The position numbers and the translations under genes are program-made. This document shows, one piece after another, positions 1 through 54,645 of a stretch of 54,645 nt of DNA. The DNA is taken from positions 1 through 54,645 of the forward strand of contig PMYN01000118.1 in NCBI GenBank assembly GCA_003171215.1, read 5' to 3'. The DNA is from Gemmatimonadota bacterium (lineage in GTDB: Bacteria; Gemmatimonadota; Gemmatimonadetes; Gemmatimonadales; Gemmatimonadaceae). Position 1 is the first letter of the stretch, and each line of letters opens with the position of its first letter. The notes beneath the pieces are model-generated. The model was not told where the DNA came from. It was given only the letters and a program-made list of their open reading frames with translations, and did not search any database.

Positions 1-25
1 CATCCCAACCCCGCATCCCGCATTG
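1..25. repeat. Partial copy of dispersed intergenic repeat A
   Basis: This 25-nt stretch just beyond the stop of the RND pump gene matches the end of the repeat seen near 35753-35776 apart from one inserted base and one substitution near the end; the shared core is ACCCCGCATCCCGCAT. Other copies lie at 11123-11165 (inverted), 11339-11399 and 35709-35776. The copy is cut by the window edge, so its full extent is unknown. Confidence 0.5.
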
Positions 26-31
26 TTGCCG

Positions 32-3000
32 TTACACCTCGAGGTGATCCCCCGGCCTCGCCGCCACTTCGTACAGCACCGGCATCAGGAACACACTGAT
101 CAGCAGCCGCGAGAACAGCCCGCCCACGATCACGAGCGCGAACGGCCGCTGGGAATCCGTGCCTACGCCGGAAGCGAGCGCCGCCGGCAGCAGTCCGAAT
201 GCGGCGACGAGCGCAGTCATCATGATAGGCCGCAGCCGCAGGAGCGCAGCCTCACGCGTGGCCTCGGCGATGCCCTTTCCGTCGAGCCGCAGTTCGTTCG
301 CATATGAGATGTAGACCACCGCCGTCTGCACGGACACGCCGAACAGCGCGAGGAATCCGATGCCCGACGACACCGAGAAGTGCGTTCCGGTCACGATCAG
401 CGCCAGCATGCCCCCGATCGGCCCGGAAAGAATCACGCCGAGGACCGTGATCACGGGAAACTTCACGTTGTGGTAGAGCCCGAACAGCAGGAGGAAGATC
501 AGCCCGAACGTGATCGGGAGGACGAACTGCAGCTGCGCGCGGCTCTGGTTGTACTCCTCGAACTCGCCGCCCCACGCCGCGCGATACCCGGTGGGCAGCT
601 TGAAGGACTTCGCGACCTGCGCTTGCGCGTCCTGCACGGCGCTCGCGAGATCGCGTCCCTCCACGGAATACTGGATGCCGATATAGCGGGCGTTGTCCTG
701 CCTGTAGATGAACGACGCGCCGTTGCTCACCTTGATGGCTGCTACCTCCCGCAGCGGCACCTGGCTTCCCGACGGCGTGGCGACGAGAACATTGCCGATG
801 GCCTCCGGCGTCTCGCGGAATCTCGGCTGCAGGCGCACGACGAGGTCGAACGTCTGTTCGCCCTGGATGACCTGCGTCGCGGCTGTTCCGCCGACCGCCG
901 ACTCGATGATGCCGTTCACGGTCGCGGCGCTGAGTCCGTAGCGCGCGAGTTTCGCCCTGTCCACGGTGAGTGTCAGCGACGGCTGGCCGAGTTCCTGGAC
1001 GAGCGTGACGTGCGCAATGCCGCGAACCTGCTCGATCACCTTCTTGAGCTCGAGTCCCTTCGCCTGCAGCACGTTCAGGTCGGTGCCGAAGACCTTCACG
1101 TCGAGCGAACTCTTCAGGCCGGTCTCCGCCTCCTGGACGGCGTCGTTCGCCGGCTGCGAGAAGTTGATGATGATGCCCGGGAAGACGGCGAGCTTCTTGT
1201 CCACAGCGTCGATCAGGTCCTGCTTCGAGTGATACGCCTTCGACCACTCGCCGTACGGCTTCAGTCCGACGTAGAACTCGGCGTTGAAGAACCCGGTCGG
1301 GTCCGTACCCCCGTCGTCGCGGCCGTGCTCCGAGGCGACATCGGTGACTTCCGGGAACGACTTCAGGATCGTCCGGATCTGCGGCACGATCGTCTCCGAC
1401 TCTTCGAGCGAGATCGTGTACGGCAGCGTCGCGCGCACCCAGAGCGCGCCTTCGTCGAGCGTGGGCATGAACTCGGCGCCCACCGTGAAGGTCAGCGCCA
1501 GCGAAATCAGGAACAGCGCCACGCTGCCCCAGATCACCGCGCTCTTGTGCGCCAGGCTCCAGTCGAGATGGCGCGTGTACACGCCCTTCAGCCACTCGAA
1601 CACGCCGTTCCTCCGCTCGCGAACGCCGTGCCGGAGGAACCAGAGACAGAGGACCGGTATCAGCGTCAGCGTCAGCAGGAGCGACCCGATGAGGGCGTAG
1701 ATCATCGTATCCGCCATCGGCGTGAACAGGCGGCCAGACGGGCCGCTGAGCACATAGATCGGCAGGAACCCGGCGACGATCACCGCGACCGCGTAGACGA
1801 TCGGCCGGTCGACCTCCGACGCCGCCGCCACGATGACTTCCTTGATCGAGTATTTCGTCCCGTATCGTTCCGCGAGTTGTCGGTAAATGTTCTCGACCAT
1901 CACCACCGCGCCATCGACCAGGATGCCGAAGTCGATCGCTCCGATCGACAGCAGGTTCGCCGGGATCTTCCTGAGGTCGAGACAGATGAACGCGAACAAC
2001 AGGGCGAGCGGAATGGTCGTGGCGACGATCAATCCCGAGCGCAGGTCGAACAGAAAGAAGACCAGGATGATGACGACGAGTACGATGCCGCGGAGCAGGT
2101 TGTCCTCGACCACGCTCGTCGTGAGATGGATCAGGTCGCTGCGGTCGTAGAACGGGTGGATCTTGACGTCCTTCGGCAGGATGTGCTCGTTCAGTTCCTT
2201 CGTCTTCGCCTCCACCCGCTTGAGCACCGTCTGCGCCTGCTCGCCGGTGCGCATGAGGATGATGCCTTCCACGGCATCGCTGCGGTCGTTGAACCCGAAC
2301 TGGCCGAGGCGGGGGGCATAGCCGATCTCGACCGTCCCGATGTCCTTCACGAGCACCGGAATGCCGTTCCTCGTCGTGATCACGACGTTGGCGATGTCGG
2401 TGGTCGTGCTCAGGAGGGCGAGTCCCCGCACGTAGTAGAACTGCCCGCCCTCGGAATAGAATCCGCCGCCCGAGTTGCTGTTGTTCGCTCCCAGCGCGTT
2501 CGAAACATCCGCGATGGAGAGCCCCGCGCCGGCGAGCTTGGTCGGATCGACGAGCACCTGGTACTGCATGGTCTGGCCGCCGAGGTTCGCCACGTCGGCG
2601 ACGCCTTGCACCCCCTTGAATGCCTTGGTGTTGATCCAGTCGTTGATGACCTTCAGTTCCATCGAGGAGCGATCGGGACTGTCGACCGTATAGCGGTAGA
2701 CGAGTCCGGATGGTGCGAACAACGGCGCCATTCCGGCGCTGACGCCCATCGGAAGCGTGGCGTCGGGCAGGTGCTCGAGCACCCGCTGGCGCGCGAAGTA
2801 GGGGTCCGTGCCGTCGAGGAACGTGATGCGAATGTCGGAGAGCCCGTACAGTGAAATCGAGCGCACCACCTTCACACGCTCGATGCCGTTCATCTCCGTT
2901 TCGATCGGTACGGTGACGAGCCGCTCCACCTCCTCGGCGGCGTGGCCGGGCCACGGCGTCGAGATCTCGACCATCGGCGGCGACAGGTCTGGATATGCGT

Positions 3001-3166
3001 CGACCGGCAGGCGCTTGAACGACCATGCCCCCACGCCGGTGAGAATCAGGCCGAAGAGCACCACCAGAAACCACTGGTTCAGCGCTCCGCGGACGATCCG
3101 GTTCGCGTACGAAGGCGGACCGCTTGCCGAGTGACCCGTGGAGGCCGCTTCCTCTTCGTCGCTCAT
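32..3166 (-). CDS. czcA: Heavy-metal efflux RND pump, CzcA/CusA family
   Basis: This is the inner-membrane proton-driven pump of a tripartite metal exporter (HME-RND family). The 1044-residue protein has the usual length. After a short cytoplasmic start it has TM1 (FLVVLFGLILTGVGAWSF) and the porter motif YPDLSPPMVEI. The TM4 signature DFGILVDGAVVMVEN, at about residues 410-425, carries the paired acidic residues typical of divalent-cation (Co/Zn/Cd/Ni type) pumps rather than the Cu/Ag type; the substrate call is inference. The reading frame stays open upstream, but the start chosen at 3166 is the ATG that overlaps the stop of the adaptor gene by four bases (ATGA), which implies translational coupling. 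It is the third gene of an outer-membrane factor, adaptor, pump operon. The open minus-strand frame at 252-3074 is a shadow. Confidence 0.95.
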   Translation of the reverse strand: MSDEEEAASTGHSASGPPSYANRIVRGALNQWFLVVLFGLILTGVGAWSFKRLPVDAYPDLSPPMVEISTPWPGHAAEEVERLVTVPIETEMNGIERVKVVRSISLYGLSDIRITFLDGTDPYFARQRVLEHLPDATLPMGVSAGMAPLFAPSGLVYRYTVDSPDRSSMELKVINDWINTKAFKGVQGVADVANLGGQTMQYQVLVDPTKLAGAGLSIADVSNALGANNSNSGGGFYSEGGQFYYVRGLALLSTTTDIANVVITTRNGIPVLVKDIGTVEIGYAPRLGQFGFNDRSDAVEGIILMRTGEQAQTVLKRVEAKTKELNEHILPKDVKIHPFYDRSDLIHLTTSVVEDNLLRGIVLVVIILVFFLFDLRSGLIVATTIPLALLFAFICLDLRKIPANLLSIGAIDFGILVDGAVVMVENIYRQLAERYGTKYSIKEVIVAAASEVDRPIVYAVAVIVAGFLPIYVLSGPSGRLFTPMADTMIYALIGSLLLTLTLIPVLCLWFLRHGVRERRNGVFEWLKGVYTRHLDWSLAHKSAVIWGSVALFLISLALTFTVGAEFMPTLDEGALWVRATLPYTISLEESETIVPQIRTILKSFPEVTDVASEHGRDDGGTDPTGFFNAEFYVGLKPYGEWSKAYHSKQDLIDAVDKKLAVFPGIIINFSQPANDAVQEAETGLKSSLDVKVFGTDLNVLQAKGLELKKVIEQVRGIAHVTLVQELGQPSLTLTVDRAKLARYGLSAATVNGIIESAVGGTAATQVIQGEQTFDLVVRLQPRFRETPEAIGNVLVATPSGSQVPLREVAAIKVSNGASFIYRQDNARYIGIQYSVEGRDLASAVQDAQAQVAKSFKLPTGYRAAWGGEFEEYNQSRAQLQFVLPITFGLIFLLLFGLYHNVKFPVITVLGVILSGPIGGMLALIVTGTHFSVSSGIGFLALFGVSVQTAVVYISYANELRLDGKGIAEATREAALLRLRPIMMTALVAAFGLLPAALASGVGTDSQRPFALVIVGGLFSRLLISVFLMPVLYEVAARPGDHLEV

Positions 3167-4320
3167 TGGTTTTCCGCGAATTGGATGAAGAGCGCGCCGT
3201 CGGCGACGACCTTCTCGCCCGCCAACAATCCCGTGAGGACCTCCCAGCGGTCGGCCACGCGATATCCGAGCGTCACGCGGCGGCGCACGAAACCGCCGTC
3301 GGCGCCGGCGACGAACACGAACGGCAGGTTGTCGTCGTCGCGCAGCACCGAGGCCACCGGCACCAGCAGCCCCGAGTGCTGCTGCCGCGAGTGGACGAGC
3401 AGCCGCACGAACATGTCCCGCTTCAGCAGTTGTCCCGGGTTCTCGGCGACGATGCGCACCGTCGTCGCCTTCGTGCCGGGATCGACGATCGGCGCGACGT
3501 AGTCCACCACGCCCCGGACCGGCTTGGTCGACGCGTCGGTCATGATGTCGACCGGCACGCCGCTCGTGACGAGCGGGATGTCGGTCGCGTACACGTTCGC
3601 GATCACCCACATCGAGTTCAGGTCGGCGACCGTGAACGCGGGCGTCGTGCCCGCCGTGAGCAGCTGGCCGGGATTGATGAGCTTTTCCACCACGGTGCCC
3701 GGAATCGGCGCGACGATCGTGCCCTGGACGGGCGCGGTGCGCTGGCCGTCGCGGATCGCGTTCACGGTGGCCTCGTCGAGGCCGAGCGCGCGCAGCGCGA
3801 GCATCGCGGCGTCGCGATCCGCCTCGGCGGCGGCGTTGTCCGACCGCGCCTGGTCGAGTTCGCTTCGCGCGAGCGCGTCGTTCGCGAAGAGCTGTTCATC
3901 CAGCTTCAGGATTCTCGCGCTGTTGCGCACGGCCGACTCGGACTTGCGGTAGGTCGCGACGTCCGCGGCGAAGTCCGGCGATGCGACTGTCGCGAGCGCC
4001 TGTCCGGCCGTCACGGTTGCGCCGAGCGTCGTGACGATGCGCGACACGGGTCCGGAAACCGGAGAGAGCACCTGCGTGGACTTGTCTCCGTTGAAGGCGA
4101 CGGTGCCGGTCACCTCGAGCATCGGAGCGAAGCTCTCGCTTGCGAGCGTGACGATCTTCAGCTTTGCCCGCTGCGCGTCGGTCACCTTGAACGACGCGGG
4201 CTTTTCCGCGGCCGCCGCTACGGCGGCGTCGGGTTTGGCGCCGCAGCCCGCGGCGAGAGCGACGAGCGATATGTACGCGGCGGCAGGGAGGACGGCGCGC
4301 ACGAGAACGTGCTTACTCAC
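3163..4320 (-). CDS. czcB: Periplasmic adaptor (membrane fusion) lipoprotein of RND metal efflux system
   Basis: The 385-residue protein links the inner-membrane pump to the outer-membrane channel. It starts with a lipoprotein signal whose lipobox LAAGC places the acylated cysteine at residue 26. It then shows the usual adaptor order: barrel-sandwich halves (LEVTGTVAFNGDK; SPVSGPVSRIVTTLGATVTAGQ), a helical hairpin, the second lipoyl half (GTIVAPIPGTVVEKLINPGQ) and a C-terminal membrane-proximal region. I chose the GTG at 4320 because it gives the lipoprotein signal directly and has GGAG about 9 nt upstream; an in-frame start at 4407 would sit inside the preceding gene and add a non-signal extension. 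It overlaps the channel gene by 8 nt and the pump gene by 4 nt. No His-rich metal-binding N-terminus is seen. Confidence 0.92.
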   Translation of the reverse strand: MSKHVLVRAVLPAAAYISLVALAAGCGAKPDAAVAAAAEKPASFKVTDAQRAKLKIVTLASESFAPMLEVTGTVAFNGDKSTQVLSPVSGPVSRIVTTLGATVTAGQALATVASPDFAADVATYRKSESAVRNSARILKLDEQLFANDALARSELDQARSDNAAAEADRDAAMLALRALGLDEATVNAIRDGQRTAPVQGTIVAPIPGTVVEKLINPGQLLTAGTTPAFTVADLNSMWVIANVYATDIPLVTSGVPVDIMTDASTKPVRGVVDYVAPIVDPGTKATTVRIVAENPGQLLKRDMFVRLLVHSRQQHSGLLVPVASVLRDDDNLPFVFVAGADGGFVRRRVTLGYRVADRWEVLTGLLAGEKVVADGALFIQFAENQ

Positions 4321-5623
4321 GGGGAACTCCGGAGGCGAACGTGGTGAGCGGCACGCCGGCGGCGCGCTCGAGATCGGACCGCGCCGAGTTGGCGGCGGCG
4401 AGTGCATCGGCGAACTGGCTTTCGGCGGCGAGCAGGGCGGTGCGGGCGGAGAGCACCTCGAGGGCGGACAGTCCGCCCAGGGCGTAGCTGCTGGCGGCCA
4501 CGCGATACGCCTCGCGCGCCGACGGGAGCAGCTGGTCGCGAATGAAGATCACCTGCCGCAGCGCGGCGTCCGCGGTCGCGAACGAGACGCGCACGTCCTG
4601 CGCGACGCCCGCCCTCGTGTCGCGCAGCGTCGCGGTGAGTTCGAGCTCGCGATGATGCGTCTCCGCGAAGTCGCCCTTCGTATGCTGCCAGAAGAGCACG
4701 GGGATCGGCATCGAGAGGCCGAGGTTGTAGGTCGTGTTCGAGTTCCACGCGGGATCGCCGAAATCGCGAACCGCCCCGGCGGTGATGTCGGGCGTGAAGG
4801 CGAGCTCCTTCGTGAGCGACGAGTTCGCCTTGGCGGCGCGCAGTTGCGCCTCGAGGCCCGTGATCTCGGGACGCGAGCGCAGGGCCGCCTGCTCGATCGC
4901 CTGCACGTCCGGGAGCGCGTTCGGCGCTTCGAGCGAGTCGACCGCCGCGAGCGGCAGGCCGAGTGGACGTCCAAGCATCCTGTTGAGGGCCGCCTCCGCG
5001 TTGGTCACGTCGCGCGCGTTGCCGATCAGGTCGTTCTGGGCGGACGCCACGGCCACCTGCGCGTTGATCACGTCGAGGCGCGGGACCGTGCCCGCATTGA
5101 ACCGGGCCTGCGTGCGCTGCAGGAAATCGGCGGCGAGCTGGCGGGCTTCGGTGAGGTCGCGGCGATGCATCCGTGTTACGAGCACGGAATCGTACGTTCG
5201 TCCCGTCTGCGACGCGATCTGCTGCTGGAGCAGCCGGAACTGCGCCTCGGAGGTGTGGATGTTCTCGACGCCGATCGTGTTGCGGAGGCGGAACTTGTCG
5301 GGGAAGGGAACGACGATGCCGAGGCTCACCGGCCGCGAGGGCGCCGACCCGATGCTGTTGAACCGCGTGAGCGAATCGAGCGAGCCGGAGAGCGTCGGGT
5401 CGGGGATCGCGATTCCCTCGACGCGCTGTGCCCGCACCTGGAACGTCTGCTGCCGCGCGACCTCCAGCTGCGGATTCGCGAGCAGCGACGTGGCAATCGC
5501 CTGCCGCCGCGTGATGCGCAGGGTGTCGGCCGCGGCATCGCCGCCGACTGCCTGCGCACGCTGTTGTGCGGATGCCGGGCCGGCGACGAGCGCCAGCGCG
5601 GCCATCCAGATGGATGTTCGCAT
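4313..5623 (-). CDS. czcC: Outer-membrane efflux channel, TolC/CzcC family
   Basis: The 436-residue protein is predicted to form the trimeric outer-membrane channel of the tripartite metal exporter. It has a clear signal peptide (MRTSIWMAALALVAGPASAQQ), followed by two OEP-type repeats. The first contains ITRRQAIATSLLANPQLEVARQ and a coiled-coil helical hairpin around RLDVINAQVAVASAQNDL. The second contains RPEITGLEAQLRAAKA and LSALEVLSARTALLAAESQF. This is the size and arrangement of CzcC/CusC-like proteins, but no acylated cysteine follows the signal. It is first of the three pump genes, with AAGGAA ahead of the ATG. The small Cys/His protein gene lies 101 nt upstream on the same strand and may share the transcript. 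Confidence 0.92.
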   Translation of the reverse strand: MRTSIWMAALALVAGPASAQQRAQAVGGDAAADTLRITRRQAIATSLLANPQLEVARQQTFQVRAQRVEGIAIPDPTLSGSLDSLTRFNSIGSAPSRPVSLGIVVPFPDKFRLRNTIGVENIHTSEAQFRLLQQQIASQTGRTYDSVLVTRMHRRDLTEARQLAADFLQRTQARFNAGTVPRLDVINAQVAVASAQNDLIGNARDVTNAEAALNRMLGRPLGLPLAAVDSLEAPNALPDVQAIEQAALRSRPEITGLEAQLRAAKANSSLTKELAFTPDITAGAVRDFGDPAWNSNTTYNLGLSMPIPVLFWQHTKGDFAETHHRELELTATLRDTRAGVAQDVRVSFATADAALRQVIFIRDQLLPSAREAYRVAASSYALGGLSALEVLSARTALLAAESQFADALAAANSARSDLERAAGVPLTTFASGVPRE

Positions 5624-5724
5624 GCGTTCCTTGAGGAGTTTGTTTGCCGTACTTCGGCGCGTTGCATCGAGCCACGCGCCGGGAGCGCGCTGCTTGCGCG
5701 CTCAATCCCTGGGCCGCAGCGAAC

Positions 5725-6078
5725 TCAGGCGGGTTGCGGCGGGGCACGGGGCAGCGCGACAGCATCGACGCGGCGTGCGGGTGCCACGGGAGTGTCGAGC
5801 GCGGCGACGGTCTGCTGCCGCTCGCACGCGATTGCGGCGCAACTCTGTGCAGGCGCGGAGTGCAGCGATCGCACGGCGCAGACGGCACAGGTCGCTTCGT
5901 CATGCTGGTACTTGTGTTGCGCATCCCGCTGCTCGGCGTGCGCACCCAATCGTCCCTTCTCGCTGACTTCCAGCAACGGTGACAGCGCTATTGCGCCCTG
6001 CAACACAAGAAGCGTCGCGAGCGCGAGCTGGCGGTACCACCCGGTCTGGCGGCGGAGGAGGCGGGATCGGAGAAACAT
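5725..6078 (-). CDS. Small membrane-anchored or secreted Cys/His protein, unknown function
   Basis: I do not recognise a named family with certainty. The 117-residue product has a basic start and one hydrophobic segment (LALATLLVLQGAIALSPLL, about residues 18-36). A short exported tail with histidines follows, then the cluster HDEATCAVCAVRSLH (CxxC) and two further cysteines. The layout resembles DUF2946-like proteins, small predicted membrane proteins often found next to copper or metal genes; this is a resemblance, not a proven match. It lies upstream of the efflux operon on the same strand and diverges from 6165-6515, whose product has a similar HPDDCALCQLLTH motif. The context suggests metal handling or sensing in the envelope. 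No strong ribosome-binding site is visible. Confidence 0.6.
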   Translation of the reverse strand: MFLRSRLLRRQTGWYRQLALATLLVLQGAIALSPLLEVSEKGRLGAHAEQRDAQHKYQHDEATCAVCAVRSLHSAPAQSCAAIACERQQTVAALDTPVAPARRVDAVALPRAPPQPA

Positions 6079-6150
6079 CGAGTACTGAGGCTACGCAGGG
6101 AGGCCGAAAAACGCTAGGGAACACGCAACGCCGCGGAAGGCCGGCTCGTA

Positions 6151-6156
6151 TATATT
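6151..6156 (+). promoter_or_regulatory. Candidate -10 element (TATATT) for a near-leaderless transcript
   Basis: TATATT ends 8 nt before the ATG at 6165, so a start site 6-8 nt downstream would give a leader of 0-2 nt. No Shine-Dalgarno sequence lies between the box and the ATG. No convincing -35 element was found. Confidence 0.35.
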
Positions 6157-6164
6157 CCGTGCCA

Positions 6165-6515
6165 ATGCGCCGACGTTCCTTCCTCAGCCGGATCACGCTG
6201 TCCGCGGTCGCCATCGTGCAGATGGCGGCGCCGGCGCTTGCCGTCGTCGCGGACGCCCGGCTCATTGCCGATTCGGCCGGCGCGCCGCAAGTCCACATCG
6301 AGGAGCACACGCAGAAGAGCTGCCGCACGGTCCATCCGGACGACTGCGCGCTCTGCCAGCTGCTCACGCACTTTTCCGCGCCGCGTGCCTCCGCGCCCGC
6401 GCTTCCGGCCGGGACGTCCGAGCGCTGCGCCATCGGCAGCGGCGCGTCGCTGCTCCCCGCCTCCATCTCTCGCGCGCAGGAACGCACGCGCGCCCCTCCC
6501 GTCAGCCTGAGCTGA
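6165..6515 (+). CDS. Small secreted Cys/His protein, unknown function
   Basis: The 116-residue product begins with a signal-peptide-like segment (RITLSAVAIVQMAAPALAV). It then carries HIEEHTQKSCRTVHPDDCALCQLLTH, a His/Cys-rich stretch with a CxxC, followed by an Ala/Pro/Ser-rich tail containing one more cysteine. The frame is open back to 5979, but the ATG at 6165 gives the signal peptide and lies just behind a TATATT box. The motif is reminiscent of DUF2946-like proteins and parallels the divergent neighbour at 5725-6078. A TonB-dependent receptor begins 138 nt downstream on the same strand, so the two may be co-expressed. A role in metal binding or relay is inference from motif and neighbourhood only. 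Confidence 0.55.
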   Translation: MRRRSFLSRITLSAVAIVQMAAPALAVVADARLIADSAGAPQVHIEEHTQKSCRTVHPDDCALCQLLTHFSAPRASAPALPAGTSERCAIGSGASLLPASISRAQERTRAPPVSLS

Positions 6516-6653
6516 CCTTCGCCGCACGGCCGATTCCCGGCCGTCGCGCGCGCACACAATCGCCAGTCACCTGTTCCCGGACCCCGGGAGCCGGCGTGCG
6601 CGCCGTTACACGCGGCCATCACTCGGGCAATTCGAAATACACGGGAGCCAATC

Positions 6654-9002
6654 GTGATCGCACCACAGTGGATTCATCGCGCGAGCTGCGTGCTCGCGCT
6701 CGCTGGACTGATTTTCGCCGGTCGTCCGGCAGCCGCGGCGGTTCCGGCCGGAGACCTGCACGGCGTCGTCACGGACAGTGCGTCGAACACACCGCTCAGC
6801 TCCGCTCAAGTCAGCGTCATGCGCGACGGCAAGATCATCCAGAATACGCTCACCGACGCGTTTGGGAGATACCGTGCGCACAACCTGCCGGCCGGCACCT
6901 ACACGCTGAGCGTGCACTTCATCGGCTTCAAGGCATTCACGGCGTCGGTCACGATGAAATCCGAGGACGTACGCATCGACGTGCGACTCGGCGCCGCCGT
7001 TGTGGAGCTCTCCGCCGTGAAGATCATGGCCGAGGCGCCCATCGCCGTCGACACGCGCACCGGCGACCAGACTTTTTCAGAGGACAAGTCTCACGCGGCA
7101 CCGACGACGACATCGTCACAGGTGATCCAGGAAGCGGTCGCGGGCGCGGTACGGGCTCCCACCGGCGAGGTACACATTCGCGGTCAGCACGCCGAGTACA
7201 CGTATTACGTGGACGGTGTTCCGGTGCCCAGCGGGGTTTCGGGATCGCTGAACGAACTGTTCGATCCCGCGATCGTGAATTCGATCAACTTCCGCACGGG
7301 TGGCTGGGACGCCGAGTTCGGCGGCAAGAACGCCGCGGTGATCGATGTCGCGACGCGCATCCCGACGGGGGCGTTTCACCTGAACGTCGCAGGATTCGCC
7401 GGTTCGTTCAACACCAGTGGCCAGTCGCTCAGTGCGAGCGGCAACGCCGGAAAGTGGGGATTCTTCGGCGCGTTCTCGCAACAGTCCACCGACATGCGTC
7501 GCGAGCCGGTGAGCTTCGACACGATCACCTTCAAGCCGTTCAACTACCACAACCACGGCCAGGACCTGTACAGCTTCGGCAAGATCCAGTACAACCCGTC
7601 GTCGAGCGACGTGATCAACCTCGAAGGCAACTGGTCGCGAACGAACTTCCAGGTTCCCTACGATTCCACCGGCGGCGTGGTGCAGGACGACAATCAGGCG
7701 GACGTCAACGCCTTCCTGAATTTCGGATGGCGGCACCGCTTCAGGGTCGAGACCGGTGCCACGGGCCAGGAGACCAAGGGCGGCGAGCTCTTCGCGGGCG
7801 CATTCTACCGCTACGGCAGTCTCCGCTACACGCCGGGCCTGCAGGACTCCCCACAATTCATCTTCTATCCGGACACTGTCACGCCGTACAATCTCCGTGA
7901 AAACCGCGACTTCACGACGACGGGGCTCAAGCTCGACTATTCGTATCGGTCGAGCGAGGAGTTCGAGGTCAAGACCGGCGTTCAGGCGCTCGTGACTACG
8001 GGCCACGAGAGCTTCGTGACCACGACGCAAACTGGGGCATTCGGGCCGGCGTCGAACTCAGGACTGAGCGGCAACGAGGTCGGCGTGTACGCACAAACCG
8101 CGTGGTCGCCCTCCGAGCACTTCGAGCTGCGCACGGGACTGCGCTGGGACGAGCACACAGCACCGTTTGCGGGCACGGTATCGCAGCTCAGCCCTCGAAT
8201 TCGGCTGAACTTTTTCATCGATCCGGCGAACACCCTGTACTTGTACTACGCCAAGCTCTTCGTCCCCACGAACGTCGAGGACCTGCGCGCGATCACCAGC
8301 GTCGCGCTGGCAGGCGTCCTCGCGGACCCGACGCTTCCGGAGCGCGACAACTTCTTCGAGGCGGCGTACATCCATCGCTTCCCCTTCGGCGTCGTGACGA
8401 AACTCTCGGCGTACCACAAGGAGAGCACGCCGGGAATCGACGACAATACGGTGCCGGGGTCATCGATCGTCACCGAAGTCAACATCGCCCGGATCCGCAT
8501 CACGGGCGTTGAGGCGGTGCTCGAGGTACGCCCCGATGGCCCGCTCAGCGGCAACGTGAATATCGCGCTGAATCACGCGTACGGGCTGGGCCCCATCACG
8601 GGCGGGTTCTTCCCGACAGCCACGCCGACGGGATACTTCGACCTCGACCACGACCAGCGGCTCACGATCAATGCCAGCGCCGTATACTCGCTGGGAGCGT
8701 TCTACCTGAGCGCGACCGAGATCTTTGGCAGCGGACTGCCCAACGGCGTGGACCCGAGCACGTGCAACTGCGGGTACGGTACAGGATTGCTGGACTTCAA
8801 TCGCGCCACCAAGGTGCAGCCGAACTACATCACGAACCTGAGCGCGGGATACACGTTCCTGTTCGGGAGCACGACCGTCCGTCCTGAGTTGTTCGTCGAC
8901 AACCTGTTCGATAGCCGCTACCTGCTCAAGGGCACGTTCTTTAGCGGTGCGTCCGTCGGCCGGCCTCGGTCAGTGCAGCTCCGTGTGAACCTCGGCATAT
9001 AA
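6654..9002 (+). CDS. TonB-dependent outer-membrane receptor with carboxypeptidase-regulatory-like domain
   Basis: The 782-residue protein has a signal peptide ending near AAAA, then a carboxypeptidase-regulatory-like beta-sandwich (LHGVVTDSASNTPLSSAQVSV to TLSVHFIGFKAFT, about residues 35-110). A plug domain follows with the typical VHIRGQHAEYTYYVDGVPVP, then a beta-barrel ending in RSVQLRVNLGI. Such receptors import chelated metals, siderophores, vitamins or glycans through TonB-ExbBD. The substrate cannot be read from sequence, although the neighbouring metal efflux operon makes a metal chelate plausible. The start is a GTG with GGGAG about 8 nt upstream. A perfect 11-bp hairpin follows the stop by 8 nt. 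Confidence 0.88.
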   Translation: MIAPQWIHRASCVLALAGLIFAGRPAAAAVPAGDLHGVVTDSASNTPLSSAQVSVMRDGKIIQNTLTDAFGRYRAHNLPAGTYTLSVHFIGFKAFTASVTMKSEDVRIDVRLGAAVVELSAVKIMAEAPIAVDTRTGDQTFSEDKSHAAPTTTSSQVIQEAVAGAVRAPTGEVHIRGQHAEYTYYVDGVPVPSGVSGSLNELFDPAIVNSINFRTGGWDAEFGGKNAAVIDVATRIPTGAFHLNVAGFAGSFNTSGQSLSASGNAGKWGFFGAFSQQSTDMRREPVSFDTITFKPFNYHNHGQDLYSFGKIQYNPSSSDVINLEGNWSRTNFQVPYDSTGGVVQDDNQADVNAFLNFGWRHRFRVETGATGQETKGGELFAGAFYRYGSLRYTPGLQDSPQFIFYPDTVTPYNLRENRDFTTTGLKLDYSYRSSEEFEVKTGVQALVTTGHESFVTTTQTGAFGPASNSGLSGNEVGVYAQTAWSPSEHFELRTGLRWDEHTAPFAGTVSQLSPRIRLNFFIDPANTLYLYYAKLFVPTNVEDLRAITSVALAGVLADPTLPERDNFFEAAYIHRFPFGVVTKLSAYHKESTPGIDDNTVPGSSIVTEVNIARIRITGVEAVLEVRPDGPLSGNVNIALNHAYGLGPITGGFFPTATPTGYFDLDHDQRLTINASAVYSLGAFYLSATEIFGSGLPNGVDPSTCNCGYGTGLLDFNRATKVQPNYITNLSAGYTFLFGSTTVRPELFVDNLFDSRYLLKGTFFSGASVGRPRSVQLRVNLGI

Positions 9003-9010
9003 TTGGGGGC

Positions 9011-9038
9011 GGAGCGGCGCCGATCGCGGCGCCGCTCC
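9011..9038 (+). terminator. GC-rich hairpin after the TonB receptor gene
   Basis: GGAGCGGCGCC (9011-9021) pairs perfectly with GGCGCCGCTCC (9028-9038) around a 6-nt loop. There is no T-run, so it may act as a weak terminator, a 3' stabiliser or an attenuator before the lipoprotein gene at 9077. Confidence 0.5.
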
Positions 9039-9076
9039 CGGCAGGCCCACAGGCAGTCCAGCGGGAGCGTCGCCCC

Positions 9077-11101
9077 ATGAGGAACCGTCGTTCGATCGTC
9101 GGGATGGTGCTACTCACCCTGGCCTGCTCATGTTCCGGCGGCGGCAAGTCCATCGGTCCGCCCGATGGCACCGGCCCGGTGGCGTCGATCGCCGTGGGTG
9201 CCGCGACCACGACGAGCGTCTTCATCGGATCGACCATCTCACTCGTCGCCTCGGCGTACAACTCGAGCGGCGTGGCGATCGCCGGCCAGACGTTCACCTG
9301 GACCTCCGCGAACCCTCTCGTGGCGACCGTCTCACCGGCCGGCGTCGTCACCGGCGTCGCGGCCGGTGTCGCGTCCATCTCCGCGTCGATCGGTTCGATC
9401 GTCGGGCAGAATACCGTCACGGTCTCGGCCTCGGCCGCCCAGCTCTCCTGTGCGAACGTCGCACCGCTGGCGCTGAGCGTCGGCGACGTCCACCCGTTCA
9501 CCGGCCTCGAGCGCTCGAGCCTCTGCATCGGCGGCGGAGCGGGCTCGGAGTACGCGCTCGTCGCCTTCAACTCGAGCCTCGACACCAGCACCACGACGCA
9601 AACGGTCTCACTGGTCGCGAGCAGCACCGTGCCGGTCGCGAACGGCCCGACTCCGCAGCTGATCGATGCAGGTCCGCGCGTCTCGGCCCGGCGCGTGCCG
9701 CGCAACATCGATTTCGAGATGCGAATGCGCGAGATGGAGCGCCGCGAGCTCAATCCGAGGTTCGCGGCGGCGCGCGCATGGTACGCCGGCCGCTCGCGGT
9801 CCTTCGCCGCGCCGCGGGGCATCTCGGCCATCACCAATGTGCCATTGACTCCGGTGGTCGGTTCGGTCATTTCGCTCAACGGCAACGCGAACAGTGCCTG
9901 CGGAACGCCGCAGCCGCACGGCGCGACGATCGTCGCCGTGTCGACTCGCGCGATCGTCGCCGTGGACACCCTCGTGCCGCCGAACGGCTTCACGAACGCG
10001 GACTACCAGAACTTCGCCGCGGCGTTCGACACGCTGATCTATCCGCTCGATACGCTGAACTTCGGCGCGCCGACGGACATCGACGGCAACGGCCGCGTGC
10101 TACTCTTCTTTTCGCAGCTCGTGAACCAGCTCTCGCCCCCGGGCCAGGGATCGTACGTGGGTGGTTTCTTCTTCTCGCGCGACCTCTTTCCTCTCGCCTC
10201 CACATCCACGCTTGCGGCGTGTGCGGGGAGCAACCTCGGTGAGATGTTCTATCTCCCAGTGGTGGACTCGTCCCAGCAGTACAACGGCTATTTCAAGAAC
10301 AAGAAGGTCGTCACGAGCCAGGTCCTCACGACCGTCGTGCACGAGTTCCAGCACCTGATCAATGCGGGACGGCACCTCTATGTGAACATGGCGGCGACGC
10401 GCCTCGAGGAGTCGTGGCTCGACGAATCGCAGGCCATGCTGGCGCAGGAACTCCTGTACTACAGGGTCTCCGGCTTCGCGCCAAAGCAGAAACTCACGTG
10501 GGCCACGATCAGCACGGGCGCCAACGCGAACGGCGCGCAACTCGACCTCGTGGACGCGTACCTCGTCCAGGGACTCGGGTTGGTCGACAGCTACCTCCAG
10601 GTTCCTGAGTCGAGCACGCCCTACAACAACAGCGAGAACGTCGCGACCCTCGGCGCCGCATGGCAGTTCATGCGGTACCTGCTCGACAACACGACGGGTC
10701 CGCAGTACACCTTCTCGCGTGCGATCGACAACGGCGTCGTCTCCGGATTCGCGAACCTCTCGAATGCTTTTTCAACCTCCCTTCCGGCGCTGGCTGCCTC
10801 GTATCAGTCGTGGGCGATCGCGCAGTACGTGGACGGAACCGGCCTCTCGTCGATTCCGGCCTATGCGAATCCCAGCTGGAACTACCGCAGCGTGCTGCCG
10901 AACGCGCTCGGCCTCACGGGCGGCTATCCCCTGAAGACGAGGCCGCTGCTTCCGACCGCGCCGGTCTCCGTTTCCCTGCGGGGCGGCGCCGCTTCGTTCA
11001 TCCGGTTCCGCGTGAACGCCGGCCTGACGGCGCAGATCACGCCCGCCAACGGGATCGCGGGATCGACGCTCGTGACGTACGCGCTGGTGCGGACGTTCTA
11101 A
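9077..11101 (+). CDS. Secreted lipoprotein zinc metalloprotease with bacterial Ig-like domain
   Basis: The 674-residue product has a lipoprotein-type signal (LLTLACSC, cysteine 17 or 19). A BIG2-like Ig fold follows (VASIAVGAATTTSVFIGSTI to ASISASIGSIVGQNTVTV, about residues 32-115), then a long catalytic region. HEFQH at residues 422-426 is a HExxH zinc site, and the downstream EESWLDE offers candidate third ligands. The overall pattern resembles M30 (hyicolysin-like) peptidases; I am confident of zincin, less so of the exact family. The C-terminus ends with a beta-rich segment. It is predicted to act on the outer surface or in the periplasm. The ATG has a GGGAG-type site upstream. The gene is followed by a giant inverted repeat shared with the convergent nfo gene. 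Confidence 0.8.
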   Translation: MRNRRSIVGMVLLTLACSCSGGGKSIGPPDGTGPVASIAVGAATTTSVFIGSTISLVASAYNSSGVAIAGQTFTWTSANPLVATVSPAGVVTGVAAGVASISASIGSIVGQNTVTVSASAAQLSCANVAPLALSVGDVHPFTGLERSSLCIGGGAGSEYALVAFNSSLDTSTTTQTVSLVASSTVPVANGPTPQLIDAGPRVSARRVPRNIDFEMRMREMERRELNPRFAAARAWYAGRSRSFAAPRGISAITNVPLTPVVGSVISLNGNANSACGTPQPHGATIVAVSTRAIVAVDTLVPPNGFTNADYQNFAAAFDTLIYPLDTLNFGAPTDIDGNGRVLLFFSQLVNQLSPPGQGSYVGGFFFSRDLFPLASTSTLAACAGSNLGEMFYLPVVDSSQQYNGYFKNKKVVTSQVLTTVVHEFQHLINAGRHLYVNMAATRLEESWLDESQAMLAQELLYYRVSGFAPKQKLTWATISTGANANGAQLDLVDAYLVQGLGLVDSYLQVPESSTPYNNSENVATLGAAWQFMRYLLDNTTGPQYTFSRAIDNGVVSGFANLSNAFSTSLPALAASYQSWAIAQYVDGTGLSSIPAYANPSWNYRSVLPNALGLTGGYPLKTRPLLPTAPVSVSLRGGAASFIRFRVNAGLTAQITPANGIAGSTLVTYALVRTF

Positions 11102-11122
11102 CGGCAGACTTGAGTGGCGAGG

Positions 11123-11381
11123 TTCGACCCGATGCGGAGTGCGGAAGAGGAATCCGAATTCGGGGTGGAGAGGGGAGTGGAGAGTTAGAGGGGAGTGGCG
11201 AGAAAGCGGGGAGTTATGAGAAGGGCGCGACCGCTCGAGGCCGCGCCCTCTTTGCATTAAGCGTTCGACTCCGTCATCAACTCGACTCTCATCTCACCTC
11301 TACTCGATGCTCACCTCTACTCCCTTCTCGTCTCTAATCCCCGAATTCGGATTCCTCTTCCGCACCCTGCATCGGGTCGAA
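11123..11381. repeat. Giant imperfect palindrome between convergent genes (repeat A, two inverted copies)
   Basis: The outer arms 11123-11165 and 11339-11381 are inverted copies of a 43-nt sequence with two mismatches; both contain the CGAATTCG palindrome. The inner arms are purine-rich on the left (repeated GGGAGTGG words) and pyrimidine-rich on the right. A terminator hairpin sits near the centre. The element fills most of the 316-nt gap between the metalloprotease gene and nfo. The downstream arm continues to 11399 as a full repeat A copy, matching 35709-35757 at 46 of 49 positions. Confidence 0.85.
11222..11253. terminator. Intrinsic terminator at the centre of the convergent gap
   Basis: AGGGCGCG (11222-11229) pairs with CGCGCCCT (11242-11249), with further pairing toward the loop, followed by CTTT. 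It lies roughly midway between convergent genes and probably serves both, most obviously the plus-strand metalloprotease gene. Confidence 0.65.
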
Positions 11382-11417
11382 ATTCCGCATCCCGCATCCA
11401 TCTCATCTCTCCCCACT

Positions 11418-12308
11418 CTATTCCGCCCCTTTCCCAGCGAACGCCTGCAGCATCTTCAGCATCTTCCGGTCGTTGGTGACCATGTCGTCCCCCTTCGGCG
11501 TCTCGAGCACCTTGGGGATGTTCGCGAGGCGGTGGTCCCGCATGATCCGTTCGAACGGGCCCGCGCCGATCTCCCCGGCGCCGAGCAGCTGGTGCCGGTC
11601 CTTCTTCGAACCGAGCGGCGCCTTGGAGTCGTTCAGGTGCAGCAGCCCGAGCCGTTCGATGCCAAGGAGGTCGTCGCATCGCGCCCAGACGCCATCGTAG
11701 TCCTTGATCAGGTCGTAGCCGGCGGCGAACACGTGTGCCGTGTCGAGGCACACGCCCATGCGTTTTCGCAGCTTTGCGGGAATCTTCTTCAGCAGCAGCG
11801 CCATCTCCTCGAACGTCGCGCCGATCACGGTGCCCTGGCCGGCGGTGAGCTCCATGAGCAGGCGCGTGGCCCCCGGTTCCTGTTCGAGCGCCTGCGTGAT
11901 CGCGTCCGCGTTTCGGGCGATTCCGTCGGCGCGGTCGTCCATGAAGTTTCCGGGATGCGACACGAGCGCGTCGAGCCCGAGCGCATGACACCGGCGCAGC
12001 TCGGCGCGGAAACTCTCGATGGACTTCGCCCTGAGTGCCGCATCCGGCGATGCGAGATTGATGAGATAGCTGTCGTGCGCGTTGGTGAAGCGCACACCGC
12101 TCTTCGCGAGCGCGTCGCGAAAGGCCGCCGCCTCCTCCGGCGCGACTTCGTGCTCGGCCCAGCGATTCGGCTGCTTGGTGAAGATCTGCATCGCCGTCGC
12201 GCCGATGTCGTCGGCACGCGCTGGAGCGTTCGCCACGCCTCCCGCCGTCGAGATGTGCGCCCCGAGGAGACCGCCCACCGTTTCGGACTTCGGTTTTCGA
12301 TCTTCCAT
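11418..12308 (-). CDS. nfo: Endonuclease IV (AP endonuclease)
   Basis: The product is the zinc-dependent apurinic/apyrimidinic endonuclease of base-excision repair (AP endonuclease family 2, TIM barrel). Visible family motifs are LGAHIS near the start, NAHDSYLINLASP, LDALVSHPGNF, MELTAGQG, GVCLDTAHVFAAGYD and LGLLHLNDSKAPLGSKKDRH, which together supply the trinuclear zinc ligands. The length of 296 residues is normal. The first ten residues (MEDRKPKSET) are encoded by a direct repeat (12290-12324), so the GTG at 12278, which would give a start close to GGLLGAHIS, is a realistic alternative. It is the last gene of the minus-strand directon, 26 nt after envC. Confidence 0.93.
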   Translation of the reverse strand: MEDRKPKSETVGGLLGAHISTAGGVANAPARADDIGATAMQIFTKQPNRWAEHEVAPEEAAAFRDALAKSGVRFTNAHDSYLINLASPDAALRAKSIESFRAELRRCHALGLDALVSHPGNFMDDRADGIARNADAITQALEQEPGATRLLMELTAGQGTVIGATFEEMALLLKKIPAKLRKRMGVCLDTAHVFAAGYDLIKDYDGVWARCDDLLGIERLGLLHLNDSKAPLGSKKDRHQLLGAGEIGAGPFERIMRDHRLANIPKVLETPKGDDMVTNDRKMLKMLQAFAGKGAE

Positions 12309-12334
12309 CTTCGATCTTCCATCGCCTTTCTTTT

Positions 12335-13561
12335 TCACCTTCTCGAGCGCAGCCACTCGAGCGGATCCACGGCGCGCTGTCCGGGGCGCATCTCGAAATG
12401 GAGGTGCGGTTCCATGTCGGGATCCGATTTTCCGACCGTGCCGATCGTCTGGCTCTTCACGATCTTCGTCCCTTTCGTGACGGAGATCCTGCCGAGCGAG
12501 CTGTAGATCGAGTAGTCGTTGCCGCCGTGCTGAATCACGACCGTCCTGCCGTATGTGCCGAAACTTTCGTCGACGAGCGCGACGACGCCTGCCGCGACGG
12601 CCTTCACCGGCGTCCCCTCCGCCGCGGCGATGCCGATCCCGTTCCACCGCGTGGTCGTGTTGTTGGGGTTCACGAGACGGCCGAACTGGTAGATGATGTT
12701 GCCCTCGACCGGCCAGTCGAGCCGGCCGAAATCGGAGGTCTTCAGCGTGCTGTTCGAGGGGAAGTTGCTGCCGCTGCGTCCCTCGGCGCGCTTGCGCTCG
12801 ACCTCGAGCAGGGCGATGACGTTGCCGAGGCGGGCCTCGTCCTTTGCGATCTGCGCGAGGCGGCTTTCCGCCTGCTTTTCTTTCGCCTGCGCCTGCGCCA
12901 GGCTTCGCGCGCGCTTTTCGTCCAGAGCGCGCAGCTGCTTCTCCTCGTCCGCCTTCTGCTGCCTCGAGTTCTCGACGTCGCCGCGCAGCGTCACCAGCGT
13001 CTGACGCTGGTTGCCGATCTGCTGGCCGAGCGTTTCCACGCGGTGCACCAGCGCGCGGTCGCGCTGCGCGGCGAGGTGCAGATATTTGTAGCGCGACACC
13101 AGCTCGCCGAACGACTGCGCGGAGAGCATGGCTTCCACGGAATACAGCGCCCCGCGCTTGTAGATCTCGCGCACGCGGTTGCGCAGCACCGCGCGCTTGA
13201 TCGCGAGCTCGTCCTGCGCGCGAATCAGGTTCGCGGTCGCGTCGTTCTCCTCGTCGGCGAGGGCATTGAGCTGTTTGTCGAGCGTATGCACCGCGCGCGC
13301 CGTCGCGTCCGTCTGGCGCGCGATGTTCGTGCGCTCCTCGGAGAGGTCGTGCACGGTGGACTGCAGGTCGCGCATGCGGCGCTGCAGGTCGGCGCGCTCG
13401 AGGCGGATTTTTTCGAGCTCGTCTTTCTGTGCCTTCAGGCGTTCGGCGGCGTTCTGCGGCGGGGCCTGGGGGGGCGGCGCCTGCTGGGCGCGAATGCGCT
13501 GCGGATCGAGCAGTGCGACCGGGAGCGCGATGATGAGGAGTGCCGTGCGGCGGTACTTCAC
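12335..13561 (-). CDS. envC: EnvC-like murein hydrolase activator (coiled coil plus degenerate LytM/M23 domain)
   Basis: The 408-residue protein has a signal peptide (TALLIIALPVALL..IRAQQ), a long coiled coil (about residues 35-265) and a C-terminal LytM/M23 fold. The terminal motif EPHLHFEMRP is kept. However, the first zinc motif, normally HxGxD, reads WNGIG, so the His and Asp ligands are absent. That is the hallmark of EnvC-type activators, which do not cut peptidoglycan but switch on amidases during division. Its position directly after ftsX fits the E. coli model in which FtsEX controls EnvC. The start is a GTG overlapping the ftsX stop by one base (TAGTG). Which amidase it activates is not visible here. 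Confidence 0.85.
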   Translation of the reverse strand: MKYRRTALLIIALPVALLDPQRIRAQQAPPPQAPPQNAAERLKAQKDELEKIRLERADLQRRMRDLQSTVHDLSEERTNIARQTDATARAVHTLDKQLNALADEENDATANLIRAQDELAIKRAVLRNRVREIYKRGALYSVEAMLSAQSFGELVSRYKYLHLAAQRDRALVHRVETLGQQIGNQRQTLVTLRGDVENSRQQKADEEKQLRALDEKRARSLAQAQAKEKQAESRLAQIAKDEARLGNVIALLEVERKRAEGRSGSNFPSNSTLKTSDFGRLDWPVEGNIIYQFGRLVNPNNTTTRWNGIGIAAAEGTPVKAVAAGVVALVDESFGTYGRTVVIQHGGNDYSIYSSLGRISVTKGTKIVKSQTIGTVGKSDPDMEPHLHFEMRPGQRAVDPLEWLRSRR

Positions 13562-14409
13562 TACACCTCCCGCAGGTGCCGCCCGACCGAGAACGCGCTG
13601 CCGAGGAGGCCGATCAGTGCGCCCGCGGCCACTCCGGCCACGGCATACTTCGGGTCGAAGAACTCCGCGCTGAACACGAATTTCCCGATCAGCGAATTGG
13701 CGAGCCACGTGAGCAGCAGTGCGAGCAGCCCGCCGAGCGTGCCTTTGAGCAGGCCTTCGATCAGGAAGGGGCTGCGAATGAACCCGTTCGTCGCGCCGAC
13801 GACGCGCATGATCGAGATCTCGCGTGCCCGCGCGAGCACGGCCATGCGGATCGTCGAACCGATGATGATCACCGCCACGCCGGCGAACGCCAGGCCGAGC
13901 ACCGCGCCGGCGATCGTCGCGATATTGCGAATGCGATAGAGCTTCTGCACCCACTCCTCGCCGAATCGCACGTCGTCGATGAAGTCGTAGTTCTTGATGC
14001 GGCCGGCAACGGCCGACACCGTGGCGGGATCGCGGTACCCTTCCTTGAGCTTCACGTCGATCGACGCGGGAAGGATTCCGGCCTCGAACACGTCGCTGAA
14101 CTCGCCGAGCTCGCGGCGGGCTCGCAGCAGCGCCTCCTCGGGCGACACGAGCTTCACGGACAGGACTTCCGGGAACGAGGCGATGTCGCCGAGCGCGGCG
14201 CTGGTAGCCTCGGCGTTCGTGCCGTCCACCACGAAGGCGCGGATCTCGACGCGTTCCTCGAGCTGGCTGAGCTGGCGCCGGATGTTCAGCGCCACGAGGC
14301 CGAACAGGCCGAATGCGAAGAGCGAGAACGCGATGGTCGTGATGCTGAGGATGCTGAGCACCGGCGCGCGCCTGAAGGCGAGGAACGCCTCACGCCAGGC
14401 GAGCCTCAC
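13561..14409 (-). CDS. ftsX: Cell-division ABC transporter permease FtsX
   Basis: The 282-residue protein has the FtsX layout: a short cytoplasmic start, TM1 (SILSITTIAFSLFAFGLFGLVAL) and an extracytoplasmic domain of about 110 residues. Three C-terminal TM segments follow, with the conserved REISIMRVVGATNGFIRSPF loop between TM2 and TM3. It partners FtsE to relay ATP hydrolysis to the periplasmic activator encoded next. I chose the GTG at 14409, which overlaps the ftsE stop as GTGA; the open frame extends to 14499 but that part lies inside ftsE and adds no membrane segment. Confidence 0.92.
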   Translation of the reverse strand: MRLAWREAFLAFRRAPVLSILSITTIAFSLFAFGLFGLVALNIRRQLSQLEERVEIRAFVVDGTNAEATSAALGDIASFPEVLSVKLVSPEEALLRARRELGEFSDVFEAGILPASIDVKLKEGYRDPATVSAVAGRIKNYDFIDDVRFGEEWVQKLYRIRNIATIAGAVLGLAFAGVAVIIIGSTIRMAVLARAREISIMRVVGATNGFIRSPFLIEGLLKGTLGGLLALLLTWLANSLIGKFVFSAEFFDPKYAVAGVAAGALIGLLGSAFSVGRHLREV

Positions 14410-15110
14410 GGCGAGTTCGCTCCCGGGGCCAGGTGCGTGGAGGCCTGGTCGGCGGAGTCGAACACGATCGCGCCATGGTTCATCTCGATCGTCCGGCACT
14501 CGGCGCGGCGGATCAGCTCGAGATCGTGTGTCGCCATGATCACCGCCGTGCCGTTCGCGTTGATGTCGCGCAGGAGCTGGAAGATGCCGCGCGTGGCGCG
14601 CTCGTCGAGGTTGCCCGTGGGCTCGTCCGCGATCAGCACGACGGGATCGTTCGCGAGCGCGCGCGCGATCGCCACGCGCTGCTGTTCGCCACCGGAGAGT
14701 TCGCGGGGCAGCGACGTCGCCTTCGACGCGAGCCCGACCTGTCCGAGCAGCCGGCTCACCTTGGGGCCGATGGCGGAGGGCGGCGCGCCGGTGACCTCGA
14801 GCGCGAATGCGATGTTCGCCTCGACGCTGCGGTCCTCGAGCAGCCGGAAATCCTGGAAAATCACGCCCATCTTCCTGCGCAGGCGGGGCACGTCGCGTCC
14901 ACGGATGGTGACCGAGCTCACGCCGCTGACCTTCACTTCACCCTTGGTCGGCCGTTCCTCGAGGAAGACCAGCTTGAGGATCGTGCTCTTGCCGGCACCG
15001 CTCGGTCCCGTGAGAAAGACGAACTCCCCCTTGGCCACGTGGAACGACACATCCTGGAGCGCCAGCCCGGTGCGGGGGAATTCCTTGAAGACGTGCGTGA
15101 AACGGATCAT
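14406..15110 (-). CDS. ftsE: Cell-division ABC transporter ATPase FtsE
   Basis: The 234-residue ATPase carries Walker A GPSGAGKST (about residue 36), the Q-loop in VIFQDFRLL, signature LSGGEQQRVAIARAL, Walker B VVLIADEPTGNLD and the switch histidine in MATHDLEL. Length and motifs fit FtsE rather than a solute transporter, and ftsX follows with a 4-nt overlap. The gene starts 3 nt after the stop of the PLP enzyme gene, so it is probably co-transcribed with that unrelated metabolic gene. A C-terminal extension of about ten residues beyond the usual FtsE end is present. Confidence 0.95.
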   Translation of the reverse strand: MIRFTHVFKEFPRTGLALQDVSFHVAKGEFVFLTGPSGAGKSTILKLVFLEERPTKGEVKVSGVSSVTIRGRDVPRLRRKMGVIFQDFRLLEDRSVEANIAFALEVTGAPPSAIGPKVSRLLGQVGLASKATSLPRELSGGEQQRVAIARALANDPVVLIADEPTGNLDERATRGIFQLLRDINANGTAVIMATHDLELIRRAECRTIEMNHGAIVFDSADQASTHLAPGANSP

Positions 15111-15113
15111 CCC

Positions 15114-16271
15114 TTACTTCAACGCCTGTTCGATGTCGGCGATGATGTCGTCGGCATCCTCGATCCCGATGCTGAGGCGCAGGAAGCCGTCAGGAATGCC
15201 GATGCGCGCGCGCTCCTCGCTCGACATCGCGGCGTGCGACGTGTACCGAGGCTCGCAGATGAGCGAGTCGACGCCGCCGAGGCTCGCCGCGTGCGTGATC
15301 AGCTTCAGGCGGCGCAGGAACTTGTCCGTGGCCTTGCCGCCGCCCGAGAGTTCGAGCGCGATCATGCCGCCGAAGCCGTCGAGCATGGCCCGCGCGATCT
15401 CGTGATCCGGGTGGTCGGAGAGTCCGGGGTAGTGGACGCGCTTGATCTCCTTCCGGTCGGAGCACCAGTGCGCGATCCGCATCGCGTTGTCGTTCTGGCG
15501 GCGGACGCGGACATCGATCGTCTTGAGGCCGCGCTCCAGCAACCAGAGCGCGAAGGGGTCGGGCGTCTGTCCCCAGACCATCTCCTTCTGCAGCACTTCC
15601 TGGATGTAGCTCTCGGTGCCCGCGACGACTCCCGAGAGGACGTCATGGTGGCCGTTGAGATATTTGGTTGCCGAATGGATCACGACGTCGGCGCCGTGCT
15701 CGATCGGACGAAAATTGACAGGGCTCGCGAACGTGGAGTCCACGACGAGCGCGAGCCCCACCTCCTTCGTGAGATAGGAGATGGGCCGCAGGTCGAGCAC
15801 GCGGCACGTCGGGTTCACGGGCGACTCCACGAAAATCGCGCGCGTCTCCTTGCGCAGACGCTTGCGCCACGCACGCGGCTCGAACGGATCCACCAGCGTC
15901 ACGTCGATGCCGTGGCGGTTGAACTCCTCGGTGAGGAGCCGATGAGTCCCTCCATAGATGTACGCGCTCGCCAGGAGGTGGTCCCCCGGGCGGAGCAGCG
16001 CGAGCATCGCGCACGCCGTGGCACCCATGCCGCTGCTCAGCACGATCGATGCTTCGGCTCCCTCGAGCATGGCGATCCGCTTTTGGATGCGCTCGGCGTT
16101 CGGCGTGTTGCCGTACCGCGTGTACTTGAGGCCGGCGCCCGTGCCGACTTCCTGCACGTAGTTCACCGATTGCACGAGCGGCGCCACCACGGGATCGCCC
16201 GCGTGGCGCGTCTCGGCGCCTCCGTGAATCGCGATCGTGGACAGGGCCTGCGGCCCTTTCTTCTTGCTCAT
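15114..16271 (-). CDS. Trans-sulfuration PLP enzyme (cystathionine gamma-synthase / beta- or gamma-lyase family)
   Basis: The 385-residue protein belongs to the Cys/Met metabolism PLP-dependent family. Visible marks are the phosphate-binding SSGMGATACAMLALLRPGDH, the substrate loop YTRYGNTPN, the cofactor-binding VVDSTFASPVNFRPIEHGAD and the catalytic lysine K203 in HSATKYLNGHHD. The C-terminal LRLSIGIEDADDIIADIEQAL is typical. The family covers MetB, MetC, CGL, MGL and MetZ; sequence alone does not separate these reactions here. It has a good ribosome-binding site (GAGGAG) and sits between the STAS module and ftsE in the directon, with a 21-nt gap upstream and 3 nt downstream. Confidence 0.88.
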   Translation of the reverse strand: MSKKKGPQALSTIAIHGGAETRHAGDPVVAPLVQSVNYVQEVGTGAGLKYTRYGNTPNAERIQKRIAMLEGAEASIVLSSGMGATACAMLALLRPGDHLLASAYIYGGTHRLLTEEFNRHGIDVTLVDPFEPRAWRKRLRKETRAIFVESPVNPTCRVLDLRPISYLTKEVGLALVVDSTFASPVNFRPIEHGADVVIHSATKYLNGHHDVLSGVVAGTESYIQEVLQKEMVWGQTPDPFALWLLERGLKTIDVRVRRQNDNAMRIAHWCSDRKEIKRVHYPGLSDHPDHEIARAMLDGFGGMIALELSGGGKATDKFLRRLKLITHAASLGGVDSLICEPRYTSHAAMSSEERARIGIPDGFLRLSIGIEDADDIIADIEQALK

Positions 16272-16292
16272 CGGAACGGTCTCCTCAGGGCT

Positions 16293-16598
16293 TTATTGCG
16301 CGCGCGGCGGCGTTGGGAGCACCGGACGGTCCGTGTCCACCTTGATCAGCCGGACGATCTCGGTCGGTGCGAGGCCTGCGATGTCGCGCACGACGACGCC
16401 GCCCCGTGGAACTCTGTCATCGATCATCACGGGCGCCAGATCGTGGCGCCGCGGTCCGTACACCCACACCAGTTCGCCGTCGTTGACCAGCCGTTGGCGT
16501 GCTTCGTCGGCGTTGAGCATGACCAGCGGGCCGCGTTCCGCGTCGGAGACGCGCGTACCGATGAACCCGACGACTTGCAGCGGCGGGGTGAACGCCAT
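16293..16598 (-). CDS. Small conserved-looking protein, possible double-psi beta-barrel
   Basis: This 101-residue product has no family I can name. It is strongly beta-rich without membrane segments. The run LVMLNADEARQRLVNDGELVWVYG..APVMIDDRVPRGGVVVRDI resembles the pattern of molybdopterin-dinucleotide-binding or AbrB-like double-psi barrels (LN..DA..L.. dGd.V.V ... ..V...vp.GvV.l.d). The gene overlaps the STAS-winged-helix gene by one base (TAATG), which ties its translation to that gene. The function is unknown; the context suggests a third component of the STAS/ATPase module. Confidence 0.6.
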   Translation of the reverse strand: MAFTPPLQVVGFIGTRVSDAERGPLVMLNADEARQRLVNDGELVWVYGPRRHDLAPVMIDDRVPRGGVVVRDIAGLAPTEIVRLIKVDTDRPVLPTPPRAQ

Positions 16599-17146
16599 TA
16601 CTGCACCGGGCCGAGCGGAGCGTACGTGTCGCCGTCGTGCCGGAGCAGCCGGCGGTGCAGCAGCGACTCGAGGATGCGCGCCATCTCGGCGGGCTCGCGG
16701 CCGGCACCGTCGGCGACGTCGTCCGCCGCCGCGGATCCGCGCGCGTACACCATCTCCCAGATCGCGCGTTCTTCGTCGCTCACCGAGCCGACGAGGCGCG
16801 CGCCGCCGTCGGCGAACTGCACGACGAGCGCGAGGCCGTGGTGGTCGAGCACGACTTCGATCGCTTCGAGGTGTGCGTCGGTGATGCCGTGGAAGACGAT
16901 ATACCCCGCGTGGGCGTCCTGGCCCGCCAGCGCAATCAGGAGCTTCGCGACCACCTCATCGGCGCACGAGTAGTCCATCATGCCGATATGCGAGAAGTCC
17001 AGGAGCGCCACGTCGCCTTCGCTGAGCGCGGCGAGCTCCGTCTGGATGCACCGCCTCACGGCCGCGCCCGTCGGGCGCGTGACAAGATCGGAGAACGGAA
17101 GGTTCGCCGAATGCCTGAGGACCGAACCGACGTCGATTCGCGTCAC
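16598..17146 (-). CDS. STAS-like (DUF4325-type) protein with C-terminal winged-helix-like region
   Basis: The 182-residue protein has an N-terminal STAS-like fold: RIDVGSVLRHSANLPFSDL, then ALSEGDVALLDFSHIGMMDYSCADEVVAKLL. This is the pattern of a beta strand followed by a conserved Asp/Ser loop seen in anti-sigma-antagonist-like domains. From about residue 120 a second region (SVSDEERAIWEMVYARGSAAADDVADG, then ARILESLLHRRLLRHDGDTYAPL) looks like a winged helix. I infer a switch protein whose STAS part binds the ATPase encoded just upstream while the wing binds DNA or protein. The GTG start overlaps the upstream stop (GTGA). No sigma factor is encoded nearby. Confidence 0.6.
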   Translation of the reverse strand: MTRIDVGSVLRHSANLPFSDLVTRPTGAAVRRCIQTELAALSEGDVALLDFSHIGMMDYSCADEVVAKLLIALAGQDAHAGYIVFHGITDAHLEAIEVVLDHHGLALVVQFADGGARLVGSVSDEERAIWEMVYARGSAAADDVADGAGREPAEMARILESLLHRRLLRHDGDTYAPLGPVQ

Positions 17147-18036
17147 GCTACTGCGCTCACTTTTTCTGGAATGGTGATCTGCAACTGCGCGCCCGGAAAG
17201 AACGCGAGACCCTCGCGGCGCGGCACGTCGTCGTCCCAGCTCGGGATGAGCGCAATCCGCGCCGTGCCGCTTCGCACCGAAAGCTTTCCTTCCCACCGAT
17301 GCACATATCCGCGAATGCCCTTGAGGCCCTGGCCCCGGCCCGGATCGCCGTAGCGGCTCACGCCGTTCACCACCGCGGCTTCGAGCGCGACGGCGTCGTC
17401 CCAGCGATCGGACAGCGGACGACGCTGTCCGCTCTCAAGTGACGAGCGAAACCCCACGCCGGCATCGCACACCGCGATCACCACCACGAACCGCCCGCCG
17501 AGGCGTCGGCGATAATTGTAGGCTTGCACCATCACCCATCCGCCGCGTCCGGCGTGCTCCACGATGTTCTGGCACGCCTCCGAGAGCGTCATGGCGAAGC
17601 CCATCGTCGCGCGCGACTCGAGGTGCAGCTTGTTCAATAGTATGCTCGCGGCGCGCTCCTGGATGCGCTCCACCACCCCATGGACGTCGTCGCTCTTCGT
17701 GACGGGTGTCACCTCGAGCAGCACGTCGCTCTCGCCGGACGACCGCGGGCGCGGCACATGCCCGCGCACGTCGAACAATTCCTCGGCGTAGCGGAAGAAG
17801 CCCGCGCGCGCCCAGTACGAAACCGTGTCGGGATTCTCCGGCGGCAGGAACTCGGCCTTCTCGGCGCGCGTCTGCGCGAGCGTCAGCAGCGCGGTGAGCC
17901 CGTACGGCGTCGCGAACGTGGAATGGCGGGCGTCGACGATGACCTTCGCGTCGGCGGGGTGCTGCGCCAGTTGGTCGAGCACGCTCTCGAACGTGAGGTC
18001 GTCCAGCGATGAGGGAACGGCAATGACAACGGTCAC
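17143..18036 (-). CDS. STAS-like plus GHKL/HATPase protein (anti-sigma-factor-like ATPase)
   Basis: The 297-residue protein joins an N-terminal STAS-like region (MTVVIAVPSSLDDLTFESVL to FATPYGLTALLTLAQ, about residues 1-110) to a GHKL ATPase domain. The ATPase shows an N-box (SEACQNIVEHAG), a G1 box (VCDAGVGF) and a G2-like DPGRGQGLKGIRGYV. It lacks a phospho-accepting His box and membrane segments, so it resembles SpoIIAB/RsbW-type serine kinases or regulatory ATPases rather than two-component kinases. The GTG start overlaps the kinase gene upstream (GTGA), and its stop overlaps the next STAS gene in the same way. Partner and target are unknown; regulation of a sigma factor or of the neighbouring sugar kinases is inference. 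Confidence 0.7.
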   Translation of the reverse strand: MTVVIAVPSSLDDLTFESVLDQLAQHPADAKVIVDARHSTFATPYGLTALLTLAQTRAEKAEFLPPENPDTVSYWARAGFFRYAEELFDVRGHVPRPRSSGESDVLLEVTPVTKSDDVHGVVERIQERAASILLNKLHLESRATMGFAMTLSEACQNIVEHAGRGGWVMVQAYNYRRRLGGRFVVVIAVCDAGVGFRSSLESGQRRPLSDRWDDAVALEAAVVNGVSRYGDPGRGQGLKGIRGYVHRWEGKLSVRSGTARIALIPSWDDDVPRREGLAFFPGAQLQITIPEKVSAVA

Positions 18037-19031
18037 GTGGGACTCAATTCTCTGCGCAGGTAGTGAGCGAGCCCCGTGGCTCCGCGATGTTCGACGTTTC
18101 GTGCTGCGGCTTCGAGCGCCGCCCTCATGGCGTCCGGAAAAATATCTCCGGCCGCGAGACGAGAGAAATATGTTGCGCCCCACACGTCGCCGCATCCAGT
18201 GGGGTCGCCGCCGTCAGCCACTTGCGCAATGCGCGAAGGCACCAACTGTGTTCTGATTGCCCCGAGAGATCCCGCGCGCGCCGTTCGCGGCGCACCCGCC
18301 GCATCGCGGCGAACATCGCCGAGTGTCTCGAAGTCGGGCGCCGCGAAGTATACGATCCCGCGTGCTCCGAGCGTGACGACGAGGGAGCGCACGCCGTTCG
18401 CGAGCGCCGTCGCGGCGAGCGCCATGCCGTCGGGCGCGATCATCGCGAGCTCCTCCTCGTTCACCTGGAGCAGGTCGAAGCACCGGCACCAGTCGGCGAC
18501 GTCCGGAAGCGGACGCGGTGTGCGGAGTCCGCCCTGCTGCACCGCGAGCACGATCGAGTGGAGGTCGCAGTAGATCGGCCCCGTGAAATTCTGGCGCAAC
18601 AACTGCGCCGTGGGAAGGTCGAGTTCGAACCCGCTGATCAGGTTCACGTACAGCGCGTCGAGGTCGCGCACGAGCGGTGCGAGGCCGAGCCAGCTCCAGC
18701 CCGGGACGCCGCCGGAGAGCACCTCGCTGCGCCGTTCGGCATCCGTGTAGAACAGCTCGACTCTGTTGTTGCGGTAGGGCACGACGATGGGACGCGCGTC
18801 GGGTGCGACGCGCCGGAGGCTGCGCAGGAATTCCCGGGCCTGGGGAGCGAGGTCCTCACCGACCTTCACCAGGGGAACGAGCTCCCAGTCGGGCGGCAGC
18901 GCCGCGTCGAACGCGCTCAGCGCGTAGGTGATGCCGCCCCACTCCTGCACCGGTGCGCTCATCGGATCGCGTCCGTGGATCACGTCCCATACGAACGTGC
19001 CGATCACACCGAGGCGTTTGCGGCGGTTCAC
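18033..19031 (-). CDS. PfkB-family sugar or nucleoside kinase
   Basis: The 332-residue protein starts with a PfkB-like beta strand (RRKRLGVIGTFVWDVIHG) and the substrate-binding EWGGITYALSAFDAAL. It ends with the PfkB signature DPTGCGDVWGATYFSRLAAGD, whose Asp (TGCGD) is the expected catalytic base, preceded by the ATP-site segment SLVVTLGARGIVYF. The family phosphorylates sugars, nucleosides or sugar phosphates; the substrate cannot be assigned. The GTG start overlaps the ROK gene stop as GTGA. The second glycine-rich region is slightly divergent from ribokinase. Confidence 0.82.
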   Translation of the reverse strand: MNRRKRLGVIGTFVWDVIHGRDPMSAPVQEWGGITYALSAFDAALPPDWELVPLVKVGEDLAPQAREFLRSLRRVAPDARPIVVPYRNNRVELFYTDAERRSEVLSGGVPGWSWLGLAPLVRDLDALYVNLISGFELDLPTAQLLRQNFTGPIYCDLHSIVLAVQQGGLRTPRPLPDVADWCRCFDLLQVNEEELAMIAPDGMALAATALANGVRSLVVTLGARGIVYFAAPDFETLGDVRRDAAGAPRTARAGSLGAIRTQLVPSRIAQVADGGDPTGCGDVWGATYFSRLAAGDIFPDAMRAALEAAARNVEHRGATGLAHYLRRELSPT

Positions 19032-20020
19032 GCCTCCGCCGGGTACTGCGCGAGATAGGTCGCGACCGCACCCACCACGCCCGCCGCCACTCCGAGCTCG
19101 CCGGGCACGATGCGGCACGCCTCCACCGAGGGCTTGAACGCGCGCCGGCGAACTTCGGCGCGAAGCGGTCCGAACAGGTCTTCGCCGGCCTGTGCGACTC
19201 CGCCCGCGAGCACCACGACGTTCGGGTTGAAGATGTTGAGCAGGTTCGCGACTCCGGTGCCGATGAAGCGCGCGGTCTCGCGCACGACTTCACGCGCCAC
19301 ATCGTCTCCCTTCTTCGACGCTTCGTAGACGTGCTGCGCCATGAGATGCTCGAGCCGGCCCTCGACCATCGCGGGGAGCAGGGAGTCCTCGCCGCCGGCC
19401 AGCGCCTCGCGGGCGCGATCGGCGATGGCCGGACCCGACGCATACGCCTCGAGGCATCCATAGTTGCCGCACTTGCAGCGGCGACCGGTCGAATCGATGG
19501 TCGTGTGTCCGATCTCGCCCGCGGCGTCGCTCGCGCCGTGATAGAGTTTGCCGTTGAGAATCAGGCCGCCGCCGATTCCCGTGCCGATCGTGATGCCGAC
19601 CACGTTCTGCGTTCCCCGGGCGGCGCCGATCCACCACTCGCCGAGCGTCGCGCAGTTCGCGTCGTTGTCGAGCGTCGCGCGAAGCCCGACATCGTTCGAG
19701 ACCCTGTCGCGCAGCGGGAAGTTGTGCCAGCCGAGGTTCGGCGTGGTGATCACGAGACCCTGCTCGCGGTCGAGCGGACCCGGGCTGCCGATGCCTACGC
19801 CGAGAAAGTCGGCGCGCGCCGCGCCCGTCTCCGTCATCGTCTGCGCGATTGCGGCCTCGATCATCGACGCGATGCGCTCGACGACCGCGTCCGCGCCCTC
19901 CGCCGCGAGCGTCGGCCGGGAGTGCAGCGCGTGCTGGCGGCTGCCGTCGGCCGCCATCGCGCCGACGGAGATCTTCGTGCCGCCGAGGTCGACGCCGAGG
20001 ACGTATCGTGTGCGCGTCAT
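19028..20020 (-). CDS. ROK-family sugar kinase, glucokinase-like
   Basis: The 330-residue protein has the ROK pattern: ATP phosphate 1 motif GVDLGGTKISVGAM at the start, the sugar-binding LDNDANCATLGEWW with the catalytic Asp, and GITIGTGIGGGLILNG. The zinc motif CKCGNYGCLEAYASGPAI follows, with adenosine-site VVVLAGGVAQAGEDL near the end. It lacks the N-terminal HTH of ROK repressors, so it is an enzyme, probably glucokinase or a close hexose or N-acyl-hexosamine kinase. Its ATG overlaps the waaF stop (ATGA). It pairs with the PfkB kinase downstream, which suggests two sugar phosphorylation steps under one transcript. Confidence 0.9.
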   Translation of the reverse strand: MTRTRYVLGVDLGGTKISVGAMAADGSRQHALHSRPTLAAEGADAVVERIASMIEAAIAQTMTETGAARADFLGVGIGSPGPLDREQGLVITTPNLGWHNFPLRDRVSNDVGLRATLDNDANCATLGEWWIGAARGTQNVVGITIGTGIGGGLILNGKLYHGASDAAGEIGHTTIDSTGRRCKCGNYGCLEAYASGPAIADRAREALAGGEDSLLPAMVEGRLEHLMAQHVYEASKKGDDVAREVVRETARFIGTGVANLLNIFNPNVVVLAGGVAQAGEDLFGPLRAEVRRRAFKPSVEACRIVPGELGVAAGVVGAVATYLAQYPAEA

Positions 20021-21045
20021 GGAAGCAATAAGCTATTCAACGCGCGCGAGACCTGCTCGACTTCGAGCTCCCGCATGCACTTCCAGTGTCCAAGCGGGCA
20101 CACCTTGGGCCCGTGGGGATGGCACGGCCGGCACGTGAGCGACTCGTTGCCGATGGTCGCGTGGCGGGGCGCCAGCGGGCCGAATCCGAATTCCGGAGCG
20201 GTCGGACCGAAGATCGTGAGGGTGGGCGTGCCGGCAGCCGACGCGAGATGCTGCGGCGCCGAGTCGTTGGTCACCAGGGCCGCGCATCGCGAGAGCAGTT
20301 CCGTCGATGCGAGCAGCGAGAGCTTCCCGGTCGCGTTGATCACGCGCTCGGGTCCCGACGCCCGCGCGATCTCCGCGGCGAGCGCGTTGTCGTCGGCCCC
20401 GCCGACGACAACGAGCCGATAGAGCGGCGCCAGGCGTGCGGCGAGCGCCGGGAAATGCGGCCACCGTTTCGTGCCCCAGATGCTCCCGGGCGCGAGCGCG
20501 AGCAACTGTGCGCCGTCGCGCGGCACGTCCTTGAGGAGCGCATCGACCGCGGCGCGTTCCCTCTCGCCCGGATAAAGCCGCGGCCGGATGACCTCGGGCG
20601 CCGGATCGGGTGCCGCATCGCCCGCCGCCAGCCGCCACAGCCGCTCGGCGTGATGACGGTTGCCGCGATAGCGCGAGCGTCGCGTGTACAGCACGCGGCC
20701 CGCCGACGAGTCGAATCCGACGCGCTCTCGGATCCCCGCGAACAGCGCGAGCGAAGCGCTGCGCATCGATCCCTGCGCGAGGTACGCCGCGGCGATCTCT
20801 CGCGTCGTCCCGTCGGACCGCCTGCGCAGGCCGCGCGCGAAGCGCCACAGCCCGGCCATGCCGGCATCGGCGCCGCGCTTGTCGAACACGAGCAGGTCAC
20901 GCACCGCGGGATGATTCGCAAGCAGGGCCGCCGCCGCCGGCGTCACCACGACATCCACGGGCCCCCTCGACGCCAGCTCCGCGAGGAGCGGCGTGGTGAG
21001 GACGACATCACCGAGGAAACTGGTTTGGATGACGAGTGAGGACAT
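20017..21045 (-). CDS. waaF: Lipopolysaccharide heptosyltransferase, glycosyltransferase family 9
   Basis: The 342-residue protein is a GT-B enzyme of the WaaF/WaaC group that transfers heptose to the LPS core. Marks are the N-terminal LVIQTSFLGDVVLTTPLLAEL, the nucleotide-sugar region LLALAPGSIWGTKRWP, the acceptor loop LVTNDSAPQHLASAAGTPTLTIFGPT and a C-terminal Cys-containing TCRPCHPHGPKVCPLGHWKC typical of WaaF-like proteins. WaaF is the likeliest member; other GT9 specificities are possible. It is the first gene of the 11-gene directon. No clear Shine-Dalgarno sequence precedes the ATG, which sits next to the inverted repeat at 21051-21150. Confidence 0.88.
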   Translation of the reverse strand: MSSLVIQTSFLGDVVLTTPLLAELASRGPVDVVVTPAAAALLANHPAVRDLLVFDKRGADAGMAGLWRFARGLRRRSDGTTREIAAAYLAQGSMRSASLALFAGIRERVGFDSSAGRVLYTRRSRYRGNRHHAERLWRLAAGDAAPDPAPEVIRPRLYPGERERAAVDALLKDVPRDGAQLLALAPGSIWGTKRWPHFPALAARLAPLYRLVVVGGADDNALAAEIARASGPERVINATGKLSLLASTELLSRCAALVTNDSAPQHLASAAGTPTLTIFGPTAPEFGFGPLAPRHATIGNESLTCRPCHPHGPKVCPLGHWKCMRELEVEQVSRALNSLLLP

Positions 21046-21050
21046 GACTT

Positions 21051-21150
21051 AGCCGGAAGCCGGAAGCCCGAAGCCGGAAACCGGAAGCAGGTGGACCGAC
21101 GCCGGACAGCGCCTTGCTGTCTTCCGGCTTCCGGCCTCCGGCTTCCGGCT
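21051..21150. repeat. Inverted repeat of CCGGAAG units between lepA and waaF
   Basis: The left arm 21051-21066 pairs with either of two right-hand arms (21121-21136 and 21135-21150), each with one mismatch. A short stem GACAGC (21105-21110) / GCTGTC (21116-21121) lies between. The outermost right arm ends on the first base of the lepA stop codon (21150-21152). The unit CCGGAAG is repeated in tandem on both arms. It may terminate lepA transcription. Confidence 0.75.
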
Positions 21151-22946
21151 CACTCCACCTGCAGCACCGCCAAGAACGCTTCCTGTGGAATCTCGACCGA
21201 CCCAACCTGCTTCATCCGCTTCTTACCCTCTTTCTGCTTTTCCAGCAGCTTTCGCTTGCGGGTAATGTCTCCGCCGTAACACTTGGCAAGCACGTCCTTC
21301 CGCAGCGGCTTTACCGTGGTTCGCGCAATGACCTTCATTCCAATAGCCGCCTGGATCGCGACCTCGAACAGCTGCCGCGGAATCAGTTCCTTCAGCTTGT
21401 CGGCGATCTTGCGGCCCCACTCGTATGCCTTGTCCTCGTGGATGATCACGCTGAACGCGTCGATCGCGTCGCCGTTGATCAGCATGTCGAGACGCACGAG
21501 GCTGCTCCGCCGGTACGCCAGCATCTCGTAGTCCAGCGATGCGTATCCGCGCGAGATCGACTTCAGCTTGTCGAAGAAGTCGAGGATGATCTCCGCGAGC
21601 GGGAACTCCCAGTCGAACTCCACGCGAGCGGTGTCGATGTAGTGCATGCCCTTGTACTCGCCCCTCCGCTCGGTGCCGAGCGTCATGATCGCCCCGATGT
21701 ACTCGGTCGGCGCCATGATGCGCGCCTTCACGTACGGCTCCTCCACGTAGTCGATCACCGCGGCCGGAGGCATCAGGGCCGGATTCTCGACAAGCTTGAG
21801 CTCGCCGTCGGTCTTGTGCACGCGGTACTCCACGCTCGGGACCGTCGTGACCAGGTTGAGGTTGAACTCGCGCTCGAGCCGCTCCTGCACGATCTCCATG
21901 TGCAGCAGCCCGAGGAATCCGCAGCGGAACCCGAAGCCGAGCGCCGTCGAGGTCTCGGGTTCGTAGTGCAGCGAGGCGTCGTTGAGCTGCAGCTTCTCGA
22001 GCGCGTCGCGCAACTCCTCGTATTGCTGCGTGTCGGTCGGGTAGAGACCGGCAAACACGAACGACTTCACCGCCTGGTACCCCGGAAGCGCGGCGGCGGC
22101 GCGATTGTCGGCGTCGAACACCGTATCGCCCGCGCGCGTCTCCTTCACCGAGCGCACGCTCGCGACGACGTATCCCACCTCGCCGGCCGTCAGCACGTCG
22201 GTCGGCACCTGCCGGAGCTGGTTGTAGCCGACTTCCTGCACTTCGTAGATGGCGTCGTTCGCGCCGAACGTGATTCGCGTTCCCTTCTTGATGGTACCGT
22301 CCACGACCCGGATACTCGGCACCGCTCCGCGATACCGGTCGTAGTACGAGTCGTACACGAGCGCGCGCAGCGGCGCCTTCGGGTCGCCGCTCGGCGGCGG
22401 CGTCTTCTCGATGACCTTCTCGAGCAGCTCGACGATGCCGATCCCTTCCTTCGCGCTCACCAGCAGGATGTCGTCCGGATCGCATCCCAGCAGGCCGACG
22501 ACTTCCGCACGGCGCTTCTCCGGCTCGGCGCCGGGGAGATCGATCTTGTTCAGGATCGGGATGATCTCGAGCCCCGCTTCCATCGCGAGGAAGAGGTTCG
22601 AGAGCGTCTGCGCCTGGATCCCCTGCGACGCGTCGACGACGAGGATCGCTCCCTCGCACGCCGCGAGCGACCGCGAGACCTCGTACGTGAAGTCGACGTG
22701 CCCCGGCGTGTCGATCAGGTTCAGCTCGTAGGTCACGCCGTCCTTCGCCGTGTAGCTCATGCGCACGGCGTTCAGCTTGATCGTGATCCCGCGCTCGCGC
22801 TCGAGGTCGAGTGTGTCGAGCACCTGCTCCTTCATTTCCCGCTTCTGGAGCATGCCGGTGGCCTCGATCAGGCGGTCGGCGAGGGTCGACTTGCCGTGAT
22901 CGATATGCGCGACAATACAGAAATTGCGAATGCGGTCGAGCTGCAC
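21150..22946 (-). CDS. lepA: Elongation factor 4 (LepA), ribosome back-translocase GTPase
   Basis: The 598-residue protein (usual length about 600) begins with [25 protein letters not shown] (G1) and continues with RGITIK (G2), DTPGHVDF (G3) and LNKIDLP (G4). The C-terminus has the EF4-specific domain ([22 protein letters not shown]-like segment near the end). I chose the GTG at 22946, which has AAGGAC 6 nt upstream. An in-frame ATG at 22982 lies only 3 nt from a TATACT box and would be untranscribed if that box is the -10. Both starts give a working G-domain; the difference is 12 residues. The gene diverges from the DUF58 gene across a 467-nt repeat-rich gap. Confidence 0.95.
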
Positions 22947-22984
22947 GTCGGTCCTTGTTCGGGGGTGCTGAGTTCCAATCATTA

Positions 22985-22990
22985 AGTATA
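22985..22990 (-). promoter_or_regulatory. Candidate -10 element (TATACT) of the lepA promoter
   Basis: TATACT on the minus strand lies about 39 nt before the chosen GTG. Transcription would start near 22978, leaving a leader of about 32 nt that contains the AAGGAC site. A weak TTAGGG lies 18 nt further upstream as a possible -35. Confidence 0.45.
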
Positions 22991-23042
22991 GTCGCGCGCG
23001 AGCTTCTCCCCTAACGTTCTTGAACTGCGCGCCGTGCTCCCG

Positions 23043-23139
23043 GCGCGCGGGATGGCATTCGCCCAGGGCGGCCTTCCGCTTCGCGTCGCTGCCGCGACGC
23101 TCGCCCGGGCTCGCCCTGGACGAACACCATCCCGCGCGC
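23043..23139 (-). repeat. 97-bp three-stem hairpin element, copy 1
   Basis: Three nested stems are visible: a perfect 13-bp outer stem (23043-23055 with 23127-23139), an 8-bp middle stem (CCAGGGCG 23063-23070 with CGCCCTGG 23112-23119) and a 7-bp inner stem (GCGTCGC 23083-23089 with GCGACGC 23094-23100). Read on the minus strand, its central 39 nt match copy 2 at 35 positions. It occupies the first part of the lepA/DUF58 gap, in which no gene is seen. Confidence 0.85.
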
Positions 23140-23252
23140 CTCGCCGTTTGCGCCAAGTGAAGGTCGGATCGCGAGCGCGTGTCGGCGCGCTCCGATGCGG
23201 GTGTCCGCACCCATCCCGTCGAGCAGCGAGCGGGGATCTCTCCCCCAGGGAG

Positions 23253-23350
23253 GGCGCGCGCGGGCGTGTCCCAAAGGGTCCGCCCGGGCGAGCGGCGCGA
23301 CAGCGCCGCGATGCGGAAGGCGGAGCCCGTGGGACACGCCCGCCCGCGCC
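23253..23350 (+). repeat. 98-bp three-stem hairpin element, copy 2
   Basis: The outer stem pairs 23253-23273 with 23330-23350 (20 of 21 positions). A middle stem pairs the GGGTCCGCC region with GGCGGAGCCC with one bulge. The inner stem is CGGCGC (23293-23298) with GCGCCG (23303-23308) around GACA. It is the inverted partner of copy 1. The stretch between the copies (23140-23252) and on to the next gene holds nothing I can identify. Confidence 0.85.
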
Positions 23351-23413
23351 CGACGACCGCTGAGCGCAAACCGCAGTTGACGCGTAGATGCAGTTACATT
23401 CCGCATCGCAATA

Positions 23414-24325
23414 ATGGCCGACACACGCTCGCGCGCCGACCTGATCGACCCTGCTTCGCTGGCGGCCCTCGGCCGCATCGAAATTATTGCGCGTTGGGTA
23501 GTGGAAGGATTCCTTACCGGCTTGCACCGCTCGCCGCGCAAGGGATTCTCGGTCGAGTTCGCCGAGCATCGCGCCTACCAGCCCGGCGACGACCTCCGAT
23601 TTCTCGACTGGAAGGTGGTCGCCCGCGCCGACAAGTGGCTGATCAAGCAGTTCGAGGAGGAGACCAACCTCAAGGCCACCATCGTCCTCGACGTCAGCAA
23701 GTCGATGGCGTGGACCGGGGCGCCGGGTCGGCTCACGAAGCTCGCGTACGCCGAGCAGGTTGCCGCGGCCGTTGCGTGGCTCCTGCTCCGCCAGCGCGAC
23801 GGCGTCGGACTCATTCGGTTCGACGACGAAGTGCGCACCGTGATCCCGCCGCGCGGCCGCTCGGTGCAGTGGCGCCGGATCATCACCGCGCTCGAGGATC
23901 CGGGCTCGGGCAAGGGCTCCGACGCCCCCGGCGCCCTGATGAAGGCCGCGCAGCTCGTGACGCGCCCCGGCATGGTGGTGGTGATCTCGGATCTCCTCGT
24001 CGACGAAGAGGAGATGGCCAAGGCCGTCTCCGTGCTGCGCGCCGTCGGCCACGACGTGACGGTGCTGCACATCCTCGATCCCGCGGAGCGCGACCTCGCG
24101 ATCGCGAAGACGGAGACCGAGCTCATCGACACCGAGACGGCCGCCTCGGTGAACGTGATGCTGAGTGAAGTGCGCGATGCCTATCGCGAAACGGTGCAGG
24201 TGGCGATCGGCGAGTGGCGCGACCGGCTGTCGGCCACCGGCGCTGCGTACGAACCCGTCTACACCGACCAGCCGTTCGGCGTGGCGCTGCGCCGCGCGTT
24301 CGCCGCCCGCCAGCACCTGCCGTGA
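23414..24325 (+). CDS. DUF58 domain protein with vWA-like fold
   Basis: The 303-residue cytoplasmic protein carries the DUF58 hallmark (HRAYQPGDDLRFLDWKVVARADKWLIKQFEEE, about residues 52-85), followed by a von Willebrand A-like domain with the metal-site motif DVSKSM. Such proteins usually follow a MoxR AAA+ ATPase and precede BatA-type proteins. Here the downstream BatA-like gene is present with a GTGA overlap, but no MoxR gene is in the window; lepA lies upstream on the other strand. The general role inferred for such clusters is assembly or metal insertion of envelope or enzyme complexes; the target here is unknown. Confidence 0.88.
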   Translation: MADTRSRADLIDPASLAALGRIEIIARWVVEGFLTGLHRSPRKGFSVEFAEHRAYQPGDDLRFLDWKVVARADKWLIKQFEEETNLKATIVLDVSKSMAWTGAPGRLTKLAYAEQVAAAVAWLLLRQRDGVGLIRFDDEVRTVIPPRGRSVQWRRIITALEDPGSGKGSDAPGALMKAAQLVTRPGMVVVISDLLVDEEEMAKAVSVLRAVGHDVTVLHILDPAERDLAIAKTETELIDTETAASVNVMLSEVRDAYRETVQVAIGEWRDRLSATGAAYEPVYTDQPFGVALRRAFAARQHLP

Positions 24326-26133
24326 ATTTTCTCGCCCCGCTCGCTCTTGTACTGGCCGGTGCGGCGGCCGTGCCGCTGGCGCTCCACTTGCTGCGCCGGC
24401 GCACCGGCGAGAAGGTGGATTTTCCGGCGATGCGCTATCTGCTTCGTGCCGAGCGCGAGCATTCGCGACAGCTCAAGCTGCGCAACCTGGCGCTCATGAT
24501 GCTGCGCGTATGCGCCGTGCTCGCCCTGGCGCTCGCCGCCGCGCGTCCGATCGGGCGGCTCGCCGGCAGTTCCCACGCGCCCACCGCGCTCGCGATCGTC
24601 CTCGACAACTCGCTCAGCACGTCGGTCGTCGTCAACGGAGCATCGGTGCTCGCGCGGCTGAAGGACGCGGCGCGCGGCGCGATAGGCCGCGCGAACGCGA
24701 GTGACCGGCTCTGGCTCGTGACCGCGGATTCCCGCGTCGTCGGCGGAGGCATGGGCGCCGTGCGCGCGGCGCTCGATCGCACCGAGCCGCTCTCGGGCGC
24801 CGGCGACCTGCGCGCCGCCGTCGCGCGCGCCGCGCAACTCGTGCGCGGTGGCGGCCTGCCGTCGCGACAGATCGCGGTCCTCACCGACGGACAGGCCACG
24901 AGCTGGACCTCGGCCGTTCCGCTCGACGGTGTTGCGGCGACGGTATTCGCGCCGGCGCTCGCCGCGCCGCGCAACCGCTCGGTCGTGAGCGCGCTCGCCG
25001 AGCCGCCGCACTGGACGCCGCGCGGCGCGGTGCGCGCCACGACCACCGCGACCGATTCCGTCACCTTCCGCGTGGCGGTCGGCGCGCGCGCGGCCGCTCG
25101 AGGGATCGTCGCCCCGGGAGAGGACATCGTCGTGCGGCTCGCGCCGTCCGAACGCGGCTGGATTTCCGGCGCGGTGGAACTCGAGCCCGATGAACTCCGC
25201 GGCGACGACGTGCGCTGGTTCGCCGTTCACGTCGGATCGGCGCCCGGCGTCGTCGCCGAGCCCGGATTCGGCGCGTTCGCGCGCACGGCCGTCGACGCCC
25301 TCGTGCAGGAAGGCCGCGTCTCGCGCGGCAACGACATCGCGATCGCGGGCGCCGAGTCGGCCAGGCGGCCGGGCGTGTTCTTCGCACCGTCGGACCCGGT
25401 GCAGCTCGGCGCTGCGAATCGCGCGCTCGAACGCGCGGGAATTCCGTGGAAGTTCGGCGCGTCGCGAAGCGGGCCCGCGCCGGTCACCGGAACGGGACTG
25501 TCGGGCGTGAGCGCGCTGCACTGGTACGCGATCGAACCGCGCGGCGCGCAGGAGCAGGGAAGCGTCGATACCGTCGCGCACGTCGGCAGCGATCCGTGGG
25601 CCGTCGCGGGCGACGGCTACGTGCTGGTCGCCTCGCCGCTCACGACGGAGGGCACGGACCTGCCGCTCCGTGCGAGCTGGGTTCCGTGGTTGGGATCCGC
25701 CATTGCCGATCATCTCGCCGGCGACGCCGGTGCGATAACGGAAGCCGCGCCGGGTGCGAGCATCGCGCGGCCCGCGTGGGCGCGTGAACTCGAGGAGCCG
25801 GACGGCACGCGCCGGCCGGTGCCGGAGTCACGCCTCGAGGCGCCGTCGCGAGCGGGTGTCTACTTCTGGCTGCGCGGCACGCAGCGCGCGGGTGCGCTCG
25901 TCGTGAATCCCGAGGTCAGCGAGTCGGATCTCGCCCGCTTGCCGATCGCGCAGCTGCGCTCGCGCTTCTCCGGCGCGGAGGTCGCCGCGACCGACGACGC
26001 GAGCCGCTGGACGGCATCGGCCTTCTCCCTCTCCGGGCGGCGCGCGCTCGACGGCGCCCTCATCGCGCTCGCCTTGCTGTTGCTCGCCGCGGAAGCCGTG
26101 GTGACGCGCGCGATCGCGCCGAAGCCCGACTGA
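24322..26133 (+). CDS. BatA/vWA-type membrane protein
   Basis: The 603-residue product begins with the BatA N-terminal signature: a first TM segment (NFLAPLALVLAGAAAVPLALHLL), RRRTGEKVDFPAMRYLL and a second TM (LALMMLRVCAVLALALAAARP). A vWA-like domain follows with LDNSLSTS as a MIDAS-type motif and VLTDGQATSW. A long extracytoplasmic region ends in a last TM (GALIALALLLLAAEAVVTRAI). The GTG start overlaps the DUF58 stop as GTGA. It is probably anchored in the inner membrane with the vWA domain facing the periplasm. Its partner is most likely the DUF58 protein. Confidence 0.8.
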   Translation: MNFLAPLALVLAGAAAVPLALHLLRRRTGEKVDFPAMRYLLRAEREHSRQLKLRNLALMMLRVCAVLALALAAARPIGRLAGSSHAPTALAIVLDNSLSTSVVVNGASVLARLKDAARGAIGRANASDRLWLVTADSRVVGGGMGAVRAALDRTEPLSGAGDLRAAVARAAQLVRGGGLPSRQIAVLTDGQATSWTSAVPLDGVAATVFAPALAAPRNRSVVSALAEPPHWTPRGAVRATTTATDSVTFRVAVGARAAARGIVAPGEDIVVRLAPSERGWISGAVELEPDELRGDDVRWFAVHVGSAPGVVAEPGFGAFARTAVDALVQEGRVSRGNDIAIAGAESARRPGVFFAPSDPVQLGAANRALERAGIPWKFGASRSGPAPVTGTGLSGVSALHWYAIEPRGAQEQGSVDTVAHVGSDPWAVAGDGYVLVASPLTTEGTDLPLRASWVPWLGSAIADHLAGDAGAITEAAPGASIARPAWARELEEPDGTRRPVPESRLEAPSRAGVYFWLRGTQRAGALVVNPEVSESDLARLPIAQLRSRFSGAEVAATDDASRWTASAFSLSGRRALDGALIALALLLLAAEAVVTRAIAPKPD

Positions 26134-26146
26134 TGGCGGGTTGAAC

Positions 26147-29100
26147 ATGGCGCTTCCGTCGCTGGTCGAACGGCTCTCGGAGCTTCCGGCGTTCACGCGG
26201 CTGCTCAGCACGCTCCCCGCCGGGCGCGCTCGCCAGCGGGTATCCGGGCTCGTGGGCTCCAGCGACGCCGTGCTCGTGGCCGCGCTCGCCGAGCATGCGC
26301 CGAACAGGATGCTGACCGTCGTCGCCGACCAGCTGCCGGAAGCCGAGCGCTGGCTGGCCGACCTGCAATCGGTGCTTGGCGAGCGGTTCGTCGCGCTCTA
26401 TCCGCCTCGCGAAGGATTCGGCGAAGTGGAGCCGCACGCCGAGGTCGCGGGCGAGCGCGTCGAGACCCTCGAGCGCATGACGCGTGGGGAGGTGCGCATC
26501 CTGCTGACGACCGCGCGCGCCATACTGGAGCGCACACGGCTGCCCAAGGCCCTGGCGTCGGCCCGTCTCGAACTGCGACGCGGCGACGTCTGGCGGCTCG
26601 ACGCGCTGGCGGCGCATCTCGAATCGGTCGGCTTCGAGCGGGTGGAGATGGTCGAGGACGTCGCGGAGTTCTCGGTGCGCGGCGGCATCGTCGACGTGTA
26701 CGGATTCGGGATGACCGAACCCGTTCGTCTCGAGTTCTGGGGCGACGAAATCGTCGAGCTGCGCCACTTCGACCTGCTGTCGCAGCGCGCATCGAAACCG
26801 GCGGAAGTCGCGCTCGTCCTTCCCGTGGACGTGAGCGGCGACGCGGAAGCCGGGGAGCGATTCGAGCGCACCACGCTCGCGGCGCTGTTTCCTCCCGAGA
26901 CGCTCGTGGTCGTGCCGCGCGGCGTGCACCTCGACCCCGAGATGCGGCGCACGTGGGAAGAGGCGGCGCACCACATCGACCTCGCGCGCCGCCGCGGCGA
27001 GGATGCGGCCTCGCGCGACGAGCTCTATCAGCCGCCGCAGGACGCGATGGCGTCGATGTCCGCGTTCCCGTTTCTGGAAATAGTCGGGCCCGACGGCGAC
27101 GACGTCGTCGCCTTCCCGATGCGCGAGCCGGAGACGATCGACCGCGACATGAAGCGGCTCGCCGCGCTCGTGCGCGGGAGCATGCCGACGATCATCCTCT
27201 GCGACAACGCGGGGCAGGCCGAGCGCCTCGACGAGCTTCTCGCGTCGCGTCCCGGCGAGCCCAGCCCGGCCGCGCTCGCGATCGGGGTGCTCGGCGGCGG
27301 CTTCGTCATTCCATCGAGCGGATCGACGGCGGGACTGCGCGTCCTCACGGATCACGAGATCTTCCGCCGCGAACGTCGCATTCGCCGGTCGCGCCGCTAT
27401 GCCACGGGCGTCGCACTCGAGGCGGTCACGGCGCTCAAGGTCGGCGATTATGTGGTGCACCTCGAGCACGGCGTCGGGATCTACCGCGGCATGAGCACGA
27501 TCTTCGCCGGCGAATCGACGATCGAGGTGATCGTCATCGAGTACGAGGGCGGCGATCGCCTCAACGTGCCGTTGTACCGGATAGACCAGGTCGAGCGGTT
27601 CCGCGCCGTCGGCGACGTGTCGGAAGACGCGCCCCCGCCGCACCTGCACCAGCTCGGCGGCTCTCGCTGGCAGCGCCAGCGCGATCGCACGCGTGGCGCG
27701 ATCCAGGAGATGACGGTCGAGCTCCTCGACCTCTACGCGCGCCGCAAGGTCGCCAGCCGGCCGCCGCATTTCGCCGACACCGCCTGGCAGCGGCAGCTCG
27801 AGTCGAGCTTCCTGTTCGAGGACACGCCCGACCAGCGCAAGGCCACCGACGACGTCAAGAAGGACATGGAGAGCACGCGCCCCATGGACCGCCTGCTCGT
27901 GGGTGACGTCGGCTACGGCAAGACCGAGATCGCCGTGCGCGCCGCGTTCAAGGCGGTCCAGAGCGGGAGGCAGGTGGCCGTGCTCGTGCCCACCACCGTG
28001 CTCGCCGGGCAGCATGCGCGCGTGTTCGGCGAGCGTTTCGCCGATTTCCCGGTGCGCGTCGAGGTGATGAGCCGCTTCCAGGGGCCGAAGGCGCAGCAGG
28101 AGATCATCGCGGCGCTCAAGGCCGGCAAGGTGGACATCGTCATCGGGACGCACCGGTTGCTCTCGAAGGACGTCGCGTTCTCCCAGCTCGGGCTGATCAT
28201 CGTCGACGAGGAGCACCGCTTCGGCGTGAAGCACAAGGAGCGCCTCAAGCAGCTCAAGCTCGAGACCGACGTGCTGACGCTCACGGCCACACCGATCCCG
28301 CGCACCCTGCACCTCGCGCTCGCCGGCCTGCGCGACATGACGCTGATGCAGACGCCGCCGCGCGACCGCTCACCCGTGCTCACCTTCGTCGAGCCCTGGG
28401 ACGACGGACTCATCGACGAAGGCATCTCGCGCGAACTCGACCGCGGCGGACAGGTGTTCTTCGTGCACAATCGCATCGAGACGATCGAGGCGATCGCCGA
28501 TCACGTGCGCCGTGTCGTGCCGCGCGCACGAGTCGGCGTCGGCCACGGCCAGATGCACGCGCGTGCACTCGAGAAAGTGATGGAACAGTTCGTCAGCGGC
28601 GAAGTCGACGTGCTCGTCTCCACGCTGATCGTCGAGAGCGGCCTCGACGTGCCGAACGCCAACACCATGTTCGTGAACCGCGCGGACCATCTCGGACTCG
28701 CGCAGCTCTACCAGCTTCGCGGACGCGTGGGCCGCTCGCATCGCCGCGCGTACTGCTACCTGATGGTGCCCGACGCCGTGGACGAGGATGCGGAGCGCCG
28801 CCTCAAGGTGCTCGAGCACCACACCGAGCTCGGCGCCGGCTACCGCGTCGCCCTGAAGGACATGGAGCTCCGCGGGGCGGGGAACCTGCTCGGTCCGGAG
28901 CAGTCCGGTTTCGTGCAGGCCGTCGGCTTCGACCTGTACCTGCGCATGCTCGACGAGACGGTTCGCCGCGTCATGCGCGGCGACAACGCGCCTCCGCCTC
29001 CGCCGGCCGACGTGTCGCTCGACCAGCCCGCGTTTCTGCCCGACGAGTACATCCCCAGCCAGGACGCGAAGCTCGACGTCTACCGCCGCCTCTCCGCCAT

Positions 29101-29440
29101 CGCCGAATCGGCGGCGATCGAAGACGTCCGTCTCGAGATCCGCGACCGCTTCGGCCCGCTGCCGGCGCCTGCCGAGGCCTTCTTCCATGTGGCCCAGCTC
29201 CGCGTGCTCGGCGCCTCCTTGGGCGTAGAGGGAATCCTGGTGCGCGGAGACGAGGCCCGTGTTACCTTTCGAGACGATGCGTTGCCGCGCATGAAGCCGC
29301 TCGCGGCCTCCTTCAAGGACGTGCAATTCCAGGTCGACGTGCGGCGTGTGCAGCCTCTGTCGCTGAAGCTCACGCGACTCGGCGGATCGCCCATTCTCGA
29401 GGGCTTGGTCCGCGCGCTCCGAACAATTGTCCTCCCATGA
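26147..29440 (+). CDS. mfd: Transcription-repair coupling factor
   Basis: The 1097-residue protein displaces stalled RNA polymerase and recruits UvrA. Domains run in order: a UvrB-like N-terminal region (about 1-330), the CarD-like RNA-polymerase-interacting domain (ALKVGDYVVHLEHGVGIYRGM, about residue 430) and the RecG-like translocase. The translocase has Walker A GDVGYGKTE, DEEH box VDEEHRFGVKHKE and motif TATPIPRTLHLAL. A C-terminal TRCF domain (EYIPSQDAKLDVYRRLSAI) follows. The ATG at 26147 is preferred; a TTG two codons upstream is possible. It lies 13 nt after the BatA-like gene and probably shares its transcript. Confidence 0.96.
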   Translation: MALPSLVERLSELPAFTRLLSTLPAGRARQRVSGLVGSSDAVLVAALAEHAPNRMLTVVADQLPEAERWLADLQSVLGERFVALYPPREGFGEVEPHAEVAGERVETLERMTRGEVRILLTTARAILERTRLPKALASARLELRRGDVWRLDALAAHLESVGFERVEMVEDVAEFSVRGGIVDVYGFGMTEPVRLEFWGDEIVELRHFDLLSQRASKPAEVALVLPVDVSGDAEAGERFERTTLAALFPPETLVVVPRGVHLDPEMRRTWEEAAHHIDLARRRGEDAASRDELYQPPQDAMASMSAFPFLEIVGPDGDDVVAFPMREPETIDRDMKRLAALVRGSMPTIILCDNAGQAERLDELLASRPGEPSPAALAIGVLGGGFVIPSSGSTAGLRVLTDHEIFRRERRIRRSRRYATGVALEAVTALKVGDYVVHLEHGVGIYRGMSTIFAGESTIEVIVIEYEGGDRLNVPLYRIDQVERFRAVGDVSEDAPPPHLHQLGGSRWQRQRDRTRGAIQEMTVELLDLYARRKVASRPPHFADTAWQRQLESSFLFEDTPDQRKATDDVKKDMESTRPMDRLLVGDVGYGKTEIAVRAAFKAVQSGRQVAVLVPTTVLAGQHARVFGERFADFPVRVEVMSRFQGPKAQQEIIAALKAGKVDIVIGTHRLLSKDVAFSQLGLIIVDEEHRFGVKHKERLKQLKLETDVLTLTATPIPRTLHLALAGLRDMTLMQTPPRDRSPVLTFVEPWDDGLIDEGISRELDRGGQVFFVHNRIETIEAIADHVRRVVPRARVGVGHGQMHARALEKVMEQFVSGEVDVLVSTLIVESGLDVPNANTMFVNRADHLGLAQLYQLRGRVGRSHRRAYCYLMVPDAVDEDAERRLKVLEHHTELGAGYRVALKDMELRGAGNLLGPEQSGFVQAVGFDLYLRMLDETVRRVMRGDNAPPPPPADVSLDQPAFLPDEYIPSQDAKLDVYRRLSAIAESAAIEDVRLEIRDRFGPLPAPAEAFFHVAQLRVLGASLGVEGILVRGDEARVTFRDDALPRMKPLAASFKDVQFQVDVRRVQPLSLKLTRLGGSPILEGLVRALRTIVLP

Positions 29441-29484
29441 CGGTAGTACTGCCGTCCGCCCTCTGTCCTCTGCCATCTGTATAA
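29440..29484 (+). promoter_or_regulatory. Short hairpin and CTCTG-rich leader before the parvulin gene
   Basis: An imperfect palindrome (29440-29455, ACGGTAGTACTGCCGT) directly follows the mfd stop. It is followed by a repeated CCTCTG-type segment up to the ATG at 29485. The style resembles the other low-complexity inserts at gene ends in this window. TATAAATG at 29480 overlaps the start codon and is not used as a promoter call. Confidence 0.35.
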
Positions 29485-30966
29485 ATGACTCGCATTCGTT
29501 TCCGCGCCGCCGCGCTCGCCGCCACGTTCGCCCTTACCGCCTGCGCCGGGCTGAAGGACGCGCTGACCGCGCACACGGACACCGTCGCGCGCGCCGGCGG
29601 ACAGGAGCTGACGGTCCAGCGGCTCTCACAGATGATGGCCGCCGCGAACGCGCCCGCCCGCAAGGACGTCGCGCTCGCGATCACCAACATCTGGGTGAAC
29701 TACCAGCTGCTCGGCGAGGCGGCCGCGCGCGGCGACTCGCTGACCGACCAGAAGCTCATCGACGACGGCATGTGGGCGCAGGTTGCCCAGATCAGGCTCA
29801 AGAAGCTCTTCGCCGCGGTGTCCAAGGCCGCGCCCGAGCCCGACGCCGCCAGCTACGAGAAGCACTACAACGACGGCGACATGCTGGCCGCGCGCCATAT
29901 CCTCTTCACCGCGAAGAAGAACGTCGCGAAACCGGCCGAGATCGAAGCCGCGCGGAAGCAGGCGGAATCCGTCTCCAAGCAGTTGAACGCCGGTAACTTC
30001 GCCGCGATGGCGAAGAAGTACAGCTCCGATCCCGGCTCGAAGGAAACCGGCGGCGAGCTGGGCGTGTTCGCGAAGGGCCAGATGGTGCCGGAGTTCCAGG
30101 CCGGAATCCTCGCGCTCAAGCCCGGCGAGATCTCGGGACCCGTGCAGTCGGATTTCGGGTTCCACATCATCATGCGCGAAAGCTGGGCCGACGCGAAGGA
30201 CAAGTTCATCAAGGCGTACGCGCAGGTCGCTCAGCAGTCGGCCGAGAGCACCTATGGCGCCAACATCGAGAAGGCCGCGAAGGTCGAGGTGAAGCCGGCC
30301 GCCGCCAAGACGATCCGCGCGGTTGCCGCCGATCTCGACGCGTTCCGCGACGACCGCACCGAAGTCGCGAGCGCGAAGGGCGTCGACATGACGGCCGCCA
30401 AGGTCGCGAAGTGGATGGCCGCGTATCCGCCGCAGACGCAGATCCGCGAAAAGCTCCAGCAGCTCCCCGATTCGGTGATGGGACTCTTCGCCAAGCAGCT
30501 CGTCGTCAACGAACTGATGCTGAAGGCGGCCGACAGCGCGAAGATCGTGCTCGACTCCGGCGAAAAGGCGACCCTTCGCCAAGTGTTCACGTCCTCGGTG
30601 TCGAACTCGTACGCCGGCCTCGGCATTACGCCGGCCGCCCTCGCGGACAGCGGCAAGAGCGTGTCGGCGCGCGAGAAGATCGCCGCGGCGCGTATCGAGA
30701 AGTTCATGGATGCGCTTCTCGCCAACAAGGCGCAGTTCGTCGACGTGTCGGAACCGGTGGCGAGGGTCCTTCGCTCGAAGTTCGAGGCTCGTGTGGTTCC
30801 GGCGGGAATCGACCGCGCGGTCACCGAGGCGAAGAAGGCGGTCGCCAAGGCCGACTCGGCCAAGGCGAAGAACATGCCACAGTCGGCTGTCCCGGCTCCC
30901 GGAGCGCCTGCACCGGCTCCACCGGCCCCGGCGAGTCCCGCGCCGGCACCAGCCAAGAAACCGTAG
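29485..30966 (+). CDS. PpiC/parvulin-type peptidyl-prolyl isomerase lipoprotein
   Basis: The 493-residue product has a lipoprotein signal (AATFALTACAG, lipobox LTAC). A helical chaperone segment follows, then a parvulin domain (MLAARHILFTAKKNVAKP to SGPVQSDFGFHIIMRESW, about residues 133-235) with the expected HILF, GGELGVFAKGQMVPEF and FGFHII motifs. A second helical region follows, with a Pro/Ala-rich tail (PAPGAPAPAPPAPASPAP). It is predicted to help fold outer-membrane proteins from the inner- or outer-membrane periplasmic face. The next gene encodes a second parvulin protein 9 nt downstream. Confidence 0.88.
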   Translation: MTRIRFRAAALAATFALTACAGLKDALTAHTDTVARAGGQELTVQRLSQMMAAANAPARKDVALAITNIWVNYQLLGEAAARGDSLTDQKLIDDGMWAQVAQIRLKKLFAAVSKAAPEPDAASYEKHYNDGDMLAARHILFTAKKNVAKPAEIEAARKQAESVSKQLNAGNFAAMAKKYSSDPGSKETGGELGVFAKGQMVPEFQAGILALKPGEISGPVQSDFGFHIIMRESWADAKDKFIKAYAQVAQQSAESTYGANIEKAAKVEVKPAAAKTIRAVAADLDAFRDDRTEVASAKGVDMTAAKVAKWMAAYPPQTQIREKLQQLPDSVMGLFAKQLVVNELMLKAADSAKIVLDSGEKATLRQVFTSSVSNSYAGLGITPAALADSGKSVSAREKIAAARIEKFMDALLANKAQFVDVSEPVARVLRSKFEARVVPAGIDRAVTEAKKAVAKADSAKAKNMPQSAVPAPGAPAPAPPAPASPAPAPAKKP

Positions 30967-30975
30967 GGAGGTCGC

Positions 30976-32361
30976 ATGACAGGCACCCGGGCGTTCGTTC
31001 AAACGGTTCTCTGCATCTGCGTCGCAGCTCCACTCGCGGCGCAGCAGCCCGGATCTGTCACCGCGCCCGTTGCGCCGAAGCCGGCGATGTCCGCGGGTCT
31101 CGCGCCGATCGGGATTCCGATCGACCGGATCGTCGCGATCGTCGGCCAGAGGCCGATCCTCTGGAGCGAGATCATGGACGCGATCTTCTACCTCAAGGGA
31201 GCCGGCGCGCAGATCCCGGAGGACAGCGCGGGCCTGATGGCGTACGCCCGCGATTCTGTCCTCAGTGACATGATCAACCAGGAAGTGTTGATCGCCGTCG
31301 CCAAGCAGTACAAGTCGGAGGTCGACGACAAGGATATCGCACCCGACGTCGACAAACGACTCAAGGAGCTGCACGGGCGATTCAAGTCGGACGCCGAGTT
31401 TCGCGTCCAGCTGAAAGCCGAGGGATTCGGCACCGAGACCGAACTGCGAACCTCGCTGCTCGATCGCCGACGTCGCGACATGCTGCAGGTGATGGGCAAG
31501 GACTCGCTGGCCGCGCACGGAAAGCTCTCGGCGCCGGTCAACGTCACCGAAGCCGACGTCACGGCCGCGTTCGAGAGGGCGAAGGGCAGGATCGGCAATC
31601 GCCCTGCGACGATCGCGTTCAAGCAGATCGTCATCGCGCCAAGGGCAAATGCCGTTGCGCGCGCCGCCGCGAAGGCCAAGGCCGAGTCGCTGCTCGTCGT
31701 GATCGAGAAGGGAGGCGACTTCGAGACGATCGCGAAGAAGGAGTCGATGGATCCGGGCTCGCGGGATCAGGGCGGCGCGATGCCGTTCACCAGGCGCGGA
31801 TTGATGGTGGACCCGTTCGACCGGGCGATCTTCTCGGGGGCGCCGCCCGGCACGGTCTTTCCCGTCGTGGTCGAGACGACGTTCGGGTTCCATATCATCC
31901 GCATCGATCGGGTGCAGCCGGCGCAGGTGAAGTCAAGCCACATCCTGATCATCCCGCACCTCGACTCGGCGGACCTCGCGCGCGCCCAGCTTGTTGCCGA
32001 CACCGTCATCACCAAGTGGCGCGCCGGTACGCCGTATGACTCGCTCGTGAAGTATTATCACGACCCCTCCGAGCTGAAGACGGTGCCGCTGAGTCCCAAC
32101 GACAGCACGATTCCGCTGGAGTATCGGAACGCCTTCGAGGGCGTGAAGAAGGGACAGCTCACGCGGCCATTCCAGATTCCGAATCCGCAGACGGGCTTTC
32201 CGAAGATCGTCATCGTGCTCATCACCGACCGTGCGGACGCCGGCGAATACACGGTGGCGGACGTTCGCGACAAGATCCGCCAGCAGCTCATCGAAGAAGG
32301 CCAGTTTCACCGCATGATCGACCAGTTGCGAAAGGAACAGTTCGTCAAGATCATGATGTGA
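30976..32361 (+). CDS. surA: SurA-like periplasmic chaperone/peptidyl-prolyl isomerase
   Basis: The 461-residue protein has a signal peptide (VLCICVAAPLAAQQ) and the SurA-type N-domain, beginning PIDRIVAIVGQRPILWSEIMDAI with MINQEVLIAVAKQY. A parvulin domain follows (IAFKQIVIAPRAN to VVVETTFGFHIIRIDRVQ, about residues 212-315), then a second degenerate parvulin-like repeat (VKSSHILIIPHLDSADL onward). SurA assists outer-membrane protein folding. A very strong ribosome-binding site (GGGAGG) precedes the ATG. pdxA follows with a one-base overlap, the same surA-pdxA order known from E. coli, which supports the assignment. Confidence 0.9.
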   Translation: MTGTRAFVQTVLCICVAAPLAAQQPGSVTAPVAPKPAMSAGLAPIGIPIDRIVAIVGQRPILWSEIMDAIFYLKGAGAQIPEDSAGLMAYARDSVLSDMINQEVLIAVAKQYKSEVDDKDIAPDVDKRLKELHGRFKSDAEFRVQLKAEGFGTETELRTSLLDRRRRDMLQVMGKDSLAAHGKLSAPVNVTEADVTAAFERAKGRIGNRPATIAFKQIVIAPRANAVARAAAKAKAESLLVVIEKGGDFETIAKKESMDPGSRDQGGAMPFTRRGLMVDPFDRAIFSGAPPGTVFPVVVETTFGFHIIRIDRVQPAQVKSSHILIIPHLDSADLARAQLVADTVITKWRAGTPYDSLVKYYHDPSELKTVPLSPNDSTIPLEYRNAFEGVKKGQLTRPFQIPNPQTGFPKIVIVLITDRADAGEYTVADVRDKIRQQLIEEGQFHRMIDQLRKEQFVKIMM

Positions 32362-33257
32362 TGCATTCGCGCGCACGTCTCGCCATCACGCTGGGCGACC
32401 CCCGCGGTATCGGCGGGGAGATAGTTCGCAAGGCGCTGGGCGATTCGCGCGTCGCCGCAGCGTGCGAGGCCGTGATCGTGGGTCCCTCCGGTCTCGAGGT
32501 GCGTCCCGATATTTCGGTGGGCTCCTGGCGCTCGAGCGGCGAAGTCGCCGATGCGGGCCGCCTCGCCGGCGTCGCCATCGAGCGTGCCGTGGCGATGGCG
32601 ATGGCCGGTGAGGTTGACGGCATCGTCACCGCACCCATCGACAAGGCCGCGCTGTTCGCGGGCGGATACGACTTTCCCGGGCATACCGAGATGCTCGCGA
32701 AGCTCACGGGTTCGCGCACCGCGATGATGCTCGCGTCGGATCGCCTGCGCGTAGTGCTGGCCACGACGCACATCGCCCTGCGTGACGTTCCCGCCGCGGT
32801 GACTCCCGATGCCCTCGCCCGGGCCGCCCGGCTCACGCGTGAGGGACTGCGACGCTGGTACGGAATTGCCGAGCCCCGGCTGGCGCTCTGCGCGCTGAAT
32901 CCGCACGCGGGCGACCACGGCCGCTTCGGCGACGAGGATGACACGATTCTGCGTCCGGTGGCGAGGGACGAAGGCATGTCCGGCCCGTTCCCCGCAGACA
33001 CCGTCTTCGTCCGCGCCATGCGCGGCGAGTTCGACGCCGTGATCGCCCCGTATCACGACGTCGGGATGACCGCCATCAAGGTCGCGAGCTTCGGACATGC
33101 GGTGAACGTGACGCTGGGGCTGCCGTTCCCGCGCACGTCACCGGATCATGGGACGGCGATCGATATCGCCGGTCAGGATCGCGCGGATGCGGGGTCGATG
33201 ATCGAGGCGATCCTTCAGTGTGCGAAATTCGCTCAGAGGAAGAGCGAGGGGTTCTAA
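32361..33257 (+). CDS. pdxA: 4-hydroxythreonine-4-phosphate dehydrogenase
   Basis: The 298-residue protein catalyses the NAD-dependent oxidation step of the DXP-dependent pyridoxal phosphate pathway. Motifs are ITLGDPRGIGGEIVRKAL, the metal and substrate histidines in VTAPIDKAAL/FPGHTEMLA, ALNPHAGDHGRFGDED, PYHDVGMTAIKV and TSPDHGTAIDIAG. It is slightly shorter than the typical 330 residues. The ATG at 32361 overlaps the surA stop (TGATG); a GTG at 32358 is possible. The last codons (SEGF) and stop lie inside a perfect 24-nt inverted repeat shared with the end of the convergent gene. Confidence 0.93.
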   Translation: MHSRARLAITLGDPRGIGGEIVRKALGDSRVAAACEAVIVGPSGLEVRPDISVGSWRSSGEVADAGRLAGVAIERAVAMAMAGEVDGIVTAPIDKAALFAGGYDFPGHTEMLAKLTGSRTAMMLASDRLRVVLATTHIALRDVPAAVTPDALARAARLTREGLRRWYGIAEPRLALCALNPHAGDHGRFGDEDDTILRPVARDEGMSGPFPADTVFVRAMRGEFDAVIAPYHDVGMTAIKVASFGHAVNVTLGLPFPRTSPDHGTAIDIAGQDRADAGSMIEAILQCAKFAQRKSEGF

Positions 33258-33419
33258 AACGGCGACGGGCGACGGGAACCAACGGCGACGGGTGACGAGT
33301 GAGCGGCGTCTTAGCGAAGGGCGAGGAGTGAGGGGTGCGAAGCAGACCATCCCCCTCACGCCTCGCCCTTCACCAAATTGCCGCTCACCCGTCACCCGTC
33401 GCCGTTTTAGAACCCCTCA
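33243..33419. repeat. Giant inverted repeat covering the 3' ends of pdxA and the CNNM gene
   Basis: A perfect 24-nt inverted repeat (33246-33269 with 33395-33418) spans the pdxA stop codon on one side and most of the CNNM-family stop on the other. Inside it, 33281-33307 pairs with 33380-33406 at 26 of 27 positions. A central hairpin built of GGGCGAGG..GTGAGGGG and its complement (about 33318-33370) completes a near-continuous stem. Both proteins end in Ser-Glu-Gly(-Phe) because of the shared sequence. Confidence 0.9.
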
Positions 33420-34727
33420 CCCCTCGCTCACCGCCGTCGCCTTTTCGAGCGCCAGCGTCTCGATCCGCCTCCCATCCATCGCCCTCACGATGAATGTGGC
33501 CCCGCCCCCGGTCACCCGATCTCCAACGAGAGGAAGCCGCCCCAGCACCCCGAACACGTACCCGCCAAGCGTCGTGTAATCCTCCTCCGGAACCGACAAC
33601 CCGAAGCTCTCGTTCACCTCCCGAACATTGGACGCCCCCGCCACGAGCGTCACTCCCCCCGAAGCAGAGGGCGTCCGCACCTCGACCGTCTCGTCGTATT
33701 CGTCCAGGATCTCCCCCACGATCTCCTCGAGCAGATCCTCCATCGTGACGAGGCCGGCCGTACCCCCGTACTCGTCGAGCACGATCGCCATGTGCTCCTT
33801 CCGCTTCTTGAAGTCCGCGAGCACCTCCTCCACCTCGCGTGAGCCCGGCACCACGTGCACCTCCCGCATCACGTCCCGCACCGTGAACTCGTCGATCTTC
33901 TCGCGCAGTACCCCGAGAAGGTCCTTCACGTGGAGCATTCCGATGATATTGTCGATCGACTCGTCGAACACCGGATAGCGCGAGAACCCCGCCTCCTCCA
34001 CCACCTCGAGCGCATCGTCGAGCGATGCATCCGCCGTCATCGCCACGATGTCCGTCCGCGGGGTCATGACGTCGCGCGCCTTCTTCTCCGAGAATTCGAA
34101 CACCTTTCCGAGCATCGTGGCGTCCGTCGTCTCGAGCGCGCCTTGTTCCTCACTCTGCTCCACGAGCATGCGCAGTTCGTCGGGCGAGTGCACCGGTTCG
34201 CGCTGGATTTTCGAGCTCTGCCCGAAGAGCCTGAGTGCCCCGCCTGCCGATACGTTGAGCACCCAGATGAATGGCGACGCGATCCACGCGAACGCGAGCA
34301 GCGGCGGCGCGAGCCACTTGGCGATCTGCTCCGGGTGGTTCAGCGCCACGGCCCTCGGCGCCAGCTCCCCGAACACCACCTGCAGGTAGGTCGCCAGCAG
34401 CAGCGCGACTATGGCGCCGATGCTGACGCGGAGCGATTCTTCAATCGGGAAGGGGAGCGACGCGAAGAGAACCCCGAACGAGTGGCCGAGGGCGCTTTCG
34501 GCGGTCCAGCCGAGCCCGAGCGAGGCGAGGGTGATGCCAAGCTGGCTCGCGGAGAGCACGCGGGCGAGATTTCCCGAAGCGGAGAAGGCGAAGCGGGCGA
34601 GGGGGTCGCCGGCGCGCACCATCGCCTGCAGCCGGGTGCGCCGCGAGCGCACGAGGGCGAACTCCACCGCGACGAAATAGCCGTTGAGGACCAGCAATAC
34701 GACGATGACCGCGATGCGTTCCAGCAC
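33417..34727 (-). CDS. CNNM/CorC-HlyC family membrane protein with CBS pair
   Basis: The 436-residue protein has a DUF21 (CNNM) transmembrane domain: VIVVLLVLNGYFVAVEFALVRSRRTRLQ, the conserved SASQLGITLASLGLGWTAE and VFGELAPRAVALNHPEQIA. A CBS pair follows (DVMTPRTDIVAMTADASLDDAL onward, about residues 215-335), then a C-terminal CorC/HlyC domain (LGGYVFGVLGRLPLVGDRV). Relatives export magnesium or other divalent cations, or modulate such transport. The GTG start lies 44 nt from the start of the divergent CDF zinc exporter, so the two may share a control region. The C-terminus lies within the inverted repeat at 33243-33419. Confidence 0.9.
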   Translation of the reverse strand: MLERIAVIVVLLVLNGYFVAVEFALVRSRRTRLQAMVRAGDPLARFAFSASGNLARVLSASQLGITLASLGLGWTAESALGHSFGVLFASLPFPIEESLRVSIGAIVALLLATYLQVVFGELAPRAVALNHPEQIAKWLAPPLLAFAWIASPFIWVLNVSAGGALRLFGQSSKIQREPVHSPDELRMLVEQSEEQGALETTDATMLGKVFEFSEKKARDVMTPRTDIVAMTADASLDDALEVVEEAGFSRYPVFDESIDNIIGMLHVKDLLGVLREKIDEFTVRDVMREVHVVPGSREVEEVLADFKKRKEHMAIVLDEYGGTAGLVTMEDLLEEIVGEILDEYDETVEVRTPSASGGVTLVAGASNVREVNESFGLSVPEEDYTTLGGYVFGVLGRLPLVGDRVTGGGATFIVRAMDGRRIETLALEKATAVSEG

Positions 34728-34770
34728 GAATCCAAGTTACGCAGACTGTTCGGCGCCTCGCCAGCGCGGC

Positions 34771-35694
34771 TTGGCTGGCGCCGGTCACTCGCATGGCGAC
34801 GGGCACGGCCACGACCATGCCGGGCACGCCGGGTCGCGCGGGCTGAAGGGAGCGCTGATTCTCACGACGATTTTCCTGATCGCCGAGGTGGTCGGCGGTC
34901 TCGTTTCGAACTCGCTCACCCTGCTCGCCGACGCGGGCCACATGTTCACCGACGTCGGCGCGCTCGCGTTCTCGCTGTTCGTGGTCTGGCTCGCGCGCCA
35001 GCCGGCGACGTCGAGCAAGACGTACGGCTACCTGCGCTGGGAAATACTCGCCGCCCTGCTCAACGGCGCGGTGCTGCTCGCGGTGTCGGCCGGCATCGTC
35101 TGGGAGGCGATCCAGCGGCTGCGTTCGCCGGAGCCGGTGCAGACGGGGCTGATGTTCCTGATCGGCGTGGCCGGCCTCGTCGTGAACGCGATTTCCGCGC
35201 GCCTGCTGCACTCGGGATCGTCCCACTCGCTGAACGTTCGCGCCGCGTACCTGCACGTGCTGAGCGACCTCCTGGGCTCCGCCGCCGCAATCGTTGCCGC
35301 GTTGTGCATCCGTTACAAGGGCTGGTCCGTCGCCGATCCCGTCGCATCCATCGTGATGACGCTGCTGATCGTCCGCAGCAGCTGGAGCCTGGTGAGGGAG
35401 AGCGTGGACGTCCTGCTCGAGGCGGCGCCGTCACACATCGACCTGAAGAAGGTTCACGATTCGCTGCAGGCAGTGAACGGCGTCGAGTCGGTGCACGACC
35501 TGCACGTCTGGACCCTGACGTCCGGCGTGGTCGCCATGAGCGCGCACGCGCTGGTTCCCGACGCCGCGGAGCACCAGGCGACGCTCGAGGCCATGACGCG
35601 CACCGTCGCCGCGCAGGGAATCCATCACGTGACGATTCAGCTGGAAGGAAAGACCCTGGAAGAGTGTGAGCCGGAACACTCCCACTCTCACTGA
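34771..35694 (+). CDS. Cation diffusion facilitator (zinc/cadmium/cobalt exporter)
   Basis: The 307-residue protein has a His-rich cytoplasmic start (GHSHGDGHGHDHAGHAG), six TM segments and a C-terminal cytoplasmic domain. The metal site residues are visible in TM2 (LADAGHMFTDVG) and TM5 (YLHVLSDLLGS), the H/D arrangement of zinc-preferring members. The tail ends CEPEHSHSH, adding more His ligands. The start is uncertain: I use TTG at 34771 because the frame's ATG at 34714 lies inside the divergent CNNM gene; neither has a clear Shine-Dalgarno sequence. It exports cytoplasmic zinc by proton exchange and adds to the metal-resistance content of the window. Confidence 0.88.
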   Translation: MAGAGHSHGDGHGHDHAGHAGSRGLKGALILTTIFLIAEVVGGLVSNSLTLLADAGHMFTDVGALAFSLFVVWLARQPATSSKTYGYLRWEILAALLNGAVLLAVSAGIVWEAIQRLRSPEPVQTGLMFLIGVAGLVVNAISARLLHSGSSHSLNVRAAYLHVLSDLLGSAAAIVAALCIRYKGWSVADPVASIVMTLLIVRSSWSLVRESVDVLLEAAPSHIDLKKVHDSLQAVNGVESVHDLHVWTLTSGVVAMSAHALVPDAAEHQATLEAMTRTVAAQGIHHVTIQLEGKTLEECEPEHSHSH

Positions 35695-35708
35695 GTACCG
35701 TCACCCGC

Positions 35709-35776
35709 ATTCCTCTTCCGCACTCTGCATCGGGTCGAAATTCCGCACTCCGCATCCCACCCCGCATCCCGCATCG
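35709..35776. repeat. Dispersed intergenic repeat A, copy upstream of the PilT-like gene
   Basis: The first 49 nt match 11351-11399 at 46 positions. The last 24 nt match the window start (1-25) apart from one inserted base and one substitution. The copy fills most of the 86-nt gap between the CDF gene and the PilT-like gene, so any promoter for the latter would lie within or very near it. Confidence 0.85.
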
Positions 35777-35780
35777 TCTC

Positions 35781-37385
35781 ATGCCCCAGCTCGATCGCCT
35801 GTTAAGCGTGATGATCAGCAACCGTGCCGACGAGCTCCTCCTTCGCGAGGACGAAGGCACGATCCTCAAGGTCGACAACGTCGAGAAGCCCGTCACCAAG
35901 GCGCTGACTGGTGCGCAGGTCGTCGCGCTTCTCAAGGAGGTCGCCACTCCCGCCGCCGCGCAACAGATCGACGCGAAGGCGCCGTCGAAGTTCCGCTACG
36001 ATTGCGCCGAGGGCGTGTTCTCGGTGCGCGCGATGCTGCAGGACGGAAAGTGGAACGTGTCGATCGTCGTCGATGATAAGGGCGACTTCGCGCGCCGCAC
36101 CGGCATGATCAATTCGGCTTCGATCCAGCTGCCGCCGGAGGACGCCCCACCAGCGCCGCGCGCCTCGCGCAAGAGCGTGAAGATGGACGCGCAGAAACCG
36201 GAGAAGGCCAAGCAGGCGATGGAAACGCTGCTCCGCACCCTGGTGAGCGAAGGCGCATCCGACCTGCACATGCGCGTGGGCGAACCGCCGATCCTCCGCA
36301 AGCACGGCGAGATGGGGCGGCTCGAGCACGAAGGAACGCTGAACAACGAAGAGGTGGAGTCGCTCCTCTTCTCCATCATGCCCGAGCGGAACAAGAAGGA
36401 ATTCGCGGAACATGCGGACACCGACTTCGCGTACGAGATCGAGGGCATCGCGCGTTTCCGCGCCAACGCGCTGAAGGATCGCAAGGGAATGGCGGCCGTC
36501 TTCCGCGTGATCCCGAACACGATCGTCACGGCGGACCAGCTCGGCGTCTCGAAGGAAGTGCAGAACCTCTGTTTCCTCACGAAGGGACTCGTGCTCGTCA
36601 CCGGGCCGACCGGCTCCGGAAAGTCGACGACGCTGTGCGCGCTCGTCGATCTCGTGAACCGCTCGCGTTCCGACCACGTGATCACGATCGAGGACCCGAT
36701 CGAGTTCGTGCACGAGAACAAGAGCTGCATCCTCACGCAGCGTCAGGTGGGCGTGCACACGGATTCGTTCAAGAGCGCGCTTCGCGCGGCGCTGCGCGAG
36801 GATCCCGACATCATTCTTGTCGGCGAGCTCCGCGATCTCGAGACGGTCGCCATCGCGATCGAAACGGCGGAAACGGGCCACCTCGTGTTCGGCACGCTGC
36901 ACACGACGACGGCGGCCAGCACTATCGATCGCCTGATCGACCAGTTCCCGGCCGACCGTCAGGAACAGGTGCGCACCATGCTCTCCGAATCGCTCAAGGG
37001 CGTGGTGTCGCAGGTGCTCTGCAAGAAGATCGGCGGCGGCCGCGTGGCCGCGCGTGAAATCCTGCTTGTCACGCCCGCGATCTCAAACCTGATTCGCGAG
37101 GGGAAGACGTATCAGATCCCCAGCATCATGCAGACGTCGAAACGGATCGGCATGATCACGATGAACGACACGCTGTACGACCTGGTCGAGAAGAAGATCA
37201 TCGAGCCGAAAGAGGCGTACATGCGATCGGTCGACAAGGGGTCGTTCCTCAACAAGCTGAGGGAGCAGGGGTTTGATACATCGTACGCAGACACTGATCC
37301 GCTGAACGCGCCGGCGAATGCTGGTCCGCCCGGACAGGGTGGGGCTGCTGGTGGCAAGCCGGGTGGGGCGGCGGTTCGCCGGTAG
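35781..37385 (+). CDS. pilT: PilT-like type IV pilus retraction ATPase with duplicated N-domain
   Basis: The 534-residue ATPase is predicted to power pilus retraction. The core runs from about residue 145: LVSEGASDLHMRVGEPPILRKHGEM, Walker A GPTGSGKST at 275, the Asp box (ITIEDPIEFVH), the Walker B region DPDIILVGELRDLET and the His box (GHLVFGTLHTTTAASTIDR). The C-terminal AIRNLIREGK-type element of PilT is present as AISNLIREGKTYQI. Compared with PilT (about 350 residues), there is an extra N-terminal region whose residues 4-96 align with the PilT N-domain at 150-244 (LLSVMISNRADELLLRE against LLRTLVSEGASDLHMRV). It ends in a Gly/Pro-rich tail. No other pilus gene lies in the window. Confidence 0.9.
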   Translation: MPQLDRLLSVMISNRADELLLREDEGTILKVDNVEKPVTKALTGAQVVALLKEVATPAAAQQIDAKAPSKFRYDCAEGVFSVRAMLQDGKWNVSIVVDDKGDFARRTGMINSASIQLPPEDAPPAPRASRKSVKMDAQKPEKAKQAMETLLRTLVSEGASDLHMRVGEPPILRKHGEMGRLEHEGTLNNEEVESLLFSIMPERNKKEFAEHADTDFAYEIEGIARFRANALKDRKGMAAVFRVIPNTIVTADQLGVSKEVQNLCFLTKGLVLVTGPTGSGKSTTLCALVDLVNRSRSDHVITIEDPIEFVHENKSCILTQRQVGVHTDSFKSALRAALREDPDIILVGELRDLETVAIAIETAETGHLVFGTLHTTTAASTIDRLIDQFPADRQEQVRTMLSESLKGVVSQVLCKKIGGGRVAAREILLVTPAISNLIREGKTYQIPSIMQTSKRIGMITMNDTLYDLVEKKIIEPKEAYMRSVDKGSFLNKLREQGFDTSYADTDPLNAPANAGPPGQGGAAGGKPGGAAVRR

Positions 37386-37403
37386 GGCAGCGGGGAGATT
37401 CCT

Positions 37404-37552
37404 AAACGAGCGAACTGTTAACCACTCACTGTTGGTTGGTTAACCGAGGTTCTTCGTAACGACCACAACACGGACCTTCGAGTGTCGTGGCCGTCACCAA
37501 TTCGCTCACCATTAGCAAACCAACGGTTAGTGGTTAACGGTTCCACTCGTTT
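37404..37552. repeat. Nested inverted repeat between the PilT-like gene and typA
   Basis: The outer arms 37404-37439 and 37516-37552 are imperfect inverted copies sharing AAACGAG, GTTAACCACT and GTTGGTT blocks. Between them a second stem pairs 37459-37471 with 37482-37494 (11 of 13 positions). It begins 19 nt after the PilT-like stop and may act as its terminator. It accounts for much of the 255-nt gap; the remainder carries the typA promoter region. Confidence 0.8.
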
Positions 37553-37597
37553 TGGGGCCGGCCGTTGCGCCCAAGATCGCGGGATTTCGGTGTTGGA

Positions 37598-37631
37598 AGG
37601 TCCACATTTTGGACCTCCGATCCGTTATACT
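37598..37631 (+). promoter_or_regulatory. typA promoter region: 7-bp palindrome and TATACT -10 box
   Basis: TATACT at 37626-37631 ends 9 nt before the ATG at 37641, so the transcript would be leaderless or nearly so. A palindrome (AGGTCCA 37598-37604, TGGACCT 37610-37616) covers the expected -35 position and could be an operator. No canonical -35 is seen. Confidence 0.4.
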
Positions 37632-37640
37632 ACACAGGCT

Positions 37641-39476
37641 ATGGAACTCCGCAACATCGCAATTATCGCCCACGTCGATCACGGCAAAACAACGCTCGTC
37701 GACCAGATGCTCCGTCAGGCCGGTGCCTTTCGTGAGAATCAGGTCGTCGCCGAGCGTGTGATGGATTCGAATCCGCTCGAGCGCGAGCGCGGCATCACGA
37801 TCCTCGCGAAGAACACCTCGGTCCGCTGGCATGGCGCCAAGCTCAACATCGTCGACACTCCCGGTCACTCCGATTTCGGCGGTGAAGTGGAGCGCATCCT
37901 GCGCATGGTCGATGGTGTGCTGCTGGTGGTCGATGCCTTCGACGGTCCGATGCCGCAGACGCGCTTCGTGCTTCGCAAGGCGCTCGCGCTCGGCCGCACC
38001 CCGATCATCGTCATCAACAAGATCGACCGCCCCGGCGCCGATCCGATGCGCGTGCACGAGGAAGTCCTCGACCTGTTCATCGAGCTCGAGGCCAACGAGG
38101 CGCAGCTGAACGCGCCGTACGTGTACGCGTCGGGCCGCCTTGGCACGTCGACGCTCGATATGGAGGACGAGGCGAAGGACCTGACGCCTCTTTTCCAGAC
38201 GATCATGGATCACGTGCCCGCGCCGCCGCACGACGCGGTGGGCCCGTTCCAGATGCTCGTCTCGACCATCGATTACTCGCCGTACCTCGGCCGTCTCGCG
38301 ATTGGCCGCATCGAGCGCGGCACCGTACACGTCGGCGACACGGTTTCGCTGCTGCCGCTCGATCACTCCGCAAAGGCGGCGACGAGCAAGGTGACGAAGC
38401 TGTACGCATTCGAGGGGCTCGAGCGCACGGAGATCGCGAGCGCTTCGGCAGGTGAGATTGTCGCGCTCGCGGGTCTCGAGGGTGTGGAAATCGGACTCAC
38501 GCTCACCGATCCCGCGACTCCCGAGCGTCTCGAGGGCATCGCCGTCGAGGAGCCGACGATTTCGGTGGACTTCCTCGTGAACAACTCGCCCTTCGCCGGC
38601 AAGGAAGGGAAGTTCGTCACCTCGCGCCAGATTCTCGAGCGCCTGCACAAGGAACTCGAGAAGAACGTCGCGCTGCGTGTGGAAGAAACGGAATCGACCG
38701 ATACCTGGACGGTAAGCGGGCGCGGTGAGCTGCATCTGTCGATCCTCATGGAGACGATGCGCCGCGAAGGATATGAGTTTCAGGTTTCGCGGCCCCGTGT
38801 GATCACGCACCGTGGGCCGAACGGTGAGAAGCTCGAGCCGTACGAGGAGCTGGCCATCGACGTGCCCGAGGAGTTCATGGGCGTCGTGATGGAAGAGCTG
38901 GGGCCTCGCAAGGCGCAGATGATCGAGATGAAGAACCCCGGGCAGGGATTGATACGGTTGCTTTACAAGATTCCCGCTCGCGGATTGTTCGGCTATAGGT
39001 CAGAGTTCATGACGGACACGCGCGGCACGGGAATCATCCACCACCGGTTCCTGGAGTACGGGCCGTGGGCGGGCAACCTCGAGGGTCGCGGGCGCGGGGT
39101 GCTCGTGTCGATGGAAGCGGGGACGATCATCGCGTTCGCACTGGGCAACCTGCAGGAGCGTTCGACGCTGTTCGTGTCGCCGGGCGAGGTGGTCTACGAG
39201 GGGATGATCGTCGGCGAGAATTCACGTCCGGGCGATATGGACGTCAATCCTACGAAGGAAAAGAAGTTGTCGAACATGCGGTCGAAGGCGACCGATGATA
39301 ACGTGAGCCTGGAGCCGCCGCGGGTGTTGACGCTGGAGGTTGCGCTGGAGTATATCGAGGATGACGAGTTGATCGAGATCACGCCGCAGTCGATCCGGCT
39401 GCGCAAGCGGAAGCTGGCGGTGAGCGATCGCAAGAAGATTTCGCGCGAAGCGAAGAAGGAGCGGTTGGAGGTGTAG
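37641..39476 (+). CDS. typA: Ribosome-associated translational GTPase TypA/BipA
   Basis: The 611-residue GTPase begins [24 protein letters not shown] (G1) and continues with [10 protein letters not shown] (G2), [12 protein letters not shown] (G3) and [10 protein letters not shown] (G4). BipA-specific C-terminal segments follow, such as [19 protein letters not shown] and [16 protein letters not shown]. BipA functions in 50S assembly and stress adaptation. The frame is open to 37482, but the ATG at 37641 gives the family-standard N-terminus and sits just behind the TATACT box; no Shine-Dalgarno sequence lies in the 9 nt between. A small acidic protein gene follows. Confidence 0.95.
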
Positions 39477-39528
39477 GTTTCGGTCTTCGGTCGTTTTCGT
39501 CGTCGTCTCTAACGGGAGAGCAGGGATT

Positions 39529-39774
39529 ATGTCGGGCAGTGGTGGTTCGTCGGCGTCCAACGGACGTGACGAGTTCGGATTTGACCTCGCGGCAGAAGAC
39601 GCCGAGGCCGAGGAACTCAGTGCGGACGATGAAGAGCTCGACGACGACGATCTTGAGGACGACGAGGACGACGATGGTCTGCTCGACGAAGACGAGCTGA
39701 TCGACCTGGATGATGAGTATGATGATGCGGACGAGGGGGACAAGCCGCATCCGGGGCACCGGCACGACGACTGA
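39529..39774 (+). CDS. Hyper-acidic 81-residue protein, unknown function
   Basis: The product is dominated by Asp and Glu (for example EELDDDDLEDDEDDDG and DELIDLDDEYDDADEGD). It has a Gly/Ser-rich start and a short His-containing tail (KPHPGHRHDD). It has no membrane segment and no recognisable fold, and is probably disordered. A GGGA site lies just upstream of the ATG, and the composition stays consistently acidic for the whole frame, which supports a real gene. It lies 52 nt after typA and may be co-transcribed. Possibilities include an RNA- or protein-mimic, a chaperone-like disordered protein or a metal binder; none is demonstrated. Confidence 0.5.
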   Translation: MSGSGGSSASNGRDEFGFDLAAEDAEAEELSADDEELDDDDLEDDEDDDGLLDEDELIDLDDEYDDADEGDKPHPGHRHDD

Positions 39775-39839
39775 CCCTTCAGATACTCTTCGCGTTGACT
39801 GAGCGGCCCAGTCCCGCTTTATTTCGAGACTGCTGCATA

Positions 39840-39913
<74 letters not shown>

Positions 39914-39949
39914 TTGATTAAGGAAGTCGTTGCCCTCGCGGGGCTCGGG

Positions 39950-39968
39950 TCAACTCCTCGATGGCCCA
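39950..39968 (+). repeat. Duplicated 3' end of tRNA-Ile
   Basis: Nineteen bases identical to tRNA positions 39895-39913 (TCAACTCCTCGATGGCCCA) recur 55 bp downstream of the original. The following bases also echo the sequence after the tRNA (GTTGCCC..CGC), so a segment of about 55 bp may have been duplicated, or an attachment site left behind. Confidence 0.85.
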
Positions 39969-39985
39969 CTGACATGCAAGATGTT

Positions 39986-40027
39986 GCCCCGCTGAGCGAT
40001 GTTGCGCTCGGCGGGGCATTTCATTTT
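39986..40027 (+). terminator. Terminator after tRNA-Ile region
   Basis: GCCCCGCTGAGCG (39986-39998) pairs with CGCTCGGCGGGGC (40005-40017), leaving one T-G wobble, around a 6-nt loop. It is followed by a T-rich tail (ATTTCATTTT). This is the clearest intrinsic terminator in the window. Confidence 0.8.
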
Positions 40028-40078
40028 GTGATGAACGGAACCGTGCAGGTGAACTCGGGGTGAACTCGCCAATGAGCT

Positions 40079-40095
40079 CACGCCTCGGAGGCGTG
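40079..40095 (-). terminator. Short hairpin after the nuclease gene
   Basis: CACGCC (40079-40084) pairs with GGCGTG (40090-40095), with two further possible pairs toward the loop, 13 nt beyond the stop of the minus-strand nuclease gene. There is no T-run; it is a weak candidate terminator. Confidence 0.35.
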
Positions 40096-40108
40096 CGATC
40101 GGCCCTAG

Positions 40109-40930
40109 TCACCGCGCCGCGCCGCCAAGTGCCCGCTCGAGTGTGGCGCCAAGACGCACGCCGCCGCGCAGCAACCGCTCGTAAATCACCGGGCGCGCCA
40201 AGTCCGAATACGCCGGCGTGATCTCGAGTGAGCTCGGGAGGTTGTGGTAGACGATGTCGCGAGCGATATCGTGCGATTCCATCACCCAGGACGCCACCGT
40301 GCCGCCACTCAGCGTCGCGATGTCCGTGCGCCGACCGATCTCGTCGCCCAACTGCTGCACGATCTCCGCGTCCGTCTGCCCGAGCGAAAGCAACAACCCG
40401 CTGTCCCACAGCGCGTGCAGGTTCGTGGCCTTCCCGTTGAACGTGACCTTCACATCGTTGCCGCCCTTGTCGTGGCGCTCGCCGCCGTGCAACGGCTGGT
40501 GCAAGTCACCGATAAAATGCACCACGAACTTGAGCGCACTGGCACGCGCGGTGTCGGGGCGCGTGCGATCGGAGAGGATCGCGAGCTGCGTCGCTACCGC
40601 GCCGATCACGCACGCGCCGTCCGGGCAATCGCGCGCGGGATCATAGCTCGAATCGCTGAGCTGGATATCGACGTAGTGCCACGGCCCCGTATTCGGGAAC
40701 TGGCTGCGGACCGCGTCGGCCCAGCTGGCCACGTCGGAAATGTTCTGGCCGCCCAAGAGACGGCGCGTTTCGCTCGCCACCGCCGGAGAGAGCCTCCCGC
40801 GCGCGATCTCGGCGATGATGCGATGACCATCGGCGCCCCACCGGTATGCCGAAGTTGCTCGCGAGATCGATGGCGCGCAGAGCGCGAGGGCAACCGTAGC
40901 GAAACACGTGGTGCGCACGAACGATCGCAT
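40109..40930 (-). CDS. S1/P1-type zinc nuclease, secreted
   Basis: The 273-residue protein has a signal peptide (CFATVALALCAPSISRA) and the ordered zinc ligands of the S1/P1 (phospholipase C-like) nuclease family: WGADGHR near the mature start, SWAD, WHYVDI, HFIGDLHQPLH, GGND and NLHALWD. These enzymes cleave single-stranded DNA and RNA and remove 3' phosphates, using a trinuclear zinc site. The ATG at 40930 gives the signal peptide directly; the open frame continues to 41023 without signal features. It is transcribed toward the tRNA and diverges from the Oar-like receptor. A role in extracellular nucleic-acid scavenging is inference. Confidence 0.9.
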   Translation of the reverse strand: MRSFVRTTCFATVALALCAPSISRATSAYRWGADGHRIIAEIARGRLSPAVASETRRLLGGQNISDVASWADAVRSQFPNTGPWHYVDIQLSDSSYDPARDCPDGACVIGAVATQLAILSDRTRPDTARASALKFVVHFIGDLHQPLHGGERHDKGGNDVKVTFNGKATNLHALWDSGLLLSLGQTDAEIVQQLGDEIGRRTDIATLSGGTVASWVMESHDIARDIVYHNLPSSLEITPAYSDLARPVIYERLLRGGVRLGATLERALGGAAR

Positions 40931-41044
40931 GTGACGTCGAATGAGGAGCGGAGCCGCATCCGTTTGATCGGAAACCGGGATGCTAGCGCCAAATAGAACA
41001 AAAGTTGCCGCGCGGCTCGTCACGGCGGCATGATCGTGCGGTCA

Positions 41045-41092
41045 GCGTCACGCATGGATCCGGTCACGAAGTCCGCCACGCATTCGTGACGC
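41045..41092. promoter_or_regulatory. Overlapping dyads in the nuclease/receptor divergent gap
   Basis: TCACGAA (41064-41070) and TTCGTGA (41083-41089) form a dyad with a 12-nt spacer. GCGTCACG (41045-41052) and CGTGACGC (41085-41092) form a second one sharing the right arm. The gap 40931-41169 separates divergent genes, so an operator is plausible; nothing else is identified in it. Confidence 0.35.
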
Positions 41093-41169
41093 AACCGTGC
41101 ATGGCGCGCCGGCGGATCCGGGGCCACCATTCTCGCCCGCTCCCGTCCCCCACACCAGGATCCAGAGAC

Positions 41170-44100
41170 ATGAGAAGCAGGGTGTTCAGGCTGGCAGTCG
41201 CCGCGTTCGCGGCGCTCGTCTTGTGGCACACCGTGGCAGAGGCGCAGGTCACCACCGGTGCAATTTCAGGTACGGTGACGGGGCAGGGCGCGGGCCCGGT
41301 ATCGGGCGCTCGCGTCACTGCCGTACACGAACCGTCCGGAACGCGTTACCTCGCCATCACCCGCGACGATGGCCGCTTCAACCTTCCCGCCGTTCGCGTC
41401 GGGGGTCCGTACAAGGTCACCGTGCAGCGCATCGGATTTCAGCCCGCGTCAAGGGACAGCGTGGACGTCGACCTTGGCGTGACCACGGAGCTGGCGTTCG
41501 AGGTGGGTTCCTCTGCGGTCACGCTGCAGGGCATCTCGGTAACCGGCGAAGCCGGCACGTTCAGCTCCGCGCGCACGGGCGCCGCCACGCAGGTGAGCGG
41601 CGAGGCCATCGCCGCGTTCCCGACCATCAACCGCCTGTTGACCGACTTCACGAAACTCGCCCCGCAGGCGTCGGGTTCATCGTTCGCCGGCATGAGCGCG
41701 AATTACAACAACATCACGATCGACGGCGCCTACTTCAACAACTCCTTCGGCCTCGCGAGCCAGCCCGGCGGCCGCACCGGCGTCTCGCCCATTCCAATCG
41801 AGGCCGTGGACCAGATACAGGTGAACATCGCGCCATTCGACGTGCGCCAGGGCTGGTTCGTCGGCGCCGGCCTGAATGCCGTGACGAAGAGCGGCACGAA
41901 CGAACTGACCGCCACCGCCTATTACAACGAGCGGAATCAGGACTACGTCGGCAGCAAGATCGACGGCGTGCCGTTCAACCCCGGTACGCAGAGTTTCCAG
42001 CAGCGAGGGTTTGCGGTGAGCGGCCCCGTCATCAAGAACAAGCTCTTCTACTTCGTGAGCTTTGAGGACGACAAGTTCGACGTCCCCGCGACGACCTTTC
42101 TCGCCAACACCGGCAGCCAGACAATCGCGGGAAACACCACGCGCGTGCTGCAGTCGGACCTCGACGGTGTCAGTTCGTTCCTGGGGTCGAAGTTCAACTG
42201 GGTATCGGGGGGCTATCAGCAGTTCAACAACGAGACGCCGTCCGCGCGGCTGCTGTACCGGATGGACTGGAACATCAATGACCGGAACAAGCTCAGCTTT
42301 CGGTACAACAAGCTCGATTCCGACGGCGACAACCTGATCTCGAATTCCACGTCGCTCGGCGCGGGCAACCGTCGTACGAACCTGAACGCGATGTCGTTCC
42401 AGAACTCGGGCTACTCGATCCTCGAGAACATTCGATCGGGCGTGGTCGAACTCAATTCGCAGCTCACGAACAACGTGTCGAACAACCTGATTGTCGGGTA
42501 CACCATGAACGACGAGAGCCGCGGCTACAAGAGCCCGCTCTTCCCGACGATCGACATCCTGAACAACGGCACCGACTACATCACGGCCGGCATGGATCCG
42601 TTCACGCCGGACAATCAGCTGCGCTACCACACGTTCCAGCTCCAGGACAACGTGACCTTCTATCGCGGCAATCACGCGATCATGGCCGGCGTCACCTACG
42701 AGAAGTATCACTCCGATAACGTTTTCTATCAGGGCGACAATTCGGTGTACGTGTACAACTCGCTCGCGGACTTCTACACCGATCTCAACGATTACCTGGC
42801 CCATCCCAACCGGACGACCTCGCCGATCAAGCTGAATCACTTTCAGGTGCAGTACATCAATGTGCCCGGAATGACCCAGCCCCTGCAGCAGCTCGACGTG
42901 CAAACGTATGGTGGCTACGTGCAGGATGTGTGGCGCGCGTCCTCCAGGCTGTCGGTGACCTTCGGCTCGCGAATCGACATCGTGACGTTCGGCAACACCG
43001 CGATCGAGAATCCCGCTGCCGCGCTGCTCACGTTCAACGATGAGAACGGGAACCCGATCCATCTCCACACCGGCGCATTGCCGGCCACCAAGCCGCTGTT
43101 CTCTCCCCGCGTCGGCTTCAACTGGGACATTCGCGGCGACAAGAAGACGCAACTTCGTGGCGGCACGGGCGTCTTCACCGGCAAGCCGGAGTACGTCTGG
43201 ATTTCCAACCAGGTCGGCAACAACGGCATGCTGACCGGCGCGATCGACGTGACGAACACGAGCGCGTATCCGTTCAATCCCGATCCGAACCACTATCACG
43301 CGCTGAACGTCACGGGCCAGCCCGCGGCGAGTTACGCGATCAACGCTACCGACCCGCATTACTCGTTCCCTCAGCAGTGGCGCACCGACCTCGCCGTCGA
43401 TCAGCGGCTGCCGCTCGGGTTCATCGGGACCGTCGAGTTCATCTACGGGAGGGACATCAACGGGCAGTACTACTACAATGCCAATCTTCCGGCGCCGGCC
43501 GGGAACATGACGGGCGCCGACACGCGGCCGTACTGGAACACCGCGAACTTCGCCAATCGCATCAACGCGAACATCACGAGCGCCATCGTGATCAAGAACG
43601 AGAACGTCGGCTACAACTACTCCGAATCGGCTTCGCTCGAGCGGGCGTTCGAGAATGGATTCTACGTGAAGGCCGGCTTCAACTACGGCGTGTCGAAGAA
43701 CACGCACGATCCGGGCTCGACGGCGGCGACGAACTGGGGCTCCAACCAGATTCAGGGCAATCCGAACCAGTCGCAGCTCGCGTATTCGTCATTTTCGCCC
43801 GGGCACCGGGAATTCCTCGCGCTGTCGTATGGCCACACGTGGTTCAACACCGGGCGCACCACGATCTCCCTCTTCAACGAGGGCTTCACGCAGGGCAACG
43901 ACAGTTACTGGTTCAGCGCCGACGCGAATGGCGACGGGCAGACGAACGACTTGATCTACATCCCGCGAAACACGGGCGAGATGAATTTCGTGCCGTTCAC
44001 GGCTTCCGGGACCACGTTCACCGCCGCGCAGCAGGCGGCCGCGTGGGAGGCGTACATCGAGCAGGATCCGTACCTCAGCAAGCATCGCGGCCAGTACGCG

Positions 44101-44430
44101 CAGCGCGGCGCGGTGTTCCTCCCCGAACTGTTCCGCACCGACCTCAGCATCTCGCAGGACATTGGCGTGAAGCTGTTCGGCAAGCGGAACAGTCTCGAGG
44201 TGCGGCTCGACATCCTCAACTTTGGCAACATGCTGAACAATCGCTGGGGCGTCTCGCAGCGCCTCGTCAGCGACCAGCCGCTGATCCCGAAGGGCCGGGA
44301 CGCGAGCGGCGCGCTGACGTACAACCTGCGCAACTTCGGCACGCAATTGCTCAACACGACTTTCCAGAGCAACGCGGGACTGACGGATGCTTACCGTATG
44401 CAACTGGGCTTCCGTTACACGATGCGCTAG
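41170..44430 (+). CDS. Oar-like TonB-dependent outer-membrane receptor
   Basis: The 1086-residue protein has a signal peptide (LAVAAFAALVLWHTVAEAQ) and a carboxypeptidase-regulatory-like domain (GAISGTVTGQGAGPVSGARVTA to TVQRIGFQPASRDSVDV). A plug follows containing NNITIDGAYFNNSFG and VDQIQVNIAPFDVRQGWFVGAG, then a large barrel ending MQLGFRYTMR. The length and plug resemble Oar-type receptors, whose ligands are mostly unknown and may include peptides or proteins. I chose the ATG at 41170, since the upstream part of the frame encodes no signal. A perfect 13-bp terminator follows. The gene lies between the tRNA-Ile and its displaced fragment at 44669. Confidence 0.87.
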   Translation: MRSRVFRLAVAAFAALVLWHTVAEAQVTTGAISGTVTGQGAGPVSGARVTAVHEPSGTRYLAITRDDGRFNLPAVRVGGPYKVTVQRIGFQPASRDSVDVDLGVTTELAFEVGSSAVTLQGISVTGEAGTFSSARTGAATQVSGEAIAAFPTINRLLTDFTKLAPQASGSSFAGMSANYNNITIDGAYFNNSFGLASQPGGRTGVSPIPIEAVDQIQVNIAPFDVRQGWFVGAGLNAVTKSGTNELTATAYYNERNQDYVGSKIDGVPFNPGTQSFQQRGFAVSGPVIKNKLFYFVSFEDDKFDVPATTFLANTGSQTIAGNTTRVLQSDLDGVSSFLGSKFNWVSGGYQQFNNETPSARLLYRMDWNINDRNKLSFRYNKLDSDGDNLISNSTSLGAGNRRTNLNAMSFQNSGYSILENIRSGVVELNSQLTNNVSNNLIVGYTMNDESRGYKSPLFPTIDILNNGTDYITAGMDPFTPDNQLRYHTFQLQDNVTFYRGNHAIMAGVTYEKYHSDNVFYQGDNSVYVYNSLADFYTDLNDYLAHPNRTTSPIKLNHFQVQYINVPGMTQPLQQLDVQTYGGYVQDVWRASSRLSVTFGSRIDIVTFGNTAIENPAAALLTFNDENGNPIHLHTGALPATKPLFSPRVGFNWDIRGDKKTQLRGGTGVFTGKPEYVWISNQVGNNGMLTGAIDVTNTSAYPFNPDPNHYHALNVTGQPAASYAINATDPHYSFPQQWRTDLAVDQRLPLGFIGTVEFIYGRDINGQYYYNANLPAPAGNMTGADTRPYWNTANFANRINANITSAIVIKNENVGYNYSESASLERAFENGFYVKAGFNYGVSKNTHDPGSTAATNWGSNQIQGNPNQSQLAYSSFSPGHREFLALSYGHTWFNTGRTTISLFNEGFTQGNDSYWFSADANGDGQTNDLIYIPRNTGEMNFVPFTASGTTFTAAQQAAAWEAYIEQDPYLSKHRGQYAQRGAVFLPELFRTDLSISQDIGVKLFGKRNSLEVRLDILNFGNMLNNRWGVSQRLVSDQPLIPKGRDASGALTYNLRNFGTQLLNTTFQSNAGLTDAYRMQLGFRYTMR

Positions 44431-44535
44431 AGGCGACCTGCGCAGGCCCCGGGAGGTTCGCGCGATTCTGGCGTGAACACCGGGCCTGCGACGCGACGGA
44501 ATGGAGCGCAGTGCGTCGTTGGCACTGCGGCAGGG

Positions 44536-44580
44536 AGAGAGCCAACGACCCGGGGTGGGCCTCGTTGGCTCTCTTCCTGT
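44536..44580 (+). terminator. Intrinsic terminator of the Oar-like receptor gene
   Basis: A perfect 13-bp stem (AGAGAGCCAACGA 44536-44548 with TCGTTGGCTCTCT 44562-44574) with a 13-nt loop is followed by TCCTGT. It lies 105 nt past the stop. The rest of 44431-44713 holds no gene; it contains the tRNA fragment at 44669-44692. Confidence 0.75.
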
Positions 44581-44668
44581 CATGGGCGCCTCCCCGATCG
44601 CGCAAACCGCAGCGCTCACGCTTCCGTGGTGTCCATTCGCGCGCACAATTGCTGCGCAGTCAGAAGGG

Positions 44669-44692
44669 CCTGATGAGCGTGAGGTCCGAGGT
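44669..44692 (+). repeat. Displaced fragment of tRNA-Ile (anticodon arm to T stem)
   Basis: Twenty-four bases match tRNA-Ile positions 39871-39894 with one substitution (A39877 to G44675). The flanks do not match the tRNA, so this is not a functional tRNA. It ends exactly where the other fragment (copy of 39895-39913) begins in tRNA coordinates. Confidence 0.85.
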
Positions 44693-44713
44693 CGGGCTAA
44701 TCTACCCTGAGGG

Positions 44714-45376
44714 TCACCTTCGGCGTCCGCCGCGGCCATCCTTCCTCATGCGGCGCACATGCCCAGCGAGCGCTCTTAGCGCCGGCGACGCGTGCCGCCG
44801 CTGCGGGTAGTACAGATAGAATCCCGGGAACGGCGCCGAGAACTCCTCGAGCACCGGCACGAGCGCTCCCCTCGCGATGTCGTCGCGCGCGCGGACGTCA
44901 GCCAGCGTCAATCCCGCGCCGGCCCGCGCGAGCCGTAAGTTCAGCGCCGGATCGTTCGTGAGCACGCGCGCCCGCACGTCTACAGAAAAGTCGCGCCCTT
45001 TCTCCGTGAACTCCCATCGATAGGGAGGTGCCTTCGCGGTCGGGTGCCAGTTGATGCACTCGTGATGAACGAGATCCCGCGGATGCTTCGGCTTCGGGTG
45101 CCGCGCGAAATACGAGGGAGCTCCGACGACGACGAGGCGAATGTCCCCGGACACCGGCACCGCGATCATGTCGCGGTCGATCACTTCGCCGAGTCGAATG
45201 CCGGCATCGTAGCCCTCCGATACGATGTCGAGCGGCTCATCGCTCACGAAGACTTCAAGGTGGACCTGCGTGTGCGCAGCGACGAAGCCGGCGAGCAGCG
45301 GCCCGCTCAGGAAACTCTCGGCGGCGTCGGACACGTGAAGCCGAGGCGGGCCGCGCGGTGCAGGGTACCGGCGCAT
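44714..45376 (-). pseudogene. Truncated LysR-family regulator (effector-binding domain only)
   Basis: About 220 residues of a LysR substrate-binding domain remain: GPPRLHVSDAAESFLSGPLLAGFVAAH, FVSDEPLDIVSEGYDAGIRLGEV, DRDMIAVPVSGDIRLVVVGAPSYFARHPKP, a hinge CINWHPTAKAPPYRWEF and a C-terminal FSAPFPGFYLYYPQRRHASPALRAL. The N-terminal helix-turn-helix and linker helix are missing. Upstream of about 45376 the frame runs antisense through the SDR remnant, so the open frame to 45502 is not LysR sequence. It therefore cannot bind DNA as LysR does. The intact relative would have been divergent from the SDR-cupin-dehydrogenase set. Confidence 0.8.
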
Positions 45377-45557
45377 GATCACGGCGTCTGCGGCTGGGCG
45401 CGCTGGCACTCCTGACGAGGTGGGAAACGTCGGTGCGCTGCTCATGGGCCCGGACGGCGGTTTCATTTCAGGGAGCGACATCCTCATGGACGGCGGAGTC
45501 ACCGCCGCCTACTGGTACGGCGACCTTGCCGAAGTGCGCGTGCAGCACACCGATTGA
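45375..45557 (+). pseudogene. 3' remnant of a short-chain dehydrogenase/reductase gene
   Basis: The last 50 or so residues of an SDR remain: [45 protein letters not shown]. These carry the family's C-terminal pattern (GR.GTPDEV, F.SG..i..DGG.TA.Y). The Rossmann fold and the catalytic Ser-Tyr-Lys are absent. The remnant begins where the LysR remnant of the other strand ends, which points to a single deletion across a former divergent pair. The cupin gene follows on the same strand. Confidence 0.8.
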
Positions 45558-45591
45558 ATGGCCGACCTTATCATTCCACGCTGAGGGCACG

Positions 45592-46002
45592 ATGAAAATC
45601 ACACGCAGCGGCTCGCAGGCATCCGCGAAGGGCCCGGGCGACTGGTTCACCGGCACGGTTCGCATCGACCCGCTCTTCGGCGCCAGTTCGCCGGCGCGGG
45701 CCGCCGGGAACGCCGTCACGTTCGAGCCCGGCGCGCGCACGGCGTGGCACACGCATCCGCTCGGGCAGACGCTGATCGTCACCTTCGGCCGCGGATGGGT
45801 GCAGCGTGAAGGTGGGCCGATCGAGGAGATCCGCCCCGGCGATGTCGTCTGGTTCGAACCGGGCGAGAAGCACTGGCACGGCGCCGCGGCGACTACGGCC
45901 ATGCAGCACATTGCGATGCAAGAGGCGCTCGACGGCAAGGCCGTCGAATGGATGGAGCACGTCAGCGACGAGCAATATCGGTGCGGTCCGGATACGCGCT
46001 GA
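45592..46002 (+). CDS. Cupin-domain protein
   Basis: The 136-residue protein is a single cupin barrel. Motif 1 is [25 protein letters not shown] with metal-ligand histidines, and motif 2 is [19 protein letters not shown]. Proteins of this type often lie beside SDRs and zinc dehydrogenases and may act as small carboxymuconolactone- or quercetinase-like enzymes or as binding proteins; the reaction is unknown. The start ATG has GAGGG about 7 nt upstream. It sits 34 nt after the SDR remnant and 52 nt before the dehydrogenase gene, consistent with the surviving part of a laterally moved LysR-SDR-cupin-dehydrogenase cluster. Confidence 0.85.
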
Positions 46003-46054
46003 CGCTCGCAACAAGAGCGGAAGATCCGCAACACTCAGCGAAGGAAAGAACGAA

Positions 46055-47089
46055 ATGCGTGCAACTGTGATGTACGGCGCCGGCGATGTCCGCGTCGAGA
46101 AAGTTCCGGACGCCCGACTTGTCGAGCGCACCGACGCTCTCGTGACCATCACGCGGGCATGCATCTGCGGCAGCGATCTCTGGCCGTACAAGAAGATGAG
46201 TCGGAGCGAGACCGGCCGGCGGATGGGGCACGAGTTCATCGGCGTCGTCGAGGCGGTCGGCGCGGATGTCCGGAGCGTCAAGAAGGGCGACGTCGTCGTC
46301 GCGCCCTTCCTCTGGTCCGACGGCACGTGCGTCTTCTGCCAGGAGGGGCTGCACACGTCGTGTCTCCATGGCGGCGGGTGGGGCAGTCCCGGCGTGGATG
46401 GCGGACAGGGCGAGGCGGTGCGCGTTCCTCAGGCGGACGGCACACTCGTCGTTCTTCCGGTCGGTCGCGACGACGCGCGCATGGCGTCGCTCCTCACACT
46501 TTCTGATGTGATGTGCACAGGTCATCACGCCGCGCTTGCGGCAAAGGCGGGCCCCGGCAGGACAGTCGCCGTCGTCGGTGACGGCGCGGTGGGCCTGTGC
46601 GGTGTGATTGCCGCACGCCGACTCGGGGCGGAGCAGATCATCATGCTCGGACGTCACCCGGACCGAATCGCCCTGGCGCGCCGGTTCGGCGCGACGGACA
46701 TCGTCAGCGAGCGCGGCGAAGCGGCAATCGAGCGAGTGCGGGCGCTCACCGGCGGCCTCGGCGCCCACTCCGTACTCGAATGCGTCGGCTACGACGAGTC
46801 GACGCGCACGGCGTTGAGCGTTGCACGTGCAGGCGGCGCGGTCGGTCGCGTGGGCGTGCCGCAGGACTCGACCGTCCCACTGGCGTCGGAGACCTTCTTC
46901 CGCAACATCACTATTTCCGGCGGCCCGGCACCCGTTCGCGCGTACATCGAGGAACTGCTGCCCGACGTTCTCGAAGGCAGAATCGAGCCCGGCCGAGTGT
47001 TCGATCGCGTGACGAACCTCGACGGGGTGCCGGACGGCTACTGCGCGATGAACGAGCGCGAGGCGATCAAGGTCATGATCGAATTCTGA
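46055..47089 (+). CDS. Zinc-dependent alcohol dehydrogenase family protein
   Basis: The 344-residue medium-chain dehydrogenase has the catalytic-zinc residues in ACICGSDLWPY and MGHEFIGVVEAVG. A structural-zinc loop (CVFCQEGLHTSC) shows only three of the usual four cysteines. The nucleotide site is VAVVGDGAVGLCGVIAARRLGA. The substrate is unknown. A purine-rich site (AAGGAAAG) precedes the ATG. It is the last gene of the cupin cluster. The missing cysteine may mean that structural zinc is absent or that another residue replaces the ligand; the catalytic site looks intact. Confidence 0.87.
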   Translation: MRATVMYGAGDVRVEKVPDARLVERTDALVTITRACICGSDLWPYKKMSRSETGRRMGHEFIGVVEAVGADVRSVKKGDVVVAPFLWSDGTCVFCQEGLHTSCLHGGGWGSPGVDGGQGEAVRVPQADGTLVVLPVGRDDARMASLLTLSDVMCTGHHAALAAKAGPGRTVAVVGDGAVGLCGVIAARRLGAEQIIMLGRHPDRIALARRFGATDIVSERGEAAIERVRALTGGLGAHSVLECVGYDESTRTALSVARAGGAVGRVGVPQDSTVPLASETFFRNITISGGPAPVRAYIEELLPDVLEGRIEPGRVFDRVTNLDGVPDGYCAMNEREAIKVMIEF

Positions 47090-47486
47090 GTGTACCCCAT
47101 GGATTGAATGTGGCAGAGGCGAGCCAGGGTCGCGCGCTTCTGGATGGGATGGCACATGCATCTGATCGTGGCAGCCTGATCGGTACGCGTCCGCGTTGCC
47201 GTTTGCGGCATCCCTCTTTGGGGCATGGGGTCGCAGCAATAGCGCGTGACCAACTGACGCGTGAACGGGAGGCCGCTTGTCTGGCTCAGTTGGGTGCGAA
47301 TGGCAGGAGGGCCCTCACACGCGTGCACTAAGGCGACCGCGCGTACGGGATTTCACCCCACTTCCAAGGAGCAATGCCGACTGCGGCTGGGCGCGATTCC
47401 CGTGAACGTTCACGAGCGGAATCCCGTCTCGACCACTGCAGGCGGATGCGAGCGGGGCAGTCTTTCGCCAACCGAGTGTGAGCCCC
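47090..47486. other. 397-nt gap with a palindrome, no gene identified
   Basis: No convincing gene is present. A perfect 14-bp palindrome CGTGAACGTTCACG (47401-47414) is flanked by GATTCC (47395-47400) and GGAATC (47418-47423), giving an extended dyad 64 nt before the ATG of the FecR-type gene; it is a good operator candidate. A frame ending at 47331 (QLTREREAACLAQLGANGRRAL) vaguely recalls the end of a MarR-type regulator, but it is too short to call. Confidence 0.45.
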
Positions 47487-49505
47487 ATGACCAAAACGCT
47501 TGCGAAACGTGTCGCCGCGCTGGCCTTCGTGGCTGCGGCGTCCACATCACTTCGATCTTCCCTTGTCGCGCAGGTCGTGCCGTCGTCCGGCGCGACGATC
47601 GAACTTTCGTTCGGTTACGAGTGCGGCGACCGATTCCTCGTGCGCAACGACGGCTCGCAGACGGTGACGGTCGAATGGAAAACTGCCGGGAGCCAGGACC
47701 GTGCATCACTCCGGCTCGATCCGAGGCAATCGAAGGAGATTGCGTCTGCCTCGAGCGATGCCGTCGAGCTCTGGGTCAACGGCAAGATGGTGGCGACCGA
47801 GTCGAAGCGAAACATGCCGTGCTCAGCCGCTGTCCTGGCGCAAGCCGCCACGGCCGCGCCGAGCGTGGTCGTGCGTCCGCTGACGGCCGGCGTTCTCGAC
47901 ACGACCGCCATCGGCAATCCGCCGTCGCGAGTCGCGCGGCTGAGCGCGATGCAAGGCAGCGTGTCGTATCAAGCCTCCGGCTCGAGCGACTGGAGCATCG
48001 CGTCGTTGAACTACACCGTGACCAGCGGCGATCGCCTCGTCTCCGACGCGAGCGGCAGGGCGGAACTCGAGCTCGGCACGATGGCGGTGCGTCTCGGCGC
48101 ATCCACGGACCTTACAGTCACGAGTCTGACGGACGGCCTATTGCAACTCGGTGTGTCGCAGGGGACGGTGCGGCTGAGCGTCTATCGGATGTACCCGAGC
48201 GATACCATCGAGGTCGATTCGCCTGACGGGGCGATCAGCATTGTTGCGCCCGGGACCTATCGCATCGAGACGGAGCCGGGAAGCTTCGGGACCACCGTGA
48301 GCGTGGAGCTCGGTCGCGCAGAGTTGAGCGGGCCGAACTTGGCGCAGACCCTCGAGGGCGGGCGCACCGTGCGGCTCACCACAACGGGCATCGGCATCGC
48401 AGTGGCCAGTGCAGTGAAGGTCGGTCCGGATAGCTTCGATACCTGGAGTGCGAGTCGCGACGCCCTGCTGACAAGCGCCAGCGAAGCATCCGCCGCCTAC
48501 GTGAATCCAGACATCCCCGGCATCAGCGATCTCGAGGCGAACGGCGCCTGGACGGCGGATGCCACTTATGGTCCCGTATGGTATCCCACAGTCGTGGTCG
48601 CAGGTTGGGTGCCCTATCGATTCGGTCGATGGGGCTGGATCGAGCCGTGGGGATGGGTGTGGCTCGACGACGCGCTGTGGGGTTTTGCGCCTTTCCATTA
48701 TGGACGATGGGCGTTCCTGCGCGGACGGTGGGGCTGGGTCCCGGGCCCGCGCGGCGGCCGGCCGTGCTTCGCGCCCGCGCTCGTGGCGTTCGCCGATGGC
48801 GGCGGTTTTGGGTTGGGCATCGGTGTCTCCGCCTGGTTCCCACTCGGACCGCGCGAGCCATTCTTCCCTTGGTATCACCATGACGAGCATTATCTGCGTG
48901 CTGTGAACGGCGCGAACGTACGCGGCGTAGGCGACCTCGGCGGTTTCGTGCATCCCGCGGATCGTGAACACGTGCCGTACGCGCATCGCGCGACGGCCAT
49001 GACGGTCGTGCCCGACGCCACCTTCGCCGGCGGTCGCCCCGTGGCACATGATATCCTCAAGGTGCCCACGGAGCGGCTCTCGACGGCACGCCTCACGCCC
49101 CATCCCTTGGTCATGCCTAGCCACGATGCCGCGCGGGGAGGCGCCGCGGCGCCTCGCCCGCCCGCAGCAGTCGAGCGCCGTGCGGCGCCCGTGAACCCGC
49201 TTGCGCGTGGGGGCATTGGACAGCGCGCCGTGCCGCCGACGCCCCGCGACGTTACAGCGGTCCAGCGCCCGTTGGTGACGCGGCATGCGGCACCGCCGGC
49301 GAGTGTGCCGTTCGATACGCGTCAAAAGGCCATCTTGCAACATCCCGGACGGCCGCTGGAACCGCAGCAGTTGCAGAACCTGCGTGCGGGTCGGCCCGCG
49401 GGGCCTCAGCGCGATGTCGAACCGCCGCATCCGGTGAGTCCGCCACCGCGACCCTCGGCTCAGCCGCCGCGCCCCGCGAATCCGCCCCCTGCCAAGAAAC
49501 CATAG
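47487..49505 (+). CDS. FecR/DUF6600-type secreted protein with Pro-rich tail
   Basis: The 672-residue product has a signal peptide (VAALAFVAAASTSLRSSLVAQ), then a FecR-like beta-rich region (SRVARLSAMQGSVSYQASGSSDW to VDSPDGAISIVAPGTYRIE, about residues 150-275). A Trp/Tyr/Gly-rich block follows (VPYRFGRWGWIEPWGWVW, then WGFAPFHYGRWAFLRGRWGW) characteristic of DUF6600-type proteins. The tail of about 170 residues is rich in Ala, Pro and Arg and ends PPRPANPPPAKKP. No membrane helix follows the signal, so it is periplasmic or exported. The function is unknown. The ATG at 47487 is chosen; a GTG three codons upstream is possible. Confidence 0.75.
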   Translation: MTKTLAKRVAALAFVAAASTSLRSSLVAQVVPSSGATIELSFGYECGDRFLVRNDGSQTVTVEWKTAGSQDRASLRLDPRQSKEIASASSDAVELWVNGKMVATESKRNMPCSAAVLAQAATAAPSVVVRPLTAGVLDTTAIGNPPSRVARLSAMQGSVSYQASGSSDWSIASLNYTVTSGDRLVSDASGRAELELGTMAVRLGASTDLTVTSLTDGLLQLGVSQGTVRLSVYRMYPSDTIEVDSPDGAISIVAPGTYRIETEPGSFGTTVSVELGRAELSGPNLAQTLEGGRTVRLTTTGIGIAVASAVKVGPDSFDTWSASRDALLTSASEASAAYVNPDIPGISDLEANGAWTADATYGPVWYPTVVVAGWVPYRFGRWGWIEPWGWVWLDDALWGFAPFHYGRWAFLRGRWGWVPGPRGGRPCFAPALVAFADGGGFGLGIGVSAWFPLGPREPFFPWYHHDEHYLRAVNGANVRGVGDLGGFVHPADREHVPYAHRATAMTVVPDATFAGGRPVAHDILKVPTERLSTARLTPHPLVMPSHDAARGGAAAPRPPAAVERRAAPVNPLARGGIGQRAVPPTPRDVTAVQRPLVTRHAAPPASVPFDTRQKAILQHPGRPLEPQQLQNLRAGRPAGPQRDVEPPHPVSPPPRPSAQPPRPANPPPAKKP

Positions 49506-49562
49506 GCGAATCGGAGCACGCAGGGCGAAAGCGGGTGCGTCCGGTGGCGCGCCCGCCGTCGC

Positions 49563-49607
49563 TTACCAGCGCCAGCCGATGCCGGCATGTCCCATCGTGT
49601 GGCGCAT
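49563..49607 (-). other. 14-codon frame with a strong ribosome-binding site, possible gene remnant
   Basis: The frame MRHTMGHAGIGWRW is preceded by GGAGGGATCC, an excellent Shine-Dalgarno sequence. The ending resembles the last strand of an outer-membrane barrel. It may be the tail left by a deletion or a micro-peptide. The rest of 49506-49699 shows nothing. Confidence 0.2.
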
Positions 49608-49699
49608 GGATCCCTCCGATGTGGTGAACCATCGTGTATGACGTGGGCCAGTCGCCCGTGTTCGAGTGAACGATCCGTCCCTTGACGGGCTGTCGTCAG

Positions 49700-50542
49700 T
49701 CAGCGAAGCTCCCGTCCGCCGCCGGGGATGTTCCCCGACCGAGCGCTGCGCGTCACGGATCGCGTGACCAGCGCCACCACGAACAGCGACGCCGCGACGA
49801 CAATGATTAGCGGCCCCTGCTCCACGTGCAGGCGGGGCGCGAGGAGTGCGCCGGCGAGCGTCGAGGTGATCGCGAGCGCCACCGAGGCGGTTTGGAGCGT
49901 CCGCAGATTGTGCGCCAGGAAGGTCGCCGTGACCGCAGGGATGATGATCAGCGATCCCATCAGCAGCACGCCCAGAAATCGCAGTCCCAGCCCGACGGTC
50001 AATGCGAACATGAGCAAGAAGACGAGATTGGTTTGCGACACATCGATGCCGCTCGCGCTCGCGAGCTCGGGCGAGACGAGTGCGATGACCAGCCGACTGC
50101 GCGCGCGCATTACATAGGCGATCACTACTGCTGACGCCGCGAGTCCGAAGAGCAGCTCGATGCGTCCCGCGGCGTGCGCGCCGCCGAACAGCGCGGCGAA
50201 CAGTTCCTCGCCCGACGCAAGCATGCTGCCGATCGCCAGTGCTGCGGAGAACACCACGCCGATCACGGCTTCCGTCGGCAGGCGAGTCTTGTGCTCGAGC
50301 GCCCAGATGAGCAGGCTGCCGAGGAACAGTGCCGCGAGGCCTCCCAACACCGGGTTGACATGCAGGAGAATGGCGATCGCCACGCCGGGGAGCGCGACGT
50401 GCGAGACGGCGTCGGAGGCCAGTGCCATGCGGCGCATGACGGTCACGGAGCCGATGAGTCCGGCGGCTGCCGCCATCGCCACGAGGAGCAGCAGGTCAGT
50501 CGGTGTCACGCGATTCGTGATGGTGGTAGCGCACTGGCGCAC
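49700..50542 (-). CDS. Metal ABC transporter permease, ZnuB/MntB (ABC-3) family
   Basis: The 280-residue permease has about eight TM segments and the ABC-3 signature VTVMRRMALASDAVSHVALPGVAIAILL near the start, plus LRFLGVLLMGSLIIIPAVTATFLAHN. Such permeases import zinc, manganese or iron with an ABC ATPase and a periplasmic binding protein. The GTG at 50542 has AGGAAG 8 nt upstream; a GTG at 50509 is the alternative. Either way it overlaps the ATPase gene. No binding-protein gene is found nearby. It is the last gene of the four-gene ABC operon. Confidence 0.87.
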   Translation of the reverse strand: MRQCATTITNRVTPTDLLLLVAMAAAAGLIGSVTVMRRMALASDAVSHVALPGVAIAILLHVNPVLGGLAALFLGSLLIWALEHKTRLPTEAVIGVVFSAALAIGSMLASGEELFAALFGGAHAAGRIELLFGLAASAVVIAYVMRARSRLVIALVSPELASASGIDVSQTNLVFLLMFALTVGLGLRFLGVLLMGSLIIIPAVTATFLAHNLRTLQTASVALAITSTLAGALLAPRLHVEQGPLIIVVAASLFVVALVTRSVTRSARSGNIPGGGRELR

Positions 50543-51224
50543 CGTACGCTTCCTGCAGGTGCTCCGGCGTGAGAATGTCGAGCGGAGGCCCGAGAAATGT
50601 CCGCCACCGCGACAGGCAGAGCACGGTGTCCGCGTACCGATAGACGAGACTCAGCTCGTGCGAGATGATGAGCACGGTGAGTCCCTCTTCGGCCTGGAGA
50701 CGGCTGAACAGCGCATAGATCCCTTCTTTCCCCGGCTCATCAATGCCGGCAGTCGGCTCGTCGAAGAGGAGCAGTGTCGGGTGCCCCATCAACGCAAACG
50801 CGACGAGCAGGCGCTGGAACTGGCCACCCGACAACGTGCCGAGCGGCTGCGCGGCAAAGCGTGAGTCGAGCGCCACGAGATTCAGCACGCGCGTCACGTC
50901 GGTGGACGGCACGCCGGAGACGTCGGCGCGCGCGTTCAGGAAATCGAGACCCGTCAGTGGCAGGTCGCGCTGAAGGTCGAGCTTCTGCGGGACGTATCCG
51001 ATGCGCGTGCCCGCGGCGAAACGGATGGTACCCGTACTCGGCACGACACCGATGAGCGCCCGGAACAACACGGTCTTCCCGGCGCCGCTCGGGCCGATGA
51101 TCGCGAGCGACGTCCCGGCCGCGACTCGGAAGCTCAGGTCGTCGAGCACGCGGGTCGCGCCGAACGCGACCGACAAGTGCTCGACTTCGAGGGCCGGCGA
51201 GGGACTGCCTTCAGGCGCCGTCAT
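50496..51224 (-). CDS. Metal-type ABC transporter ATPase
   Basis: The 242-residue ATPase has Walker A GPSGAGKTV, Q-loop region YVPQKLDLQRDLPLT, signature LSGGQFQRLLVAFALM, Walker B TLLLFDEPTAGID and switch ISHELSLVYRYAD. The PQKLD and PLTGLDFL patterns and the ABC-3 permease partner fit ZnuC/MntA-type ATPases. The tail is His-rich (VRYHHHESRD), which could bind metal. I use the ATG at 51224; the frame extends to 51347 inside the upstream permease gene. The stop of that gene lies 17 nt upstream, so the four genes form one operon. Confidence 0.85.
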   Translation of the reverse strand: MTAPEGSPSPALEVEHLSVAFGATRVLDDLSFRVAAGTSLAIIGPSGAGKTVLFRALIGVVPSTGTIRFAAGTRIGYVPQKLDLQRDLPLTGLDFLNARADVSGVPSTDVTRVLNLVALDSRFAAQPLGTLSGGQFQRLLVAFALMGHPTLLLFDEPTAGIDEPGKEGIYALFSRLQAEEGLTVLIISHELSLVYRYADTVLCLSRWRTFLGPPLDILTPEHLQEAYGAPVRYHHHESRDTD

Positions 51225-51240
51225 CTGTGCAGGCTCATGC

Positions 51241-52062
51241 CTAGCGCACGATCCCTTCGTAGAGGTTCGCGGCGATTCCCACGAGCACCAGGAACACGGC
51301 CAGGAGGACGAGCAGGTCAGTCCCCAACCCGGCTGTGCCCTCACCACCCTCGATCATGAGCGCGCGGAGGGCGTTCACGAGATAAGTCAGCGGGTTGAGT
51401 GCTGAGATCGTGCGCAACCACGGCGGCATCATCGACAGCGGATAGATCGCGTTACTCGCGAAGAAGAGCGGCATCGTGAGCACTTGGCCCACCCCCATGA
51501 AGCGTTCGCGCGTCTTCACGAGGCACGCGATGACGAACGAGAACGTGGAGAAGAGCGCACCCCCGAGGACGACCACGAGCGCCACGCCCATCAGGCTCAT
51601 GACATCGGTGCGCAGGCGCACCCCGAGGACCGCCGCGAGGGCCAGGATGATCACCGCCTGCGCCAGCGCCCGTAGTCCGGCGGAGATGGCTTTGCCGAAC
51701 ACCAGCGAAGAGCGCGATGCCGGACTGACGAGCAGCTTGTGCACGACGCCGAGGTCTCGCTCCCAAATCACCGCGAGCCCGTAGAAGATCGCGCTGAAGA
51801 GGACGCTCTGTGCGAGCACGCCGGGGGCCAGGTAGTCGAGGTACCGCATCGTGCCGGTGGGGATGGCGCGGGTCCGGGTGAATACCTGGCCGAACACAAT
51901 CAACCAGAGCGCGGGTTGGATGGCGCGGGTCAGCAACTCCGTCGGCTCGCGCCCGATCTTCGCGATCTCCATTTGCGCTACGGCCAGCGAGTGCCGGCCG
52001 AAACCGAGGACGTGCCGGTTAACCCAGCCGCTCGGCGGTGTTCCGAGTGTTGACGACGTCAC
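51241..52062 (-). CDS. ABC-2 type export permease (DrrB-like)
   Basis: The 273-residue protein has six TM segments and the ABC-2 pattern: RAIQPALWLIVFGQVF, the conserved LAPGVLAQSVLFSAIFYGLAVIWERDLGVVHKLLVSPASR and FASNAIYPLSMMPPWLRTISALNPLTYLVNALR. This is the permease of a drug, lipid or polysaccharide exporter of the daunorubicin-resistance type. The GTG at 52062 has GGAAG about 6 nt upstream and overlaps the end of the ATPase gene by 44 nt. The substrate is unknown. Confidence 0.88.
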   Translation of the reverse strand: MTSSTLGTPPSGWVNRHVLGFGRHSLAVAQMEIAKIGREPTELLTRAIQPALWLIVFGQVFTRTRAIPTGTMRYLDYLAPGVLAQSVLFSAIFYGLAVIWERDLGVVHKLLVSPASRSSLVFGKAISAGLRALAQAVIILALAAVLGVRLRTDVMSLMGVALVVVLGGALFSTFSFVIACLVKTRERFMGVGQVLTMPLFFASNAIYPLSMMPPWLRTISALNPLTYLVNALRALMIEGGEGTAGLGTDLLVLLAVFLVLVGIAANLYEGIVR

Positions 52063-52837
52063 GATAGCTTCCTCCCTCGGTGATGACTCCGACCGCAAAG
52101 TGCGCGAAGACGTCGTCAAGCGTGGCGGACGGCCCAACGCGCTGCTTCAACTCGGCCACCGTGCCAGTCGCTGCCAGGCGACCGCCATTCATGATGGCCA
52201 GCCGATCGCAGAGCTGTTCCGCCTCGTCCATGTCATGCGTCGTGATGAGCACCGTCATCGCGTAGCGTGTTCGGGACTCACGCAGGCGCTCCCACACGGC
52301 ATGGCGCGCCATCGGATCGAGCCCGATCGTCGGCTCATCGAGAAATAGGACGGCGGGCCGGTGGAGCAGAGCCTGCGCCACCTCGAGCCGGCGCACCATG
52401 CCGCCGGAGTAAGTCCGCACCATGGCGCGGGCCGCGTCGGTCAGGCCCATGAACTGGAGCGCGTCGTCGATGCGTGCTGCTTGCTCCTTCCGTGGCACAT
52501 CGTACAACTTCGCCGACAGTAACAGATTCTCGTAGCCGGACAGCGCACCGTCTGCCGAGATGAGCTGCGGCACGTATCCGATTTGGCGCCGCACTGCGGC
52601 GGGCTCACGGACGACATCGTGTCCGGCGACCGTCGCGCGACCCGACGATGGCGGCAGGAGCGTGGTCAGCATCTTCACCGTGGTCGACTTGCCAGCGCCA
52701 TTCGGGCCCAGAAGTCCGAAGATGATGCCGGACGCGATCTCCAGATCGAGGCGGTCGACGGCGACAAGCTCGCCGAACCTCCGCGTGAGCGCCTGCGTGA
52801 GAACGGCGGGCCGAACGGGTAACTCGAACTCGGACAT
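52019..52837 (-). CDS. ABC exporter ATPase, DrrA/daunorubicin-resistance family
   Basis: The 272-residue ATPase has Walker A GPNGAGKSTT, the conserved IGYVPQLISADGALSGYENL, signature TYSGGMVRRLEVAQAL, Walker B VLFLDEPTIGLD and switch TTHDMDEAEQLCD. The C-terminal extension ending in VVNTRNTAERLG is typical of DrrA-like proteins. It pairs with the ABC-2 permease that follows. It is the first gene of an operon that continues into a metal-type ABC ATPase and permease. The 130-nt gap to the divergent MacA-like gene contains TATCCT (52891-52896) as one possible -10 for the plus strand. Confidence 0.9.
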   Translation of the reverse strand: MSEFELPVRPAVLTQALTRRFGELVAVDRLDLEIASGIIFGLLGPNGAGKSTTVKMLTTLLPPSSGRATVAGHDVVREPAAVRRQIGYVPQLISADGALSGYENLLLSAKLYDVPRKEQAARIDDALQFMGLTDAARAMVRTYSGGMVRRLEVAQALLHRPAVLFLDEPTIGLDPMARHAVWERLRESRTRYAMTVLITTHDMDEAEQLCDRLAIMNGGRLAATGTVAELKQRVGPSATLDDVFAHFAVGVITEGGSYRDVVNTRNTAERLG

Positions 52838-52967
52838 AAGTGAATGTGTATCGGCCCACCCGGCTCGGCGCGAGAGCGAGACTCCTTCAGTATCCTAGAG
52901 GAAATCCCGACAACACGGTGGCCTTCGCCCGACACTGTCGCGCACCCTCGGGAGGTAACGTCATCGA

Positions 52968-54344
52968 GTGGATCAGGAAGACTCGCCCGTCGCCGTGGCC
53001 ACTCCGCCCGGCGGAATCGCGCGGAACCCGGTGCGCGCCCGCCCGGTCCGCGAGCCCCGGGATGCTCGTGAGACTCCCGATATTGCAACGACGCTGGGTC
53101 TCGCGGGATCGGCGGCTCCGCGTCAGCGATTCTGGCGGCGCCCAAAGTTTTGGATCATCGGAGCGGTCATCGCCATCGGCGCGGCGACGTACTACTTCAT
53201 GCGCGGGGCGCCGTTACCAGTACAATACAGCACGGTCAACGCGCGACGCGGTGACCTCGCGGTCTCGGTGACCGCGACGGGAACGCTCGCACCGCTGGAT
53301 ACGGTGATCGTCGGCACCGAGGTGTCGGGCGTCATCGACGCCGTCGCCGTCGATTACAACGATCGCGTGCACAAGGGCGAGACGCTCGCCGTCGTGAACA
53401 CCGATCTCCTGCGCGCGCAGATATCGCAGAGTCGGGCAGCCATTGGCGCTGCGGTCGCCGCGCGACAACAGACAGCCGCCACGCTGGCCCAGGCACGCGA
53501 TCAGGGGGCGCGCGCCGAAGCGCTCTTCAAGGCGGCAGTGATGTCGGCGCAGGACGTCGCGACCACGCGTGGCGATCTGGGACGCGCGCTGGCCGCGGAT
53601 TCGAGCGCCAGTGCACAGGTCGACGTTGCGACGGCGGCACTGCAGGTGCAGCTGACGACCCTGCAGAAGGCGACGATTCGCGCTCCGATCGACGGCATCG
53701 TCCTCGAACGACAGGTGGAGCCCGGGCGCACCGTCGCCGCGACGTTCCAGACGCCGGTGCTGTTCGTGCTGGCCGCCGACCTTCGGCACATGACGCTCGC
53801 GCTCAACGTCGACGAGGCCGACATCGGACAGGTGAAAGCCGGCGAGCGCGCCGACTTCACCGTTGATGCCTACCCCGACCACGTGTTCACGGGTACGGTC
53901 CGGACAGTGCACAACGCCGCGATAATGGTCGAGGGCGTCGTGACGTACCAGGCGATTCTCGATGTGGCGAACGACGATCTGCTGTTGAGGCCGGGAATGA
54001 CCGCCGCGGCGACGGTCAAGACCACGGCCCTCCACGATGCGCTGCTCGTGCCGAACGCCGCGCTCCGATTCACGCCCGCCGAAGGACCTGCGGCGGGCGC
54101 CACTGGCGCACCCTCAGGGCACCGGGTCTGGACCCTCAAGAAGGGCAGCCCATCGGCGATTCCGGTGAGCATCGGCCTGTCGGACGGTCTATGGACGCAG
54201 CTGACGGCCGGCGCGGTCGAGCCGGGAATGCAGCTCGTTACCGGAATCGCACTGGCAAAGAACGCGAACCATGCGGGATCGGCGCCGCCTCGCACGGATT
54301 CGAGCCGCACAAAGATGTCGCTCAGGATGCCGCGTGGCGGCTAG
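52968..54344 (+). CDS. macA: MacA-like periplasmic adaptor of an ABC efflux system
   Basis: The 458-residue adaptor has a cytoplasmic start of about 58 residues and one TM segment (FWIIGAVIAIGAATYYFM). It then has the membrane-fusion order: barrel-sandwich half (NARRGDLAVSVTATGTLAPLDTVIVGTEVSG), a hairpin of about 100 residues, second half (ATIRAPIDGIVLERQVEPGRTV), beta-barrel (DEADIGQVKAGERADFTVDAYP) and membrane-proximal domain. It connects a MacB permease to a TolC channel. The GTG start has GGAGGT 11 nt upstream. The N-terminal cytoplasmic part is longer than in E. coli MacA. The next gene overlaps its end by 11 nt. Confidence 0.88.
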   Translation: MDQEDSPVAVATPPGGIARNPVRARPVREPRDARETPDIATTLGLAGSAAPRQRFWRRPKFWIIGAVIAIGAATYYFMRGAPLPVQYSTVNARRGDLAVSVTATGTLAPLDTVIVGTEVSGVIDAVAVDYNDRVHKGETLAVVNTDLLRAQISQSRAAIGAAVAARQQTAATLAQARDQGARAEALFKAAVMSAQDVATTRGDLGRALAADSSASAQVDVATAALQVQLTTLQKATIRAPIDGIVLERQVEPGRTVAATFQTPVLFVLAADLRHMTLALNVDEADIGQVKAGERADFTVDAYPDHVFTGTVRTVHNAAIMVEGVVTYQAILDVANDDLLLRPGMTAAATVKTTALHDALLVPNAALRFTPAEGPAAGATGAPSGHRVWTLKKGSPSAIPVSIGLSDGLWTQLTAGAVEPGMQLVTGIALAKNANHAGSAPPRTDSSRTKMSLRMPRGG

Positions 54345-54645
54345 CACAGGCGGAGCCGCCGCCGCGCCGCTGCTCGCGCTCACCGCCATCTCGAAGATCT
54401 ACGGTCAGGGGGACAGCGCGGTCGCCGCGCTGAGCGGCGTCAACCTCCGGATCGACCAGGGCGAGTTTCTCGCCATCATGGGGCCCAGCGGCTCCGGCAA
54501 ATCGACCTGCATGAACATTCTCGGATGCCTCGACACGCCGACGACGGGTTCGTATTCGTTTCGCGGAGTCGAGGTCACGCGGCTGACGCGCCATCAGCGC
54601 GCGCTGCTGCGCCGGCACTATCTCGGCTTCGTCTTCCAGGGATTC
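54334..54645 (+). CDS. macB: MacB-type ABC transporter ATPase, 5' part (runs off window)
   Basis: The first 104 residues are visible: a short Ala/Gly-rich start, LLALTAISKIYGQGDSAVAAL, Walker A GPSGSGKSTCMNILGCLD and the Q-loop region YLGFVFQGF at the edge. The NILGCLD and YFGFVFQ-type patterns are typical of MacB/LolD ATPases. Whether a fused permease domain follows cannot be seen. The GTG start overlaps the macA stop, which supports a MacAB operon. Confidence 0.88.
   Translation, partial: MAASTGGAAAAPLLALTAISKIYGQGDSAVAALSGVNLRIDQGEFLAIMGPSGSGKSTCMNILGCLDTPTTGSYSFRGVEVTRLTRHQRALLRRHYLGFVFQGF

Follow-up and report, generated by a model that had tools for sequence, protein, structure and literature searches.

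REPs of the GTAG and CGTC superfamilies are presented, in the sections available to us of a published account (PMC3733652), as sequences of 20-40 bp with stems of 5-13 bp and an unpaired tag, located mainly downstream of genes and often beside the 3' ends of convergent genes; for the CGTC REPs, the same sections give no known transposase. A second described system, in a source likewise available in part (PMC2700814), comprises elements with inverted heptanucleotide repeats in Geobacter metallireducens, described there as putative binding sites for a global regulator. Here we analyze a palindrome between the convergent genes pdxA and CNNM in a member of the Gemmatimonadaceae (contig PMYN01000118.1 of assembly GCA_003171215.1, whose positions 1 to 54,645, i.e., 54,645 nt, are referred to as the window). 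This palindrome very probably belongs, as one copy, to a dispersed, non-coding family of palindromic repeats, designated family B, which within the genomes searched is restricted to a handful of species in a single Gemmatimonadaceae genus. As a dispersed palindromic repeat it is of an ordinary kind, while its heptamer form is unusual and its evolution interesting.

The assignment of the plus-strand gene to pdxA was confirmed by PF04166 (Pfam), with the gene ending at 33257 in a TAA codon (33255-33257), and the minus-strand protein carries CNNM, CBS and CorC_HlyC domains (Pfam). Between the two genes, all 24 positions pair between 33246-33269 and 33395-33418, and 26 of 27 pair between 33281-33307 and 33380-33406, so that both the perfect inverted repeat and the internal arms described in an earlier note on this sequence were recovered. 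An ungapped comparison of the outer arms (33239-33276 / 33388-33425) gave 34 pairs over 38 positions, and an independent repeat search returned inner arms of 55 nt at 87% and outer arms of 38 nt at 89%, the longest arms in the window at a distance within 150. The corresponding single strand folds at -129.4 kcal/mol, compared to a mean of -72.9 for shuffled sequences (z -12.5; 0/200 shuffles equal). Two other statements of the earlier note held only in part. The 24-nt arm, said to span the ends of both genes, does include the last codons and stop of pdxA but at its other end takes in just two of the three bases of the stop codon of CNNM, and the Ser-Glu-Gly end ascribed to both proteins is present in each but is followed in PdxA by a further Phe (SEGF). 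To line up AGC-GAG-GGG in pdxA with AGC-GAG-GGG in CNNM, one additional heptamer has to be allowed for on the CNNM side. Since the number of outer modules varies among copies, the outer limits of the element (Table 1) are a judgement. Two open frames, 33138-33395 (-) and 33220-33579 (+), of 85 and 119 aa, cross the element, and probably represent spurious frames that lead to false gene annotation.

Table 1 Coordinates of the pdxA-CNNM palindrome, its parts, and the adjoining genes in the window.
Feature	Position	Strand	Remarks
pdxA	32358..33257	+	Last codons AGC-GAG-GGG-TTC-TAA (33243-33257) within the outer left arm
CNNM/CBS/CorC_HlyC membrane protein gene	33417..34727	-	Stop TGA 33417-33419, last codons AGC-GAG-GGG 33420-33428
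Whole element	33243..33428	no strand	Starts with the pdxA SEG codons and finishes with those of CNNM; outer limits are a judgement
24-nt outer left arm	33246..33269	+	Contains TTCTAA (locus-specific linker) and the stop codon of pdxA; the G010 ortholog has this arm too
24-nt outer right arm	33395..33418	-	Perfect partner of 33246-33269; TTAGAA linker (33407-33412) missing from the G010 ortholog
Inner left arm, repeated core	33281..33335	+	Heptamers GCGAnnn/GTGAnnn; repeat search and model matches
Inner right arm, repeated core	33352..33406	-	Repeat search and model matches
Extra heptamer, CNNM side	33413..33419	-	Reads TGAGGGG on the minus strand and includes the stop codon of CNNM

When used as a query, the 261-base region including this palindrome gave 69 matches across both strands of its own genome (G000). 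A search of 41 genomes, with at most 18 candidates scored in each, detected at least 42 matches in G010, 7 or more in G014, no fewer than 6 in G002, and at least 1 in G003, all members of the same genus, and no family B match in 36 of the 41. The places identified with a profile numbered 41 in G000 (~752 kb sampled), 25 in G010 (273 kb), 19 in G014 (483 kb), and 4 in G002 (33 kb); the sampled DNA was partly picked for family B matches, so that these counts are not genome-wide rates. The profile was built on 33 full copies, i.e., the 39 full copies minus two (one with an N, one with a rearranged core) and minus four of G014, and the mean column identity of their alignment was 76%. Copies are quasi-palindromic, measure ~125-180 bp, and are made of 7-nt units, GCGAnnn or GTGAnnn, oriented inward on both arms. 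Each copy has a quasi-palindromic core of ~125 bp, flanked by outer modules of 20-30 nt that vary in number.

Chance or simple low complexity was rejected as an origin of these matches, because the core shared among copies far exceeds what heptamer composition provides. The heptamer period itself was clear in the convergent gaps of G000 (lag-7 matching z 5.1) and in the convergent and tandem gaps of G010 (z 5.1 and 8.4), and weak in G014 (z 1.8 convergent, 0.2 tandem, and -1.1 divergent). At the pdxA-CNNM gap, lag 7 exceeded the other lags from 5 to 9 in 16/16 genomes compared. No 7-nt period of gene ends was found in the samples of G015, G006, and G029 (the latter from another family), and a genus-wide periodicity of gene ends was rejected on the G015 and G006 samples. 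A scan of GTDB contigs for the exact core pattern, in a collection which may omit the window's own genome, returned 44 stretches, 41 of them from two Gemmatimonadaceae/Gemmatimonadetes assemblies (prefixes JADGQS and CAIVZZ). The three stretches from other bacteria, two with model matches of 30-38 positions (E 0.003-0.009) and one with none, look like chance. Searches of phage records, and of IMG/VR by pattern, gave no match pointing to a phage origin, and the 27 Rfam matches (E up to 1), nearly all of microRNA type and far under gathering scores, were discarded as hairpin artefacts. Literature searches on Gemmatimonadota intergenic repeats and on REPs linked with concerted evolution and gene conversion returned nothing, and the portions available of the literature on Gemmatimonadetes palindromic repeats, and of that on heptamer repeats and stop-codon overlap, include no description of the family B element.

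Additional palindromes were observed in the window and in related genomes. A third dispersed family, with GATGCGGAGTGCGGAA words, is found at 11115-11390 and 35706-35747, and occupies ~12 places in the sampled G000 and 5 in G010. An inverted GCCGGAA heptamer array lies at 21040-21160, with similar places in G000, G010, G014, and G002, and long nested inverted repeats at 23040-23355 are 92% conserved in one G010 contig and not widely dispersed in the sample. A further family in G014 (L116 15651-15802 and L118 19634-19771) has a length of ~140-150 bp and GACGTCAGACG arms.

Family B copies were unevenly distributed relative to genes. In the pooled G000, G010, and G014 sequences, with gaps classed by a simple codon-based gene caller, a copy was present in 36/153 convergent, 12/157 divergent, and 25/913 tandem gaps (Fisher: convergent vs. 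divergent 1.3e-4, convergent vs. tandem 4e-17), and as the sample is copy-enriched, only the comparison among these three classes is meaningful. Copies favor sites between convergent genes, near or overlapping stop codons. Stop codons occur at 4.46 per 100 nt when arms are read inward, compared to 0.41 outward and 2.57 in shuffled arms, hence genes entering arms end in element-coded tails. Five gene ends carry TSD tails (TSDG, TSDA twice, TSDK, and TSDE), SEG occurs at a G000 gene (contig C83), and ATGDS twice in G014. For a gene entering an arm, the sequences show that an in-frame TGA or TAA of the element ends translation, with the protein gaining a tail such as SEG, TSDx, or ATGDS. PdxA and the CNNM protein share their ending because each gene runs into the same arm of the element, as also happens at other loci. 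The element is nevertheless not designed as an all-frame stop, since only 5/92 arms close every reading frame within 60 nt, and an all-frame stop cassette is accordingly unsupported. More generally, unrelated proteins can acquire identical C-terminal residues from a repeat located where their genes end, which can mislead annotation as well as claims of gene-end copying.

One such claim, made by the earlier note, was that a template-switch or quasi-palindrome event had copied one gene end onto the other. We considered it as in-situ template switching (quasi-palindrome correction) that would have made the palindrome by copying the pdxA end onto the CNNM end, via a mechanism that has been published (PMC8794818, available in part). 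The two arms of a copy are only slightly more alike than expected from the family as a whole. Across 57 pairs in 33 copies, paired cells reached 89.0% vs. 87.9% in shuffled data (0/500 shuffles as high) and the covariation score 0.121 vs. 0.105 (1/500 shuffles reaching 0.121), but pairs changed on both sides showed no clear excess (15 vs. 13.5 shuffled; 139/500 as high). Similarly, the Watson-Crick match of own arms was 0.836, compared to 0.824 when arms were shuffled within a genome (p 0.022), a strong match being confined to the outer module of the pdxA-CNNM locus, and the outer flanks of arms matched at 11.4 vs. 10.4 shuffled (p 0.018; 39 copies). Regular copying of arms within a locus should make own arms match far better than arms from other copies; as they match only slightly better, the core palindrome probably arrived as part of the element, and gene-end copying at this locus is unlikely to have created it. 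The palindrome is mostly family-inherited, and a small within-copy matching excess exists.

Comparison of the same gap in relatives, a check proposed by the earlier note, revealed different palindromes with internally matched arms, as that note had anticipated, and narrowed the part that copying may have played. The G010 locus has flanks 93% identical to the window and keeps the pdxA end with its TTCTAA, but its stop-to-stop gap is 54 bases instead of 159, its core is missing, its CNNM side is different, and the TTCTAA module is present on the pdxA side only. From this one ortholog, the CNNM side probably received its copy of the module from the pdxA side once the lineages of the window and G010 had separated, although its loss in G010 is a possible alternative account of the one-sided presence; the G010 gap fits TTCTAA copying in the lineage of the window combined with core loss in G010. 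In G014, the gap contains a different, matched palindrome and both proteins end in ATGDS, a pattern that template switching could likewise produce, as it could the perfectly matched arm of a G010 copy (contig C27) where the G000 arm is not. However, the G014 gap palindrome shares 90% identity with a second G014 copy and hence itself belongs to the family, and the core of the window palindrome is a multi-copy element found at dozens of other places. Copying of one gene end onto the other is therefore valid at most for the outermost TTCTAA module, and as the origin of the palindrome we consider it improbable. The G002 gap holds a single arm resembling another heptamer-like palindrome family, with GTTAAC words, which is also present in the window at 37400-37560 and has further copies in G014, where arms of ~35-42 nt surround a variable terminator-like hairpin.

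An alternative explanation for a palindrome at this position would be a bidirectional transcription terminator, its hairpin kept by selection on base pairing. The preference for convergent gaps is in line with such a function, as is the hairpin detected at the pdxA-CNNM gap in 10/14 genus members (z <= -2.5 on at least one strand). Moreover, with the copy masked, another strong short-loop stem was found in 1/35 convergent gaps with a copy, compared to 18/106 copy-free gaps. By the same measure, however, the unmasked copy yields a strong short-loop stem in only 1/35 gaps, and we found no terminator-like site in or near the element, including no intrinsic terminator (a G+C-rich stem followed by a T run) in 33239-33428. 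In addition, G-T and A-C mismatches are about equally frequent (97 vs. 83 cells), with no sign of favored RNA wobble pairs; no significant hairpin was found at the gap in 4/14 genus members (G002, G003, G005, and G015); and tandem and divergent gaps hold copies too. The contention of the earlier note that the arm match does not merely reflect a selection-shaped terminator is supported, and a terminator maintained by selection seems unlikely, though clearly less so than an origin by template switching. For a family B copy, we would instead envision a passive or modest role, as a tolerated 3'-end repeat which may separate two converging transcripts, with a bidirectional transcript barrier as a possible, predicted role.

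Shared sites across genomes suggest how these copies may evolve. For eight full-copy pairs at sites shared by G000 and G010, the mean identity was 0.85: the ortholog was the best match of the G000 copy in four of the eight (C147:20793, C30, C73, and C52; 0.85-0.97), ranked first yet at 0.77 only at C135, and was not first-ranked at C110, C147:35794, and C123. Five G000-G014 pairs had a mean identity of 0.70, compared to 0.795 among G000 paralogs, and G014 copies matched their own paralogs at a mean of only 0.67 because two dialects are present in G014. Positions recur as well, with 10/19 G014 places having one or both flanks matching a G000 or G010 place (8/17 without the pdxA and C31 places, which were picked by position). 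Tandem units were gained and lost in seven G000/G010 ortholog regions, and three G010 loci, the pdxA gap among them, hold core-deleted copies. Absent sites, read by eye, include the counterpart in G000 of the G010:C184 copy, whose neighbor gene in G010 ends in TSDE, and that in G014 of the G000:C73 copy, and these copies missing in a relative indicate that gain or loss continues. Ortholog comparison shows that copies change through unit gain or loss, core deletion, and replacement by sequence resembling other copies in the genome, by a molecular route that we infer. The combination of fixed position and species-specific sequence suggests either concerted evolution or repeated insertion into favored sites. 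Tentatively, and with some reservation, we propose that these 3'-end palindromes stay at the same gene ends as species diverge, whereas throughout each genome their sequence is rewritten in step into a species-specific heptamer dialect on both arms, overwriting the C-termini of unrelated neighboring proteins. If true, a short bacterial repeat with dispersed copies and no known transposase would be undergoing concerted evolution. Fixed sites with species-specific sequence provide a testable case for distinguishing concerted evolution from repeated preferred-site insertion in short bacterial palindromes.

Family B resembles REPs, as far as the available sections of PMC3733652 describe them, in being dispersed, mostly extragenic, and palindromic, and in its preference for gene 3' ends, which would be compatible with a REP/REPIN-type element moved by a RAYT (Y1 tyrosine) transposase. 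However, a family B copy spans ~125-180 bp with a core of ~125 bp built of 7-nt units, compared to 20-40 bp for REPs, and the unpaired GTAG/CGTC tag was not seen: the CGTC at the core end pairs with the GACG of the other arm, and the alignment includes no GTAG tag. In contrast to the REPIN/RAYT system, a Y1 transposase match was obtained in 0/12 genus genomes scored (drafts, window genome included), compared to 2/6 more distant genomes and 5/14 controls. A RAYT mobilizer was thus rejected for now, and mobilization of this kind is extremely improbable. Template-switch hairpins, as presented in the accessible part of PMC8794818, could account for the locus-specific outer arm here, but operate within one locus and leave the dozens of similar copies unexplained. 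Finally, the Geobacter metallireducens elements, in the part of PMC2700814 available, differ from family B in their unit (MTYCTGA), in belonging to another phylum, and in being proposed regulator sites with no 3'-end preference noted there, but are likewise multi-copy tandem heptanucleotides, which are drawn looping and switching strands.
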